NCBI GenBank assembly: GCA_902554335.1
Contig: CACDOD010000001.1
Coordinates: 39,596-103,595, forward strand
Reading direction: 5' to 3'
Source: an uncultured Pelagibacteraceae bacterium
Lineage (GTDB): Bacteria; Pseudomonadota; Alphaproteobacteria; Pelagibacterales; Pelagibacteraceae
DNA length: 64,000 nt
Both the position numbers and the translations under genes were made by a program. Under the pieces are notes generated by a model. The model searched no databases, was not told the origin of the DNA, and saw only the letters and a list, made by a program, of their open reading frames with translations. Of this stretch, positions 1-64,000 are shown piece by piece (position 1 is the stretch's first letter; the number at the start of each line of letters is the position of its first letter).

Positions 1-30
1 TTTTATTTTATGTTATATAAGGCCACCATT

Positions 31-1470
31 ATGTCAGATAAAATGCTTAAATTTGTAAATATAGGTCAGCAAAACCCACCTAAAAGACCTAGAGATGAGA
101 GAAATAAGGACTTTAATGAGATTTATAAAGAATTTATAGATGAAAAAGCCAAAACTCAATCAAGCAGATGTTCCCAATGTGGAGTTCCATTTTGCCAAGT
201 CCATTGCCCATTAAGCAATAATATACCCGATTGGTTAAAATTAACCGCAGAAGGTAGATTAGAAGAGGCCTATAGATTATCCCAAAGTACAAATAACATG
301 CCCGAAGTTTGTGGAAGAATATGCCCACAAGATCGGCTTTGTGAAGGCAATTGCGTGATTGAACAGTCAGGTCACGGAACAGTCACTATAGGATCTGTAG
401 AGAAATTTTTAACAGAAACTGCCTGGGAAAATAATTGGATTCAACCTATCGAGGTTAAAAACGAAATTAATCAAAGCATAGGAATAATAGGCGCAGGTCC
501 AGCAGGATTGGCGTGTGCTGAAGAATTAAGAAAAAAAAATTACAAAGTCACTGTTTACGATAGATATGATAGAGCAGGTGGCTTATTAATTTATGGAATT
601 CCTAATTTTAAGTTAGAAAAGCATGTAGTCTTAAGAAGAATTAAATATTTAACAGATAGTGGGATAGAATTTGTAAATAATTTTGAGGTAGGTAAAGATA
701 AATCATTTCAAGAGTTGAAAGAAAAACATGATGCAATTTTAATTGCAACAGGGGTATATAAATCAAGAGAAATTGATCTTCCAGGTAGTGATTTAGGAAA
801 TATTTTCCCAGCTATGGAATTTTTAACTGCATCAAATAAGAAAGGATTAGGAGATAAAGTTGAATTATTTGATAGTGGAGTTTTAAATGCTGAAGGAAAA
901 GATGTAGTTGTAATTGGTGGTGGTGATACTGCTATGGATTGTGTAAGAACTTCAATAAGACAAAACGCTAATTCTGTCAAATGTTTATATAGAAGAAACA
1001 AAGAAAATATGCCCGGATCAGCACGTGAAGTAAAAAATGCAGAAGAAGAGGGTGTAGAATTTGTTTGGCTTTCAAGTCCAAAAGAATTCACAGGTATAAA
1101 TAAAGTTGAAACAGTTAAGGCTTCAAAAATGAAGTTAGGTGAACCAGATGAAAGTGGAAGAAGAAAACCTATTGAGGAAAAGGATTCTGATTTTGAGATT
1201 AAAGCTGATCTAGTTATAAAAGCACTTGGTTTTGACCCTGAAAATTTACCTAAATTATTTGGTGAGAATAATTTACAGGTCTCTAGATGGGGAACAATTA
1301 AAGCAGATTTTGAAACAATGGAAACTTCAATATCAGGTGTATTTGCAGCTGGTGATATTGTTAGAGGTGCTTCGTTAGTTGTTTGGGCAATAAAAGACGG
1401 AAGAGATGCTTCAGATAATATTGATAAATTTTTAAAAAATAAAATTCAATTAAAGCAAAAGGTTGCATGA
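31..1470 (+). CDS. gltD: Glutamate synthase small subunit (NADPH)
   Basis: CxxCxxxxC-type Fe-S N-terminus (CSQCGVPFCQVHCP), GAGPAGLACAEELR and VIGGGDTAMDC dinucleotide-binding motifs; overlaps gltB. Start may be the ATG at 10 or 31. Confidence 0.95.
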   Translation: MSDKMLKFVNIGQQNPPKRPRDERNKDFNEIYKEFIDEKAKTQSSRCSQCGVPFCQVHCPLSNNIPDWLKLTAEGRLEEAYRLSQSTNNMPEVCGRICPQDRLCEGNCVIEQSGHGTVTIGSVEKFLTETAWENNWIQPIEVKNEINQSIGIIGAGPAGLACAEELRKKNYKVTVYDRYDRAGGLLIYGIPNFKLEKHVVLRRIKYLTDSGIEFVNNFEVGKDKSFQELKEKHDAILIATGVYKSREIDLPGSDLGNIFPAMEFLTASNKKGLGDKVELFDSGVLNAEGKDVVVIGGGDTAMDCVRTSIRQNANSVKCLYRRNKENMPGSAREVKNAEEEGVEFVWLSSPKEFTGINKVETVKASKMKLGEPDESGRRKPIEEKDSDFEIKADLVIKALGFDPENLPKLFGENNLQVSRWGTIKADFETMETSISGVFAAGDIVRGASLVVWAIKDGRDASDNIDKFLKNKIQLKQKVA

Positions 1471-4400
1471 TAAATTTAAGAGCAAAAAACCTAAAAAAAT
1501 TAAAAGAGAATTATGTTTATCACGAAAACATGGAGCATGATGCTTGCGGTGTTGGTCTTATAGTTTCAACCGAAGGAAAAAAATCAAGAAAGGTAGTAGA
1601 ATCTGGAATAGAAGCTTTAAAAGCTGTTTGGCATAGAGGTGCAATAGATGCTGACGGCAAAACTGGCGATGGGGCAGGAATTCATATAGAAATTCCAACA
1701 GACTTTTTCATAGAAAAAATAGAAGTTACAGGACACTCTCACGATAATTCTGAACTTTGTATTGGGATGATTTTTTTACCAAGAAATGATTATAGTGCTC
1801 AAGAGGCATGTCGAACTATTGTAGAAAGTGAACTAACTAAAAATAATTTCAATATATACGGATGGAGACAAGTACCCGTTAACCCTTCTGTGTTAGGTGA
1901 GAAAGCTGAGCAAACAAGACCAGAAATAACCCAAATCCTCTTTAAACATAATAACAAAAAAATTAAGGACAAAGAACTTAATAGATCGCTCTATGAAACA
2001 AGGAGAATTATTGAAAAGCAAGCCTCAAGTAATCAACTAAATGGCTTCTATATATGTTCATTTAGTTCTAAATCTATAATCTATAAAGGAATGTTCTTAG
2101 CTGAGGCTATAGATGACTTTTATCCAGATCTTAAAGACGAGAGGTTTGTATCTAGATACTCAATTTTTCATCAAAGATTTTCTACTAATACTGCACCCAG
2201 TTGGGATTTAGCCCAACCGTTTAGATCTTTAGCTCATAATGGGGAAATAAATACTTTAAAAGGAAATATAAATTGGATGAAAGTACACGAACAGGAAATG
2301 CATTCCCCGCTGTTCCAAAATATAGAAAATTTAAAGCCAGTTATACCATCAGGAAATTCAGACTCAGCTTCATTGGACAATGTTTTTGAGTTACTTACTA
2401 CATCAGGACACTCCGCACCTTTAGCTAAATTAATGCTAATTCCAGATGCATGGTCAAAAAAAAGCAAAGTGCTTCCAAAAGAACATTTACAATTATTTAA
2501 TTTTTTAAATAGTTCTATGGAACCCTGGGATGGACCAGCAGCCATTGCAGGAACAGATAATGAATGGGCGATAGTTGCTTCTGATCGTAATGGATTAAGG
2601 CCAATGAGATATACGGTAACAAATGATAAACTTTTATTTGCAGGTTCAGAAACAGGAATGATTAACATTAACGAAAAAAAAATAATTGAAAAAGGTAGAT
2701 TGGGTCCTGGTGAAATTTTAGGAGTAAGAATTGAGAAAGGTAAAATTTTTAGAAATACTGAAATCAAAAGTTATTTAGCAAAAGAGTACAAGCATTTTAA
2801 TAATCAAATAATTGATCTAGATAAAAAATTTCCTATACAAAATGAAAAAAACTTATTTGAAGGTAATGATCTAAGAGAAAGACAATATTTATTTGGTTAT
2901 AGCTTGGAAGATCTAGAGCTAATTTTACATCCAATGGCTCAAGACGCAAAAGAGGCAACAGGATCAATGGGAGATGATACTCCTTTGGCAGTATTATCGG
3001 ATAAATACAGACCATTATACCATTATTTTAGACAAAACTTTAGTCAGGTTACAAACCCTCCAATAGACTCTTTAAGAGAAAACAAAGTAATGAGTTTAAA
3101 AACTAGATTTGGTAATCTTGGAAATATTTTAGACTTTAACACCTTAACAGAAGATAACATATATGTTTTAGAAAGCCCGATACTTTCAAATACTCAATTT
3201 GATAAATTCACAAATTACTTTAAAGAAAATGTGATAAAAATAGATTGCACATTTTCGGTGGATCAAAGTTTAGAGGAAGCTTTAGATAAAATTAAGAGAG
3301 AAGCTGAAATTGCAGTAAGGCAAGGTTTTACGCAAATTGTTTTGACGGATAAAAATGTTTCAGATGATAAATTGCCAATCCCAATATTACTTGCAGTCGG
3401 TGCAGTAAACACTTATTTAGTAAAACTCAAATTAAGAGGATATGCATCAATTAACGTTCAAACTGGTGATGCAATGGATACCCATTCTTTTGCTACTATA
3501 ATAGGTGTAGGAGCGACAACAGTTAACCCATATCTTGCATTTGATAGTTTATATCAACGTTTTAATAAAAAATTATTCGGCAATTTTGAATTTGATGAAT
3601 GTGTAAGCAGATATATTAAATCGGTTAATTTAGGCCTGCTTAAAATAATGTCAAAGATGGGAATTTCTGTAATTAGTTCTTATAGGGGTGGATGTAATTT
3701 TGAAACAGTTGGGCTAAGCAGGACAATTGTAAATAATTTTTTCCCTGGAGTACTTTCTAAAATATCTGGAATAGGACTTACTGGTATAGAAAAAAAAATA
3801 AGGAACATTCATAAACAAGCCTTTTCAAAAAACAATAATGTTCTCCCAATTGGAGGAATCTATAGATATAGAAAAACTGGTGAAACTCATCAATATCAAG
3901 GCAGATTAATACACATGTTGCAAACAGCAGTTACAAAAGGATCTTACGACATATACAAGAAATATGCTGAAGGGATTTATGATCTACCCCCAATAAGTTT
4001 GAGAGATCTAATTGGATTTAACAAAAAAAATTCTATTAATCTAGATCAAGTTGAGCCTATAGACGAAATTTTAAAAAGATTTGGAAGTGGAAGCATGTCT
4101 CACGGTGCATTATCAAAAGAAGCCCATGAAACACTAGCTATTGGCATGAATAGAATCAAAGGTGCTTCTTGTAGTGGGGAAGGTGGAGAAGATAAATCTA
4201 GGTTTAAAATTTTAGATAATGGAGATACAGCAAATTCAAGAGTTAAACAAATTGCTTCTGCAAGATTTGGGGTAACAATAGATTACTTAAACAACTGTAA
4301 TGAGATTGAAATTAAAATCGCACAAGGAGCAAAACCAGGAGAAGGGGGACAGCTGCCAGGTTTTAAAGTTACTGATGAAATAGCAAAACTTCGACACTCA

Positions 4401-5963
4401 ACACCGGGGGTTACATTAATTTCCCCTCCGCCCCACCATGATATTTACTCAATAGAGGATCTTGCTCAGTTAATATATGACTTAAAACAAATTAATCCAA
4501 ATGCAAGAGTAGGTGTAAAATTAGTTGCATCATCTGGTATTGGAACAATTGCAGCTGGAGTTGCTAAAGCAAAAGCAGACATTATTTTAATTTCTGGACA
4601 TTCTGGAGGAACCGGAGCTACACCACAAACTAGCGTTAAGTATGTTGGTATTCCATGGGAAATGGGTCTCACAGAAGCAAATCAAGTTTTAACGTTAAAT
4701 AACTTAAGACATAAAGTTACATTAAGAACCGATGGAGGAATAAAGACAGGTAGAGATGTAGTTATAGCAGCAATGATGGGAGCAGAAGAGTTTGGTGTCG
4801 CAACAACAGCACTGGTTGCTATGGGATGTATAATGGTTAGACAGTGTCATTCAAATACTTGTCCAGTAGGAGTTTGCACTCAAGATGAAAAATTAAGAGA
4901 AAAATTTGTTGGCACTCCTGAAAAAGTTGTAAATTTATTTAAATTTATAGCAACAGAGGTAAGGGAAATTTTAGCTGAGCTTGGCTTTAAAAATCTTAAT
5001 GAAATAATTGGGCGCACAGACTTATTAAGACAAATTAGCAAAGGTTCACCCAATCTTGACGATTTAGACTTAAATCCACTTTTTGTTCAAGCTGATCCAG
5101 GCAAAAATAAAAGATATTGTGAAAATCAAATTATAAATAGTGTTCCTGATACTTTAGATCAAAAAATTTGGACTGAAATAGAAAATAATATCGAGCATAA
5201 GAAAGATATAGAAAAAGAATTTAATATTGAAAACACAAATAGAGCTGTGGGTACTAGAATTTCTTATCATTTATATAAAAAATATGGAGAGGATAAGATT
5301 GAACCCGAGAGTATAAAATTAATTTTTAAAGGTTCAGCGGGACAATCTTTTGGAGCTTTTGCAATAAAAGGTTTAAAACTTGTACTCAAAGGTGACGCTA
5401 ACGATTATGTAGCGAAGGGGTTGTCTGGTGCAACAATTTCTATTAAGCTTCAAAATGAAAGTAATATTATTTCTAAAGATAATACAATTATAGGTAACAC
5501 AGTCCTCTATGGAGCAACATCTGGATATTTATTTGCAGCTGGTCAAGCTGGAGAAAGATTTGCGGTAAGAAATTCTGGAGCTACAGCAGTTGTAGAAGGT
5601 TGTGGTTCTAATGGATGTGAATATATGACCGGAGGAACAATTGTTGTCTTAGGTGAAGTTGGAGACAATTTTGGTGCAGGAATGACGGGAGGCATGGGCT
5701 TTGTATACGATCCAGAAAATATATTTCAAAACAAAGTTAATCCAGAAACAATAATTTGGCAAAAACTAGAGACTAAATTTTGGAAAAATGAATTAAAAAA
5801 ACTATTACAAAAGCACTTTGAGGAGACCAATTCAGAAGTTTCAAAGAAAATTATAGAGAATTTTGATCAAGAAATTATTAAGTTTTATCAAGTATGCCCC
5901 AAAGAAATGCTAGATAAACTTGAAAATCCAATTACAAATCAACATACAAATTTAGCAAGTTAA
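1467..5963 (+). CDS. gltB: Glutamate synthase large subunit
   Basis: 1498 aa; mature N-terminus CGVGLIV after MEHDA, HQRFSTNT, FMN and GXGXG C-terminal domains; follows gltD. Confidence 0.97.
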   Translation: MINLRAKNLKKLKENYVYHENMEHDACGVGLIVSTEGKKSRKVVESGIEALKAVWHRGAIDADGKTGDGAGIHIEIPTDFFIEKIEVTGHSHDNSELCIGMIFLPRNDYSAQEACRTIVESELTKNNFNIYGWRQVPVNPSVLGEKAEQTRPEITQILFKHNNKKIKDKELNRSLYETRRIIEKQASSNQLNGFYICSFSSKSIIYKGMFLAEAIDDFYPDLKDERFVSRYSIFHQRFSTNTAPSWDLAQPFRSLAHNGEINTLKGNINWMKVHEQEMHSPLFQNIENLKPVIPSGNSDSASLDNVFELLTTSGHSAPLAKLMLIPDAWSKKSKVLPKEHLQLFNFLNSSMEPWDGPAAIAGTDNEWAIVASDRNGLRPMRYTVTNDKLLFAGSETGMININEKKIIEKGRLGPGEILGVRIEKGKIFRNTEIKSYLAKEYKHFNNQIIDLDKKFPIQNEKNLFEGNDLRERQYLFGYSLEDLELILHPMAQDAKEATGSMGDDTPLAVLSDKYRPLYHYFRQNFSQVTNPPIDSLRENKVMSLKTRFGNLGNILDFNTLTEDNIYVLESPILSNTQFDKFTNYFKENVIKIDCTFSVDQSLEEALDKIKREAEIAVRQGFTQIVLTDKNVSDDKLPIPILLAVGAVNTYLVKLKLRGYASINVQTGDAMDTHSFATIIGVGATTVNPYLAFDSLYQRFNKKLFGNFEFDECVSRYIKSVNLGLLKIMSKMGISVISSYRGGCNFETVGLSRTIVNNFFPGVLSKISGIGLTGIEKKIRNIHKQAFSKNNNVLPIGGIYRYRKTGETHQYQGRLIHMLQTAVTKGSYDIYKKYAEGIYDLPPISLRDLIGFNKKNSINLDQVEPIDEILKRFGSGSMSHGALSKEAHETLAIGMNRIKGASCSGEGGEDKSRFKILDNGDTANSRVKQIASARFGVTIDYLNNCNEIEIKIAQGAKPGEGGQLPGFKVTDEIAKLRHSTPGVTLISPPPHHDIYSIEDLAQLIYDLKQINPNARVGVKLVASSGIGTIAAGVAKAKADIILISGHSGGTGATPQTSVKYVGIPWEMGLTEANQVLTLNNLRHKVTLRTDGGIKTGRDVVIAAMMGAEEFGVATTALVAMGCIMVRQCHSNTCPVGVCTQDEKLREKFVGTPEKVVNLFKFIATEVREILAELGFKNLNEIIGRTDLLRQISKGSPNLDDLDLNPLFVQADPGKNKRYCENQIINSVPDTLDQKIWTEIENNIEHKKDIEKEFNIENTNRAVGTRISYHLYKKYGEDKIEPESIKLIFKGSAGQSFGAFAIKGLKLVLKGDANDYVAKGLSGATISIKLQNESNIISKDNTIIGNTVLYGATSGYLFAAGQAGERFAVRNSGATAVVEGCGSNGCEYMTGGTIVVLGEVGDNFGAGMTGGMGFVYDPENIFQNKVNPETIIWQKLETKFWKNELKKLLQKHFEETNSEVSKKIIENFDQEIIKFYQVCPKEMLDKLENPITNQHTNLAS

Positions 5964-5977
5964 TAATAGAAATTGAT

Positions 5978-6751
5978 TTAATTAATTGAAGTTGATGTTC
6001 GAAATATACTATAGATTTTTTCTATTTCTTTAGTTAGCCTTTTTAAATTTTTTTTCTTTGAAAGACTATGATCTCCGTTTTTAACTATAATCAACTTCTT
6101 TTTTGCATTTTTAAATGCTTTCATGATTTTCTTTGAAATAGAAATTGGAACTACATCATCTTTTTTACCATGAAGAATCGTAAGGAATATTTTGTTATTA
6201 TATTTTTTATTAAATATTTTATTTTTTCTTCCATCTTTAATTAGATTATAGGATATATTATATTCAAATCCTCCATGACTAAAGATATAAAATTTTTCAT
6301 TTATTAATTGTTTTTTTATTTTTTTACTAAATTTTTTCCACATTAGCCTATCTAAAAATTCGGGGGCTGGTGCAATTCCAACTAAAGCAAAAATTTTTTT
6401 ATTCATATATTTTAATAGATTTAAAGCTAACCAGCCACCCATACTAGAACCAACTAAAATTAATTTTTTTCCCTGCAATTTTTTCTTAATAACTTTTTTT
6501 GCATCATCAGTCCAACTCGAGATTGTACCATCTTCAAATCTTCCGTATGATTTCCCATGTCCAGAATATTCCATGGCTAGAAATCCTATCCTATTTGTTT
6601 TGCAAAATTTATATAAAGCCTTTGGCTTATCCCCTTCCAAATCTGATTTGAAACCATGTAAAAAAACTACATAAATATCGCCAGATGAAGAGTTATACAA
6701 ATATCTAATTTTTTTTTTATTAGAAATTTTAATAAATTTAAATTTTGCCAT
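5978..6751 (-). CDS. Alpha/beta hydrolase
   Basis: GSSMGG nucleophile elbow, FLHGFKSD oxyanion region, C-terminal NGDHSL His. Confidence 0.85.
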   Translation of the reverse strand: MAKFKFIKISNKKKIRYLYNSSSGDIYVVFLHGFKSDLEGDKPKALYKFCKTNRIGFLAMEYSGHGKSYGRFEDGTISSWTDDAKKVIKKKLQGKKLILVGSSMGGWLALNLLKYMNKKIFALVGIAPAPEFLDRLMWKKFSKKIKKQLINEKFYIFSHGGFEYNISYNLIKDGRKNKIFNKKYNNKIFLTILHGKKDDVVPISISKKIMKAFKNAKKKLIIVKNGDHSLSKKKNLKRLTKEIEKIYSIFRTSTSIN

Positions 6752-6792
6752 AAATTTTACAGATAACTTATGATATTATTATAAGTATATAA

Positions 6793-7947
6793 ATGCCATC
6801 AAAAATAAAAGTTTTACAAGTTATACCTAAGCTTGGATATGGAGGTGCAGAAACAGGTTGTTATGATATTGCACATTATCTTTATGAGAAAGACTGCATA
6901 TCTTATATAGTTACCAGTGGAGGTGATCTTCTTAAATTTGTCGATAAAAAAAAAGTAAAAGTAATAAGATTACCCGTACAAAGTAAAAATCCATTAATTA
7001 TTATTTTGAATTCTTTAATTTTAACATTTCTAATATTGTTTCTTAATATAGACATTGTTCATGCTAGAAGTAGAGCTCCAGCGTGGTCATGTTATCTAGC
7101 AACAAAAGTAACAAGACGAAAATTTGTTACAACTTTTCATGGTACTTATAATTTCAATAATAAATTAAAAAAATTCTATAATTCTGTCATGTTAAGGTCG
7201 AAACTCATAATTGCTGGATCTAATTTTATTTTTTCTCATATCAAAGATAATTATTCAGAATTCTTAGATTTAAAAAAAAGGTTATTGGTAATTTTTAGAG
7301 GTATTAATGTCGATTATTTTGATCCAACTACTATAATTGAAGACGAGGAAAGAAAATTGAAAAATGATTGGGGATTAGTAGAAAACAAAAAAATAATTTT
7401 AATGCCAGGGAGACTCACTCCTTGGAAGGGTCAAGAAATGTTTATTGAGGCAATAAATTTAATAAATATTGAACTTGGTTATGAAGCATTTTACGTGGTT
7501 ATATTAGGAAGTGAACAAGGTAGAGATTTATACAAAAAAAAACTTGCTAGGTTAAGTGAACAATTTAGAATGACCAAGCAACTAAAGTTTATTGATAATT
7601 ATAAAAATATGGCATTGGCTTATAAGATTTCAGACATAATCATTTCAGCCTCTGTCGAACCAGAGGCTTTTGGAAGAGTCGCTGTTGAGGCTCAAGCAAT
7701 GAAAAAAATTATAATAGCTAGTAATATTGGAGGTTCGAATGAAACTATTATTGATGAAAAAACTGGTTTTTTATTTGAATCTGGAAATGCAAAATCTTTA
7801 AGTAAAAAAATTATGAAAGTATTAAGTATGGATGAGTCTTTATTAGAAAATATACGTATAGAGGGTAGAAAAAACGTAATAAAAAAATTTAATGTTGAAA
7901 AAATGTGTTTTTCTACTTATTCAGAGTATAAAAAAATTTTAAATTAA
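6793..7947 (+). CDS. Glycosyltransferase family 4 (group 1)
   Basis: N-terminal GGAETG, C-terminal EPEAFGRVAVEAQAMKKIIIASNIGG motif. Confidence 0.88.
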   Translation: MPSKIKVLQVIPKLGYGGAETGCYDIAHYLYEKDCISYIVTSGGDLLKFVDKKKVKVIRLPVQSKNPLIIILNSLILTFLILFLNIDIVHARSRAPAWSCYLATKVTRRKFVTTFHGTYNFNNKLKKFYNSVMLRSKLIIAGSNFIFSHIKDNYSEFLDLKKRLLVIFRGINVDYFDPTTIIEDEERKLKNDWGLVENKKIILMPGRLTPWKGQEMFIEAINLINIELGYEAFYVVILGSEQGRDLYKKKLARLSEQFRMTKQLKFIDNYKNMALAYKISDIIISASVEPEAFGRVAVEAQAMKKIIIASNIGGSNETIIDEKTGFLFESGNAKSLSKKIMKVLSMDESLLENIRIEGRKNVIKKFNVEKMCFSTYSEYKKILN

Positions 7948-9863
7948 TGTTAAATATAACACTACCAGATGGAAATAAGCTTAACTTTGAAAAAAAAGTT
8001 ACTGGCTTTGAGATTGCTGAAAAAATAAGTAAATCTCTATCAAAAAGTGCTTTGTTAATAAGTATTGATGGTAAATTAAAAGATTTAAACACAGTAATAG
8101 ACAAAGATTGTTCAGTAAAAATATTTACTTCAAAAGATAAAGAAGGACTTGAAACTATAAGGCACGACACAGCGCATATTTTGGCAATGGCTGTACAAGA
8201 ATTGTTTCCAGGAACTCAAGTAACCATTGGCCCTGTTATAGAGGATGGTTTTTACTATGATTTTGCAAGAAAAGAGCCTTTTACAGATGAAGATCTGAAC
8301 AAAATTGAGAACAAAATGAGAGAAATAGTTGAAAGAGACGAACAAACAACCAGAGAAGTTTGGCCTAGAAAAAAAGCTATCGATCATTTTAAAAAAATTG
8401 GAGAAATTTATAAAGCAGAAATTATTAAAAATATTCCTGAGGAGGAAGAGGTTTCGATTTATTTTCATGGAAAATGGCATGATCTATGCAGAGGTCCTCA
8501 TTTAACATCTACTGGAAAAATTGGAAAATATTTTAAATTAACTAAAGTATCAGGAGCATATTGGAGAGGAGACTCGAAAAATGAGATGCTTCAAAGAGTA
8601 TATGGAACAAGTTGGTCGACACAAAAAGAATTAGATGATTATCTTGAAAAAATAGAAGAAGCTGAGAAACGTGATCATAGAAAATTAGGCAAACTTATGA
8701 ACCTTTTTCATTTTCGTGAAGAAAGTCCAGGAGCTGTTTTTTGGCATGAAAAAGGATGGGCATTATTCCAAAAACTTATATCGTATATGAGATATAAGCA
8801 AGAAGATGCGGGTTACAAAGAGATTAATACTCCTGAAATTTTAGATAGATCTCTTTGGGAAAAATCTGGACACTGGGAAAAATTTGGAGCCAATATGTAT
8901 ACTTCAGAAACGCCTGACAAAAAAATTTTTGCTATTAAACCGATGAATTGTCCAGGATGTGTTCAGGTTTTTAATCAAGGTTTGAAAAGTTATAGAGATC
9001 TTCCATTTAAAATGTCAGAATTTGGAAAAGTTCACAGATATGAACCATCTGGTGCTTTACATGGACTTTTACGAGTTAGGGCATTTACACAAGATGACGC
9101 TCACATTTTTTGTACTGAGGATCAAATAACTGAAGAATGTTTATCAGTCACAAATTTGATATTAGAAATTTATAAAGATTTAGGATTTGAGGATGTTATT
9201 TTAAAATACTCAGACAGACCAGATCTAAGGGTTGGTGAAGATGGTGTATGGGATAAATCTGAAGCAGCATTACTAAAGGCTATTAAAGCTTCAAAACTTG
9301 AGTACAGTGTAAATAAGGGCGAAGGTGCTTTTTATGGTCCTAAAATTGAATTTGTTTTAAGAGATGCGATTGGTAGAGATTGGCAATGTGGAACTTTACA
9401 AGTTGACTTAAATTTACCTGGAAGATTAGGAGCAAGTTATGTCGATAAAGATGGATCAAAAAAAATACCAGTTATGCTTCATAGAGCTTTATTCGGATCA
9501 CTTGAAAGATTCATAGGAATACTAATAGAAAATTATGCTGGCAAACTTCCATTTTGGATTTCACCTTTACAAACTATGGTAATCCCCATATCAGAAGATT
9601 TTAATGAATATGCTGTGTTGATTCAAAAAAAAATCAAAAACTCAGGAATCACATGTAGCGTAGATTTAAAAAATCATAACTTAAATTATAAAATACGTGA
9701 ACATTCTAATGCAAAGGTCCCAATACTATTAATTTGTGGAAAAAAAGAAGTTGACTCTAATGCTGTAACTATTAGAAAGTTGGACTCAAATAAACAAGAA
9801 AATATGTCAATAGACGAATTTATCAAAAAATACAGCGCTTTAAATAAAGCTCCTTCAATTTAG
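7947..9863 (+). CDS. thrS: Threonyl-tRNA synthetase
   Basis: TGS domain, HxxxH editing motif (RHDTAHIL), class II motifs, KPMNCPGCVQVF; upstream of infC. Confidence 0.97.
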   Translation: MLNITLPDGNKLNFEKKVTGFEIAEKISKSLSKSALLISIDGKLKDLNTVIDKDCSVKIFTSKDKEGLETIRHDTAHILAMAVQELFPGTQVTIGPVIEDGFYYDFARKEPFTDEDLNKIENKMREIVERDEQTTREVWPRKKAIDHFKKIGEIYKAEIIKNIPEEEEVSIYFHGKWHDLCRGPHLTSTGKIGKYFKLTKVSGAYWRGDSKNEMLQRVYGTSWSTQKELDDYLEKIEEAEKRDHRKLGKLMNLFHFREESPGAVFWHEKGWALFQKLISYMRYKQEDAGYKEINTPEILDRSLWEKSGHWEKFGANMYTSETPDKKIFAIKPMNCPGCVQVFNQGLKSYRDLPFKMSEFGKVHRYEPSGALHGLLRVRAFTQDDAHIFCTEDQITEECLSVTNLILEIYKDLGFEDVILKYSDRPDLRVGEDGVWDKSEAALLKAIKASKLEYSVNKGEGAFYGPKIEFVLRDAIGRDWQCGTLQVDLNLPGRLGASYVDKDGSKKIPVMLHRALFGSLERFIGILIENYAGKLPFWISPLQTMVIPISEDFNEYAVLIQKKIKNSGITCSVDLKNHNLNYKIREHSNAKVPILLICGKKEVDSNAVTIRKLDSNKQENMSIDEFIKKYSALNKAPSI

Positions 9864-10408
9864 TGCCAGATTTCAAACAAAACTATTTTCATAAAAAAAA
9901 TAAATCTTTTGGACCAAGATATAATAACAGAATAAATTCTTCAGAAGTTCAAGTAATAGATAGCGATGGTGAAAATTTAGGGGTTTTAAATACCCAAGAA
10001 GCAATTAATAAAGCAAAGAGTGAAGGGCTTGATTTAATTGAGATTGCACCAAATGCAAAACCTCCAGTATGTAAAATTATGGATATTGGTAAGTATAAAT
10101 ATGATCAACAAAAAAAAGCAAGCAAAGCAAAAAAAAATCAAAAAAAAGTAGAATTAAAAGAAATTAAGTTAAGACCGGTTACAGAAGTTCATGATTACAC
10201 ATTCAAAATTAAAAATGCACAAAAATTTCTTTCAAAAGGAGATAAAGTAAAGTTTACAATAAAGTTTAAAGGTAGAGAGTTACAACATATTAACCTAGGG
10301 AACGAATTAATGGATAAGATTAAAGTAGATATGGAAAATGTGGGAAAAATAGAACTCCAGCCTAAATTTGATGGAAAACAAATGATTATGGTGGTGCAAC
10401 CAGTATAA
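9863..10408 (+). CDS. infC: Translation initiation factor IF-3 (GTG start)
   Basis: IF-3 N- and C-domains; thrS-infC-rpmI-rplT order; GTG start directly after thrS stop. Confidence 0.95.
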   Translation: MPDFKQNYFHKKNKSFGPRYNNRINSSEVQVIDSDGENLGVLNTQEAINKAKSEGLDLIEIAPNAKPPVCKIMDIGKYKYDQQKKASKAKKNQKKVELKEIKLRPVTEVHDYTFKIKNAQKFLSKGDKVKFTIKFKGRELQHINLGNELMDKIKVDMENVGKIELQPKFDGKQMIMVVQPV

Positions 10409-10456
10409 TTATTCTGGTTGTAAAAAGTTTGTATTTTGTATAAACCCTAAAAAAAT

Positions 10457-10663
10457 ATGCCTAAATTAAAAACAAAAAGCTCTGCAAAAAAAAGATTTAA
10501 AATTACTTCCAAAGGCAAAGTTGTAATGCCACAAGCTGGAAAAAGACATGGCATGATTAAAAGAACAAATTCACAAATAAGGAAACAAAGAGGCACAACT
10601 ATAATGTCTAAGCAAGACAGCAAGATAGTAAAATCTTACATGCCTTATAGCTTGAGAGGATAA
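10457..10663 (+). CDS. rpmI: 50S ribosomal protein L35
   Basis: [22 protein letters not shown]; genomic context. Confidence 0.97.
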
Positions 10664-10664
10664 T

Positions 10665-11021
10665 ATGGCGAGAGTAAAAAGAGGAGTAACAAGCAAAGCT
10701 AAACATAAAAAAATTTTAAAGGCTGTAAAAGGTCAGTATGGAAGAAGAAAAAATACTATTAGAGTTGCAAAACAAGCTTTCGAAAAAGCTATGCAATATG
10801 CATATAGAGATAGAAGAAATAAAAAAAGAGATTTTAAATCTTTATGGATCCAAAGAATTAATGCAGGAGTTAGAAGCGAAGGCCTTACTTACTCAAAGTT
10901 TATAAATGGATTGAGTAAATCAGGAATTAAACTAGATAGAAAAATTTTAGCTGAAATTGCTTATGAAAACCCACAAGCCTTTAAAACAATAGTAAAAAAA
11001 GCTCAATCAGCATTGAACTAA
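10665..11021 (+). CDS. rplT: 50S ribosomal protein L20
   Basis: [30 protein letters not shown]; context. Confidence 0.98.
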
Positions 11022-11063
11022 TCTTTCTATTGTTTTTCTATTCTTAACAAATATTCTATAAAA

Positions 11064-12131
11064 ATGTCTGAATTTGAAAAAAAAATCGCTCAATACAAGG
11101 AAAAGATTAATAATTCTAAAAATTTGAGAGAGTTAGTTGTTATTAATTCTGAAATTTTTGGAAAAAATGGAATACTTAATTTAGAATTTAAAAAATTAGG
11201 ATCTTTACCTGTAGATGAAAAAAAAAGATTTGCTGAGACTATTAATAAGATTAAACAAGAATTATCTCGAATTTATAAAGTTAAAAATAATGAGATATTA
11301 GATAAAGATATAATTGAAAAAGTCCAAAAAGAAAAAATTGATGTAACTTTACCTGAAAAAGAATTCAAAATTGGAAAAGTTCATCCTGTTTCACAAGTAA
11401 TTGACGAAATTTCATGTATTTTTTCAGAAATTGGTTTTTCTGTTGAGGAGGGTCCTGATGTCGAAAATGAATATAATAACTTTACAGCTCTTAACACGCC
11501 TGAAAATCATCCCGCAAAAGATATGCATGATACTTTTTATCTAGATAAGGATATGAAAACTTTGTTGAGGACTCATACCTCTCCAGTTCAAGTGCGTACA
11601 ATGTTAAAAGGCAGACCACCATTTAAAATTATTGCTCCAGGCAGAACTTATCGAAGTGATAGTGACCAAACTCATACCCCAATGTTTCATCAATTAGAAG
11701 GACTTCATATCGATAAAGATATTAATATGGGTCACCTTAAAGGATGTCTCAATTATTTTATCAAAGAATTTTTTGAAGTAGATAAAATTAAAATGAGATT
11801 CAGGCCAAGCCATTTTCCGTTCACAGAGCCGTCAGCTGAAGTAGATATTGGCTATAGAATTGAAAATAATAAAATAGTAATTGGCGAGGGAGACCAATGG
11901 CTTGAAATACTTGGATGCGGAATGGTTCACCCAAACGTTTTAAAAAATTGCAAAGTTGATCCAGCAAAATTTCAAGGGTTCGCTTTTGGAATAGGTATAG
12001 ACAGATTAGCCATGTTAAAATATGGCATAAATGATTTAAGATCTTTTTTTGAATGTGATTATAGATGGTTAAATCATTATGGTTTTGATCCTTTAGACGT
12101 TCCAACTAACTATAGAGGATTAAGTAGATGA
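11064..12131 (+). CDS. pheS: Phenylalanyl-tRNA synthetase alpha subunit
   Basis: [10 protein letters not shown], class II motifs ([39 protein letters not shown]). Confidence 0.97.
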
Positions 12132-14509
12132 AGTTTACAAAAAATTGGTTAAATGATCACTTAAAGACTAAAAAAAGTGAGCAACAAATTATCGAGAAAC
12201 TTAATGCAATTGGTCTAGAGGTTGAAAAAGTTGAGCCAATTAAGAACGAATTAAGTGATTTTATAGTTGCAAAAATAATTAAAGCAAACAAGCATCCAAA
12301 TGCTGACAGATTAAAGTTATGTGATGTCGATATAGGAGGAAAAGAAAATATAAAAGTTGTATGTGGAGCTCCTAATGCTAAAGACGGTTTAATAACTGTG
12401 TATGCACCACCTGGTTCAACAATTCCTAAAAATGGAATGAAATTAGAAATATCAAAAATTAGAGGAGAGACTTCTTATGGAATGCTTTGCTCTGGGTCAG
12501 AACTAAATTTATCGAAAGATACTGATGGAATTATAGAATTAGGTCAAAAGTTTAATAATAGTATCGGAAAGAAGTATTTTAAGAATAAAGATAGTAACAA
12601 TGTTATAGAATTATCTATTACACCAAATAGACCTGATTGTTTGGGTATAAGGGGTATTGCCAGAGATTTATTCGCATGCGGTTATGGAGATTTAAAAGAG
12701 ATTAAAAATACAAAGTTTAAAAAAACTTTAAAACATAATTTAAAAGTAAAAATAGAAAAAAACAAAAACCAAGCTTGCTCAATCTTTGGCAGCTGTTTAA
12801 TTAAAAATATATCAAATAAAGAAAGTCCAAGTTGGCTTAAGGAGAGAATTTTAGCATTAGGCTTAAGGCCAATCTCTGCTGTCGTTGATATTACAAATTA
12901 CGTAATGTTTGACCTTAATAGACCACTTCATGCATATGATTTAGATAAAATAAAAAATTCAATTCTTGTAAGAAATTCAAAAAAAGGTGAAACACTCAAG
13001 GCTCTTGATAATAAAAGTTATACACTTACAGAAAATATGTGTGTAATAGCAGATGATGAAGGACCTTTAGGTCTAGGAGGTATAATTGGTGGAGTAAGAT
13101 CTGGAACTGAATTAGATACTAAAAATCTATTAATTGAATCTGCTTATTTTGATCCAACTATTACGAGAAAAACTGCAAAAGCACTAGAGATAAACAGTGA
13201 TGCAAAATTTAGATTTGAAAGAGGAATTGATCCTCAATCAGTTAAAGATGGATTATTGATGGCCACAAAATTAATTGTTGATATATGTGGTGGCGAAGTT
13301 TCAAATTTCGATATACAAGAAACAAAAAAATTCAAAAAAAAAATAATTAAATTTAATCCAAAATTAGTTTCAAGGACAATTGGTATTAATGTTAAAGATA
13401 AAGACATTAACAATATTCTAAATAAGCTTGGTTTTGAAACCAAAACAAAAGTTAAAAATATTGAAGTAAAAATTCCATTATGGAGACCGGATATATATGG
13501 TGAGATTGACTTAGTAGAGGAAATAATAAGAATTTTAGGATTCGAAAATGTTAAATCTATTGAGCCAGAAAAAGTTAGAACAAAATCAACATTGAATTTT
13601 TACCAAAAACATTTTCATTTAGCCCAACGTTCAGTAGCTTCTAAAGGGTATTACGAAACCATAACTTGGTCTTTTAGTGATGAAAAAAAAAATGATAAGT
13701 TTAAAGAAGATTTAGAGACAATAAGAATTATTAATCCTATTAGTTCAGATTTGGGAGTATTAAGAAACTCCTTGTATCCAAATTTAATCTATTATGTAGA
13801 AAAAAATTTAAATAGAGGCTTTAGTGATCAATCTTTATTTGAGATCGGCCCTGTTTTTACAGGCAATAGACCTGGAGACCAGATTACAGTTATATGTGGA
13901 ATTAAAAAACAACTTTATGATGAGCAATATTACAAAAAAGTTGGTCATTTAGATATATTTGAGATTAAGAGAGATATTATCCAAACACTTGTTGAACTAG
14001 GTATAAATAAAGATGAAATTTTAGTCGACGATAAATCACCCACTTATTATCATCCTGGAATTTCAGGTTCCATTTCATCAAAAGATGGCAAATATCTATT
14101 TGGATATTTTGGACAGATCCATCCAAAAATAACACTTGATACATATGGTTTTGAAATTTATTTGGAAAATGTTGTAAGTTTTAAAAGTCACAATAAAAAA
14201 AATAAAGAGAGCTTATTATTATCAGATTTTCAAAAGTCAGATAGAGATTTTGCTTTTTTAGCAAATAAAGAAATAAAGGCTTCACTTCTCGTGGAGGCTA
14301 TAAAAAAAGTAGACAAATCACTTATCAAAAAAATAAAAATATTTGATGTTTATGAGGGAAAAAATATTCCTTTGGATAAAAAATCTATTGCAATTAAAGT
14401 AACAATTCAATCTGATCACAAAACTTTAAATGAAAGTGACTTATCTGATATTTCGAATAGGATTATAAAATCAGTTGAAGAGCAAACTGGTGCAAAACTA
14501 AGATCATAA
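12128..14509 (+). CDS. pheT: Phenylalanyl-tRNA synthetase beta subunit
   Basis: tRNA-binding domain N-terminus, B3/B4, B5, anticodon-binding C-terminus; follows pheS. Confidence 0.97.
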
Positions 14510-16314
14510 TGGACAATATCGATAATATTAGAAATTTTGCGATAATAGCACACATAGACCACGGGAAATCAACAATAGCGGATAGAATAATTCATAAGTG
14601 TGGGGGTTTAACAGATAGAGAAATGAAAGCTCAGGTTCTAGATTCTATGGATATCGAACGTGAGAGAGGAATAACAATTAAGGCACAAACAGTTAAATTA
14701 AATTACAAAGCAAAAAACGGTAAAGAATATGTCTTAAATATTATCGATACACCCGGACATGTTGATTTTAGCTATGAAGTAAGTAGATCTCTTTATGCAT
14801 GCGAAGGATCTATTCTTATAGTTGATAGCACTCAAGGAGTTGAGGCACAAACGCTCGCAAATGTATATCAAGCACTTGATATGAATCATGAAATTATACC
14901 GGTGCTAAATAAAATTGACCTTCCAGCATCTGATTTGGATAGAACCTCAAAACAAATTGAAGATGTAATTGGAATTGAGACAAATAATGCAATTCCTTGC
15001 TCAGGAAAAACTGGAGAAGGAATAGATGATATATTAGAGACAATAGTTAATTATCTACCATCACCAAAAGGTAAAAAAGAAAATATTCTTAAATGTTTGT
15101 TAGTAGATAGTTGGTATGATACATATTTAGGCGTTGTTATCCTAGTAAGAGTAATTGATGGAAAAATTAATAAAAATATGAAAATTAAAATGATGTCAAC
15201 AAACCAAGATTATACTGTAGAAAAAGTTGGTGTTTTTACGCCAAAAGCAAAAGATATAAATGAACTAAATTCGGGTGAAATCGGTTTTATCATTACTGGA
15301 ATTAAAAATTTATCTGACACAAAAGTTGGAGATACAATTTGTGATGCAAATAATCCGTTAACTATAGCCTTACCTGGTTTCAAACCCAGTAAACCCGTAG
15401 TGTTTTGTGGCTTATTCCCAGTAGACAGCTCTGACTATCAAAAATTAAAGGATGGACTCGCAAAACTCCAATTAAATGATGCTAGTTTTTCATATGATCC
15501 AGAATCTTCGTCTGCTTTAGGCTTAGGTTTTAGATGTGGTTTTTTAGGTTTATTGCATCTGGAGATAATTACTGAGAGATTAGAGAGAGAATTTGATATT
15601 AACTTAATTACAACAACACCTGGAGTTGTATACAAAGTTTATCTTAACAACGAAAAAATTTTAGATTTGCAAAATCCATCAAGTTTACCCGATCCAACAT
15701 TAATTAAATTTATAGAAGAGCCATGGATAAAAGCTACAATAATTACCCCTGATGAATATTTGGGATCTATAATCAAACTTTGTCAAAATAAAAGGGGTAT
15801 TCAGACTAATTTAAGCTATTCAGGAAATAGAGCAGTACTTAACTATGAAATACCTTTAAATGAGGTGGTATTTGATTTTAACGATAGGTTAAAATCAATG
15901 ACTAGTGGTTATGCAAGTTTTGACTATGAAATTATTGAACACAGACAAGGGGATCTTGTTAAATTATCAATACTTGTAAATGCTGAACCCGTAGATGCAT
16001 TAGCAATGATGGTGCATAAAGATTTTGCTCAAACAATTGGAAGAGAAGTTTGTGAAAAGTTAAAAGATTTGATCCCAAGACATAACTTTATGATACCAAT
16101 TCAAGCCGCAATAGGTGGAAAAATTATTGCAAGGGAGACAATAAAAGGATTTAAAAAAGATGTTTTAACTAAAATTCATGGTGGTGGAGCATTAGACAGA
16201 AAGAGGAAATTATTAGAAAAACAAAAAAAAGGAAAAGCAAGAGCAAAACAATTTGGGAAAGTAGAAATACCACAAGAAGCCTTCATAGGGGTTCTAAAAA
16301 TAAATAAAGATTAG
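14509..16314 (+). CDS. lepA: Elongation factor 4
   Basis: [15 protein letters not shown]1, DTPGHVDF G3, NKIDLP G4, LepA C-terminal domain with [19 protein letters not shown]. Confidence 0.97.
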
Positions 16315-17343
16315 ATGTCAATAATTAATTGGGGCATTATTGGACTAGGAAATATCGCATATAAGTTTGCATCTGCTTTTGAAGATGTAAGTAATTCAAA
16401 AATAGTTTCAGTGGCAAGCAATGACCCAAAAAAACTATCAACTTTTCAAAAACAATTCAAAATTAATCCTGGGAATTGTTACGATAATTATGAAAAAGTT
16501 ATATTAAACAATGAAGTTGATATTGTTTATATAGCTTTACCTCATAATTTTCATTTTGAATGGATAATGAGATGTATAAATTTAAAAAAAAGTGTTTTAA
16601 CTGAAAAGCCCGCAACAATTAATTATGAACAGATAACTAAAATTAATGAATATTTAAATAAAACTAAAATTTTTTTTTCAGAAGGTTTTATGTATAGGTT
16701 TCACCCACAAACTCAGGAGCTTATAAATATTATTAAACAAAATGAGATTGGAGAATTGCTTAATATGCAGTCGTATTTTGGAGTAAACATAGTTGAGAAA
16801 AAGAATATATTTGGAATTAAAAGGTTAAAAATAAACAAAAAAAGTAGATTATTTGATAAAAAATTGGGAGGAGGCTCGATTTTAGATTTAGGATGTTATC
16901 CCTCTTCTTTAAGTATATTAATTGCTAGCTTAAAATCTGATGACTATAAAAAAAAATTTATTCTTACTGATATAAAAAAAACTATTGGTTCGTCAGATGT
17001 AGATCTTGAAGCTTTTTCAAAAATTAATTTTTATAATGAATTTACCTCTAATATAGGATCCTCATTTAAAAGAAATCTAGGTAAGAGCTCAATAATTATA
17101 GGTTCAAAAGGTAAAATTATTTTACCAGATAGTTGGCACTGCGAAACTTTAAATATTATAGTTAATGGAAATGATTATAAAATAAATCAAAAATATAAAA
17201 ATATTTTTTCATATGAAATAGAAAATATTAGTAATTCATTATTAAATAATGAAATAGAACCTAAATATCCAGCAATTAAAAGAGATGAAACAGAAATGAA
17301 TATGAATATTTTAACAAGATGGCTTAATGAAAATAACAAATAA
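16315..17343 (+). CDS. Gfo/Idh/MocA-family oxidoreductase
   Basis: IIGLGNIAYKFA Rossmann motif, TEKPAT motif, LDLGCYP. Confidence 0.88.
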   Translation: MSIINWGIIGLGNIAYKFASAFEDVSNSKIVSVASNDPKKLSTFQKQFKINPGNCYDNYEKVILNNEVDIVYIALPHNFHFEWIMRCINLKKSVLTEKPATINYEQITKINEYLNKTKIFFSEGFMYRFHPQTQELINIIKQNEIGELLNMQSYFGVNIVEKKNIFGIKRLKINKKSRLFDKKLGGGSILDLGCYPSSLSILIASLKSDDYKKKFILTDIKKTIGSSDVDLEAFSKINFYNEFTSNIGSSFKRNLGKSSIIIGSKGKIILPDSWHCETLNIIVNGNDYKINQKYKNIFSYEIENISNSLLNNEIEPKYPAIKRDETEMNMNILTRWLNENNK

Positions 17344-18139
17344 AATTATCGATTGTATAACCTTTTATAGTGAAAACTTTATTTTTGATTTTAGATATAA
17401 TGTAATAAAAGATCATGTAGATTTTTTAGTTGTCTGTGAGTCCAAATTTGATCATAGAGGAAACCCTAAACAATTAAACTTTGATATTGAGAAATATTCT
17501 AATGATAAAAAAATTAAATATATTATACTAGAAGATAAATTCCCAAATAATAGTGACCCATGGAATAATCAAGCTTTACAACGTGATTATATCTTAAAAA
17601 ATTTAACTTTTGCAGATGATGAAGATTATATTTTTTTTTCAGATCCTGATGAAATTCCTAATACTAAATTATATAGTAATTTTAAACTAAAAAAAAAATA
17701 TGGAATTTTTTTGCAAAAATCATTTAATTATAAATTCAATCTTTTTAATAAGTATGAAACTCCCTGGGATGGTACTAGAGTTTGCAAAAAAAAAAACTTA
17801 AAATCAATTAATTATATGAGGCAAAAAACTTTTGCTAAAAATCTTAAATATAAATTTTTTAGAATTGACAAAGAAAGAGACATAGAAATTTTTTTAGATG
17901 GTGGATGGCATTTTAATAATATTATGTTACCACATCAAATTTCAAAAAAATTAAAATCATTTGCACATTCAGAATATAGTGGTAGTGAATTTTCTTCTCC
18001 TGAAATTATATCTAGAAAAATAGAACAAAAAAAAGATTTATTTAATAGAGGTTATGAATTTGAAAAAGTAAAACTTGATAGTTCATTTCCTGAATACTTA
18101 TTAAATAATAAGAATTTTTATAAAGATTTTATACTTTGA
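17327..18139 (+). CDS. Glycosyltransferase family 17-like protein
   Basis: IIDCITFYSENFIFDFRYNVIKDHVDFLVVCES and FFSDPDEIPN resemble the GT17 (MGAT3-like) family; overlaps preceding gene. Confidence 0.75.
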   Translation: MKITNKIIDCITFYSENFIFDFRYNVIKDHVDFLVVCESKFDHRGNPKQLNFDIEKYSNDKKIKYIILEDKFPNNSDPWNNQALQRDYILKNLTFADDEDYIFFSDPDEIPNTKLYSNFKLKKKYGIFLQKSFNYKFNLFNKYETPWDGTRVCKKKNLKSINYMRQKTFAKNLKYKFFRIDKERDIEIFLDGGWHFNNIMLPHQISKKLKSFAHSEYSGSEFSSPEIISRKIEQKKDLFNRGYEFEKVKLDSSFPEYLLNNKNFYKDFIL

Positions 18140-18141
18140 TA

Positions 18142-18231
18142 GGAGAGATGGCCGAGTGGTTTAAGGCGCACGCTTGGAGAGCGTGTATAGGGGCAACTCT
18201 ATCGTGGGTTCGAATCCCACTCTCTCCGCCA
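18142..18231 (+). tRNA. tRNA-Ser (GGA)
   Basis: GGAGAGA/TCTCTCC acceptor, CGCTTGGAGAGCG anticodon arm, long variable arm, GTGGGTTCGAATCCCAC T arm, encoded CCA. Confidence 0.96.
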
Positions 18232-18348
18232 AGATTTAATTAAAAATTCAAATTTATTGAGGTATTTTTAAAAGCATATTAATTTTTTTTTTTTCATTAA
18301 ATTATTGTTGATTTTCAATGTAAATAGAAGCTATCTCCCCTGATCAAT

Positions 18349-20442
<2,094 letters not shown>

Positions 20443-21723
20443 ATGGAATTTTTAAATAATTCTAAAAATTATTCACTTAACAGAAAAACTTATACCAATC
20501 TAAGATGGATTGCAATTATCGGTCAGTTAGTAGCTATAAATGTTGCTGCTTTCATTTTCAAATTTGAATTTCCATTCATTAAGGCAAATATTATTGTATT
20601 AATTGGTGCAGTCAGTAATATTTATTTGTTAAGTTTTTATGTAAAAAATTTATTATCAAACAGAACTGCATTCAATTTTTTAATTATCGATATATTACAG
20701 TTAACTTTTCTATTATTTATAACAGGTGGAATATTAAATCCATTTATATTTTTTTTGATTATTCCAAGTGTATTTGCATCCCTGAGTTTAGAAAAAAAAA
20801 CAAATTATATATTAATTTTGGTTACTTTAATAAGCATTGTTTTTCTAACTTTTTTCCATCAGGAAACTAATCTCCCATTTCCCAAAAAATTGTTGATAAG
20901 TGAATATTTTTATTATTCAATACCTGTATCTCTAATTATAGCTTTATTTTTTCTTAATTATTTTGCAATTACTTTTGGTGAAGAGGCTAGCCTTAGAAAA
21001 GACGCTTTAAACAAAATTCAACAGTTAATAGCTAAAGAGCACGAGCTAGTGTCGCTGGGTGGACAAGCGGCTGCTGCAGCGCACTCTCTTGCAACTCCAC
21101 TATCTACAATTAAAGTAATTACACAAGAATTATCAAAATTATTAAAAGGAAATCAAGATATCGAAAGCGACATGATACTCCTTACAGAACAAGTTGAAAG
21201 ATGCAATCAAATATTGAAAAAACTTACTCTTAATCCAGATATAGAGGATGAGTTTATTGACTACGAATTAACATTATCAAATTACATTAATGAGATAATT
21301 AAATCTTTTCAAAGTATAAGTAAAAAAAAATTTTTTTTTCAAAACAGACAAGATACTAATCCAATTAAATTTAAAAGATCAATCGAAATAATTTATGGTT
21401 TAAGAAATTTTATAGGAAATGCAAATAAGTTTGCCAAAGAAAAAATTTTTTTAACAATTAATTCTGACAGCCAAATCACGGAATTGATCATTGAAGATGA
21501 TGGAGATGGCTTTCCAAAGGATATTTTAGATAAAATCGGAGAGCCATATATAAGAACTAAAGAAAAAAATTCTGGAACAAAGTCAGGTTTAGGTTTAGGT
21601 ATTTTTATAGGAGGTACACTTTTAGAGAGAAACTATGCTAAAGTAATTTGCAGAAACTCTATAACTAGAAATGGTGCAGAAGTAATAATTAGATGGAGAA
21701 ACAAAGATCTGATTAATTTCTAA
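20443..21723 (+). CDS. regB: RegB/PrrB/ActS-type redox sensor histidine kinase
   Basis: Six-TM N-terminus with GGILNPF quinone-site motif, H-box [30 protein letters not shown] with the RegB-type Cys, [12 protein letters not shown] lid. Confidence 0.85.
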
Positions 21724-23519
21724 TTTAAATGTTTATTATTTTTAAACAAATTACTTAATTCTCCGATCATTACATCTCCTAATTCCTGAACATCTGTTAT
21801 TTTTATAGCTCTCTTATAATATCTTGAAACATCATGCCCTATTCCTATAGCTAAGATTTCTATATCATCTTTGCTTTCAACAAATTTAACTACTTTTTTT
21901 AAATGTTTCTCTAAGTAATCACCGGAATTGACTGATAAAGTCGAATCATCTACTGGTGCACCATCTGATATTATCATTAAAATCTTTCTTTCTTCTTTTC
22001 TTTTTTTAAGTCGGCTGTATGCCCACATAATTGCCTCTCCATCTATATTTTCTTTAAGTATTCCTTCTTTTAGCATAAGGCCTAAATTTTTTTTTGATTG
22101 CCTCCATTGACTATCTGCACTTTTATAAATTATATGTCTCAAATCGTTTAATCGACCTGGATTTTTGAGTTTGCCATTTTTATTCCAACTTTCTCTTGAT
22201 TTCCCTCCCTTCCAATTTTTTGTTGTAAAGCCAAGTATTTCAACTTTAACTGAACATCTTTCTAATGTCCTAGACAATATATCTGCACAAAGTGCAGCAA
22301 TAGTTATTGGTCTACCTCTCATTGACCCTGAATTATCAATTAAAAGGCTTACTATTGTATCCTTAAATTCTTGATCTTTTTCTTTCTTAAAAGACAAAGA
22401 GTTGTATGGATCAATAATTATTCTTGGTAATTTAGCGCTATCTAACAATCCTTCTTCTAAGTCGAAATCCCAAGACCGATTTTGTTTAGCCATTAGTTGC
22501 CTTTGTAATTTGTTTGCTAACTTGATAATCAAATCTTTAAAATGTATTAATTGTTGATCTAAATTCTTTCTTAATTTAAGTATTTCTTCTATTGTTTCTA
22601 GATTTTCAGCTTTTTCAATTTCATCAAATTCTCTAGTAAAAATTTTGTAATCGGTTTCACTTCTAGTATTATTTAATTTTTGAATTATATTTTCTGAACT
22701 TTGCTGATCACTTTCTGTATCAAAAAGTTGCTCTTCCATTCTAAATTCATTAACATCTAAATCTGCATCAGACAAAGATTGATTTTCGGTTTCATTTTGA
22801 GATTGTTTTTCATCAGTTTCATTATTTGCCTCTCCGTTTTGCTGGTTATTTTGATCGTTTTCCTTTTCATTATTCTCGTTTTTATCTTCTTCATCTTTCT
22901 CTAAAAAATCTAAATCATTTAATATTTCAACAAATTTTGAGCTATATAACTCTTGATTTTCCAGGTTTTTTTTAAGGTAATTAATATGCTTGCCAAAACT
23001 ATTCCTAAAATCATCATCCCAAAAGCTTAAAATTTTTTGATTTAAATCATTAATTTTAATATTAAAAAAATTCTTAAGCATATAAATTTCAAAGGCTTCT
23101 GAAACAGAGGTATCATCTTTTGATTTAAGTTGATCTTTTCTTTTTAAATTAAGTTTATAATTGTAGTTATCAATTAAATTTTTACTTATACCTTGCAACA
23201 TTTTTGAGCCAAGAATTTCAAATCTGATTTTTTCAGAAACATTATATAATGACTTTAAAGTTGGTTTTGTGGGTGCGTTTTTTAAATAGATTTCTTTATT
23301 TGAAAATTTTCTTTTGAGAGCCTCAGAATCTGTTTCTGCTCTTAATCTTAAAAAATCATATTTATTGTTTAAATTATCTAATTCAAAAAAATTATAATTT
23401 TTTGAGCTGCTATTTTTCTCTTTCAAATTCGATTTTAATTTATAATCATCTGATATTGCCTTAACTGTTGAAATAAGTGCTTGTTTGAATTTTTCTTTTA
23501 AATTTTCGTCTTTTTTCAT
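21720..23519 (-). CDS. cobT: CobT-like cobaltochelatase subunit / VWA-domain protein
   Basis: Acidic linker; C-terminal VWA/MIDAS ([42 protein letters not shown]); downstream of cobS. Confidence 0.85.
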
Positions 23520-24494
23520 CTATATTTGAATATTTATTAGGGACTCTGGCAAATCTTCTCCAAAACATCTCTGATAATACTCTGCTATAGTATTCTTCTC
23601 AACATCATCACACTTATTTAAAAATGTTACCCTAAATGAATAACCTATATCTTTAAAAATTTGACTATTTTCTGCCCAGTGAATAACAGTTCTTGGACTC
23701 ATAACAGTAGAAATATCTCCCGCGATGAATCCTTTTCTAGTTAATGCTGCAACCTTGATCATATTTGCAATTATTTCTTTTCCTTTAGAATTATTCATAT
23801 TTTTATTTTTAGATAAAACAATCTCCATTTCTTTTTCAAGCTCTAAATAATTTAAAGTAGTTACAATATTCCATCTATCCATCTGTCCCTGATTTATTTG
23901 TTGGGTCCCATGATAAAGTCCACTCGTATCACCTAATCCAATTGTATTAGAAGTAGCAAATAATCTGAAGTATTTATTTTGTTTTAAAACTTTATTTTTA
24001 TCTAATAATGTAAAGCTTCCCTCTGCCTCTAAAACTCTTTGTATTACAAACATAACATCTGGTCTTCCCGCATCATATTCATCAAAAACTAGAGCAACAG
24101 GGTTTTGGATTGACCAAGGCAAAATTCCTTCTTTAAATTCTGTTACTTGTTTGCCATCTTGAATTACAATTGCATCTTTTCCAATCAAATCAATTCTACT
24201 TATGTGGCTATCTAAATTTACTCTTATACACGGCCAATTTAATCTTGCAGCGATTTGTTCTATGTGTGTGGATTTCCCAGTTCCATGATATCCTTGGATC
24301 AAAACTCTTTTGTTAAATGCAAAACCAGATAAAATTGCTAAAGTGGTATCTCTATCAAATTTATAACCTTTGTCTATTTCTGGAACAAATTCATTTTTTT
24401 TTGAAAATCCTTCAATTTCCATATCACTTTCAATACCAAATGTCTGTTTAACTGAAAGTTTAATATCTGGTTCTAAATTAATATTTGGTGTCAA
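23520..24494 (-). CDS. cobS: CobS-like AAA+ (MoxR-type) ATPase
   Basis: Walker [24 protein letters not shown], Walker [25 protein letters not shown]. Confidence 0.9.
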
Positions 24495-25011
24495 TTTTTC
24501 CTCTATAAGTGTTTTTAAGCTGAGTGTAAGCTAGAGTAATAATTTTTAGCTTTTCCTCAAATTTTTTGTTACCAGAATTCATATCAGGGTGAAATTTTTT
24601 AACAAGCTTTTTAAATTTTTCTCGTATTTTTTTCCACTCTATACCTACTGGAATTTCAAGAATATTAAAGGCCTGAAAATCTTGGCTACTGTATCTAAAT
24701 CTTTTCATGTGATCTATTTCCTCAAAATTTTTAAACTTTTTTGTCTCATCTTTAAGAGCATTATTCCAAAGTATTTTAAAAAAGTTATCCGAAGAACTGA
24801 AACTTTGAGTAGGTTTATGCCATATCATATCAGATTTTATAAATTCCATAATTTGTTGATCGTTCATTCCTGAGAAGTAATTCCAATTTTTATTAAATTC
24901 TTTAATGTGGTCTATACAAAGCATTCTATACTTTTTGCTATTATCTTTTTCAACTGGAGCTTTAAACTCGCCTGAATTATTACAGTTTTTCCACTCGCAA
25001 ATTGTTTTCAT
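24478..25011 (-). CDS. J-domain (DnaJ-like) protein with N-terminal Cys/His motif
   Basis: C-terminal J-domain with [30 protein letters not shown]-terminal C-x4-C-x21-C-x2-H. Likely start is the internal Met (MKTICEWKN). Confidence 0.8.
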
Positions 25012-25036
25012 AATTATATAATTTACAATATTTGTT

Positions 25037-25297
25037 ATGGATATAGAAAATTTATCAAAAAATATCAAAACAAAATTATTAAAAAATTCTTCAATAAATA
25101 ACGTTGAAATTGAAGATAAAACATATCTTCATCTTAAGCATACCTCTCACGAAAAAAATAAGTTTCATATAAAATTAATTATTTTTTCAGAAGAGCTAAA
25201 GCAAATAAATAAATTAAACTCAACCAAAAAGATTTATAAAATTTTGGATGAAGAAATTAAAAAATATTTACACTCTATTCAAATTCTAATTAAGTAA
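25037..25297 (+). CDS. bolA: BolA family protein
   Basis: 86 aa BolA-like fold sequence (VEIEDKTYLHLKHTSHEKNKFHIKLIIFSEEL...LHSIQI). Confidence 0.8.
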   Translation: MDIENLSKNIKTKLLKNSSINNVEIEDKTYLHLKHTSHEKNKFHIKLIIFSEELKQINKLNSTKKIYKILDEEIKKYLHSIQILIK

Positions 25298-26383
25298 GAA
25301 CAAATTAATAAACTTTTTTACATAATCAGTGTTTAGCTGATTGTTAATGTTTACAACACCAATTTTTTTTAAGGTTATAAAATTGATTTTTTTCGAGGTG
25401 TTTTTCTTATCAGTAACCATAAAACTTAAAATTTTATTCAAATCTTTTTTATTAAAAAATTTATTTAAATCATCAAAATGTAATTTAGCTAAGTGGGAGG
25501 AAATCAATTGGTAATCTTTATTACTTATTGTTTTCAATCTTTTACTTAAGTTTATTGAAGAATATATGCCATATAATACAGCTTCCCCATGATTTAACTT
25601 TTTTGAGTAGTTCAAGGTCGCCTCGTAAGCATGTCCAAAAGTATGACCTAAATTTAAACTTTTTCTAATATTTTTCTCTCTTTCATCTTTTTCAACTATC
25701 TGTTTTTTTATTTTACAACTCTCTAAAATTGCTTTTTCAATAATTTTTTTTTCTAATTTCAAAATTTTTTTCAGATTCTTATCCAGAAATAAAAAAAATT
25801 TTTTACTTTTTATTAGAGAATGCTTTAAAATTTCTGCATATCCACAAATAATTTCTCTTTTAGGCAAACTATTTAACAACATAGTATCTGAAATCACTAT
25901 GTCTGGTTGATAAAATGAACCAATCAAATTTTTTCCTAACCTGCTATTGACACCAGTTTTACCTCCAATTGAAGAGTCCACTTGTGATAAAAGAGTTGAG
26001 GGAATATTTATAAATTTCAAACCTCTTTTGTAAATGCTTGCAGCAAACCCAGAAATATCACCTACAATTCCTCCACCAAGACAAATAATTACATCATTCC
26101 TTGTAAAATTGTTTTTTAATAAAAATTCAAGAATTAAATTCACATTTAAAATATTTTTATTTCTTTCAGATGCATTAAAAAAATAAATTAATTTTTTTTC
26201 TGAATTAATTTTAGATTTTATTCTTTTGATGAAATATTTAGGAATTTTTCTATCAACCACTAATAATGCTTTTTTAAATTTAATCTTTTCTTTATTAATT
26301 ATTTTGTTGAGCTGAGAAATAACATTATATCCGATATAAATATTGTAATGTTTACTCTTTGTTTTAACTGGTAGAATTTTCAT
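25286..26383 (-). CDS. aroB: 3-dehydroquinate synthase
   Basis: GGGIVGDISGFAASIYKRGLKFINIPSTLLSQVDSSIGGKTGVN; GHTFGHAYE; downstream of aroK. Confidence 0.97.
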   Translation of the reverse strand: MKILPVKTKSKHYNIYIGYNVISQLNKIINKEKIKFKKALLVVDRKIPKYFIKRIKSKINSEKKLIYFFNASERNKNILNVNLILEFLLKNNFTRNDVIICLGGGIVGDISGFAASIYKRGLKFINIPSTLLSQVDSSIGGKTGVNSRLGKNLIGSFYQPDIVISDTMLLNSLPKREIICGYAEILKHSLIKSKKFFLFLDKNLKKILKLEKKIIEKAILESCKIKKQIVEKDEREKNIRKSLNLGHTFGHAYEATLNYSKKLNHGEAVLYGIYSSINLSKRLKTISNKDYQLISSHLAKLHFDDLNKFFNKKDLNKILSFMVTDKKNTSKKINFITLKKIGVVNINNQLNTDYVKKFINLFLLN

Positions 26384-26885
26384 TTTTTATAATTTCAATT
26401 ATTTGATTTGTAATTTCATTTTTATTTTTATTTTCACAGTTTACTTTATAATCAGATAATTTATAGAATTTAACTCTTTTTCTATAAAGATTAGCTAAAT
26501 CTCTTTCATTTAATTTTAAAGCTAAAGGTCGTCTAGTATTTCTTGTTATTCTTGTCAAAATTGTCTTTAATTTCCAATTTAACCATATTGAATAACTATT
26601 TTTTTTTATCTTTTTTCTGACCTTATCGTTTAAAAATGTACCACCTCCTAATGAAATTACTCTTTTATTTTTTTCCAAAAAAGATAAAGAAATCTTTTCT
26701 TCAATTTTTCTAAAAAATCCTTCACCCTTATTTTGAAAAATATCTATAATTTTTTCATTTTCTGAATTTTCAATCTCAGTATCAATATCAATAAATTGAT
26801 ATCCTAATTTTTTAGCTAGTTTAAAACCAATAGTGGTTTTTCCAGCCCCCATCATACCAATTAATACTATATTTTTTTTTAACAT
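26364..26885 (-). CDS. aroK: Shikimate kinase
   Basis: GMMGAGKTTIGFKLAKKLGYQFIDIDTEIE Walker A and DxD; overlaps aroB. Confidence 0.95.
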   Translation of the reverse strand: MLKKNIVLIGMMGAGKTTIGFKLAKKLGYQFIDIDTEIENSENEKIIDIFQNKGEGFFRKIEEKISLSFLEKNKRVISLGGGTFLNDKVRKKIKKNSYSIWLNWKLKTILTRITRNTRRPLALKLNERDLANLYRKRVKFYKLSDYKVNCENKNKNEITNQIIEIIKNENSTS

Positions 26886-26940
26886 TTAATAATATTGAAA
26901 AAACACAAATATGTCTTATTTCTAAACTAATTAATCATTT

Positions 26941-27123
26941 ATGGAATTTCAAAGAAAAAATAATTCAATTTTTGGCAAGTTGAAAGGCCCAATATTTAAA
27001 TTTTCTTTTATAATTCTAATTTTAATAGGGTTAATTTACGTTATTGGCTCAATAGACTTTCCTGCGCCTAATAAGAAAATTGAAAAAATCATACCTAATG
27101 AAAATTTCAAAATTATTAAATAA
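26941..27123 (+). CDS. Small single-TM hypothetical protein
   Basis: 60 aa, one strong TM segment (FSFIILILIGLIYVIGSI); overlaps the next gene. Confidence 0.55.
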   Translation: MEFQRKNNSIFGKLKGPIFKFSFIILILIGLIYVIGSIDFPAPNKKIEKIIPNENFKIIK

Positions 27124-28864
27124 AAAAAGACTTTTATCCATTTTATTTTTTGTATTCATTAGTAATTCGATGGCTAATGAACCAGTTGATATTTGGAATA
27201 TAGATAAGAATAAAGAAGAGACAGACCAAATAAGTGAAAATGTATTATTAGATGAGGAGAAAATAACAGAAGAAAATATATCTGTTTATAACTTAAATAA
27301 TCAAAAAAATGAAAATAGTCAAAATAAAGTATTTTCAGAAAGTAATCTTGAAAATAATTTATCTTTATTTGGACTTTATGATCCCGATAAAAATAATTTA
27401 ACAATTGATATGTGGAATGAATCGAATGGTGAAGAAATTAAAAAAATATTTAGAAAAATTTTTTCACAAGAGTTATCTAGCGATGCTTTAGATATACTTG
27501 AAATAGCATTATTAACTAACTCAAATACTCCAATAAAAAATATTACTAAAAAGGAGTTTTATAATTTTCAAAAGAACTTTTTGATTAAAAATAATAATAT
27601 GGAACTAATAAAATCATTTATAGAAAATAATCAAAATTTTTATTTTATAGATGAGTTGATAAACTATTACGCAAACTATTACCTTGCAGAGGCAAATTTA
27701 GAAAAGAGTTGTGAATTATTTGATACAATTGGAGAAGTAACTTTAAATAATGATTACTCTTCAAAATTAAAAATATACTGTTTAATAAATGCCAACAAAA
27801 TAGATCAAGCTTTACTTATTTTTGATCTAAAAAAAGAGTTAGGATTTAATGATAATTTTTTTGAAAAAAAAATATTTAAATTAATTGGATTTGAGGATGA
27901 AAGTAACCAAATTTCTGATAAAAGTCTATTAGATCTTCACCTATCGCATAGAGTTGTGGAAAACTTTAAATATATACCAAGCGATAAAACTTCAAAAGAT
28001 ATATGGAAATATTTGGCATCTGCAAATCTCTTAGAAAAAGTAGAAAATATAGATTTAGAGGATATTGAAAAAATCAATTTAATAGAAAAAGCAGTCCACA
28101 ACGGAAATTATAGCGAATATGATCTTTTTAGTTTGTATACAAGGTTTCAATTTAATTTTAATCAACTTCTATCTGCAAAAGAAAATTATAAAACTTTAGA
28201 TAATTCAAGTCAAAGAGCTCTAATATATCAAAAAATGCTACTAACTATTGATCCAACTGAAAAATTAAGATTAGCAAGATTATTAAAAAATTTATTTGAA
28301 GCAGATGAAATAGGAGATGCTTTTTATACAGAGCTATCAAAAATATTATCGTCTGTAGATGATACTAAAATTTCCGCAGATTTAGCAACGTTTTATAATG
28401 AAAATATTATTAATGAGGAAGTAGAAATTAAAAAAATAAAATTTAATAATAAAATTATTCATCAATCAAAATTGTTAAATTATTTTGTTGAAAAAAATGA
28501 TATTTCAAAAGTTGAAAAAGAAACAAATGATTTACTCAAAAATATTTTGAAAGATAAAAAATATATAATTACAACAAATGACGAGATATTATTAGAATCA
28601 CTTAAATATGACGGTGTTAAAATCTTAAAAAAATATTCAGATAAATATAAATCAACGGTAAATATACCTCCTGACATACAATCTAAAATTAATAATAGAG
28701 ATTTAGGGTTAATTTTACTGAGAATCGTTGAGATTATTGGTGAAGATAAATTAGAAAAGCTTGGATCTGAAACTCTTAATTTCATATTAATTACACTAAA
28801 TCAACTTGACCTTGATACAATTAGAAATAAAATTATTTTAAAAACTTTACCAATCAGGGTATAA
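27098..28864 (+). CDS. Hypothetical exported protein (signal peptide plus helical-repeat-like body)
   Basis: Signal peptide MKISKLLNKKRLLSILFFVFISNSMANE; long ORF; upstream of def. Start chosen as internal Met. Confidence 0.65.
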   Translation: MKISKLLNKKRLLSILFFVFISNSMANEPVDIWNIDKNKEETDQISENVLLDEEKITEENISVYNLNNQKNENSQNKVFSESNLENNLSLFGLYDPDKNNLTIDMWNESNGEEIKKIFRKIFSQELSSDALDILEIALLTNSNTPIKNITKKEFYNFQKNFLIKNNNMELIKSFIENNQNFYFIDELINYYANYYLAEANLEKSCELFDTIGEVTLNNDYSSKLKIYCLINANKIDQALLIFDLKKELGFNDNFFEKKIFKLIGFEDESNQISDKSLLDLHLSHRVVENFKYIPSDKTSKDIWKYLASANLLEKVENIDLEDIEKINLIEKAVHNGNYSEYDLFSLYTRFQFNFNQLLSAKENYKTLDNSSQRALIYQKMLLTIDPTEKLRLARLLKNLFEADEIGDAFYTELSKILSSVDDTKISADLATFYNENIINEEVEIKKIKFNNKIIHQSKLLNYFVEKNDISKVEKETNDLLKNILKDKKYIITTNDEILLESLKYDGVKILKKYSDKYKSTVNIPPDIQSKINNRDLGLILLRIVEIIGEDKLEKLGSETLNFILITLNQLDLDTIRNKIILKTLPIRV

Positions 28865-28876
28865 ATCAATTAAATT

Positions 28877-29401
28877 ATGGCTATTAAAGAAATATTAACA
28901 GAACCGAATAAAATTTTACGACAAATATCAAAATCTGTTGATAAGGTAACAAAAGAGGAGCAAATGTTAATGGATGATATGCTTGAGACTATGTATCAAG
29001 CAAATGGAATTGGGTTAGCCGCAATCCAAATTGGAGTTCCAAAAAGAATAATTGTTATGGATATTGCCAAAAAAGATGAAAAAAAAAATCCAATGTATTT
29101 TGTAAACCCAATAATTAAAAATAAAACAAAAGACCTATCAACATATGAGGAAGGCTGCTTATCAGTTCCTAATCAATTTGCTGAAGTAGATAGACCTGCC
29201 ACTTGTGAGGTCGAATATTTAGATTACAACGGAGAGAAAAAAATTCTAAAAGCAACCGGATTGTTAGCAACCTGCATTCAGCACGAGATGGATCATTTAC
29301 AGGGAATATTATTTATTGATTATCTTTCAAAATTAAAAAAATCAATGATAATTAAAAAACTATCTAAACAGAAAAAGAGTTCTGAAGCCATAGTAATTTA
29401 A
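28877..29401 (+). CDS. def: Peptide deformylase
   Basis: GIGLAAIQIG, EEGCLSVP, QHEMDHLQGILFID motifs. Confidence 0.97.
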   Translation: MAIKEILTEPNKILRQISKSVDKVTKEEQMLMDDMLETMYQANGIGLAAIQIGVPKRIIVMDIAKKDEKKNPMYFVNPIIKNKTKDLSTYEEGCLSVPNQFAEVDRPATCEVEYLDYNGEKKILKATGLLATCIQHEMDHLQGILFIDYLSKLKKSMIIKKLSKQKKSSEAIVI

Positions 29402-29404
29402 ATC

Positions 29405-30334
29405 ATGCAAAAAAAAATTGGTTTTATGGGAACACCAAATTTTGCTGTTCCAATTCTAAAAAATATTTACCAAAATGGTTATGAAGTAACTGTAGTTTAT
29501 TCTCAACCGCCAAGAAAATCAAATAGAGGACAAAAATTTGAAAAATCTCCAATCCATTCATTTGCTGAAACGATAAGTCTTGAAGTAAGAACGCCCGATC
29601 AATTAAAAAATAACAAAACTGAATATGAGTACTTTAAAAATCTAAATTTAGATTTAGTTATTATAGTAGCTTATGGGATGATTATTCCTAAAGAATTTTT
29701 ATCATTAAGCAAAGAGGGTTTTATTAATCTTCATGCATCGATACTTCCAAAATGGAGAGGTGCAGCACCAATTCAGAGATCAATAATGAACAAGGACAAA
29801 GAAACTGGGATTAGTGTGATGAAAATAAATGAAAAACTAGATGAGGGTGGTATATCACATATTTTTAAAATTAATATTGAGAAAAATGAAAACTCCCAAA
29901 CATTGTCTGATAAACTTTCAAATCTTGCGTCTAAAAAAATTTCGGAAATCATCGACAGCATTATGGATAAAGAAGTTAAATTTAAACCCCAAGATCACTC
30001 CCAAGCAACATATGCAAAAAAAATAAAAAAAACAGAGGGATTAATCGATTGGAATGAGAAAGCGGAGGATATTATTGGAAAAATAAATGGATTATATCCA
30101 TATCCTGGTGTTTTTTTTATTTTTAGGGGAGAAAGATATAAAATCTTAAAAGCACAAATATCTTTTAGTAAAAATCAACCAGGCAAAGTGCTTTCTAACG
30201 ATCTAGAAATCAGCTGTGGTGAAAATTCAATTAAAGTTTTAAATATTCAACGTGAAGGCAAAAAACCCCAAAAAATAAATGAATTTATGCTCGGTTCTCA
30301 AATTCAAACGGGGACTTATTTACTTGATGTTTAG
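29405..30334 (+). CDS. fmt: Methionyl-tRNA formyltransferase
   Basis: FMGTPNFAVPIL, NLHASILPKWRGAAPIQRSI; follows def. Confidence 0.96.
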   Translation: MQKKIGFMGTPNFAVPILKNIYQNGYEVTVVYSQPPRKSNRGQKFEKSPIHSFAETISLEVRTPDQLKNNKTEYEYFKNLNLDLVIIVAYGMIIPKEFLSLSKEGFINLHASILPKWRGAAPIQRSIMNKDKETGISVMKINEKLDEGGISHIFKINIEKNENSQTLSDKLSNLASKKISEIIDSIMDKEVKFKPQDHSQATYAKKIKKTEGLIDWNEKAEDIIGKINGLYPYPGVFFIFRGERYKILKAQISFSKNQPGKVLSNDLEISCGENSIKVLNIQREGKKPQKINEFMLGSQIQTGTYLLDV

Positions 30335-31067
30335 GTATCAAATTATAATAGAATACGATGGAACCAACCATTCTGGCTGGCAAGCACAAAAAAATGGAAA
30401 ATCAATTCAAAAAGACGTAGAGAAAACTTTTTCCAAGATTTTAAAAAAAAAAATTAAAATCAGCGGTTCAGGTAGAACTGATGCTGGAGTTCACTCCAAA
30501 AATCAATCTGCTCATTTTGATCATGAGAATTTAATATTAAACAAAAATAAATTAATTTCTTCAGTAAATCATTTTTTAAATAAAAAAAATATTTCAATAA
30601 AAAAAATTGTTAGAAAAAAAAAGGATTTCCATGCGAGATATTCTGCAAAGGAGAGAATATATGAATATATTATTCTAAATAGAGATGCGCCTCCCATATT
30701 ATATAAAAATAAAGTTTGGCATTTAAGATCTAAACTAGACATTAAACTCTTAAAAAAAGGAGCAAAGAAATTAATTGGGACTCATAATTTTAATGCATTT
30801 AGATCTTCTAATTGTCAGGCTAAATCTCCAATAAGAACTTTAAAAACAATTAAGATTACGAAGAAAAAAGAAAAAATAATTTTTGTTTTGAGGTCAAAAT
30901 CATTTCTTAAAAACCAAGTAAGATCAATAATAGGTTGCTTAAAATATGTTGGTGAAAATAAATGGACTATTAAAGATCTCGAAGAAGTTCTTAAGTCAAA
31001 AAATAGAAATAGTTGCGCTCCTCCAGCACCTGCACAGGGATTGTATTTATCTAAAATTATTTACTAA
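30327..31067 (+). CDS. truA: tRNA pseudouridine synthase A
   Basis: YDGTNHSGWQAQ, SGRTDAGVHSKNQSAHF; start at MFRYQI overlapping the fmt stop. Confidence 0.95.
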   Translation: MFRYQIIIEYDGTNHSGWQAQKNGKSIQKDVEKTFSKILKKKIKISGSGRTDAGVHSKNQSAHFDHENLILNKNKLISSVNHFLNKKNISIKKIVRKKKDFHARYSAKERIYEYIILNRDAPPILYKNKVWHLRSKLDIKLLKKGAKKLIGTHNFNAFRSSNCQAKSPIRTLKTIKITKKKEKIIFVLRSKSFLKNQVRSIIGCLKYVGENKWTIKDLEEVLKSKNRNSCAPPAPAQGLYLSKIIY

Positions 31068-31515
31068 GCCTGAGTGATTTTTTAATTCTCCATCGTGAAG
31101 TTTGTTTTACAATATATCCACAACAGTTCTTTGAATTACATTTACATGGGTAATCTTTAAAATCTTCATCAAAACTGAAGCCATAGTCATACGAGAGTTC
31201 CTCGCCTTTTTTAATATCTTTAATTGACTCGATCCACAATTTTAAACCTTTACCAACAACTTCACAATTTGGATTACAAGAATGATTTATAAGTCTCGCT
31301 GTATTAAAATTGTAATCTCCATCTAGGTCATATCTTTTATTTATTTCAAAAAGGTAAATTCTCTTTGAGTTATCGAATTTAGGATTAACTTCACTCTCTT
31401 TCTTAGATATTAATTTTCCTTTATAATAAATTATTTTTGTACCCTTTTTAATATCTTTAGCAGCGACTAATCCTTTATTATCAATATTTGATTTTTGAAT
31501 TCTATATAATGCCAT
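31057..31515 (-). CDS. SET-domain protein (putative lysine methyltransferase)
   Basis: RLINHSCNPNCEVVG (NHS motif), GEELSYDYGF, post-SET-like Cys cluster CKCNSKNCCGYI. Confidence 0.88.
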   Translation of the reverse strand: MALYRIQKSNIDNKGLVAAKDIKKGTKIIYYKGKLISKKESEVNPKFDNSKRIYLFEINKRYDLDGDYNFNTARLINHSCNPNCEVVGKGLKLWIESIKDIKKGEELSYDYGFSFDEDFKDYPCKCNSKNCCGYIVKQTSRWRIKKSLRLSK

Positions 31516-31545
31516 TAAGTCTATTTATGATAATTTTTCGGAAAC

Positions 31546-32469
31546 TCAATTGAATTCTAGAAGTGCGTTAACATGTTCATTCGCACTATCAGCAAGAGCT
31601 TTAAGGTCATAGCCACCCTCAAGAATAGATACAACTTTTCCGTTACAGAATTGTTTTGTAGTTTGCAAAACTCTTTTGGTTATTTCATAATAGTCCCTAG
31701 ATTCTAAATTTAACTGACATAAAGGATCATCCTTATGAGCGTCAAATCCTGCAGACATTAATATGAATTCAGGCTGAAATGCTTTTAATCTTTTGAGCAT
31801 ATGTTCGTAAGCATCTAAATATTCTCTCGAAGTCGTACCAGCAGACAAAGGAATATTAAGCGCATTATTATGATCCCCCTTTTCATGTTCTGTTCCTCCC
31901 CCTGGATAGTATGGATATTGATGTAGGCTTGAGAAAAAAACGTTCTTATTTGATTTGAGAATATCATAAGTTCCATTTCCAAAATGGCAATCCCAATCAA
32001 TTACTGCAACTTTTTTATATTTATATTTTGAAATTAAATAATTTGCGGCAACACCGATATTATTTATCACACAAAAACCCATAGCTTTATTTTTTTCGGC
32101 ATGATGACCTGGAGGTCTAGTAACACAATGAGCAGCTTCAAATTCTTTATTTTCAACTCCATCAATTGCAGAAATTATTGAACCAACTGCATCAAAGGTT
32201 GCATCTTTGCTACCTGGTGAAACCACTGTATCTCCATCTAAAAAAACTAAACCTTTTTCAGGAAAAGCTTTTTCAACTGTATCAAGATAATTGGAAGTAT
32301 GAGTTTGCTTTATAATGTCTTTATTAAAACTCACTGGACTTTTCCAAATTAACTTTTTATTTTTTTTTAATGTATCAATTATCGATGTAATTCTTGAGAT
32401 GCTTTCGGGATGTCCAGAACCAGTATTGTGATTTAAAGAAGATTTAGATGTGATTATTGCTGTTTTCAT
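31546..32469 (-). CDS. Histone deacetylase family protein
   Basis: RPPGHHAEKNKAMGFCVINNIGVAA, VIDWDCHFGNGT, SAGFDAHKDDPLC, LEGGYDL. Confidence 0.93.
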   Translation of the reverse strand: MKTAIITSKSSLNHNTGSGHPESISRITSIIDTLKKNKKLIWKSPVSFNKDIIKQTHTSNYLDTVEKAFPEKGLVFLDGDTVVSPGSKDATFDAVGSIISAIDGVENKEFEAAHCVTRPPGHHAEKNKAMGFCVINNIGVAANYLISKYKYKKVAVIDWDCHFGNGTYDILKSNKNVFFSSLHQYPYYPGGGTEHEKGDHNNALNIPLSAGTTSREYLDAYEHMLKRLKAFQPEFILMSAGFDAHKDDPLCQLNLESRDYYEITKRVLQTTKQFCNGKVVSILEGGYDLKALADSANEHVNALLEFN

Positions 32470-33608
32470 TTAAAATAATTTTCCAAAATATTATAATATA
32501 TTTTAGTCAATTTTTTCAAATCTGAAATTGGCGATCTTTCATCAACCATGTGAATAGTTGTATTTCTTAATCCTAGTTCTAGTCTTGGAATTGATCCTAA
32601 AAATCTACTATCACTTGTACCACCTCTACAATTTAATTTAGCTGAATTGCCTGTAACTTTTTTAACAATTTTTTTAACCATATAAATCTCTTTATTAGGT
32701 TTTGTATAGAAAGCTTCACCACTTACTCTATATTCTATGCTGGTTTTACATTTTTCTTTTTTTGCAACCATATTGATGATTTTACTTAATTTCTTTCTTA
32801 AAGAAGATGATTTATGCTTAGAATTAAATCTAACATTAAATTTTGCACTCGCCGTTTGAGGAACTACATTTTCAGACAAATTATCTACATTCATTTTGGT
32901 AAACTCCAAATTAGATGGTGGCATAAATTTAGTCCCATTATCAAGTGTTAAACTTTTTAATTTTGCTATTATTTTAGCCAAGGCTGTACATGGATTGATA
33001 TAAGACCCTGCAAATGCTGAGTGACCACTTTTTCCGTATACAGTTATAATTCCATTCATAGAACCGCGTCTTCCAATTCTTATTTCGTCCCCAACCGATC
33101 TATTTGAAGATGGTTCTCCTACTACAGAAAAATCTATTTTCTCACCTTTTTTTTTAAGATATTTCATAACTGCTGGACATCCATAACCTGTTGTTTCTTC
33201 GTCTGCTGAAATAATAATTGAAATTGATCCTTTAAACTTATTTTTTTTGATAAAATTACTTACAGCACTTATCCAGCAAGCTACACCACCTTTCATATCT
33301 TGGGATCCTCTACCATTTAAGTATCCATTTTTAACAACAGCTTTAAAAGGAGAAATTTTCCAATTATTAAGGTTGGTAACCACATCTGTATGTCCTAAAA
33401 AATTTATATGAGGTTTTGATTTGCCAAATCTTGCATATAAATTCAGGGCTGGTTTTGATCCAGTTCCTTTTGATTTAATAATTGTACATTTAAAACCAAT
33501 ATAAGTAAGTTTTTTTGATAAGAATTTCATTATACCCTTATCTTCAGTCTTGACTGTTGGAAATCTTATTAGCTCTTGAGCTAATTTTATTTCGTTGTAA
33601 GTTTTCAT
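32466..33608 (-). CDS. dapE: Succinyl-diaminopimelate desuccinylase
   Basis: INFLGHTDVV, GRGSQDMKGGVACW, SADEETTGYGCP, NCRGGTSDSRF; adjacent to dapD. Confidence 0.95.
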   Translation of the reverse strand: MKTYNEIKLAQELIRFPTVKTEDKGIMKFLSKKLTYIGFKCTIIKSKGTGSKPALNLYARFGKSKPHINFLGHTDVVTNLNNWKISPFKAVVKNGYLNGRGSQDMKGGVACWISAVSNFIKKNKFKGSISIIISADEETTGYGCPAVMKYLKKKGEKIDFSVVGEPSSNRSVGDEIRIGRRGSMNGIITVYGKSGHSAFAGSYINPCTALAKIIAKLKSLTLDNGTKFMPPSNLEFTKMNVDNLSENVVPQTASAKFNVRFNSKHKSSSLRKKLSKIINMVAKKEKCKTSIEYRVSGEAFYTKPNKEIYMVKKIVKKVTGNSAKLNCRGGTSDSRFLGSIPRLELGLRNTTIHMVDERSPISDLKKLTKIYYNILENYFK

Positions 33609-33612
33609 TAAT

Positions 33613-34443
33613 TTATTCTCTTAAAAGGTCGTTTATTGAAGTTTTTGATCTAGTTTTTTCATCTACTTGCTTAATTATTACTGCGCAGCTGAGTGATGGA
33701 CCAGATGGATTTTTTTTGTCTGGTAAAGTGCCTGGCACAACTACAGAATAGGGCGGAATTTTTCCATAAGATATTTCACCAGTTGATCTGTTCACAATTT
33801 TTGTTGATTGACCAATATACATTCCCATACTCAATACAGATCCTTCACCTACTATCACGCCTTCAACGACCTCTGACATAGCTCCTAAAAAAACATTATC
33901 CTCAATAATTGTTGGTAATGCCTGTGCTGGTTCAAGTACTCCGCCTACGCCACTCCCAGCTGATATATGGCAATTTTTTCCAATTTGACTGCAGCTACCA
34001 GCTCTTGCAAATGTATCAATCATTGTACCGGAATCAATATATGCTCCAATATTAATATAGCATGGCATTAAAACTGCATTTTTTCCTATGTAACTACCTT
34101 TTCGAACTGGTGAGTTGGGTACCATTCTAAAACCTGCTTTTTCATGATCTTGTTTTGACCATCCAGCTGTTTTTCCTTTTAATAAGTGAGCCTTATCATA
34201 CCAACTGCTGTAAGGACCGTTTAAATTCTCCATTGGATAAATTCTAAAGCTTAGCATTATCGCTTTTTTTAAATGTTGATGTGTTACCCAATCACCATCA
34301 ATTTTTTCAGCAACTCTAGATTTACCACTATCTAAATCTTCAATAACCTGATTTATCGCATCTTTTATGGATTTGTCAGAATTTTGGTTAATTTTGTCTT
34401 TTATTTCCCATGCATCATTTATAATTTTTTTTATATCGCTCAT
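33613..34443 (-). CDS. dapD: 2,3,4,5-tetrahydropyridine-2,6-dicarboxylate N-succinyltransferase
   Basis: Left-handed beta-helix repeats, [30 protein letters not shown]. Confidence 0.95.
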
Positions 34444-34447
34444 AACT

Positions 34448-35137
34448 TTATTGTTCTTTTAATAACCTTATTTTTTTCAAAAATAAAGCGAGATTATTAA
34501 TTCTATAATCTACTACATCTTTATATTTTTCAATATCATTTATTGGCTCATCATTACTAAACCAAACCTTGATCATATTTGTTGCGGTTTTGGACGTAAG
34601 GTTTTTACAAATATCCTCAACATAAACAGTTTCTTCGTTTGTGGGTATCTTAAACTTATCACATAACAGCTTAAGAGACTCAGGATTTGGTTTTGGTTTG
34701 AATTTAAAATCTACAATATCCATGATTTTTCCTTCAAACAAATCATCTATTCCTATTTTTTTCATGCAGTTTACCGCATGTTCTCTACTGCCATTTGTTG
34801 CACAATATGCCTTTAAATTAAGTTTTAACAATTCCTCTCTTAGCTCTAAATCTTTCTCTAGACAGTCGTAATTTATTGTATGTACAAATTTTAAAAATTC
34901 TTGAGCATCTATTTTATCTGGATGATTAATGAGAAGTCCATTTAATGAAGTATCGTGTTTATAAAAATAGTCTGATTGAATTACTTTTGCTTTAATTTTA
35001 TCTATACCAAGCTTAAGCGCTATAAATTCTGTCATTCTAGCTGATACTTGACCAAATAACGTTTTTAGGTATTTAGGGTGATATACACAGCCGTCCATAT
35101 CTAGAATTAAGTATTTTACTTTTTTCAGATCTTTCAT
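34448..35137 (-). CDS. HAD-superfamily hydrolase (pyrimidine 5'-nucleotidase-like)
   Basis: [12 protein letters not shown] motif [18 protein letters not shown] and VEDICKN motifs. Confidence 0.82.
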
Positions 35138-35979
35138 TTTCTGATCAAAGTTCCTGCACCTTTATCGGAAAAAATCTCAAATAAAATTGAATGAGGTTTT
35201 CTTCCATCAACAATTACTACTCCTGTAACTCCGTTATTTACAGCATCAAGGCATGTATTAATTTTAGGGATCATGCCCCCAGTTATAGTCTCATCTTTAA
35301 TCATTTGTAAGATTTCTGAGGATGTGACTTCTTCTATTAGTTTTTCATCTTTATCTAGTACACCTTCTATATTTGTCATTAAAATTAATCTTCTTGCTTT
35401 TAATGATTTTGCAACAGCGCCTGCAGCTGTATCCCCGTTTATATTGTATGTCTGACTATCTTTTAAGCCCAAAGGAGAGATAATAGGTACCATTTTTTTT
35501 TTGATAATATTTTGGATTACATCCTTGTCAATTTCAGATGGTTTTCCAACAAATCCAAGTTCTTTAGATTCTGGAATTATTTTTATAACACTGTTCTTTT
35601 TAGTATGAATTGAAATCCCTTCTGTATTCTTTTTTTTTAAAGAATCTACAATGTCATTATTAAAATCTATTAGAACGTCTTCAACTATTTTAATAATTTT
35701 TTTGTCAGTAACTCTTAAACCTCTAATAAATTTTGATTGGATATTTGACTTATCTAATTCTCTTTTAATTCTGGGTCCACCGCCATGAATTACTGCAATT
35801 GAAAGACCTAATTTATTTAAAACACTTATATCTTCGATAAAATTATTAAATATATTTCTATCAATAAAAACATTTCCTCCATATTTTATAACGATTAAAT
35901 CATTTTTATATTTATCAATATATTTTTGGACCTCATCGATGGATGGGCCATCTATTGGCAGCAATTTTTCAATTTTCAT
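35134..35979 (-). CDS. argB: Acetylglutamate kinase
   Basis: VIKYGGNVF, VIHGGGPRI, NINGDTAAGAVAKSLKARRLILMTNIEGVLD. Confidence 0.95.
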   Translation of the reverse strand: MKIEKLLPIDGPSIDEVQKYIDKYKNDLIVIKYGGNVFIDRNIFNNFIEDISVLNKLGLSIAVIHGGGPRIKRELDKSNIQSKFIRGLRVTDKKIIKIVEDVLIDFNNDIVDSLKKKNTEGISIHTKKNSVIKIIPESKELGFVGKPSEIDKDVIQNIIKKKMVPIISPLGLKDSQTYNINGDTAAGAVAKSLKARRLILMTNIEGVLDKDEKLIEEVTSSEILQMIKDETITGGMIPKINTCLDAVNNGVTGVVIVDGRKPHSILFEIFSDKGAGTLIRK

Positions 35980-35981
35980 TT

Positions 35982-37664
35982 TTATACTTGAGTTTTAACA
36001 GTTGTCTTTCTCATGATAACAACCTGCTGCATCATTGTGAAAATGTTGTTAAATGTCCAATAAATAACTAATCCACTTGGGAATGGTGCTAATATCACCG
36101 TTAAAAATAGTGGAAAGAACATAAAGATTTTAGCCTGTATAGGATCTGGGGGAGCTGGATTTAATTTTTGTTGAAGATACATCGTAAGGCCCATCAAACA
36201 CGGCCATGCTCCAATAATTAAAAAATTCGGCACATCAAACGGCAATAATCCAAAAGCATTAAATATACTTGTGGGATCTCTTTCACTTAAGTCATTAATC
36301 CATCCAAAGAATGGTTGATGCCTCATCTCGATTGTTACAAATAACATTTTATAAATAGCAAAGAAAAAAGGAATCTGTAGTAAAATGGGAAAACAACCAC
36401 TCAAAGGATTTACTTTTTCTCTTCTATATAAAGCCATCATTTCTTGTTGTAGTTTTACTTTATCTTCTTTATGAAGCTCTTTTAGTCTAGCCATTTCAGG
36501 CTGCAGCAGTTTCATACGTGCCATAGATTTAAAAGACATGTTTGCAAGTGGAAAGAATGCAATTCTTATACAAACAGTAATTAGTATTATTGCAATTCCA
36601 AAATTACCTGTAAGTTTATAAAAATAATCTATTGCAAAGAATAGATTTTTTACAAGCCAGTAAAACCAGCCCCAATCAATTACCAAATCAAATTTACTGA
36701 TATTTTGGTTTTCTGCATATCCATCAATAATGTCAACCTCTTTTGCGGCAACAATAACTTTGAAGTTATTTGATTTAGTTTCGTTTGCACCAACAACTGT
36801 TGGCTTATTTTCTATAAAACTTGCTTTAAATTTATTTTTGTAATCAAAATCGGCTCTAAATGATTTGTTTTTTTCTGGCACAATGCTAGCAACCCAATAT
36901 TTATCTACTATTGCCACATATCCTTCCTCCGCATTTTTTGAATATGATTTTTCTTCAATGTCGTCATAGTCTTCCTCAACTAAATTACCATCAAATACAC
37001 CAAGTAAACCCTCATGGAGAATATAAAAATTGGTAACTTCTGGTGCAGTGTTTCTTATTACTTGTCCATAAGGATAAAAATTATAGGTTTTTTCAGAATT
37101 GTTGGTAATTTTTTGCTCAATGTTGAATAAAAATTTATCATCTAATTTAATTATTTTTTCAAACGTTATATTATTTTTAGTCCACTTTAATGTAACATTA
37201 GAATTCGGAGTAAGTTTATTGTTTCCTTCAACTTTCCAAACAGTTTTATTATTTGGAGTCTCAATTTCATTATTATTAATCGCCCAACCTGAATCTATGT
37301 AATAACCTGTTTTAATTTCTTTTGGATTTAGTAAAGTAACTCTTTCATCACTATCAACTGCTGTAGTATAATTTTTAAAAGTTAGATCATCTATTACTGC
37401 ACCAGTTAAAGAAATTGAACCAATTATATTATCATTCTCAAATATTATCCTATCTGTTTCATTTAACGCATTCTCTCTTGTTATTAATTTTATTTCTTCA
37501 TTTTCAATTAATTTAGGGGCATCTTCGTTTTGTATAAGCTCATTTTTTTCTTTTTCTAACTGTTCTTGTTTAATTTCTTGTGGAGAAGGAGCAAAGAAGA
37601 GGCCATAGAGAACAATGACAGCGGCACTTAATGAGACAGCGGCTAGAGTATTTTTTAAATCCAT
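35982..37664 (-). CDS. yidC: Membrane protein insertase
   Basis: 560 aa; C-terminal Oxa1 domain (NFGIAIILITVCIRIAFFPL, NPLSGCFPILLQIPFFFAIYKML). Confidence 0.96.
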   Translation of the reverse strand: MDLKNTLAAVSLSAAVIVLYGLFFAPSPQEIKQEQLEKEKNELIQNEDAPKLIENEEIKLITRENALNETDRIIFENDNIIGSISLTGAVIDDLTFKNYTTAVDSDERVTLLNPKEIKTGYYIDSGWAINNNEIETPNNKTVWKVEGNNKLTPNSNVTLKWTKNNITFEKIIKLDDKFLFNIEQKITNNSEKTYNFYPYGQVIRNTAPEVTNFYILHEGLLGVFDGNLVEEDYDDIEEKSYSKNAEEGYVAIVDKYWVASIVPEKNKSFRADFDYKNKFKASFIENKPTVVGANETKSNNFKVIVAAKEVDIIDGYAENQNISKFDLVIDWGWFYWLVKNLFFAIDYFYKLTGNFGIAIILITVCIRIAFFPLANMSFKSMARMKLLQPEMARLKELHKEDKVKLQQEMMALYRREKVNPLSGCFPILLQIPFFFAIYKMLFVTIEMRHQPFFGWINDLSERDPTSIFNAFGLLPFDVPNFLIIGAWPCLMGLTMYLQQKLNPAPPDPIQAKIFMFFPLFLTVILAPFPSGLVIYWTFNNIFTMMQQVVIMRKTTVKTQV

Positions 37665-37888
37665 TAATTCTTACCTTTCTTAACTGGATCATATCCATGA
37701 CCACCTAAGGGATGACAGGATAAAATTCTTTTTGTTCCTTTTATAGTTCCTTTAATAACGCCATATTCATTTAAACAATCTATAAAATACTCAGAACAAG
37801 TAGGTAGGTATCTACAACTTGGACATATAATTGGAGATAAGATTAACTTATAAATTTTTATTATTTTAATTAGAATAGTTTTAATCAT
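37664..37888 (-). CDS. yidD: Membrane protein insertion efficiency factor
   Basis: YKLILSPIICPSCRYLPTCSEY...HPLGGHGYDPVKK. Confidence 0.96.
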   Translation of the reverse strand: MIKTILIKIIKIYKLILSPIICPSCRYLPTCSEYFIDCLNEYGVIKGTIKGTKRILSCHPLGGHGYDPVKKGKN

Positions 37889-38226
37889 CTTACTTTTATT
37901 AAATCCTTAAATATTGAGTCTTTTATCATTTTATAATTAGCATCATAGATATTTTTTTTTGCAATAAACAAATATGAATAATTTAAGTTCATAGTTATAT
38001 TTTTTATTGCATCATTCATTATATTTCTTAATCTTCTTTTAATTTTATTGCGTTTAACCGCATTTCCAATTTTTTTCTTTGTAACAATACTAACATTTAA
38101 AAGCTTATTACTTTTAGAGGGAATTTTTTTAAAAAAGATTGTTGAGTAAGGATTAGAAATTTTTTTACCTTTCAGTAAACTTTTAAAATCTTCACTCTTA
38201 GAAAGGCTTGAGATTTTACTTCTCAT
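37885..38226 (-). CDS. rnpA: Ribonuclease P protein component
   Basis: KKKIGNAVKRNKIKRRLRNIM RNR motif; between rpmH and yidD. Confidence 0.93.
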   Translation of the reverse strand: MRSKISSLSKSEDFKSLLKGKKISNPYSTIFFKKIPSKSNKLLNVSIVTKKKIGNAVKRNKIKRRLRNIMNDAIKNITMNLNYSYLFIAKKNIYDANYKMIKDSIFKDLIKVR

Positions 38227-38360
38227 TAAACTGAAAGTTTTTTTCTACCTTTTTTTCTACGATTTTTTAGCACCTTCTGTCTTTTTTTCGTAGACATTCT
38301 AGATCTAAAACCGTGTTTTCTTTTTCTTTTTACTCTACTTGGATGCCAGGTTCTTTTCAT
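38226..38360 (-). CDS. rpmH: 50S ribosomal protein L34
   Basis: Reverse complement translates to [44 protein letters not shown]; not in the ORF track because of length; TAATG overlap with rnpA. Confidence 0.96.
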
Positions 38361-38442
38361 AGGTCAATAAATTGTTGTTAAAATTTCGTTCTTATAGAAA
38401 ATAAAACTATATAAGTACAGGTAATTTTAATAAATTATCCCT

Positions 38443-39159
38443 ATGAACAAGACAAAAAATATCAAAATAATTCTAGGAATTACATACTTGCTGATAATTT
38501 CTATTTTTTTGTGGGTTTTTTTTAATAATTTTTCAATCCAGGACTTCACAAGTTATGAATTGATTAAAAATAACAGAGAGACTTTAGAGGAAATTAAAAA
38601 TAACAATATTATTTTATCAAGTATATTATTTTTTTTAGGTACAATTATTTGGGTTCTTTTATTAGGTTTTGGTTCACCTGTTTTTTTAGTTGGAGGTTTT
38701 ATATTTGGCAAATGGCTTGGATCATTCCTTGTAATTTTTGGTTTATCAACTGGCGCAACATTTCTCTATATTTTTGCAAACTTTTTTTTAAAAAATATTG
38801 TCAAAGAAAAATTTTCAAATCGATTTATTAACCTAACAGATAAATTTAAAAAAAATGAATTTATATTTTTTTTAATTTACAGGTTTGTTGGAGGAATTCC
38901 TTTTTTTATCTCAAATATTTTACCAACTTTATTTAACATCAAAAAAAGAAATTTCTTTTTTGGCACAATTATCGGAATGGCACCACAACTTTTTGTTGGT
39001 GTTTCTTTGGGAGCAGGTTTAAGTAAAGTTTTAGAGGAAAATAAAGAACCTCCAACTATTTTTGAATTAATCTTGACACCTGATATATATTTGCCAATAC
39101 TTGGAATAACAATTCTAGTATTAATTGCTATTTATTTAAGAAAATATTTTTTGAAATAA
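38443..39159 (+). CDS. TVP38/TMEM64 family (SNARE-associated/DedA-like) membrane protein
   Basis: Multiple TM; FGSPVFLVGGFIFGKWLG and FVGGIPFFISNILPTLFNI motifs. Confidence 0.82.
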   Translation: MNKTKNIKIILGITYLLIISIFLWVFFNNFSIQDFTSYELIKNNRETLEEIKNNNIILSSILFFLGTIIWVLLLGFGSPVFLVGGFIFGKWLGSFLVIFGLSTGATFLYIFANFFLKNIVKEKFSNRFINLTDKFKKNEFIFFLIYRFVGGIPFFISNILPTLFNIKKRNFFFGTIIGMAPQLFVGVSLGAGLSKVLEENKEPPTIFELILTPDIYLPILGITILVLIAIYLRKYFLK

Positions 39160-39236
39160 TGGTGCCCTGACCCAGAATCGAACTGGGAACTGACCCTTAC
39201 CAAGGGCCTGTTTTAACCATTAGAAACTATCAGGGC
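39160..39236 (-). tRNA. tRNA-Thr (GGT)
   Basis: Reverse complement GCCCTGATAGTTTCTAATGGTTAAAACAGGCCCTTGGTAAGGGTCAGTTCCCAGTTCGATTCTGGGTCAGGGCACCA folds as a cloverleaf, anticodon loop TTGGTAA, encoded CCA. Confidence 0.92.
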
Positions 39237-39243
39237 TTTTTTT
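39160..39243 (+). terminator. Putative intrinsic terminator formed by the complement of tRNA-Thr
   Basis: + strand reads GCCCTGA...TCAGGGC closing stem followed by T7; begins immediately after the TVP38-family stop codon. Confidence 0.45.
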
Positions 39244-39316
39244 ACAATATTGCATAAAACTCAATTTGACAAACTTCTACCTTAATTTATAAGTAATTTA
39301 GACATAGGTAATTATC

Positions 39317-39622
39317 ATGAAAATTTACACAAAAATCATTTTAGATAAAAATAATAATATAATTGAAGAAGAATATTTTAATTATAAAGGACCAATTTCT
39401 TATGCTGGAATACACTATGATTTTAAGAGTACTCGGGGAGCAAAGGCAATGGAAAAGCAGGCAAAAAGAGAAAAGAAACTTGCAGAGAGACGTGCAAAAA
39501 AACAAGCTAAAGCTTTAGAGAAAGGTGTTGATTTAAATAAAAAACAAGAGGATCAAACTATTCCATTAAATGAAACAATTACACTTGCGCACCTAACAGA
39601 TCCAGAAAATAATAAAAAATAA
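39317..39622 (+). CDS. Hypothetical protein, Lys/Ala/Glu-rich C-terminus
   Basis: 101 aa ORF with RBS-like context; charged helical segment AKAMEKQAKREKKLAERRAKKQAK. Confidence 0.6.
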   Translation: MKIYTKIILDKNNNIIEEEYFNYKGPISYAGIHYDFKSTRGAKAMEKQAKREKKLAERRAKKQAKALEKGVDLNKKQEDQTIPLNETITLAHLTDPENNKK

Positions 39623-39629
39623 ATATCAC

Positions 39630-39746
39630 ATGGTAAAAAAAAAGAAGCCTTCAAAGCTTGATCTTGAGAGTGCTTTAAGAAAAAATTTAAAAAAAAGAAA
39701 ACATTTCCAAAAAAAAATCCCAAAAAAAAATGATACTAAACGATAA
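39630..39746 (+). CDS. Small basic 38-aa protein overlapping dcd
   Basis: ATG at 39630 gives MVKKKKPSKLDLESALRKNLKKRKHFQKKIPKKNDTKR*; overlaps the dcd start by 17 nt. Confidence 0.5.
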   Translation: MVKKKKPSKLDLESALRKNLKKRKHFQKKIPKKNDTKR

Positions 39747-40281
39747 GCAAATAAAAAAATTAGCTGAAGAGGAGGAAATGATCAAACCGTTTGTCGGTGA
39801 AAGTGTATCAAAAGGTATTAGTCATGGACTTAATTCTTTTGGTTATGACTTAAGGTGTGGATCAGAATTCAAAATATTTACTAATATAAAAGGAGCTACA
39901 GCTGATCCAAAAAATTTTAGTGAAGACAATTTTATTACTGTAAAAGATGAAGAATCAATATTAATTCCACCTAATTCTTTTGCACTTGCCTCAAGTCTTG
40001 AATATTTTAAGATGCCAAGAAATGTTACGGGGTTAGTCACTGCAAAGTCAACTTATGCCAGGTGTGGCTTAGGTGTTCCGCCAACAGTTCTCGAAGGAGG
40101 TTGGAATGGAGTGCTGGTGCTTGAATTTTCAAACCATACAAGCAATTCAATAAGATTATATGCAAATAGTGGTGCTGCACAAATTCTTTTTTTTCAAGGT
40201 GAGCAACCAGATGTTTCTTACGCTGATAGAAATGGAAAGTATCAAGGGCAAACTGGTATTACATTAGCTAAATCAAAATAA
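39730..40281 (+). CDS. dcd: dCTP deaminase
   Basis: SFGYDLRCGSEF, TAKSTYARCGL, GGWNGVLVLEFSN, AQILFFQ. Confidence 0.95.
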   Translation: MILNDKQIKKLAEEEEMIKPFVGESVSKGISHGLNSFGYDLRCGSEFKIFTNIKGATADPKNFSEDNFITVKDEESILIPPNSFALASSLEYFKMPRNVTGLVTAKSTYARCGLGVPPTVLEGGWNGVLVLEFSNHTSNSIRLYANSGAAQILFFQGEQPDVSYADRNGKYQGQTGITLAKSK

Positions 40282-40285
40282 ATAA

Positions 40286-41554
40286 ATGCAGAAATTTATA
40301 ATAAAAGGCCCTAATAAAGCTGTAAAGGGTGAGATAGATATAAGTGGAGCTAAAAATTCATGCCTTCCTTTGATGGCTGCATCTATACTATTTAAGAAAA
40401 AAGTAACTCTAAGAAACGTCCCATTTGTAAAAGATGTTCACACTATGAGAAATCTATTAGTATCTCTAGGATCAAAAATAGAATTTTCCGAGTCAAAAAA
40501 AACAATGACAATTACTAACAATAAAAATCATAATTTGACGGTTCCTTATCATTTAGTTTCAACAATGAGAGCTGGAGTACTAACAATGGGTCCACTTTTA
40601 GCAAGATATCCACAAAAAAAAATTAAAGTTGCTTTAGGCGGAGGTTGTGCATTGGGAGTAAGAGATACAAATTGGCACTTAGCAGGTTTTAGAAGTTTAG
40701 GGGCAAGAAATAATTTAGATAAAGGCTATGTAAATATCTCAACAAAAAAAGGATTAATCGGAGGTGTATATAAATTTCCAAAGGTCACAGTTACTGGTAC
40801 TTCAAACTTAATTATGGCATCTATTTTTGTTAAAGGTTCACATTTCGTAAAAAATATATCAATTGAACCTGAGGTAATTGATTTAATAAATTTTTTAAAT
40901 AATTCAGGAGCAAAAATAAAATTTATCGGCAAAAGGTCAATAAAAATTATTGGTATAAAGGAATTGATTAATGGAACGCACAATATCATTGGTGACAGAA
41001 TAGAAGCTTTTAGTTACTTGTGTGCTGGTGTAATAACAAGTGGTAAGGTCAAAGTAAAAAATATTAATCCCAATCACCTAAGAACAGAAATAAATGTTTT
41101 AAAAAAGATGGGTTGTAAAATTTTAGCTAAAGAAAATTCAATAATATTGACCTCAGCAAAAAAATTAAAACCTATTAAAATAAAAACTGGTCCGTGGCCA
41201 TCATTTGCAACAGATAATATGCCAATGATACTTGCTGTACTAACAAAAGTTTCTGGCAGGAGTCAAATTGAAGAGACAATTTTTTCTAATCGGTTTATGG
41301 CAGCACCCGAATTAAATAGGATGGGTGCCTTGATTAAGATTAAAAAAAATAAAGCAATTGTTGTAGGTCAAAACCAATTAACAGCCGCAGATTGTATTTC
41401 ATCAGATTTAAGAACTACATTTTCGATTATTTTAGGTGCTATGGCAGCAAAAGGCCAAAGCAAAATCAATCGAGTTTACCATGGTTTGCGCGGTTATTAT
41501 AAACTAGAAACAAAACTTAGAAAAATAGGAATTAAAATAAAATCAAAAAACTAG
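40286..41554 (+). CDS. murA: UDP-N-acetylglucosamine 1-carboxyvinyltransferase
   Basis: GAKNSCLPLMAASIL, GGGCALGVRDTNWHLAG, DLRTTFSIILGAMAAKG. Confidence 0.96.
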   Translation: MQKFIIKGPNKAVKGEIDISGAKNSCLPLMAASILFKKKVTLRNVPFVKDVHTMRNLLVSLGSKIEFSESKKTMTITNNKNHNLTVPYHLVSTMRAGVLTMGPLLARYPQKKIKVALGGGCALGVRDTNWHLAGFRSLGARNNLDKGYVNISTKKGLIGGVYKFPKVTVTGTSNLIMASIFVKGSHFVKNISIEPEVIDLINFLNNSGAKIKFIGKRSIKIIGIKELINGTHNIIGDRIEAFSYLCAGVITSGKVKVKNINPNHLRTEINVLKKMGCKILAKENSIILTSAKKLKPIKIKTGPWPSFATDNMPMILAVLTKVSGRSQIEETIFSNRFMAAPELNRMGALIKIKKNKAIVVGQNQLTAADCISSDLRTTFSIILGAMAAKGQSKINRVYHGLRGYYKLETKLRKIGIKIKSKN

Positions 41555-41968
41555 ATGGCTGAGAAATTTTTAAAGAAAATAATTACTCAAAATAAAGATG
41601 ACCTCAGAATAATTTCAGCATTATGTTCTGAAGCAAAAATAAAGCAATCAGACATCAAGTTTTTAAAAGAAAATAAAATTTTTTTATTATCTTTGCAAAG
41701 ACAAAATAAAGAAATAAGCAATAGTAAAGAAAAAATAAACAGCATTCTAAAATTTGAATTTATTGATAAGTCTATGTCAAAAAATATAAATCAAAAAAAC
41801 AAAGAAAATATTTTAGAGCTACTAGCAATAGAAACGTATAAAAAAGAAAATAATTATGAAATAATACTGTTATTTTCAAATAATGGAATTATAACCCTTT
41901 TTTGTGAGATAATTGAATGTACATTAGAAGATGTAAAAGTAATTAATGATAAAAACTTTAAACTGTAA
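41555..41968 (+). CDS. DUF2948-like protein
   Basis: 137 aa between murA and hisD, the position DUF2948 occupies in alphaproteobacteria; sequence evidence moderate. Confidence 0.6.
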   Translation: MAEKFLKKIITQNKDDLRIISALCSEAKIKQSDIKFLKENKIFLLSLQRQNKEISNSKEKINSILKFEFIDKSMSKNINQKNKENILELLAIETYKKENNYEIILLFSNNGIITLFCEIIECTLEDVKVINDKNFKL

Positions 41969-43208
41969 GAATAAAAATTATAAAAAAAAACTAATTGATT
42001 TTCTAGAAATAAGAAGGTCTCGAAAGTCTGTTGATAGATCTGTTGTGTCTAGAATTTTAAATGATGTCAAAAAAAATAAAAATAAAGCAATAATTAAGTA
42101 TGAAAAAAGGTTTTCAAAAAACAAAAAAATTCACACTTCAAAAAAAGAGATAAATTTAGCAATTAGAAAATTAGATCCAAAAATTAGAAAAGCTATTGAT
42201 TTTTCATACTCTAGAATTTTTAAATTTCACAAACTTCAAATTCCCGATGATATTAAATATATTGATCAATATAACAATAAAATTTATTATAAGAATGTAC
42301 CATTGCAATCAGTTGGGATCTACGTACCTGCAAATCTACCAAGCACTCTTCTAATGTGCGCTATACCTGCACAAATTTCTAAAGTGAAAAATATAATTGT
42401 TGCAAATCCTAGAACAAATGGAAAATTAAATTCTGCAGTTATGTATGCGGCAAAAAAATGTGGAGTATCGAAAGTAATTACATGTGGAGGAGCACAAGCT
42501 ATTGCTGATTTAGTTTATGTTCAAAAAGTAAACAAAGTAGTTGGCCCAGGTTCAGATATAACTGCAGAGGCTAAACGTCAAGTTTTCGGTTCAGTTGGAA
42601 TTGATGGCATTGCTGGTCCAAGTGAAATTCTTGTTCTTGCTGACAAAAAAACTAATATTAATGAAATTAGTACGTCTTTGGTTGGACAGTCGGAGCATGG
42701 TCCAGAAAGTCAATGTATTCTTGTAACCAAAAATAAAGAAATAATAAAAAAAGTAAAAAAAAATATAATTTTAAATATAAAAAAATTACCCAGAAAAAAA
42801 ATTGCCATTAAAAGTTTAAAAAACCACGGACTAATTATTTTATGTCAAAATGATAGACAAATTATTGATGTAATTAATGAAATTGCTCCTGAACATCTTG
42901 AGCTAAATGTATCAAATTATAAAAAATATCTAAATCGTATTTTCAATGTGGGCTCAGTTTGTATTGGTAAATATACACCAATGGCCGTTACTGATTATAA
43001 TTCAGGGAGCCAACACACTCTTCCAACTTTAGGAAGTGCAAAGTTTTCTTCTGGATTAAACGTAAACGATTTTTTTAAAAAAATTAGCTATGTAAATCTT
43101 TCAAAAAAAGGTGTTGCAAAAATTGGGAAATTTGCGATACAGATGAGTGATTTTGAGGAACTAAAAGCCCACTCTGAATCAATTAAATCAAGAATAAGGA
43201 GAAATTAA
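41946..43208 (+). CDS. hisD: Histidinol dehydrogenase
   Basis: [57 protein letters not shown]. Confidence 0.97.
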
Positions 43209-43210
43209 AT

Positions 43211-43426
43211 TTGGCAAAGCAGGACACTTTAACTTTTGATGGTATAGTAAAAGATTTACTTCCTAATGCGATGTTTAGAGTCGAGCTTTCAAATGGACAC
43301 ATGATAACTGCACATACTGCAGGCAAATTAAGAAAAAATCGTATAAGAGTCCTACAAGGGGACAAAGTTACTGTTGAAATGACTCCTTATGATTTAACAA
43401 AAGGCCGAATAATATTTCGGTCGTAG
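43211..43426 (+). CDS. infA: Translation initiation factor IF-1 (TTG start)
   Basis: [59 protein letters not shown]. Confidence 0.96.
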
Positions 43427-43431
43427 ATAAT

Positions 43432-43507
43432 GGAACCCTGGTGTAGCTGGTGCGCACGAACGCCTGAAAAGCGTTAGGACCTGGTTCGTTTCCAGGGGGT
43501 TCCACCA
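43432..43507 (+). tRNA. tRNA-Phe (GAA)
   Basis: GGAACCC/GGGTTCC acceptor, AACGC-CTGAAAA-GCGTT anticodon arm, CCTGG-TTCGTTT-CCAGG T arm, encoded CCA. Confidence 0.9.
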
Positions 43508-43556
43508 CTCAAAATAACTTCTTGAATAAATTTTAAAAATCTATTAACAAGCGTTC

Positions 43557-43573
43557 AAGCTAAAGTTTAGCTT
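43557..43573. promoter_or_regulatory. Palindrome upstream of cspA
   Basis: AAGCTAAA-G-TTTAGCTT, perfect 8-bp inverted repeat ending 28 nt before the cspA ATG. Confidence 0.4.
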
Positions 43574-43601
43574 AAATAATAATAATGAAGAAAGAGTATA
43601 A

Positions 43602-43811
43602 ATGAGTCTAAAAGGTAAAATAAAATGGTACAATAGCAAAAAAGGCTATGGTTTCATTGAACGTGAAGATAAAGAAAAAGATGTGTTCGTTCATGCGAGC
43701 GCAGTTAGAGAAGCAGGTTTAAAATTCTTGAATGAAGGTGATGAGCTTACTTTTGATGTAGAGGATGCAGAAAAAGGACCTGCGGCTGTTAACTTACAAA
43801 AAACGTCGTAA
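43602..43811 (+). CDS. cspA: Cold-shock protein (CspA family)
   Basis: GKIKWYNSKKGYGFIEREDKEKDVFVHASAV RNP1/RNP2 motifs. Confidence 0.95.
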   Translation: MSLKGKIKWYNSKKGYGFIEREDKEKDVFVHASAVREAGLKFLNEGDELTFDVEDAEKGPAAVNLQKTS

Positions 43812-43814
43812 ATC

Positions 43815-43999
43815 TTAATCATCAACATATTGTATAGGGATAACTCAGCAAAATATTGCTATTAGTATTCCTATACAATTACCCCTTGAATTTAAAAATT
43901 TAGGTGCTATTTAATCTGCGATGATTAAAAACATAAATTTATTTAAATCTACTCACAGACATCATTTTCATGCTGGCTGCACGCTAGCTATTTAATCAT
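43815..43999 (+). ncRNA. Candidate structured RNA / 3'UTR element with alternative helices (unnamed)
   Basis: ATTGTATAGGGATA (43829-43842) pairs with TATTCCTATACAAT (43866-43879); TTAATCATC (43815-43823) pairs with GATGATTAA (43920-43928); ATGATTAAA (43921-43929) can alternatively pair with TTTAATCAT (43991-43999). Confidence 0.45.
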
Positions 44000-44047
44000 T
44001 TTAAAAATTTAAATTTAACAATTATTAGTATAAAACAGTGAAAGGAA

Positions 44048-44122
44048 GCTGCCGTCGTATAATAGTTATTACTCCCGCCTGTGGAGCGGGCTATCTTGGT
44101 GCAATTCCAAGCGGCAGTACCA
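44048..44122 (+). tRNA. tRNA-His (GUG), atypical
   Basis: GCTGCCG/CGGCAGT acceptor with A73, CCCGC-CTGTGGA-GCGGG anticodon arm, CTTGG-TGCAATT-CCAAG T arm, encoded CCA; directly upstream of hisS. Confidence 0.9.
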
Positions 44123-44125
44123 AAA

Positions 44126-45514
44126 ATGAAAAAAGAAAACAATTTAATACCCAGTCTTCCCAAAGGATTTAAAGATAGATGGGGAAAAGAATTAGCTTTA
44201 AAGAAAAAGTTATTAAAAATTATTGAGGCTAATTTTACAAAATATGGATTTTTACCATTGGAAACTTCTCCAATGGAAATCAGTGAAAACATAGGATCAT
44301 TTCTTGCAGATGATGATGCTAATCCTATGTCTGATGTATTTACATTTAAGGATGATAAAGAAACTTTAACTCTTAGGTATGATATGAGTGCACCTCTGGC
44401 ACGGTTCGTTGCACAAAATTATAGAGATTTAACTTTTCCTTATAAAAGATATACTTTTGGCGATGTATTCAGGAGAGAAAAACCAGACAGCGCGAGGTAC
44501 AGATCATTTACGCAGTTTGACGCAGATATTATCGGAAATGTAAATGAATCACAGGCAGATGCAGAAATTTGTGAAATTATTGGTGAAACCTTTTTAAGTT
44601 GTGGTCTTAAATCAGATCAATTTACAATAAATGTTTCTAATAGAAAGATTGTTCAAGGGCTTATTTCTAAACTTAAAATAACAAGTGAGCAAGAGCTAAA
44701 AGTAATAAGAGCAATTGACAAGCTTGAAAGAATTGGAATGGATGGTGTTAAGGACCTTCTTCAAAAAGAAAGAAAAGATGAGAGTGGAGCTATAACTAAA
44801 GGTGCAAATCTAACAAATGATCAAGCATCTCAAATAATTGAATTCCTAAAAATAAAAGACATAAAATCTTTAAAATCAAATATAAAAAATAACATCTCTC
44901 AAGAGGGGATTAAAGAAATAGAAGATTTATTTAATATATTATCCAAAGGAAAATTTTCAAATATGGTTAAAACCAATTTTAATATTGTCAGGGGACTAGC
45001 TTATTATTCTGGTTTCTGTGTTGAGACTAATTTAAATTTTAAAGGAAAAAATGTAAAAGGGAAAGAAATAGATATAGGGTCTTGCGCATCAGGCGGAAGG
45101 TACAATTCTCTTATTAAAAGATTTAAAGGTGTTGATTTTAAAGGCACAGGAATGTCTATTGGTGTGGATAGATTAGTATTTGCACTAAATCAATTAGATC
45201 AGTTCAAAGAAGATGACGGTAACAATATTCTAGTTTGTGTTTTAGATCCAAGCTATATGGATCAATATTATAAAATAGTAAACGAACTGAGAGAAAATAA
45301 TATTAATTCTGAAATATATCTAGACTCTACCAAAAATCTTAAAAAACAATTAACTTATGCGGATAAAAAAGGTTGCTCTCTTGCAATTATTTGTGGCCAA
45401 GAAGAAATTGAGCAGGGCAGATTAACAATTAAGAAATTAAAATCTAAAAAAGAAAACGATCAAATATCAATATCTTCAAAAAATTTAATAAATGAAATCA
45501 AGAAACTTATTTAA
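44126..45514 (+). CDS. hisS: Histidyl-tRNA synthetase
   Basis: LTLRYDMSAPLARFVA, FGDVFRREKPDSARYRSFTQFDADIIG, class II HisRS; start placed at MKKENNL since the ORF-track start lies inside the tRNA. Confidence 0.95.
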   Translation: MKKENNLIPSLPKGFKDRWGKELALKKKLLKIIEANFTKYGFLPLETSPMEISENIGSFLADDDANPMSDVFTFKDDKETLTLRYDMSAPLARFVAQNYRDLTFPYKRYTFGDVFRREKPDSARYRSFTQFDADIIGNVNESQADAEICEIIGETFLSCGLKSDQFTINVSNRKIVQGLISKLKITSEQELKVIRAIDKLERIGMDGVKDLLQKERKDESGAITKGANLTNDQASQIIEFLKIKDIKSLKSNIKNNISQEGIKEIEDLFNILSKGKFSNMVKTNFNIVRGLAYYSGFCVETNLNFKGKNVKGKEIDIGSCASGGRYNSLIKRFKGVDFKGTGMSIGVDRLVFALNQLDQFKEDDGNNILVCVLDPSYMDQYYKIVNELRENNINSEIYLDSTKNLKKQLTYADKKGCSLAIICGQEEIEQGRLTIKKLKSKKENDQISISSKNLINEIKKLI

Positions 45515-46529
45515 AATTCTTAAATCCAAAGGTTTTAAGAATATTGAGTTAGACAATATTATAGAGTCAAAATATGTTCTTAAAAGATCAGGAGGAAGTT
45601 ATAGACAATTTCTATTTTCTTTTTATGATCAGAACTTAAAAGAATGGTCATTAGTACCTGATTTATCTGTTAGCAGTGTTGTTAAGTTTATTCAGAATAA
45701 AATTAAGTCAAAAACAAAATGGTTTTATACCGGAGAGGCTTACCGTAAACAAAATAAAAATAATAATTCTCCTATAATCAACCAAACTGGTTTCGAAATC
45801 TTTGCTTCTAATAATAAGATAAAAGATGACAAAGAAATAATACAAACATCTATTGAAATATTTAAAAAATCAAATTTTAAAAAAGGTCAATTAAATATCA
45901 GTAACATTGAAATATTTAATGCATTAGTAGAAAGGCTTACCTTAGCAAGGCGTTGGAAGGACAGAATAAAAAGACATTTTTGTAGAGAAGCATATTTTAA
46001 TCAATTATTAAAAAAACTTTCGAGCAGTACAGACATAGATCCAATCGCGGTAGAGAAAGATAAAAAAATTGCTGAAAAACTAAGAAAGCAAAATCTTAGC
46101 ACTTTATATTCCGGTAGAACTCTTAAAGATATTTTAGAACGTTTTGATTTAAAAAATTATAAAGAACCAAGATCTGGAACAGATAAAAAAAATGTTAGAG
46201 TTATAAAAGAATATCTTAAAATTTCTTGTCCAATAGACAAAGCTCCAGATACATTAAACAAGTTTTTTAAAAAATATAAATTAAATTTATTCATTAGTGA
46301 CGACTATTTTCCTGTAGGTTCAAACAACAATATAAGAATAAAATTTTCAGCAAATATAAATCGATCTCTCGAATATTATTCAGGAATGGTTTTTAATATT
46401 TCAGTTAACAAAAAGGGTAAAAAAAGTGTGCTAGTATCCGGTGGCCGTTACGATGGATTACTAAAAAATCTTGGTAGTAAAAAAGATACATCAGCGGTTG
46501 GTGCAGCTATAGATATGAGTTTATTATGA
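45492..46529 (+). CDS. hisZ: ATP phosphoribosyltransferase regulatory subunit
   Basis: HisRS-like catalytic domain without a full aminoacylation set (WFYTGEAYRKQ...QTGFEIFASN); between hisS and short-form hisG. Confidence 0.85.
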   Translation: MKSRNLFKILKSKGFKNIELDNIIESKYVLKRSGGSYRQFLFSFYDQNLKEWSLVPDLSVSSVVKFIQNKIKSKTKWFYTGEAYRKQNKNNNSPIINQTGFEIFASNNKIKDDKEIIQTSIEIFKKSNFKKGQLNISNIEIFNALVERLTLARRWKDRIKRHFCREAYFNQLLKKLSSSTDIDPIAVEKDKKIAEKLRKQNLSTLYSGRTLKDILERFDLKNYKEPRSGTDKKNVRVIKEYLKISCPIDKAPDTLNKFFKKYKLNLFISDDYFPVGSNNNIRIKFSANINRSLEYYSGMVFNISVNKKGKKSVLVSGGRYDGLLKNLGSKKDTSAVGAAIDMSLL

Positions 46530-47206
46530 AAAATGAAATAATTAACATTGCTACTTTATCTAAAGGTCGTCTAAAGGATCAGGCTGAAAAAGTTTTTAAA
46601 AAAAATGGTTTAAAAATTATTTCAAAATCAGAAAGATCATTAATTGGATCGATCAAAGGATTTCCCAATGTTCGTGTAATGTATATGAATGCAACAGAAA
46701 TTATAGAAGCCTTAGGAAAAGGTGTTTGTGCGATTGGGATTAGCGGAAAAGATCTATGGAGAGAAAGTGAGCCTAGCATTCAATCCAAAGTATCTTTAGT
46801 AAAAGAGTTTGAATGGGGAAAGTCCGATCTAGTAGTTGCTGTTCCAACTACTTGGATTGATTGTATAAATTCTGCAGATTTAGAGGAAATATCTTTTGAG
46901 TTTTATAAGAAAAAGAAAAGACTAATGAGAGTTGCAACAAAATTTAAGAACCTTAGTAGAGATTGGTTTAATGAAAAAGGAATTACTCAATATGAACTTA
47001 TCTCGTCTCTTGGGGCAACTGAAAATTCACATATAATTGGAAAATCAGATCTTATCGTTGATTTGAGCTCAACAGGTGAAACATTACGTCAAAATAACTT
47101 AAAAACTATTGAGGTTATTTTAAAGTCATCTGCATGTCTTTTTACTTCTAAAAAGTTAAAAAATAAAAAAGAGGTAAAAAAAATTGTAAAATTACTTTCT
47201 AAATAA
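46526..47206 (+). CDS. hisG: ATP phosphoribosyltransferase, short form
   Basis: IATLSKGRLKDQAEKVFKKNGL, DLIVDLSSTGETLRQNNLK; 226 aa short form consistent with hisZ. Confidence 0.93.
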   Translation: MKNEIINIATLSKGRLKDQAEKVFKKNGLKIISKSERSLIGSIKGFPNVRVMYMNATEIIEALGKGVCAIGISGKDLWRESEPSIQSKVSLVKEFEWGKSDLVVAVPTTWIDCINSADLEEISFEFYKKKKRLMRVATKFKNLSRDWFNEKGITQYELISSLGATENSHIIGKSDLIVDLSSTGETLRQNNLKTIEVILKSSACLFTSKKLKNKKEVKKIVKLLSK

Positions 47207-47260
47207 ATTTATTTTTTACTTGTTTACTTTAAATAAAAGAGGAATATCTACATTAGTATT

Positions 47261-48316
47261 ATGCAAGATTCGTTATTATATATAATTTTAGTCTTAATAG
47301 GGATTATAATATATCTTTTGATTTCTCAAAGGAAAAACAAGGTTGAGCCTAAGGATCATTCTCAAGAAATTAACAATTTAAAAGATAGTATTAATACATC
47401 TTTTAATAGCATGACTTCTTCTTTCAACACTCTTTCCAAAGATGTGACCAGAGATATGACTTCAACTTTGACTTCAGTTAATGAGAAAGTATCAGCATTT
47501 AATACTCAAGTTGAAAATTTAAATGAAAGCCAAAAGGGAATTAATAAAATTTTGGCCGGCGTTAAAAAATATGGAACTTTAGCTGAATTCAGTTTAGGAT
47601 CTTTAATAAACGATCTCCTTCCTTCTTCGCAATATATTTCAAATGCAAGAATGAAAGAAGATACTAATGAAAACGTTGAATTTGCAATTAAACTTCAAGA
47701 CGGAGTTTTAGTTCCAGTTGATAGTCACTTTCCGGTAGAAAAATTTAAAGCCATTCAAGACGCTCATCAGGAAGATGATAAAAAATCAATTGCAGAAGCA
47801 AGATTGAAACTTGCAAGAGCTTTTAGAGACAAGGCAAAAAGTGTAAATGAAAAATATATAGTTCCACCAAAATCAACTGATTTTGCAATAGTTTATGCTC
47901 CAACAGAAAGCTTATTTTTAGAATTAACTAATTACCAAGACCCAACTACCAAAGAATTATTAACACAAGAATTAATGAAGAAGCACAAAGTAACAATTAT
48001 GGGACCCAATAACTTATCCGGTTACTTACAATCTCTTCATATGGGTTTTCAAACACTTAAAGTTCAAAAACATGCAACTCAAATCTATGATGATTTAAAA
48101 ACAATCACTACTAGATTTAATAAACATTTTGACAATATCTATGGTCTTAGAAAGAAATTAGAAGAGGCTATGAGTGTTGTTGATAGCTTCGGTAAAGATG
48201 CAAGATCCATATCAAGAACTTTAGAAAATATAAAAGATCCTGACCAAATAGAAACAGCTGTTCAGACGGAAAACGTGGAGAAATTTGTTAATAACCAAAA
48301 ACAGCTTAAAAATTAA
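47261..48316 (+). CDS. rmuC: DNA recombination protein RmuC
   Basis: N-terminal TM plus coiled coil, nuclease-like domain FAIKLQDGVLVPVDSHFPVEKF, GPNNLSGYLQSLHMGFQTL. Confidence 0.9.
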   Translation: MQDSLLYIILVLIGIIIYLLISQRKNKVEPKDHSQEINNLKDSINTSFNSMTSSFNTLSKDVTRDMTSTLTSVNEKVSAFNTQVENLNESQKGINKILAGVKKYGTLAEFSLGSLINDLLPSSQYISNARMKEDTNENVEFAIKLQDGVLVPVDSHFPVEKFKAIQDAHQEDDKKSIAEARLKLARAFRDKAKSVNEKYIVPPKSTDFAIVYAPTESLFLELTNYQDPTTKELLTQELMKKHKVTIMGPNNLSGYLQSLHMGFQTLKVQKHATQIYDDLKTITTRFNKHFDNIYGLRKKLEEAMSVVDSFGKDARSISRTLENIKDPDQIETAVQTENVEKFVNNQKQLKN

Positions 48317-48353
48317 TTTCAATTTCAATCCAATAACACCTATAAGTAACTTA

Positions 48354-49037
48354 ATGGAGTGGAACAAAAAATATTCATACCCGTCCTCAGCAAGAGCAAT
48401 TGTAAATGGTTCGAGACATTATTCAATGGATGGTTTTAATTTACCATCAGTGACTACAATTCTCGCAGCAACTAAGAGCGAAGAGGATAAAGCTGCTATT
48501 GCTGCCTGGAAAGAAAGAGTAGGGCACAGAGAAGCTGAGAGGATTAAAAATGAAGCCTCAAGTAGAGGAAACTCAATGCATTCCTATATAGAGCAATTTT
48601 TATTAGGAAAAATGAATTTAGATCTACTTGAAGAGGATAATCACTCAAAAAGAATGGCTGAGGAAATTATAGATAGTGGATTAAAAAATAAACTTAGTGA
48701 AATTTGGGGTGCAGAGGCGACGGTTTATTATCCAGGAAAATATGCAGGGACTGCTGACTGCATCGGAGTTTATGAGGGTAAAAATTCTCTTCTAGATTTT
48801 AAGCAAAGCAATAAACCAAAAAGGGAAGAATATATTGAGGATTACTTTTTACAACTTGGAGCATATTCATTGGCGCACAATACAGTTTATAATTCGAATA
48901 TAACACAAGGCGTAATTCTTCTATGCACAGTGGATAGATTGTTTCAAGATTTTAAGATTGAGGGCAATGAATTAATAAATTTTCAAAACAAGTTTCTTGA
49001 GAGAGTTGAACAATTTTATTATCAATTAAACAAATAG
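48354..49037 (+). CDS. PD-(D/E)XK exonuclease, MGME1-like
   Basis: LPSVTTILAATKSEEDK; GTADCIGVYEGKNSLLDFKQSNKPKREEYIEDYFLQLGAYSLAHN matches the D...DxK...QxxxY arrangement; start chosen at ATG 48354. Confidence 0.78.
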   Translation: MEWNKKYSYPSSARAIVNGSRHYSMDGFNLPSVTTILAATKSEEDKAAIAAWKERVGHREAERIKNEASSRGNSMHSYIEQFLLGKMNLDLLEEDNHSKRMAEEIIDSGLKNKLSEIWGAEATVYYPGKYAGTADCIGVYEGKNSLLDFKQSNKPKREEYIEDYFLQLGAYSLAHNTVYNSNITQGVILLCTVDRLFQDFKIEGNELINFQNKFLERVEQFYYQLNK

Positions 49038-49152
49038 GTTTGACTTTAGAAAAAAATTATATATTTAATAAATTGAACTTTGCTACTTGTTTAGATGCAT
49101 TTTTATTCTTCAAACTTCCATTACAATTAGCAAAAAATAAAAAGGAAAAAAA

Positions 49153-50583
49153 TTGAATTTAGTAATTTGGGATATCGAGTCCTCTAATGCTAACACTGAT
49201 TTTGGTAGCATAATTGAAATTGGAGGCATACTCGTTGATGAAAATTTAAAAGAAAAAGAACGGTTTAATTTAAGATGTAGATTACCAGAGGGTGAAATTC
49301 CTCAGGCAATGGCTTTAATAGTAAATAAGACGGGTGTTAATTTGTTGACTAAAGCTAATCTAAGCCATTATCAAATGTTGGCAGAAGTAGAAAAAATATT
49401 CAAAAAATGGAGCCCAGCAATATTTTTAGGATGGTCAAACATAGGATTTGATGATGAGATGATAAGGAAAGAGTTTTTTAAAGGTATAAGGTATCCTTAT
49501 ATTACTAATGCATCACCAAATAAAAGAACGGATGGTCTAAATATTGCACGAGCAGCCTACGCTGTTGATCCGACTGTATTGGAAACAGAAACTAACGAAA
49601 AAGGTAACGCAGTAATGAAACTAGAGTCACTAGCTAGAATGAATGGGTTTGAGTCAGGCGGTGCTCATTCAGCCTTATTTGATGCTGAGCTTACTGTAAA
49701 AGTTTTAGGTTTAATTAAAAACAAACAGAAAAATACTTGGAATAGTTTTTTAAAAACATCCAGTAGAGTAGATGCAGAAACAGTATTCAAAAAAGAAAAA
49801 ATTATTACCTTAAATGAATATTTTTATGGAAAATCTAGGCTTTATTTATGCGCACCTTTAAACCCAAAATATTGTATTCATCCTGTTTATCAGTGGGGGC
49901 AGGTGGTTGATTTAAGAGTTGATGTTGAACCTCTATTAAATTTATCAGTTAATGAAATTAAGTCTGAATTAAAAAAAACACCTAAGTTCTTAAGAACTAT
50001 AAGATCAAATAAAGCTCCTATGATATTAGACGAAAGTTACGGAATGAAGGCAGAGCCTTATAACGCGATGGATAAAGAATTAATCTATAACAGAGCAAAG
50101 CTTGTAAGAGAAAATGAAAAATTTTCTCAAAATGTTATTATAGCTTTAAGAGAAATTGCCGAAGAAAAGGAACAATCTAAATCACAAGAAGATATATTGG
50201 CTGAAGAAAGTATTTATCAAAAATTCACACCAAATAAAGATACAGCACTATTTCCAAAATGGCATAGTGCTAGCTGGAAAGATAAACTAATAATGCTTGA
50301 TAAGTTTGAAGATGAAAGATTAGTTGGATTTGGAAAAAAAATAATTTATCAAGAGTCGCCAGAAACACTTCCTAAAGAAATTTATAATGAGGTTAAGAGG
50401 GAAATAGCAAAAAGAATATTAAGTGAAAAGAAAGAAAAATGGTGGACTTGTAAAGAATTTTATTTCGAATGTGACAATTTAAGAGAAAAATATTCCAATG
50501 AAAATGATCAATCAAAGCTAAAATTTTTAGATGAATTAAATGAGTTTGTAATGAGTATCCAAAAAAAATATGAAAATGCTTGA
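49153..50583 (+). CDS. sbcB: Exodeoxyribonuclease I (TTG start)
   Basis: DEDD exonuclease N-terminus (VIWDIESSNANTDFGSIIEIGG, GAHSALFDAELT) and ExoI C-terminal region; AAGGA upstream of TTG. Confidence 0.85.
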   Translation: MNLVIWDIESSNANTDFGSIIEIGGILVDENLKEKERFNLRCRLPEGEIPQAMALIVNKTGVNLLTKANLSHYQMLAEVEKIFKKWSPAIFLGWSNIGFDDEMIRKEFFKGIRYPYITNASPNKRTDGLNIARAAYAVDPTVLETETNEKGNAVMKLESLARMNGFESGGAHSALFDAELTVKVLGLIKNKQKNTWNSFLKTSSRVDAETVFKKEKIITLNEYFYGKSRLYLCAPLNPKYCIHPVYQWGQVVDLRVDVEPLLNLSVNEIKSELKKTPKFLRTIRSNKAPMILDESYGMKAEPYNAMDKELIYNRAKLVRENEKFSQNVIIALREIAEEKEQSKSQEDILAEESIYQKFTPNKDTALFPKWHSASWKDKLIMLDKFEDERLVGFGKKIIYQESPETLPKEIYNEVKREIAKRILSEKKEKWWTCKEFYFECDNLREKYSNENDQSKLKFLDELNEFVMSIQKKYENA

Positions 50584-50649
50584 TGTGGATAAATTTAAAA
50601 TTTAAATATTATTACTTGAAACTTTATTTCCAAAATATATATAGATAAT

Positions 50650-50970
50650 ATGGCAACAGTAAGTGTTACAGATGATAATTTTGAAGCAGAGGTCATTAAA
50701 GCTGGGAAACCAGTCATTGTAGATTTTTGGGCTGAATGGTGTGGACCATGTAAGATGATAGGACCTATTCTTGAGGAACTTTCAAATGAAATGTCAGCAC
50801 AAGTAACTATAGCGAAACATAACATTGATAATGAACCAAATACACCAACGAAATATGGTGTGAGAGGAATTCCTACAATGTTATTATTTAAAGATGGAGA
50901 GCTTAAAGCTACAAAAGTTGGAGCAACTACTAAATCAGATTTAAAATCTTGGATAGAACAGAATATCTAA
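50650..50970 (+). CDS. trxA: Thioredoxin
   Basis: VDFWAEWCGPCKMIGPILEEL, RGIPTMLLFKDGE. Confidence 0.97.
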   Translation: MATVSVTDDNFEAEVIKAGKPVIVDFWAEWCGPCKMIGPILEELSNEMSAQVTIAKHNIDNEPNTPTKYGVRGIPTMLLFKDGELKATKVGATTKSDLKSWIEQNI

Positions 50971-52235
50971 TTAAGATTTAAAATTTCTCCAACCATATAT
51001 AGTGAACCTGTAAATAGACATATAGAGTCTTGATGTTTAGAGTTTATTTTAATTGCCTCTTGAATGGATGAACATAAATTTATATCTATTTTTAAATTAT
51101 TTAATTTATCTTTAAATTCTTCCTTTGAAATTGATCCTTGTTGATTTGGTATATCAATTAAAGTTATTGATTTTACCACATCTTTGAAATTCTTCATAAA
51201 TTCATAATGTTCTTTATCTTTCATCATTCCACATATTAAATGAACATCTTGATTTTGTTGTTTAATCCAACTTGAAATACACATACTTGAGCTTTCATTG
51301 TGACCACCGTCTATAATTAATCTATTATAACCAGAAATTTCCTTTAATTTACCAGAGGTCAATTCCTGCAGTCGCCCTTTCAATTCAATTTTAGTTATAC
51401 CTTTTTTGATATGTTCATCTTTAATATTAAATATCTTTCTCGAAGCTGCTATTGATGTGCTCACATTATAAAGTTGGTGGTCTCCTAATAGATTTGGTTC
51501 AGGTAGTATTATTTCCCCTATTTCATCTTGATAATGAACGAAACTGTTTTCTTGCCTTGAAATATTAAAATGTTTCCCATAAAAATATTTATTAGATTTA
51601 TTATTTATAAGAGCTTTTTCAATTTTACCTCTTATTTCCTCGTTGATCTGTCTATTAATAAAGATATTTGAATTAAGTAATTTAGATGTTTTTTCAAATA
51701 TAATTCCATCTATAGTTTTATTTGCTAGCCATTGCAAATGATCCTTATGTATCACTCCGATCATACTCATAAGGTTATCTTTAAAGACATTTGTGCTATC
51801 AAATTGAAAAAAAAGGCCTGCCTCTATAATATTTATATTATACCTAAAATTTTCTGCGTATTTTAAAAATGCACAAGTTAAAATCTCGAAAAGACTTGCA
51901 TTATCTTCTCCTAGTACTTTTTCGACATCATTTAATAGCTCAACAAGTTCATCCTCTTTGATTTGTCCATCATTAAAAATAAATCTTTCAGAAAAAGATT
52001 GAAGATGAGGCGAGGTATATAAATTACATTTATAACCTGCAGAGTTTAAAATGGATTTTAGGCTATAAGCCATACTTGCTTTAGAATTTGTGCCAACAAT
52101 ATTTACTACATTATTAAGTTTATCTTGAGGATTGCCTAATTTTTTTAAAAGTTTAAATGTTCTATTTAATGTAAGGTCAATCTTTTTTTTATGATGCTTC
52201 TCTAGCTTCGATATCAGTTTCTGAAGTTTGTTCAT
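50967..52235 (-). CDS. folC: Folylpolyglutamate/dihydrofolate synthase (divergent P-loop)
   Basis: VNIVGTNSKASMAYSLKSILNSAGYKCNLYTSPHLQSFSERF, IHKDHLQWL, IDGGHN; downstream of accD. Confidence 0.85.
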   Translation of the reverse strand: MNKLQKLISKLEKHHKKKIDLTLNRTFKLLKKLGNPQDKLNNVVNIVGTNSKASMAYSLKSILNSAGYKCNLYTSPHLQSFSERFIFNDGQIKEDELVELLNDVEKVLGEDNASLFEILTCAFLKYAENFRYNINIIEAGLFFQFDSTNVFKDNLMSMIGVIHKDHLQWLANKTIDGIIFEKTSKLLNSNIFINRQINEEIRGKIEKALINNKSNKYFYGKHFNISRQENSFVHYQDEIGEIILPEPNLLGDHQLYNVSTSIAASRKIFNIKDEHIKKGITKIELKGRLQELTSGKLKEISGYNRLIIDGGHNESSSMCISSWIKQQNQDVHLICGMMKDKEHYEFMKNFKDVVKSITLIDIPNQQGSISKEEFKDKLNNLKIDINLCSSIQEAIKINSKHQDSICLFTGSLYMVGEILNLN

Positions 52236-53121
52236 TATTTTCTGAATTTACTCCAGAATATTTGTTTAGCAATATTGATAATAATGAAGAGATTTCTATA
52301 GAAAGTTTTTTTCTTTCAACAATACGGTCTACAAATCCGTGTTTTAATAAGAATTCAGCGGTTTGAAAATCAGGAGGTAATTCCTCTTTTACTGTTGCTT
52401 GCACAACTCTTCTTCCAGCAAATGCTATTAAAGCTCCAGGCTCAGAAAATTGTATATCTCCAAGCATAGCAAAACTTGCTGTTATTCCACCAGCAGTTGG
52501 GTCTGTAAAACAAACTAAATACGGCAATTTATTTTTTTTTAATTCATTTATAGCCAGTGTAGTTTTAGTCATTCCAGCAAGAGCAATTGGACTTTCAAAC
52601 ATTCTCTGCCCACCTCCACATGGAAAAAAAACAAAAGGTGTTTTATTGTCGATTGCATGCTGCACTGCATAAATTATAGCCTCCGTTTCTGCTGCACCAC
52701 TAGATCCTCCAATAAAATCAAAATTAGTAGCACCAGCTGTTAATTTTATTCCATTCAAATTTCCCTTAACAACTATTACAGCACAGTCTTGTTTAGTTTT
52801 TTTACGTGCATCTTTAAGTCTGTTTATATAAGATTTTGTATCTTTCCATTCTAGTGGATCATCCATGGGTATCGGAGTTTTTAATATTTCATAATTATTT
52901 TTTCCAAAAATTATATCAAATCTTTTGATTGGGCTTATTCTATGGTGTTTGTTACAATGAGGACAAACAAACAAATTTTCCTCTAGCTCTGTTTTTAATA
53001 TTGGACCTTTACAACAACTTGTCCAAGCACTTGATTCTCTTTCTAATTTAGTAGGAAATTTTTTATCAATATTTTTTTTTATGCTTTCACCTAGTTTTTT
53101 TATTTTATTTATCCAATTCAT
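52189..53121 (-). CDS. accD: Acetyl-CoA carboxylase carboxyltransferase subunit beta
   Basis: CPHCNKHHRI zinc ribbon, CGGGQRMFESPIALAGMTKT, TDPTAGGITASFAMLGD. Confidence 0.94.
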   Translation of the reverse strand: MNWINKIKKLGESIKKNIDKKFPTKLERESSAWTSCCKGPILKTELEENLFVCPHCNKHHRISPIKRFDIIFGKNNYEILKTPIPMDDPLEWKDTKSYINRLKDARKKTKQDCAVIVVKGNLNGIKLTAGATNFDFIGGSSGAAETEAIIYAVQHAIDNKTPFVFFPCGGGQRMFESPIALAGMTKTTLAINELKKNKLPYLVCFTDPTAGGITASFAMLGDIQFSEPGALIAFAGRRVVQATVKEELPPDFQTAEFLLKHGFVDRIVERKKLSIEISSLLSILLNKYSGVNSENNEQTSETDIEAREAS

Positions 53122-53918
53122 GAAATTAAATTTTTTAATTCTATCACAGATTTACTCACATTTGTGACAGGATTTTGTCTTTTTGCGATACTTTTCGTAA
53201 TTTCCTTACAAATTGCACTTCCAACAACTAAACCATCAGCCAATTTCAATTTTTTGATAGTTTTTTTAGTTATACCGAAACCAATTACACAATTTTTTTT
53301 TTTATTTATTTGTTTTATTTTTTTATAATTGGCTAATATTTTCTTTGAAGAAACCTTCAATTTACCTCCAGTTGTAGATAGCATTGAGATATAATATATC
53401 ATTTCATGTGAGTCTCTTATAATTTGTCTGGCTCTTTTGTGAGGAGTTGTTGGAGAAATAAGCTGAACGAAACAAATATTTTTCTTCTTACACTTTTTTG
53501 AAAATTTTTTATTTTCAGGCCAAGGCAAGTCCACTACTATTAAACCATCAACCTTTGATTTTTTGCACTCAATCAAAAATTTATTTTCACCTAACTGGTA
53601 AATCATATTATAGTATCCCATTAGGATTATTGGCTTAGAGGATTTAGTTCTTTTATACTCTCTTACGATTTTAAATACGTCATTTATTTTAATACCTTTT
53701 TTAATTGCTCTGTATGCACTAGTTTGAATTTGGCCACCATCTGCAATTGGAGTATTGTGTGGAAATCCAAGTTCACAAATATCAGCTGAGCTAGATAAAG
53801 CCTCTAAAATTTTTTGAGATATCTTTTTTGTACTATCTCCTGCAACAGTATATGTTAATAAAGCTGGTCTATTTTGTTTTTTAGTATTTTTAAAGGCTAA
53901 ACTAATTAAACTTGTCAT
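53118..53918 (-). CDS. trpA: Tryptophan synthase alpha chain
   Basis: ELGFPHNTPIADGGQIQTS, ILMGYYNMI, GLIVVDLPWPE, VVGSAICKEI. Confidence 0.93.
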   Translation of the reverse strand: MTSLISLAFKNTKKQNRPALLTYTVAGDSTKKISQKILEALSSSADICELGFPHNTPIADGGQIQTSAYRAIKKGIKINDVFKIVREYKRTKSSKPIILMGYYNMIYQLGENKFLIECKKSKVDGLIVVDLPWPENKKFSKKCKKKNICFVQLISPTTPHKRARQIIRDSHEMIYYISMLSTTGGKLKVSSKKILANYKKIKQINKKKNCVIGFGITKKTIKKLKLADGLVVGSAICKEITKSIAKRQNPVTNVSKSVIELKNLIS

Positions 53919-55146
53919 ATTTTTTACCTAGTTTTGAAATTAAAATATTTTTATCTTTATGAGCATCACCACAACTATTAACAACAATAATAGTATTTTT
54001 GCTTAATTCTTTTGCATCTTTTATTGCGACTGAAAATGCATGGCTTGGTTCAAGAGAAGGTTTTAAGTTTTCAAATTTTGTAACAAGTTTATAAGCATTT
54101 AAGGCATCCTCATCACTAGCAGCAGTGTACCTTGCCCTTTTAATATCTTTTAAAAAACAGTGAAGAGGTGAAACTCCCGGATAATCTAAGCCAGCTGAAA
54201 TGGAGTCGGTTTCCTCAATTTGTCCCTCTATGTTTTGATTAACATATTGTGCTGCACCATGTAAAATTCCTAATTTCGATCCATAAGTAAGTGGAGCTGC
54301 GTGTTTTTTACCAGCTTTGGGCCCACCAGCCTCAACCCCAATAAATTCAACTTGTTTTTTATTATAGTCCATAAACTCACTCCAAAAACCATAACTTGAT
54401 GATCCACCTCCAACACAATTATATAGTTTTAACTTTTTTGGAATAGATCCAAACTCTTCATTTATTTGATGCTTTAATTCTCTTGATATTTGACTAGTGC
54501 TCCAACCACAAATTTTAACAAAAATATTTGGTCCTACTGTAGAACCAACACACATTGCCGTTGTGTCACAATTTGCTACCCAAAATCTCATACATTCAGA
54601 TACAGCATCAACAAGGGTTTGACTTCCAGTATAAACAGGAACTACTTCTGCGCCATTTCTTTTCATAGCTTTAACATTTGGTTGTTGTCTTTTAATATCT
54701 TTTGCTCCCATAAAAATTTTACACTTCAGACCAAATTTTTTTGCAGCCATGCTTAACATTTTTCCTGCATAACCAGCACCTGTATCTCCAATTATAAATT
54801 TTTTTCCTGCTTTTTTAGCCAAGAGGCAATGTACTGTTGCATTATAGATTTTATGTGCACCGCCGTTAGCATCTGAGACTACCTTTGCCCATATTTGAGC
54901 ACCACCAATATGATTTGTCAGATTTCTTAAATAAATAAACCTTGTTGGTGAACCAATCCAATTTTCAAAGTAATTGTCTCTCTCTTGAATAAACTTTTTA
55001 TTATTTCTCATTTTATTAAAAAGTATTTCCAGCTCTTCTATTGGTTTTTTTAAAGTCTCTGGTACAAAGTTTCCTCCAAATTTATTACCCCACATACCGA
55101 GGTTATTATGCTGGTCTATCAAAGCTATTTTTTTTTTTAGTTTCAT
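53902..55146 (-). CDS. trpB: Tryptophan synthase beta chain
   Basis: PLP-Lys region GGAHKIYNATVHCLLAKKAGK, VGGGSSSYGFW, TYGSKLGILHG. Confidence 0.95.
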   Translation of the reverse strand: MKLKKKIALIDQHNNLGMWGNKFGGNFVPETLKKPIEELEILFNKMRNNKKFIQERDNYFENWIGSPTRFIYLRNLTNHIGGAQIWAKVVSDANGGAHKIYNATVHCLLAKKAGKKFIIGDTGAGYAGKMLSMAAKKFGLKCKIFMGAKDIKRQQPNVKAMKRNGAEVVPVYTGSQTLVDAVSECMRFWVANCDTTAMCVGSTVGPNIFVKICGWSTSQISRELKHQINEEFGSIPKKLKLYNCVGGGSSSYGFWSEFMDYNKKQVEFIGVEAGGPKAGKKHAAPLTYGSKLGILHGAAQYVNQNIEGQIEETDSISAGLDYPGVSPLHCFLKDIKRARYTAASDEDALNAYKLVTKFENLKPSLEPSHAFSVAIKDAKELSKNTIIVVNSCGDAHKDKNILISKLGKKYDKFN

Positions 55147-55760
55147 TTTATCTTTGTATTTTTTAAAAAATAATCTATTTTTTTCAAATCTTTTTTTCCT
55201 TTAACGTTTTCTAGTGATCCACTTAAATCTATAAAATAATCAGTATTATTTAAATTTGGAATATTATCAAATTTTATATTACCAGCTATCATCAATTGAA
55301 TATCATTTGGAATTTTATTTAAATATTTATGATTAAAACCTATAGATTTTTCATATCCCTTACCATCAAATAAAATTATATCAGAAATATCTTTATACAA
55401 TTTATATCTTTTAATATCTTTTTCTTGCTCAACAGTTAATGCGGTAATTATTTTTTTATTATATTTTTTTTTAATTACTTTTGTTCTTTTTGGATCAACA
55501 TTATAAAGTTGATAATAATCAAACTTTAAATCTTTAATTTTTTCTAATATTTTATCGTCTGGATCGACCAATACTGAAACAAAATTAATTTTACCATCAT
55601 TTAGGTTGGTTAATTTTCTTAATGTATTAAAGTCAACATACCTTTTTGATTTTTTATAATTTGTTATGAAACCTATAAATTTTGATGGATATGGGTGATT
55701 TATAATGAACTCTAAAGTTTTCTTGTCTGAAACGCCACAAATCTTTGAACCTTTAATCAT
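55143..55760 (-). CDS. trpF: Phosphoribosylanthranilate isomerase (divergent)
   Basis: KICGVSDKKTLEF, YYQLYNVDP, LFDGKGYEKSIGFNHKYL, MIAGNI; adjacent to trpB. Confidence 0.78.
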   Translation of the reverse strand: MIKGSKICGVSDKKTLEFIINHPYPSKFIGFITNYKKSKRYVDFNTLRKLTNLNDGKINFVSVLVDPDDKILEKIKDLKFDYYQLYNVDPKRTKVIKKKYNKKIITALTVEQEKDIKRYKLYKDISDIILFDGKGYEKSIGFNHKYLNKIPNDIQLMIAGNIKFDNIPNLNNTDYFIDLSGSLENVKGKKDLKKIDYFLKNTKIK

Positions 55761-56430
55761 TATTCAAATGATAAATCAAATTTTGAACATTTTTTTTTAT
55801 ATTACCTTTAGTTATTGCTCTTCCAACAACTATCCAATCACTTCCATTTTTAAAAGCTTCTTTAGGTGTTAAAATTCTCTTTTGATCATTTTTTTTCATA
55901 TCCAAACTAATTCCTGGAGTAATAATTTCTTTTTTAAAAACTTTTTTAACTATTTTAACTTCATGTGCACTGCATACAATTGCGTCTAATTTTGCTTTTT
56001 TAGCTAATTTAGCTTGATGAAAAACAAGATTTTTAACTTTTTTATCAAATCCAATAATTTTTAAATCCTTATTATCAAGTGAGGTTAGCAAAGAAACACC
56101 AATTAATTTCGTTTTTCCTGCAACTTTTTTTGCAGCTCGAAGAGCTTGTAAGCCTGAACTTAAATGAATAGTTAGATAATTAAATTTTAAATCTTTGATT
56201 GCTTTAATTGCTGAAGCACATGTATTTGGAATATCAGCAATTTTATAATCGCCAAAAATTATTTGTTTCTTTAAACTATATATAAAACTTCTTCCTTTTT
56301 TAGAATTTAAAAACTCCAACCCAAATTTATATCCAATTTTAAGTTTTGAGGTTTTAGTTTCACTAATGATTTTTTTTACTTTTCTAATATTAGTGGTATC
56401 ACAAGCTACAAAAATTTTATATTTTCTCAT
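55753..56430 (-). CDS. pyrF: Orotidine 5'-phosphate decarboxylase
   Basis: FGDYKIADIPNTCASAIKAI, VCSAHEV, TPGISLDMKKNDQKRILTPKEAFKNGSDWIVVGRAI. Confidence 0.9.
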   Translation of the reverse strand: MRKYKIFVACDTTNIRKVKKIISETKTSKLKIGYKFGLEFLNSKKGRSFIYSLKKQIIFGDYKIADIPNTCASAIKAIKDLKFNYLTIHLSSGLQALRAAKKVAGKTKLIGVSLLTSLDNKDLKIIGFDKKVKNLVFHQAKLAKKAKLDAIVCSAHEVKIVKKVFKKEIITPGISLDMKKNDQKRILTPKEAFKNGSDWIVVGRAITKGNIKKNVQNLIYHLNND

Positions 56431-56707
56431 TCAATTTTTTTTTCCATTCTTTCGAGGATTTAAAAATTATGCTTCTCTTTTCTGGAACTTCTATTTTTTC
56501 TAAAGTCTTTGGATTTAATGATATCCTTTTCTTTTGAATTTTTGTCTCTAAAGTCATTAAATCTCTAAGTTCCACTCTCTCTTTATTTGACAATGCTTTT
56601 GTAATCTCAAACAAAATAATATCTAAAAATTTTGTGAGATCTTTTTTTAAAAGGTTTGGGAAGTTTTTTTGAGTTTTGTTAATAATTTCTGACTTTGTGA
56701 CAGGCAA
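56417..56707 (-). CDS. ihfB: Integration host factor / HU family DNA-binding protein
   Basis: 96 aa HU/IHF fold; follows rpsA as ihfB does in many proteobacteria. Confidence 0.82.
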   Translation of the reverse strand: MPVTKSEIINKTQKNFPNLLKKDLTKFLDIILFEITKALSNKERVELRDLMTLETKIQKKRISLNPKTLEKIEVPEKRSIIFKSSKEWKKKLNEKI

Positions 56708-56714
56708 TTTTAAT

Positions 56715-58442
56715 TTATTTATCTTCTTTAGTTTTTTTACCTAATTTTTCAGATAGTGAGCTAAAAGGAAGGTTTTTACCACTTAAAGGACTTGAGAACT
56801 TAGAAACCGCCTCTTTATTTTGCATTTCTTCTAAAAGTTTAATACTAAGTGAAATCTTCTTTTTTTCAAAATTAAGTTCCGATATAGCCGCATCTATTCT
56901 ATCTCCAGTTACAAATCTATTTGATCTTGCATCTTCAGAATTTATTGCAATTGCATTTTTCTTTATTAATAATTCTAAATCACTTCCTTCAGGGGATACC
57001 AATATTCCTTTTGCGCTTGTTGATTTTACTTTAACTGTTAAAATATCGTTTAATTTTTTGTCTTTAAAGATATCAAATGGATCTGCAGATAGTTGTTTTA
57101 TTCCAAATTTTATTTTTTGGTCAGTTGGTTTGATTTCTAACAATTTAACTTTTACTTTGTCCCCTTTTTGGTATTTTTTTATTTCGTCGTCTGGTTTTGA
57201 TGTGTACGAAAGGTCATTTGCATGCATAAAACCATCAATATCAAATTCTTCAACATTCAGATAAATCGAAAAATCCTTTATATTTGAAATTGTTGCCTCA
57301 AGCTCAGAGTCAACTTTATATTTTTTTGCAAAAGACTCATAAGGATTTTCCTTTGCAAGTTTGTGGGAAATTGCTACTCTTTTTTTCTCTTTATCAATTT
57401 CTGTAATGACACATTGAATTTCATCATTTACTTTAAAAAATTTACTTGGGGATACATTTTTTTTATTCCAGCTAATTTCACTTGAGTGGCACAAACATGT
57501 TAGTCCTGGTTGTAATTCACAGAAAGCACCATAGTCTACAACTTTTATTACTTTAGCTTTGTAGGTTTTTCCAACTTCAAAGTTTGCTATGTTTTCAAAT
57601 GGATCTGGTGTAAGCGCTTTAATCGAACACGAAATTTGCATTTTTTCTTTGTCAATTGAAATAATTTTTAAGTTATGTTTTTCTCCAATAGTAAATACTT
57701 CGTCTGGATGATTAATTCTCGAATAAGATATTTCTTGCAAGTGTACCAAAACGTCAATTTCATTATTTACTTCAAAGAAACATCCAAAAGAACTATAGCC
57801 TTTTACTACTGCATCTTTAATAACTTCACCAACACTGTATTTCTCTAAAATTTTTGCCTTATCTTCTTTTTTGACTGAGCTTATAACCTCTCTTCTTGAA
57901 ACACATGCGTTTCCTCTAAATTTGTCTAATTTTATAATCTTAAAATCTTGCTCAACACCAAACAAATGATCAAACGATTTAAGAGGTTTTGAATCAATTT
58001 GAGAACCTGGGCAAAACATTAATGATTTAGTGTCAGAGTGCTCTACAATAACTCCACCTTTACATTTAGAAATTATTTTTCCTTTAACATTTGTATTAGC
58101 TTCATATGCTTTTTCTAGTGTGTACCATCCTCTAATTTTTTGTGCTCTCGATGCAGAAACTATTACCTCACCATTTTTATCCTCAATCTTTTCTAGAAAA
58201 ACTTCTAGTTTGTCACCTTCTTTAATTTCTTTGGTATTATAAATTGCCTTCACCTCACTTATATCAATCATAGCTTCACTTTTCATTCCATTAATAAGAA
58301 GATAAACATGATTTTCAGTTATTTTACTTATAACTCCGTTCAAAAGTTTACCTTCTTCTATTTTTGTTTTTGAAAAATTATCTATTAAGAGTTTTTGGAA
58401 TTCCTTATTTTGAGAGTGAGAGATATCTTTGTAAACTTCCAT
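56715..58442 (-). CDS. rpsA: 30S ribosomal protein S1
   Basis: Multiple S1 repeats (e.g. GKTYKAKVIKVVDYGAFCELQPGLTCLCHSSEISW). Confidence 0.96.
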   Translation of the reverse strand: MEVYKDISHSQNKEFQKLLIDNFSKTKIEEGKLLNGVISKITENHVYLLINGMKSEAMIDISEVKAIYNTKEIKEGDKLEVFLEKIEDKNGEVIVSASRAQKIRGWYTLEKAYEANTNVKGKIISKCKGGVIVEHSDTKSLMFCPGSQIDSKPLKSFDHLFGVEQDFKIIKLDKFRGNACVSRREVISSVKKEDKAKILEKYSVGEVIKDAVVKGYSSFGCFFEVNNEIDVLVHLQEISYSRINHPDEVFTIGEKHNLKIISIDKEKMQISCSIKALTPDPFENIANFEVGKTYKAKVIKVVDYGAFCELQPGLTCLCHSSEISWNKKNVSPSKFFKVNDEIQCVITEIDKEKKRVAISHKLAKENPYESFAKKYKVDSELEATISNIKDFSIYLNVEEFDIDGFMHANDLSYTSKPDDEIKKYQKGDKVKVKLLEIKPTDQKIKFGIKQLSADPFDIFKDKKLNDILTVKVKSTSAKGILVSPEGSDLELLIKKNAIAINSEDARSNRFVTGDRIDAAISELNFEKKKISLSIKLLEEMQNKEAVSKFSSPLSGKNLPFSSLSEKLGKKTKEDK

Positions 58443-59098
58443 CAGTTATATAATTTCCTATCCATAATTGCTTTTATTTTTAAAAAGCATTGCTTTCTAC
58501 TAAGTTTCGTGGAGTTTATCAATATACTATCTTTTGTTTTTTTTAGCGGTCCGTATTTTCTAGTTCGATCAGATTTATCCCTATTTTTAAGGCTTTTAAG
58601 CACCTCATTAAAAGAAATCTTTTTATATTGTTTTTTGTATTCCTTAAATCTTCTTTTTGCCCGTGTGTTTATGTTTGCAGTTATAAAAAACTTAAACATT
58701 GCATCCTTTAAAATTATACTTGTTATGTCTCTTCCATCTAGAACAGAGCCAGAAAATTTTTTTGGAGGTGAGTAGGCCATACATACTTGAAAATGATGTA
58801 CAATTTTTCTAATTTTTCTATTCTTTGCAATAATTGATGCTGAAATTGCAACTCTATCAGATAATAGCTTTTTGTTTTGTAAATCTTTAATTTTTAATCG
58901 TTTTATTCTTTTCTTTATATTTTTATAATTAAATGTTTTTGGGTTATCTAACCGCATTTTTCCAATAAGACGGTAAATCCTTCCAGTATCTAGTTGAAGT
59001 AGATTGTATTCTTTTGCAATTAGCTTTGCTTGAGTGCCTGCACCTGCGGCTGCTGGCGAGTCTATAGCAACAGTAATTATTTTTTTTTTATTTTTCAT
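58442..59098 (-). CDS. cmk: Cytidylate kinase
   Basis: VAIDSPAAAGAGTQAKLIAKEYNLLQLDTGRIYR; LDGRDITSIIL; between aroA and rpsA. Confidence 0.92.
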   Translation of the reverse strand: MKNKKKIITVAIDSPAAAGAGTQAKLIAKEYNLLQLDTGRIYRLIGKMRLDNPKTFNYKNIKKRIKRLKIKDLQNKKLLSDRVAISASIIAKNRKIRKIVHHFQVCMAYSPPKKFSGSVLDGRDITSIILKDAMFKFFITANINTRAKRRFKEYKKQYKKISFNEVLKSLKNRDKSDRTRKYGPLKKTKDSILINSTKLSRKQCFLKIKAIMDRKLYN

Positions 59099-60423
59099 TT
59101 TATTTTTGCCCCAAGTTTTCTTAAAATTTTTAAAAAATTTGGAAATGAGGTATTAATAGAATCGCTATCTTCAATGGTCCAACCTTTTCCACCAAACGTG
59201 AGAGCGGCAACTACAGACATCATAAATATTCTATGATCCTTAAAAAAATTTTTTATATGGTAATTTTTCTTTAAGATTATTTTTGGATTGCCGAAGATCT
59301 TTATATCATTTTTATTTTTAGTTACCTTTATACCTATCATCTTCATGAATTTTAAGGCTAAATTTAAACGTGGACTTTCTTTTTTATTTAATTCTTCTAA
59401 ATTTTTAAAAGTAGAAATTCCATTTGATTTACAGGCAACTAAAAAAATTAACAAAAATTCGTCAATCGCGGAACTATTTAAACTTGTTTCACAATTTATA
59501 GATTGAAACTTTACTTTACTTTTTACCTTTATATCTCCTATTTGCTCCCCTTTATAGTTCTTTTTATTTATGATTTTAATTTGTGCGTTCATTCGATTTA
59601 ATATAGTTATGATACCAATTCTTGAAGGATTAATGTTAATATTTTTAATAGTTATCTCAGAATTATTAGATAACAAAGTTAAAACTATAAAAAAAGATGC
59701 AGAGCTTATGTCCCCTGGGATTTTATAATCGAAGGCTTTAAATTGATTTAGACCTTGAACATGTATTAAATCGTACTTTTTAGTCTTTTTAACTTTAATT
59801 GGATAATTTAAACTTTTTAACATCAGCTCTGTATGGTTTCTAGATCTTAGAGCTTTTATTTTTGTTACTCCAGGGGTATTTATAGCAGATAGTATTATAC
59901 ATGTTTTAATTTGCGCACTACCTTTGTTTTCAATGTATTGTATTGGTCTAATTAAGTTTGATCCAAACAACTCAACTGGTAGCCTTCCCTTTTTTGAAAA
60001 AACATTAACTCCAAACAATCTAAGTGGTTTAATTACTCTTGAAAAATCTCTATTTGACAGACTTTTATCTCCAACCAACTTTATTTTATTATTTGAGCCA
60101 GAACATAGACCGAGAATACATCTGGCAAGAGTGCCAGAGTTACCAGCATCTAAAATAGTATTTTTTTTTATTTTAAATCCATTAATACCTACACCATATA
60201 CTTCAATGAATTTCTTTTTTATTACAAAATTTACACCTATTTTTTTTATTACTTCTAAAGAATTTTTAACATCTTCTGACTCTAATAAATTAAATATTCT
60301 TGAGCGCCCTACCGCTATAGAGGATAATAGAATAGACCTAATACTTAGACTTTTATCACTCGCTACAGTTATTTGACTTTTAAAAGGTTCAATAATTTTT
60401 TTGATTTTAACCTGATTTTTCAC
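59095..60423 (-). CDS. aroA: 3-phosphoshikimate 1-carboxyvinyltransferase
   Basis: VASDKSLSIRSILLSSIA, LDAGNSGTLARCILG, PGDISSASFFIV. Confidence 0.95.
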   Translation of the reverse strand: MKNQVKIKKIIEPFKSQITVASDKSLSIRSILLSSIAVGRSRIFNLLESEDVKNSLEVIKKIGVNFVIKKKFIEVYGVGINGFKIKKNTILDAGNSGTLARCILGLCSGSNNKIKLVGDKSLSNRDFSRVIKPLRLFGVNVFSKKGRLPVELFGSNLIRPIQYIENKGSAQIKTCIILSAINTPGVTKIKALRSRNHTELMLKSLNYPIKVKKTKKYDLIHVQGLNQFKAFDYKIPGDISSASFFIVLTLLSNNSEITIKNININPSRIGIITILNRMNAQIKIINKKNYKGEQIGDIKVKSKVKFQSINCETSLNSSAIDEFLLIFLVACKSNGISTFKNLEELNKKESPRLNLALKFMKMIGIKVTKNKNDIKIFGNPKIILKKNYHIKNFFKDHRIFMMSVVAALTFGGKGWTIEDSDSINTSFPNFLKILRKLGAKIK

Positions 60424-60429
60424 AATAAA

Positions 60430-61206
60430 TTATATTTTAAAACCTTCGCCAAAATATGCTTCTATAGCCTTGTTGTTTCTTACTAGTTCTTGCGGTGTTC
60501 CTTTTGCAATAATTTCTCCTTCTGATAAAACCATTGCTGAATCTACACAGCCTAGCAAATCTCTGCTACTATGATCAGAAATAGAAACTGAAATTCTTTC
60601 AAACATTTGAAGACTTACAATTATTTGTTGAATCATTCTCACGCTTTGAGGGTCAAGAGCTGCAAAGGGTTCATCTAAAATTAAAATTTTTGTATTTTTA
60701 ACCATTGCCATCGCAAGAATTAGCTTACGATTTTGACCACCTGATAAATATTTTGATTTTAATTTAATTACATTTTGAAGCTCGAATTTTCTTAACAAAT
60801 TATCTACTTTTGTAAGTCTTTCATTTTTATTTTTAATATGCAGTTCTGCTATTGCCATAAGATTATCATAAACTGTCAAATCACTCCAAGCTCCTCCATA
60901 TTGGGGACACCACGAAATTCCAAATTTTGAGCATCTTTGATGAGTTGGAATATTTGTTGCATCAACACCATCAATAATTATTTTTCCATAAGTTGGCTTT
61001 ACCAAGCCAATTATTGAATGATATATTGTGCTTTTACCAGCTCCATTTGGTCCTAATAAACCACTTATCTCTGATTTTTGAATATTCAAATTAAGTTTTT
61101 CTACTATTTGTCTATTGCCATAAGATATACTTAGATCTCTTAATTCAATAATTGGATTTTCTTCTTTAAAAGATTTTATTCTGAACTTTTTAATTAATGA
61201 ATTCAT
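60430..61206 (-). CDS. lptB: LPS export ABC transporter ATP-binding protein
   Basis: GLLGPNGAGKSTIYHSIIGL, LSGGQNRKLILAMAM, ILILDEPFAALDPQSV; overlaps lptC. Confidence 0.9.
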   Translation of the reverse strand: MNSLIKKFRIKSFKEENPIIELRDLSISYGNRQIVEKLNLNIQKSEISGLLGPNGAGKSTIYHSIIGLVKPTYGKIIIDGVDATNIPTHQRCSKFGISWCPQYGGAWSDLTVYDNLMAIAELHIKNKNERLTKVDNLLRKFELQNVIKLKSKYLSGGQNRKLILAMAMVKNTKILILDEPFAALDPQSVRMIQQIIVSLQMFERISVSISDHSSRDLLGCVDSAMVLSEGEIIAKGTPQELVRNNKAIEAYFGEGFKI

Positions 61207-61798
61207 AGTTTGCTGTAAATTTTACTTTACTACTTTTATTTTTCATTTTCATATTTATATCTCCACTTACCATATCAATAAATATATTATCAGTAATTAA
61301 ATTTAAGTTTTTGTTTTTGTATACTACGTTATTGTAAATATTAGATATTTTTTCTGAAAATATTAAGTCTAAATTGTCAGAGGCTATTGAGTTATCAAGA
61401 TAATTAATTTCCACATCCTTATAAAAAAAGGTGTCATTTGTTTGTTTGTTATATGATGCATTTTTAGATTTAATATAAATTATTCCTTTTTCTTTTAAAT
61501 TGATTATAGATGTCACGTCCTCTAACAAAACCTCGTTTTTTTTTTCTTCGTCTAATTTTATCAAAGCTTTTTTTGCATTTAAATAATAAGAATTTCCATC
61601 GCTGTCTATAGAATTATACTCAATATTATTTAGTTCGTTTGAATTTTCGCTTATTGAAATAGAAATTTCGTTTTTTTTATTTTTATCAAAATCTGAAGCC
61701 TCTTTTGCATCTTGTCTTAAAAAGTTATAGTAAAATGACACTAGTATCAAAATTATAATTACTGATATTGCAATTTGGAAATAGTTTTTTACGTTCAT
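61190..61798 (-). CDS. lptC: LPS export system protein LptC
   Basis: Single N-terminal TM followed by beta-rich domain; between kdsD and lptB. Confidence 0.75.
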   Translation of the reverse strand: MNVKNYFQIAISVIIILILVSFYYNFLRQDAKEASDFDKNKKNEISISISENSNELNNIEYNSIDSDGNSYYLNAKKALIKLDEEKKNEVLLEDVTSIINLKEKGIIYIKSKNASYNKQTNDTFFYKDVEINYLDNSIASDNLDLIFSEKISNIYNNVVYKNKNLNLITDNIFIDMVSGDINMKMKNKSSKVKFTANYEFIN

Positions 61799-61800
61799 TT

Positions 61801-62772
61801 TTACGAAATATTTGCATTTAAGATTTTATGCATTGTAATTAAACCAGATATTTTATTTTTTTTATTTTTAAATACACAAAGTGCTGTAATTTTTTTGCTA
61901 TTCATAATTGAAAGTGCCTCAGCGGCTAGAGTATTTTGTCTGACCATCACAGGACTTTTATTCATTACTTTTTTTATAATCAACTTTTTTATGTTGTCAG
62001 TTTTGTAAGAGATTCTTTTAAGATCCCCGTCAGAAATAATTCCTGTAATATTATTTTTTTTATTTTTTGCTATCAATACGCCTAAGTTCTTTTTATTAAA
62101 AATTTTTAAAGCCATTTTAATATTTGAATTTTCGTTTATATATGGAATATCGTTTCCTCTATACATAAGCTCATCAACAGTTTTTAATTTGGCGCCTAAA
62201 CTTCCACTTGGATGGAATTTTTTAAAATCATATTTAGAAAAATTTCGTCTTTTTATTGTTGATATTGCTAATGCATCGCCAAAACATAATTGTATTGTAG
62301 TGCTAGAAGTTGGAATGTAGTTTCCTGGACCTGCTTCAACAACTGTTGGAAGTAAAAATTTCAAGTCACTGGATTTATATAATAATGAATTTTTTTTTGA
62401 TGTTACGCCTATTAAAGTAATATTTCTATTCCTTTTTGTATATTGAACAATATTTTTTAATTCTGTTGACTCCCCGCTGTGGCTTATTAAAACCACTACA
62501 TCATTAGAGCTTATCATTCCTAAATCTCCATGAGAGCATGAACCTGCATCAACATAAAATGATGAAACCCCTAATGATGAGAGTGTGGAAGAAATTTTAT
62601 TTGAAATTATTCCTGATTTTCCAACTCCAGAAAAAATTACTTTACCCTTACATTTTAATATACAGTTTACAATCCTATCAAATTCTTTGTTAATAGATTT
62701 TTTAAGTTTTTTAAGAGCATCTATTTCTTTATTGATTACTTCTTTTCCAATTAAAGAAAAATTTTTATTCAT
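61801..62772 (-). CDS. kdsD: Arabinose-5-phosphate isomerase (KpsF/GutQ/KdsD)
   Basis: SIS domain (FSGVGKSGIISNKISSTLSSLG, HGDLGMI, SHSGESTELKNI) plus two C-terminal CBS domains. Confidence 0.94.
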   Translation of the reverse strand: MNKNFSLIGKEVINKEIDALKKLKKSINKEFDRIVNCILKCKGKVIFSGVGKSGIISNKISSTLSSLGVSSFYVDAGSCSHGDLGMISSNDVVVLISHSGESTELKNIVQYTKRNRNITLIGVTSKKNSLLYKSSDLKFLLPTVVEAGPGNYIPTSSTTIQLCFGDALAISTIKRRNFSKYDFKKFHPSGSLGAKLKTVDELMYRGNDIPYINENSNIKMALKIFNKKNLGVLIAKNKKNNITGIISDGDLKRISYKTDNIKKLIIKKVMNKSPVMVRQNTLAAEALSIMNSKKITALCVFKNKKNKISGLITMHKILNANIS

Positions 62773-62778
62773 ATTTAT

Positions 62779-63396
62779 TTAATGAGACCAAATATCTTCT
62801 GTAAATGATGCTAAATCTAAGTCAACCCTTGTTTGTATAAATTTTATAGAATTTTTATAAAGTTCATATCTATTTTCTCTTATCAATATTTCTTTTAGAG
62901 AATTGTAAATTTTATGAAGATAAATAACATCGTTAGCACAATATTTTAATTGTTTTTCACTGAGACTACCACCGAAATCACTACTTTGGTGTTGCTTACT
63001 CAGCTCCACTCCTAAAAATTCTTTTACAAGATCTTTTAATCCATGTTTATCCGAATAACTTCTGGCAAGCTTACTCATAGTGCGAGTGCAATTTACGTTT
63101 TCTACATTGATATTTAAATATTTTTTTATAAAAGCTAAGTCAGCTCTTGCATAATGAAAAATTTTTTCAACTTTTTTGTCAGCTAAAATTCTTTTCAAAT
63201 TTGGTGCATCATAATCTTTCCTGTTTAATTGAACTATATGTGCATCGTTGTTTCCACTTGAAATTTGAACTAAATATAGCTTATCCCTATTGACGTTTAA
63301 GCCTGAAAACTCAGAGTCCACAGCTAAAGACTTTTTGTCTCCCAGCTTTATTTCATCTGGCAAATCGTTCTTATGTAATTTAATATCAATACTCAT
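62779..63396 (-). CDS. rnd: Ribonuclease D-like 3'-5' exonuclease
   Basis: DEDDy motifs: AVDSEFSGLN, HYARADLAFI, YCANDVIYLHKIY; start chosen at MSIDIKLHK. Confidence 0.88.
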   Translation of the reverse strand: MSIDIKLHKNDLPDEIKLGDKKSLAVDSEFSGLNVNRDKLYLVQISSGNNDAHIVQLNRKDYDAPNLKRILADKKVEKIFHYARADLAFIKKYLNINVENVNCTRTMSKLARSYSDKHGLKDLVKEFLGVELSKQHQSSDFGGSLSEKQLKYCANDVIYLHKIYNSLKEILIRENRYELYKNSIKFIQTRVDLDLASFTEDIWSH

Positions 63397-63410
63397 AAAT
63401 ATATTTATAT

Positions 63411-64000
63411 ATGAAACCAAGAGAAATTCTAGTTTTTGGAGGATCCGGTCAATTAGGTCGGCATTTATTGAGAAAATTAACAAGATTGAATTTTAAAGTT
63501 ACAGTAGTAACCAGAAACGTACATAAAAAAGGGTATATATTAAAAAGTCAAGCCAATGCAGGCTGGATAGATATAATTGAAATAAGTTCATTTAATTATC
63601 AAAAATTAGATAAACTTTTCAAAAATAAAGATATCTGCATTAATTTAATTGGAATACTCAACCAGAAAAATAAAAATTCTTTTTATAATATTCATACATT
63701 ATTACCTCAAAAGTTAGCAGAACTGTCAAAAAAAAATAATATTAAACAATTTATACATTTGTCAGCACTAGGAATTGAAGAGGCAACAGAGAGCAAATAT
63801 GCATTAAGCAAACTTAATGGAGAACAAGAAATAAAAAAAATATTAAATAATTATGTAATACTCAAACCTTCAATCGTTTACAGCGTTGATGATAAATTTA
63901 GCACAATGTTAATGACTATTCTTAAATATTCACCTCTTTTTCCAATATACTTCAATGGAAAAACTATTTTTCATCCAATTCATGTAACCGATATGTGTGA
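63411..64000 (+). CDS. NAD(P)-binding NDUFA9/SDR-like protein (3' end beyond window)
   Basis: MKPREILVFGGSGQLGRHLLRKLTRLNFKVTVVTRN... INLIGIL..., FIHLSALGIEE; open to the window edge. Confidence 0.85.
   Translation, partial: MKPREILVFGGSGQLGRHLLRKLTRLNFKVTVVTRNVHKKGYILKSQANAGWIDIIEISSFNYQKLDKLFKNKDICINLIGILNQKNKNSFYNIHTLLPQKLAELSKKNNIKQFIHLSALGIEEATESKYALSKLNGEQEIKKILNNYVILKPSIVYSVDDKFSTMLMTILKYSPLFPIYFNGKTIFHPIHVTDMC

Follow-up and report, generated by a model that had tools for sequence, protein, structure and literature searches.

The tRNA-His gene and its surroundings

Within the window, the whole 64,000-nt stretch of Pelagibacteraceae DNA analysed here, a tRNA-His(GUG) gene (44048..44122, + strand) ends 3 nt before hisS, which encodes histidyl-tRNA synthetase (HisRS; 44126..45514, +; ATG at 44126; TIGR00442, 345.6 bits). 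The next gene after hisS is a hisZ-like gene for an ATP phosphoribosyltransferase regulatory subunit (45492..46529, +), and hisG (ATP phosphoribosyltransferase) is encoded at 46526..47206 (+). Upstream of tRNA-His lie hisD and a tRNA-Phe(GAA) gene (43432..43507, +), a common upstream neighbour that has G18/U55 here and A18/G55 in several congeners. The T-loop of this tRNA-Phe, TTCGTTT, places U58 opposite U54, and its D-arm is unusual. A terminator-like hairpin is located at 43972-43988, between an upstream small gene and tRNA-His, and a promoter scan 5' of tRNA-His found nothing on the + strand. The first-pass annotation had drawn the tRNA feature from 44048 to 44126; its start stands, but the tRNA stops at 44122 and 44126 is already the A of the hisS ATG.

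ARAGORN called tRNA-His(gtg) at 44048-44122 (+), and Rfam RF00005 matched 44048-44119 with 53.3 bits (E 2e-10). Re-reading the sequence showed that the base assignments made earlier for this gene were right, as was the earlier view of the organism as SAR11-like. The acceptor stem joins 5' GCTGCCG with 3' CGGCAGT, giving a G1:U72 pair, the base at -1 (44047) is A, the discriminator is A73, and the CCA end is encoded. The D-arm, GTAT-AATAGTTA-TTAC (44057..44072, +), contains a U13:U22 mismatch as well as A18 (44064) and G19 (44065), the register being taken from relatives. Following a 4-nt variable loop, the T-arm (44095..44111, +) has the stem strands CTTGG and CCAAG around the loop TGCAATT, a UGNRA-type T-loop with U54, G55, C56, A57, and A58. 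Thus, the canonical elbow contacts G19:C56 and U54:A58 are retained, whereas A and G occupy the positions of the canonical G18 and U55 (Psi55).

The genome is a MAG-like draft of 919,700 bases in 46 contigs, and this exact tRNA-His is known from one genome only. It is the single tRNA-His among the 20 tRNAs found in the draft, which is 70% complete, so that a second, canonical copy may lie elsewhere.

Linkage of tRNA-His and hisS

A same-strand tRNA-His was called by ARAGORN just 5' of hisS in 118 of the 122 Pelagibacteraceae hisS loci, and in 115 of these 118 the spacing to the first in-frame start codon is 3-6 nt. Of the remaining four loci, one lies at a contig edge; at the other three (G003, G017, and G063) a tRNA-His is present as well, but its T-loop, AGCGTAA, caused ARAGORN to overlook it. 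tRNA gene finders are thus themselves affected by such variants. The adjacency is therefore found at all readable Pelagibacteraceae loci (121/121), whereas no upstream tRNA is found within the available flanking stretch at 28 hisS loci of alphaproteobacteria outside this family. Tight tRNA-hisS linkage, as proposed in the first-pass annotation, is real and conserved, but it does not join with positions 18 and 55 to extend the picture of histidine identity: it is a Pelagibacteraceae trait, specific among the sampled genomes and independent of the 18/55 state.

Some further features of these loci deserve mention. In L029, L035, and L036, a 74-nt tRNA-His with the T-loop AGCGTAA, missed by ARAGORN, lies about 5-80 nt 5' of hisS and shares its whole T-arm sequence with the tRNA-Val of the window genome. 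The usual distance of 3-6 nt between the tRNA 3' end and the hisS start codon would leave almost no hisS leader after tRNA processing. Within the window's genus (L027-L051), there are HisRS clades that share only some 45-50% identity with the window's HisRS, and two tRNA-His architectures, of 75 nt and 77 nt. Together, the HisRS clades and the two architectures suggest an exchange of the tRNA-His-hisS unit.

Histidine identity at the acceptor end

The acceptor end is uniform across the family. G1, U72, and A73 are present in every one of the 118 Pelagibacteraceae tRNA-His genes that ARAGORN called next to hisS; all of these genes end in ...TACCA, and only one has G at -1. The motif-2 loop of the window's HisRS, RREKPDSARYRSF, is of the A73 type (R.EKPGPGR). 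It resembles RNEKPGPGRxRxF, the form in one group of alphaproteobacteria (L533-L547), and differs from the RGERxQxGR type of the other (L549-L560). Some alphaproteobacteria are known to combine A73 with the lack of G-1 and with a HisRS whose motif-2 loop co-varies, and the histidine determinants in Caulobacter are A73, U72, and the anticodon (PMC9976931). The earlier assignment of A73 without G-1 to this known alphaproteobacterial variant was thus correct, and the G1:U72 pair belongs to it as well, U72 being a Caulobacter determinant (PMC9976931). This part of the finding, with A73, U72, and no G-1, is not new but follows the histidine rule already known from alphaproteobacteria. The anticodon, A73, and U72 would be read by the A73-type HisRS as in other A73-type alphaproteobacteria, and the 18:55 swap would have no role in charging.

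Distribution of the A18/G55 swap in SAR11

The 18:55 state varies independently of this uniform acceptor end. G18/U55 is found at 112 of the 121 Pelagibacteraceae tRNA-His loci, and the genes with A18/G55 are the window's, those of all five readable genomes of genus g9, and those of G003, G017, and G063, which have A54/U58 in addition. One of the g9 genomes, G022, matches strain HIMB114 (L212), with the same tRNA. The D-loops of genus g9 (AGTTAGTTA) and of g5/g12 (AGTTGGTTA) are of equal length and differ by a single G-to-A change, supporting the A18 register, and in g9 this change at position 18 always comes with the change from U55 to G55. On the HisRS tree, the A18/G55 tRNA-His fall in several places; the three with A54/U58 are scattered among canonical neighbours on well-supported branches, and the closest relatives of the window's HisRS (G109 and G043) go with canonical 77-nt tRNA-His. 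This scatter points to repeated change or to tRNA gene exchange.

The swap is also not restricted to tRNA-His, being found in six SAR11 isoacceptors (His, Phe, Val, Arg, Thr, and Tyr). In the tRNA-Phe upstream of hisS, 11 of 49 genes have A18/G55, and a pattern search found many more. tRNA-Val(GAC) with both A18/G55 and A54/U58 is present in the window genome and in several Pelagibacteraceae genera (L021:125-199, L490, L513-L516, L518-L523, L525-L527, and L531). A18/G55 was further observed in a tRNA-Val(GAC) with T54/A58 (L087), in tRNA-Arg(ACG) (L064), in tRNA-Thr(GGT) (L091), and in tRNA-Tyr (L088-L090). The 48 distinct SAR11 tRNAs that were assigned comprise 34 with G18/U55, 14 with A18/G55, and none with a mixed state (Fisher test of G/A at 18 versus U/G at 55, relatedness ignored, 2e-12).

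A18/G55 beyond SAR11

A strict pattern covering the D-arm and T-loop matched 4 of 385 alphaproteobacterial genomes, all of them Pelagibacteraceae. A restriction of A18/G55 to SAR11 was nevertheless rejected, as wider scans recovered it from many phyla and from viruses. A related pattern, run on bacteria and archaea with each species represented by a single genome, returned at least 117 stretches, and 106 of the matches listed were confirmed as tRNAs. This pattern left out anticodons with A36 to keep tRNA-Phe from swamping the list, and the resulting list of taxa is a sample. Among the matches listed are tRNA-Gly(UCC) of Streptomyces and tRNA-Met, tRNA-Thr, and tRNA-Arg of Patescibacteria, along with tRNAs from Verrucomicrobia, Elusimicrobia, Planctomycetes, Acidobacteria, Micrarchaeota, and other DPANN.

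The covariation also holds in tRNAs that the search had not selected. Again among the matches listed, the non-selected tRNAs in the stretches from named genomes have G18/U55 (n = 110), A18/G55 (n = 46), G18/C55 (n = 4), C18/G55 (n = 3), or G18/G55 (n = 1), and the Fisher test for G/A at 18 versus U/G at 55 gives 4e-39 (relatedness ignored). The non-selected tRNAs on viral contigs comprise 401 G18/U55, 89 A18/G55, 9 G18/C55, 6 U18/U55, and one each of U18/G55, A18/U55, and U18/C55; 89 A18/G55 tRNAs thus stand against a single A18/U55 (2e-98 in the same test, relatedness ignored). Positions 18 and 55 change together beyond chance in every sampled set, the Fisher values being a gauge only of how strong the association is, and this bears out the earlier suggestion of a compensated pair. 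Unrelated tRNAs and lineages have acquired the swap time and again, each time with both positions changed to match.

The viral contigs L353, L362, and L402 encode large tRNA sets in which many members have A18/G55, in some cases together with A54/U58. Other natural 18:55 states were seen in Patescibacteria and Verrucomicrobia, namely G18/C55 (L114, L136, L187, and L219) and C18/G55 (L126).

The Psi55 synthase TruB

Variability was also found in the enzyme that forms Psi55. In a profile search of 147 Pelagibacteraceae genomes, TruB (TIGR00431) was found in 28, all belonging to genera g5, g7, g9, and g12. It was found neither in the window's genus, complete genomes included, nor in genera g1, g2, g3, g4, g6, and g8. 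Pfam PF01509 agrees with TIGR00431 on 14 genomes. The truB gene is located between rbfA and rpsO in L230, L232, and L236, whereas rbfA (labelled from its translated sequence) abuts rpsO in L231, L233-L235, and L237-L242, where the truB slot is closed. TruB is encoded in 303 of 314 good alphaproteobacterial genomes (96%) and appears to have been lost from the window's genus. With this apparent loss extending to most genera of the family, SAR11 offers a natural knock-out of an enzyme common in Alphaproteobacteria. For TrmFO, a marker of m5U54, all 14 genomes gave only partial matches below the cut-off, probably to the related MnmG, and this marker was set aside.

Origin of the swap

The first-pass annotation placed A18/G55 in a set of histidine identity elements that co-evolved with a divergent HisRS, and saw in it an extension of the alphaproteobacterial histidine picture. 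Such a set would agree with the position of tRNA-His next to hisS, with the divergence of HisRS, and with the co-evolution of A73/U72 and HisRS motif 2 (PMC9976931). However, the same swap is present in the Phe, Val, Arg, Thr, and Tyr tRNAs of SAR11 and in many phyla and viruses, the large majority of SAR11 tRNA-His have the same linkage and A73/U72 but are G18/U55, and sister HisRS proteins go with both swapped and canonical tRNA-His. As A18/G55 occurs in other isoacceptors and taxa, we rejected it as a histidine identity feature, and this explanation is very improbable; the spread instead indicates a recurrent alternative elbow and not an adaptation to HisRS. Even less credit can be given to a sequencing or assembly error or a decaying pseudogene. 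Although the gene comes from a single, incomplete MAG and combines two odd positions with U13:U22, the two matched changes lie some 40 nt apart in a gene with complete stems, an encoded CCA, and intact linkage, and the same matched change is found in complete genomes and in HIMB114. It had been anticipated that canonical tRNA-His in other SAR11 would mark the change as an error or a strain quirk; most are indeed canonical, yet the strict covariation and the recurrence of the swap oppose an error.

Two other explanations concern how the swap came about. If the constraint on U55 was relaxed once Psi55 was no longer made, A18:G55 might have taken over after the loss of TruB, consistent with the six TruB-less genera, with the closed rbfA-rpsO slot in those examined, and with the many A18/G55 tRNA-Phe genes in TruB-less genomes. 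However, since the TruB-bearing genera g9 and g12 also have swapped tRNAs (His, Tyr, and Val), the swap is not simply due to TruB loss; this weakens it as the cause, and most tRNAs of TruB-less genomes are still G18/U55, leaving this scenario improbable. Alternatively, the swapped tRNA or its arms may have been acquired by recombination with other or phage-borne tRNAs, among which A18/G55 is common. The viral contigs with many A18/G55 tRNAs per set would offer a source, an identical 17-nt T-arm (GTAGGAGCGTAACCTAC) is shared by the tRNA-Val of the window genome and the tRNA-His of G003, G017, and G063, and the latter three are scattered on the HisRS tree. On the other hand, no donor was found for the window's tRNA-His, and in g9 the swap needs no more than point changes at the two positions, which makes recombination unlikely, if slightly less so than a consequence of TruB loss. 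Viral contigs containing the 16-mer of the window's D-arm were considered as a source and rejected, as ARAGORN called no tRNA-His with this 16-mer on them.

We therefore favour a recurrent alternative elbow: the window gene is very probably a working tRNA-His with an alternative 18:55 pair, the swap being recurrent and lying outside charging, and we infer that the tRNA is expressed and charged. As a variation on the tRNA elbow, A18/G55 is real and recurrent, and it seems to have attracted little notice. With somewhat more doubt, we lean towards A18:G55, sometimes together with A54:U58, being a second widely used elbow state with many origins in bacteria, DPANN archaea, and phages, which does not need Psi55 or Gm18 and alongside which the main SAR11 lineages dropped TruB.

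Elbow geometry and comparison with known systems

Residue 18 of a normal tRNA, intercalated between residues 57 and 58, forms a pair with Psi55 (PMC4810234). In UGNRA loops, which are T-loop-like, a composite turn of the GNRA kind is assembled from the loop G and an A outside the loop (PMC2258182). U54-G55-C56-R57-A58 is the typical T-loop sequence of the swapped tRNAs, which combine it with A18 and retain G19; R57 and C56 are also kept in the non-selected G55 tRNAs. At the level of sequence, TGCAA with A18 has the U-G-N-R-A and the intercalating outside A of this loop type. A18 would thus take the place of G18 between A57 and A58 and pair with G55, with G19:C56 and U54:A58 kept beside A18:G55; the U-G-C-A-A of the T-loop would adopt the UGNRA form, the outside A completing a GNRA-like turn, and with a base other than U at position 55, no Psi55 would be made. 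The retention of R57 and C56 fits a UGNRA loop, and by analogy a GNRA-like turn with A18:G55 probably holds the elbow together.

Psi55 has been called universally conserved and G18/U55 a conserved hallmark of tRNAs (PMC4810234, PMC7912444), and A18 does not appear in the T-loop review. A search of open-access full texts, with subscription papers outside its scope, found no description of a natural A18-G55/G55-A18 pair, and a single paper there names both truB and Pelagibacter. A18:G55 would be a working natural alternative to the "universal" G18:U55 feature, also in other tRNAs, bacteria, and phages, and the natural compensated pairs open the possibility of testing the 18:55 contact and the function of Psi55 with isolates and phages.

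Among known systems, the alphaproteobacterial tRNA-His and HisRS of the A73/no-G-1 type (Ardell and Andersson 2006; the Caulobacter pair) share A73, U72, the lack of a templated G-1, and the EKPGPGR-type loop with the window's pair. The acceptor end is what defines that group, which does not have A18/G55 among its features; moreover, the Pelagibacteraceae gene sits 3-6 nt before hisS, an arrangement seen at 0/28 of the other alphaproteobacterial hisS loci. The UGNRA T-loop of riboswitches (type R1 lonepair triloop, PMC2258182) has U54-G55-N-R57-A58 and an outside A in common with the swapped tRNAs, which differ in carrying it in the tRNA elbow, where Psi55 is regarded as universal (PMC4810234, PMC7912444). 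With the canonical elbow (G18:Psi55, G19:C56, and T54:A58), the swapped tRNAs share G19:C56, U54:A58, and the loop lengths, whereas their 18:55 pair is A:G, so that neither Psi55 nor Gm18 can form. The Steinberg group reportedly selected suppressor tRNAs from libraries with randomised D- and T-loops and asked which combinations at 18:55 and 54:58 work; A18-G55 may have been encountered there too. Those combinations were selected in the laboratory, whereas the ones described here are natural.
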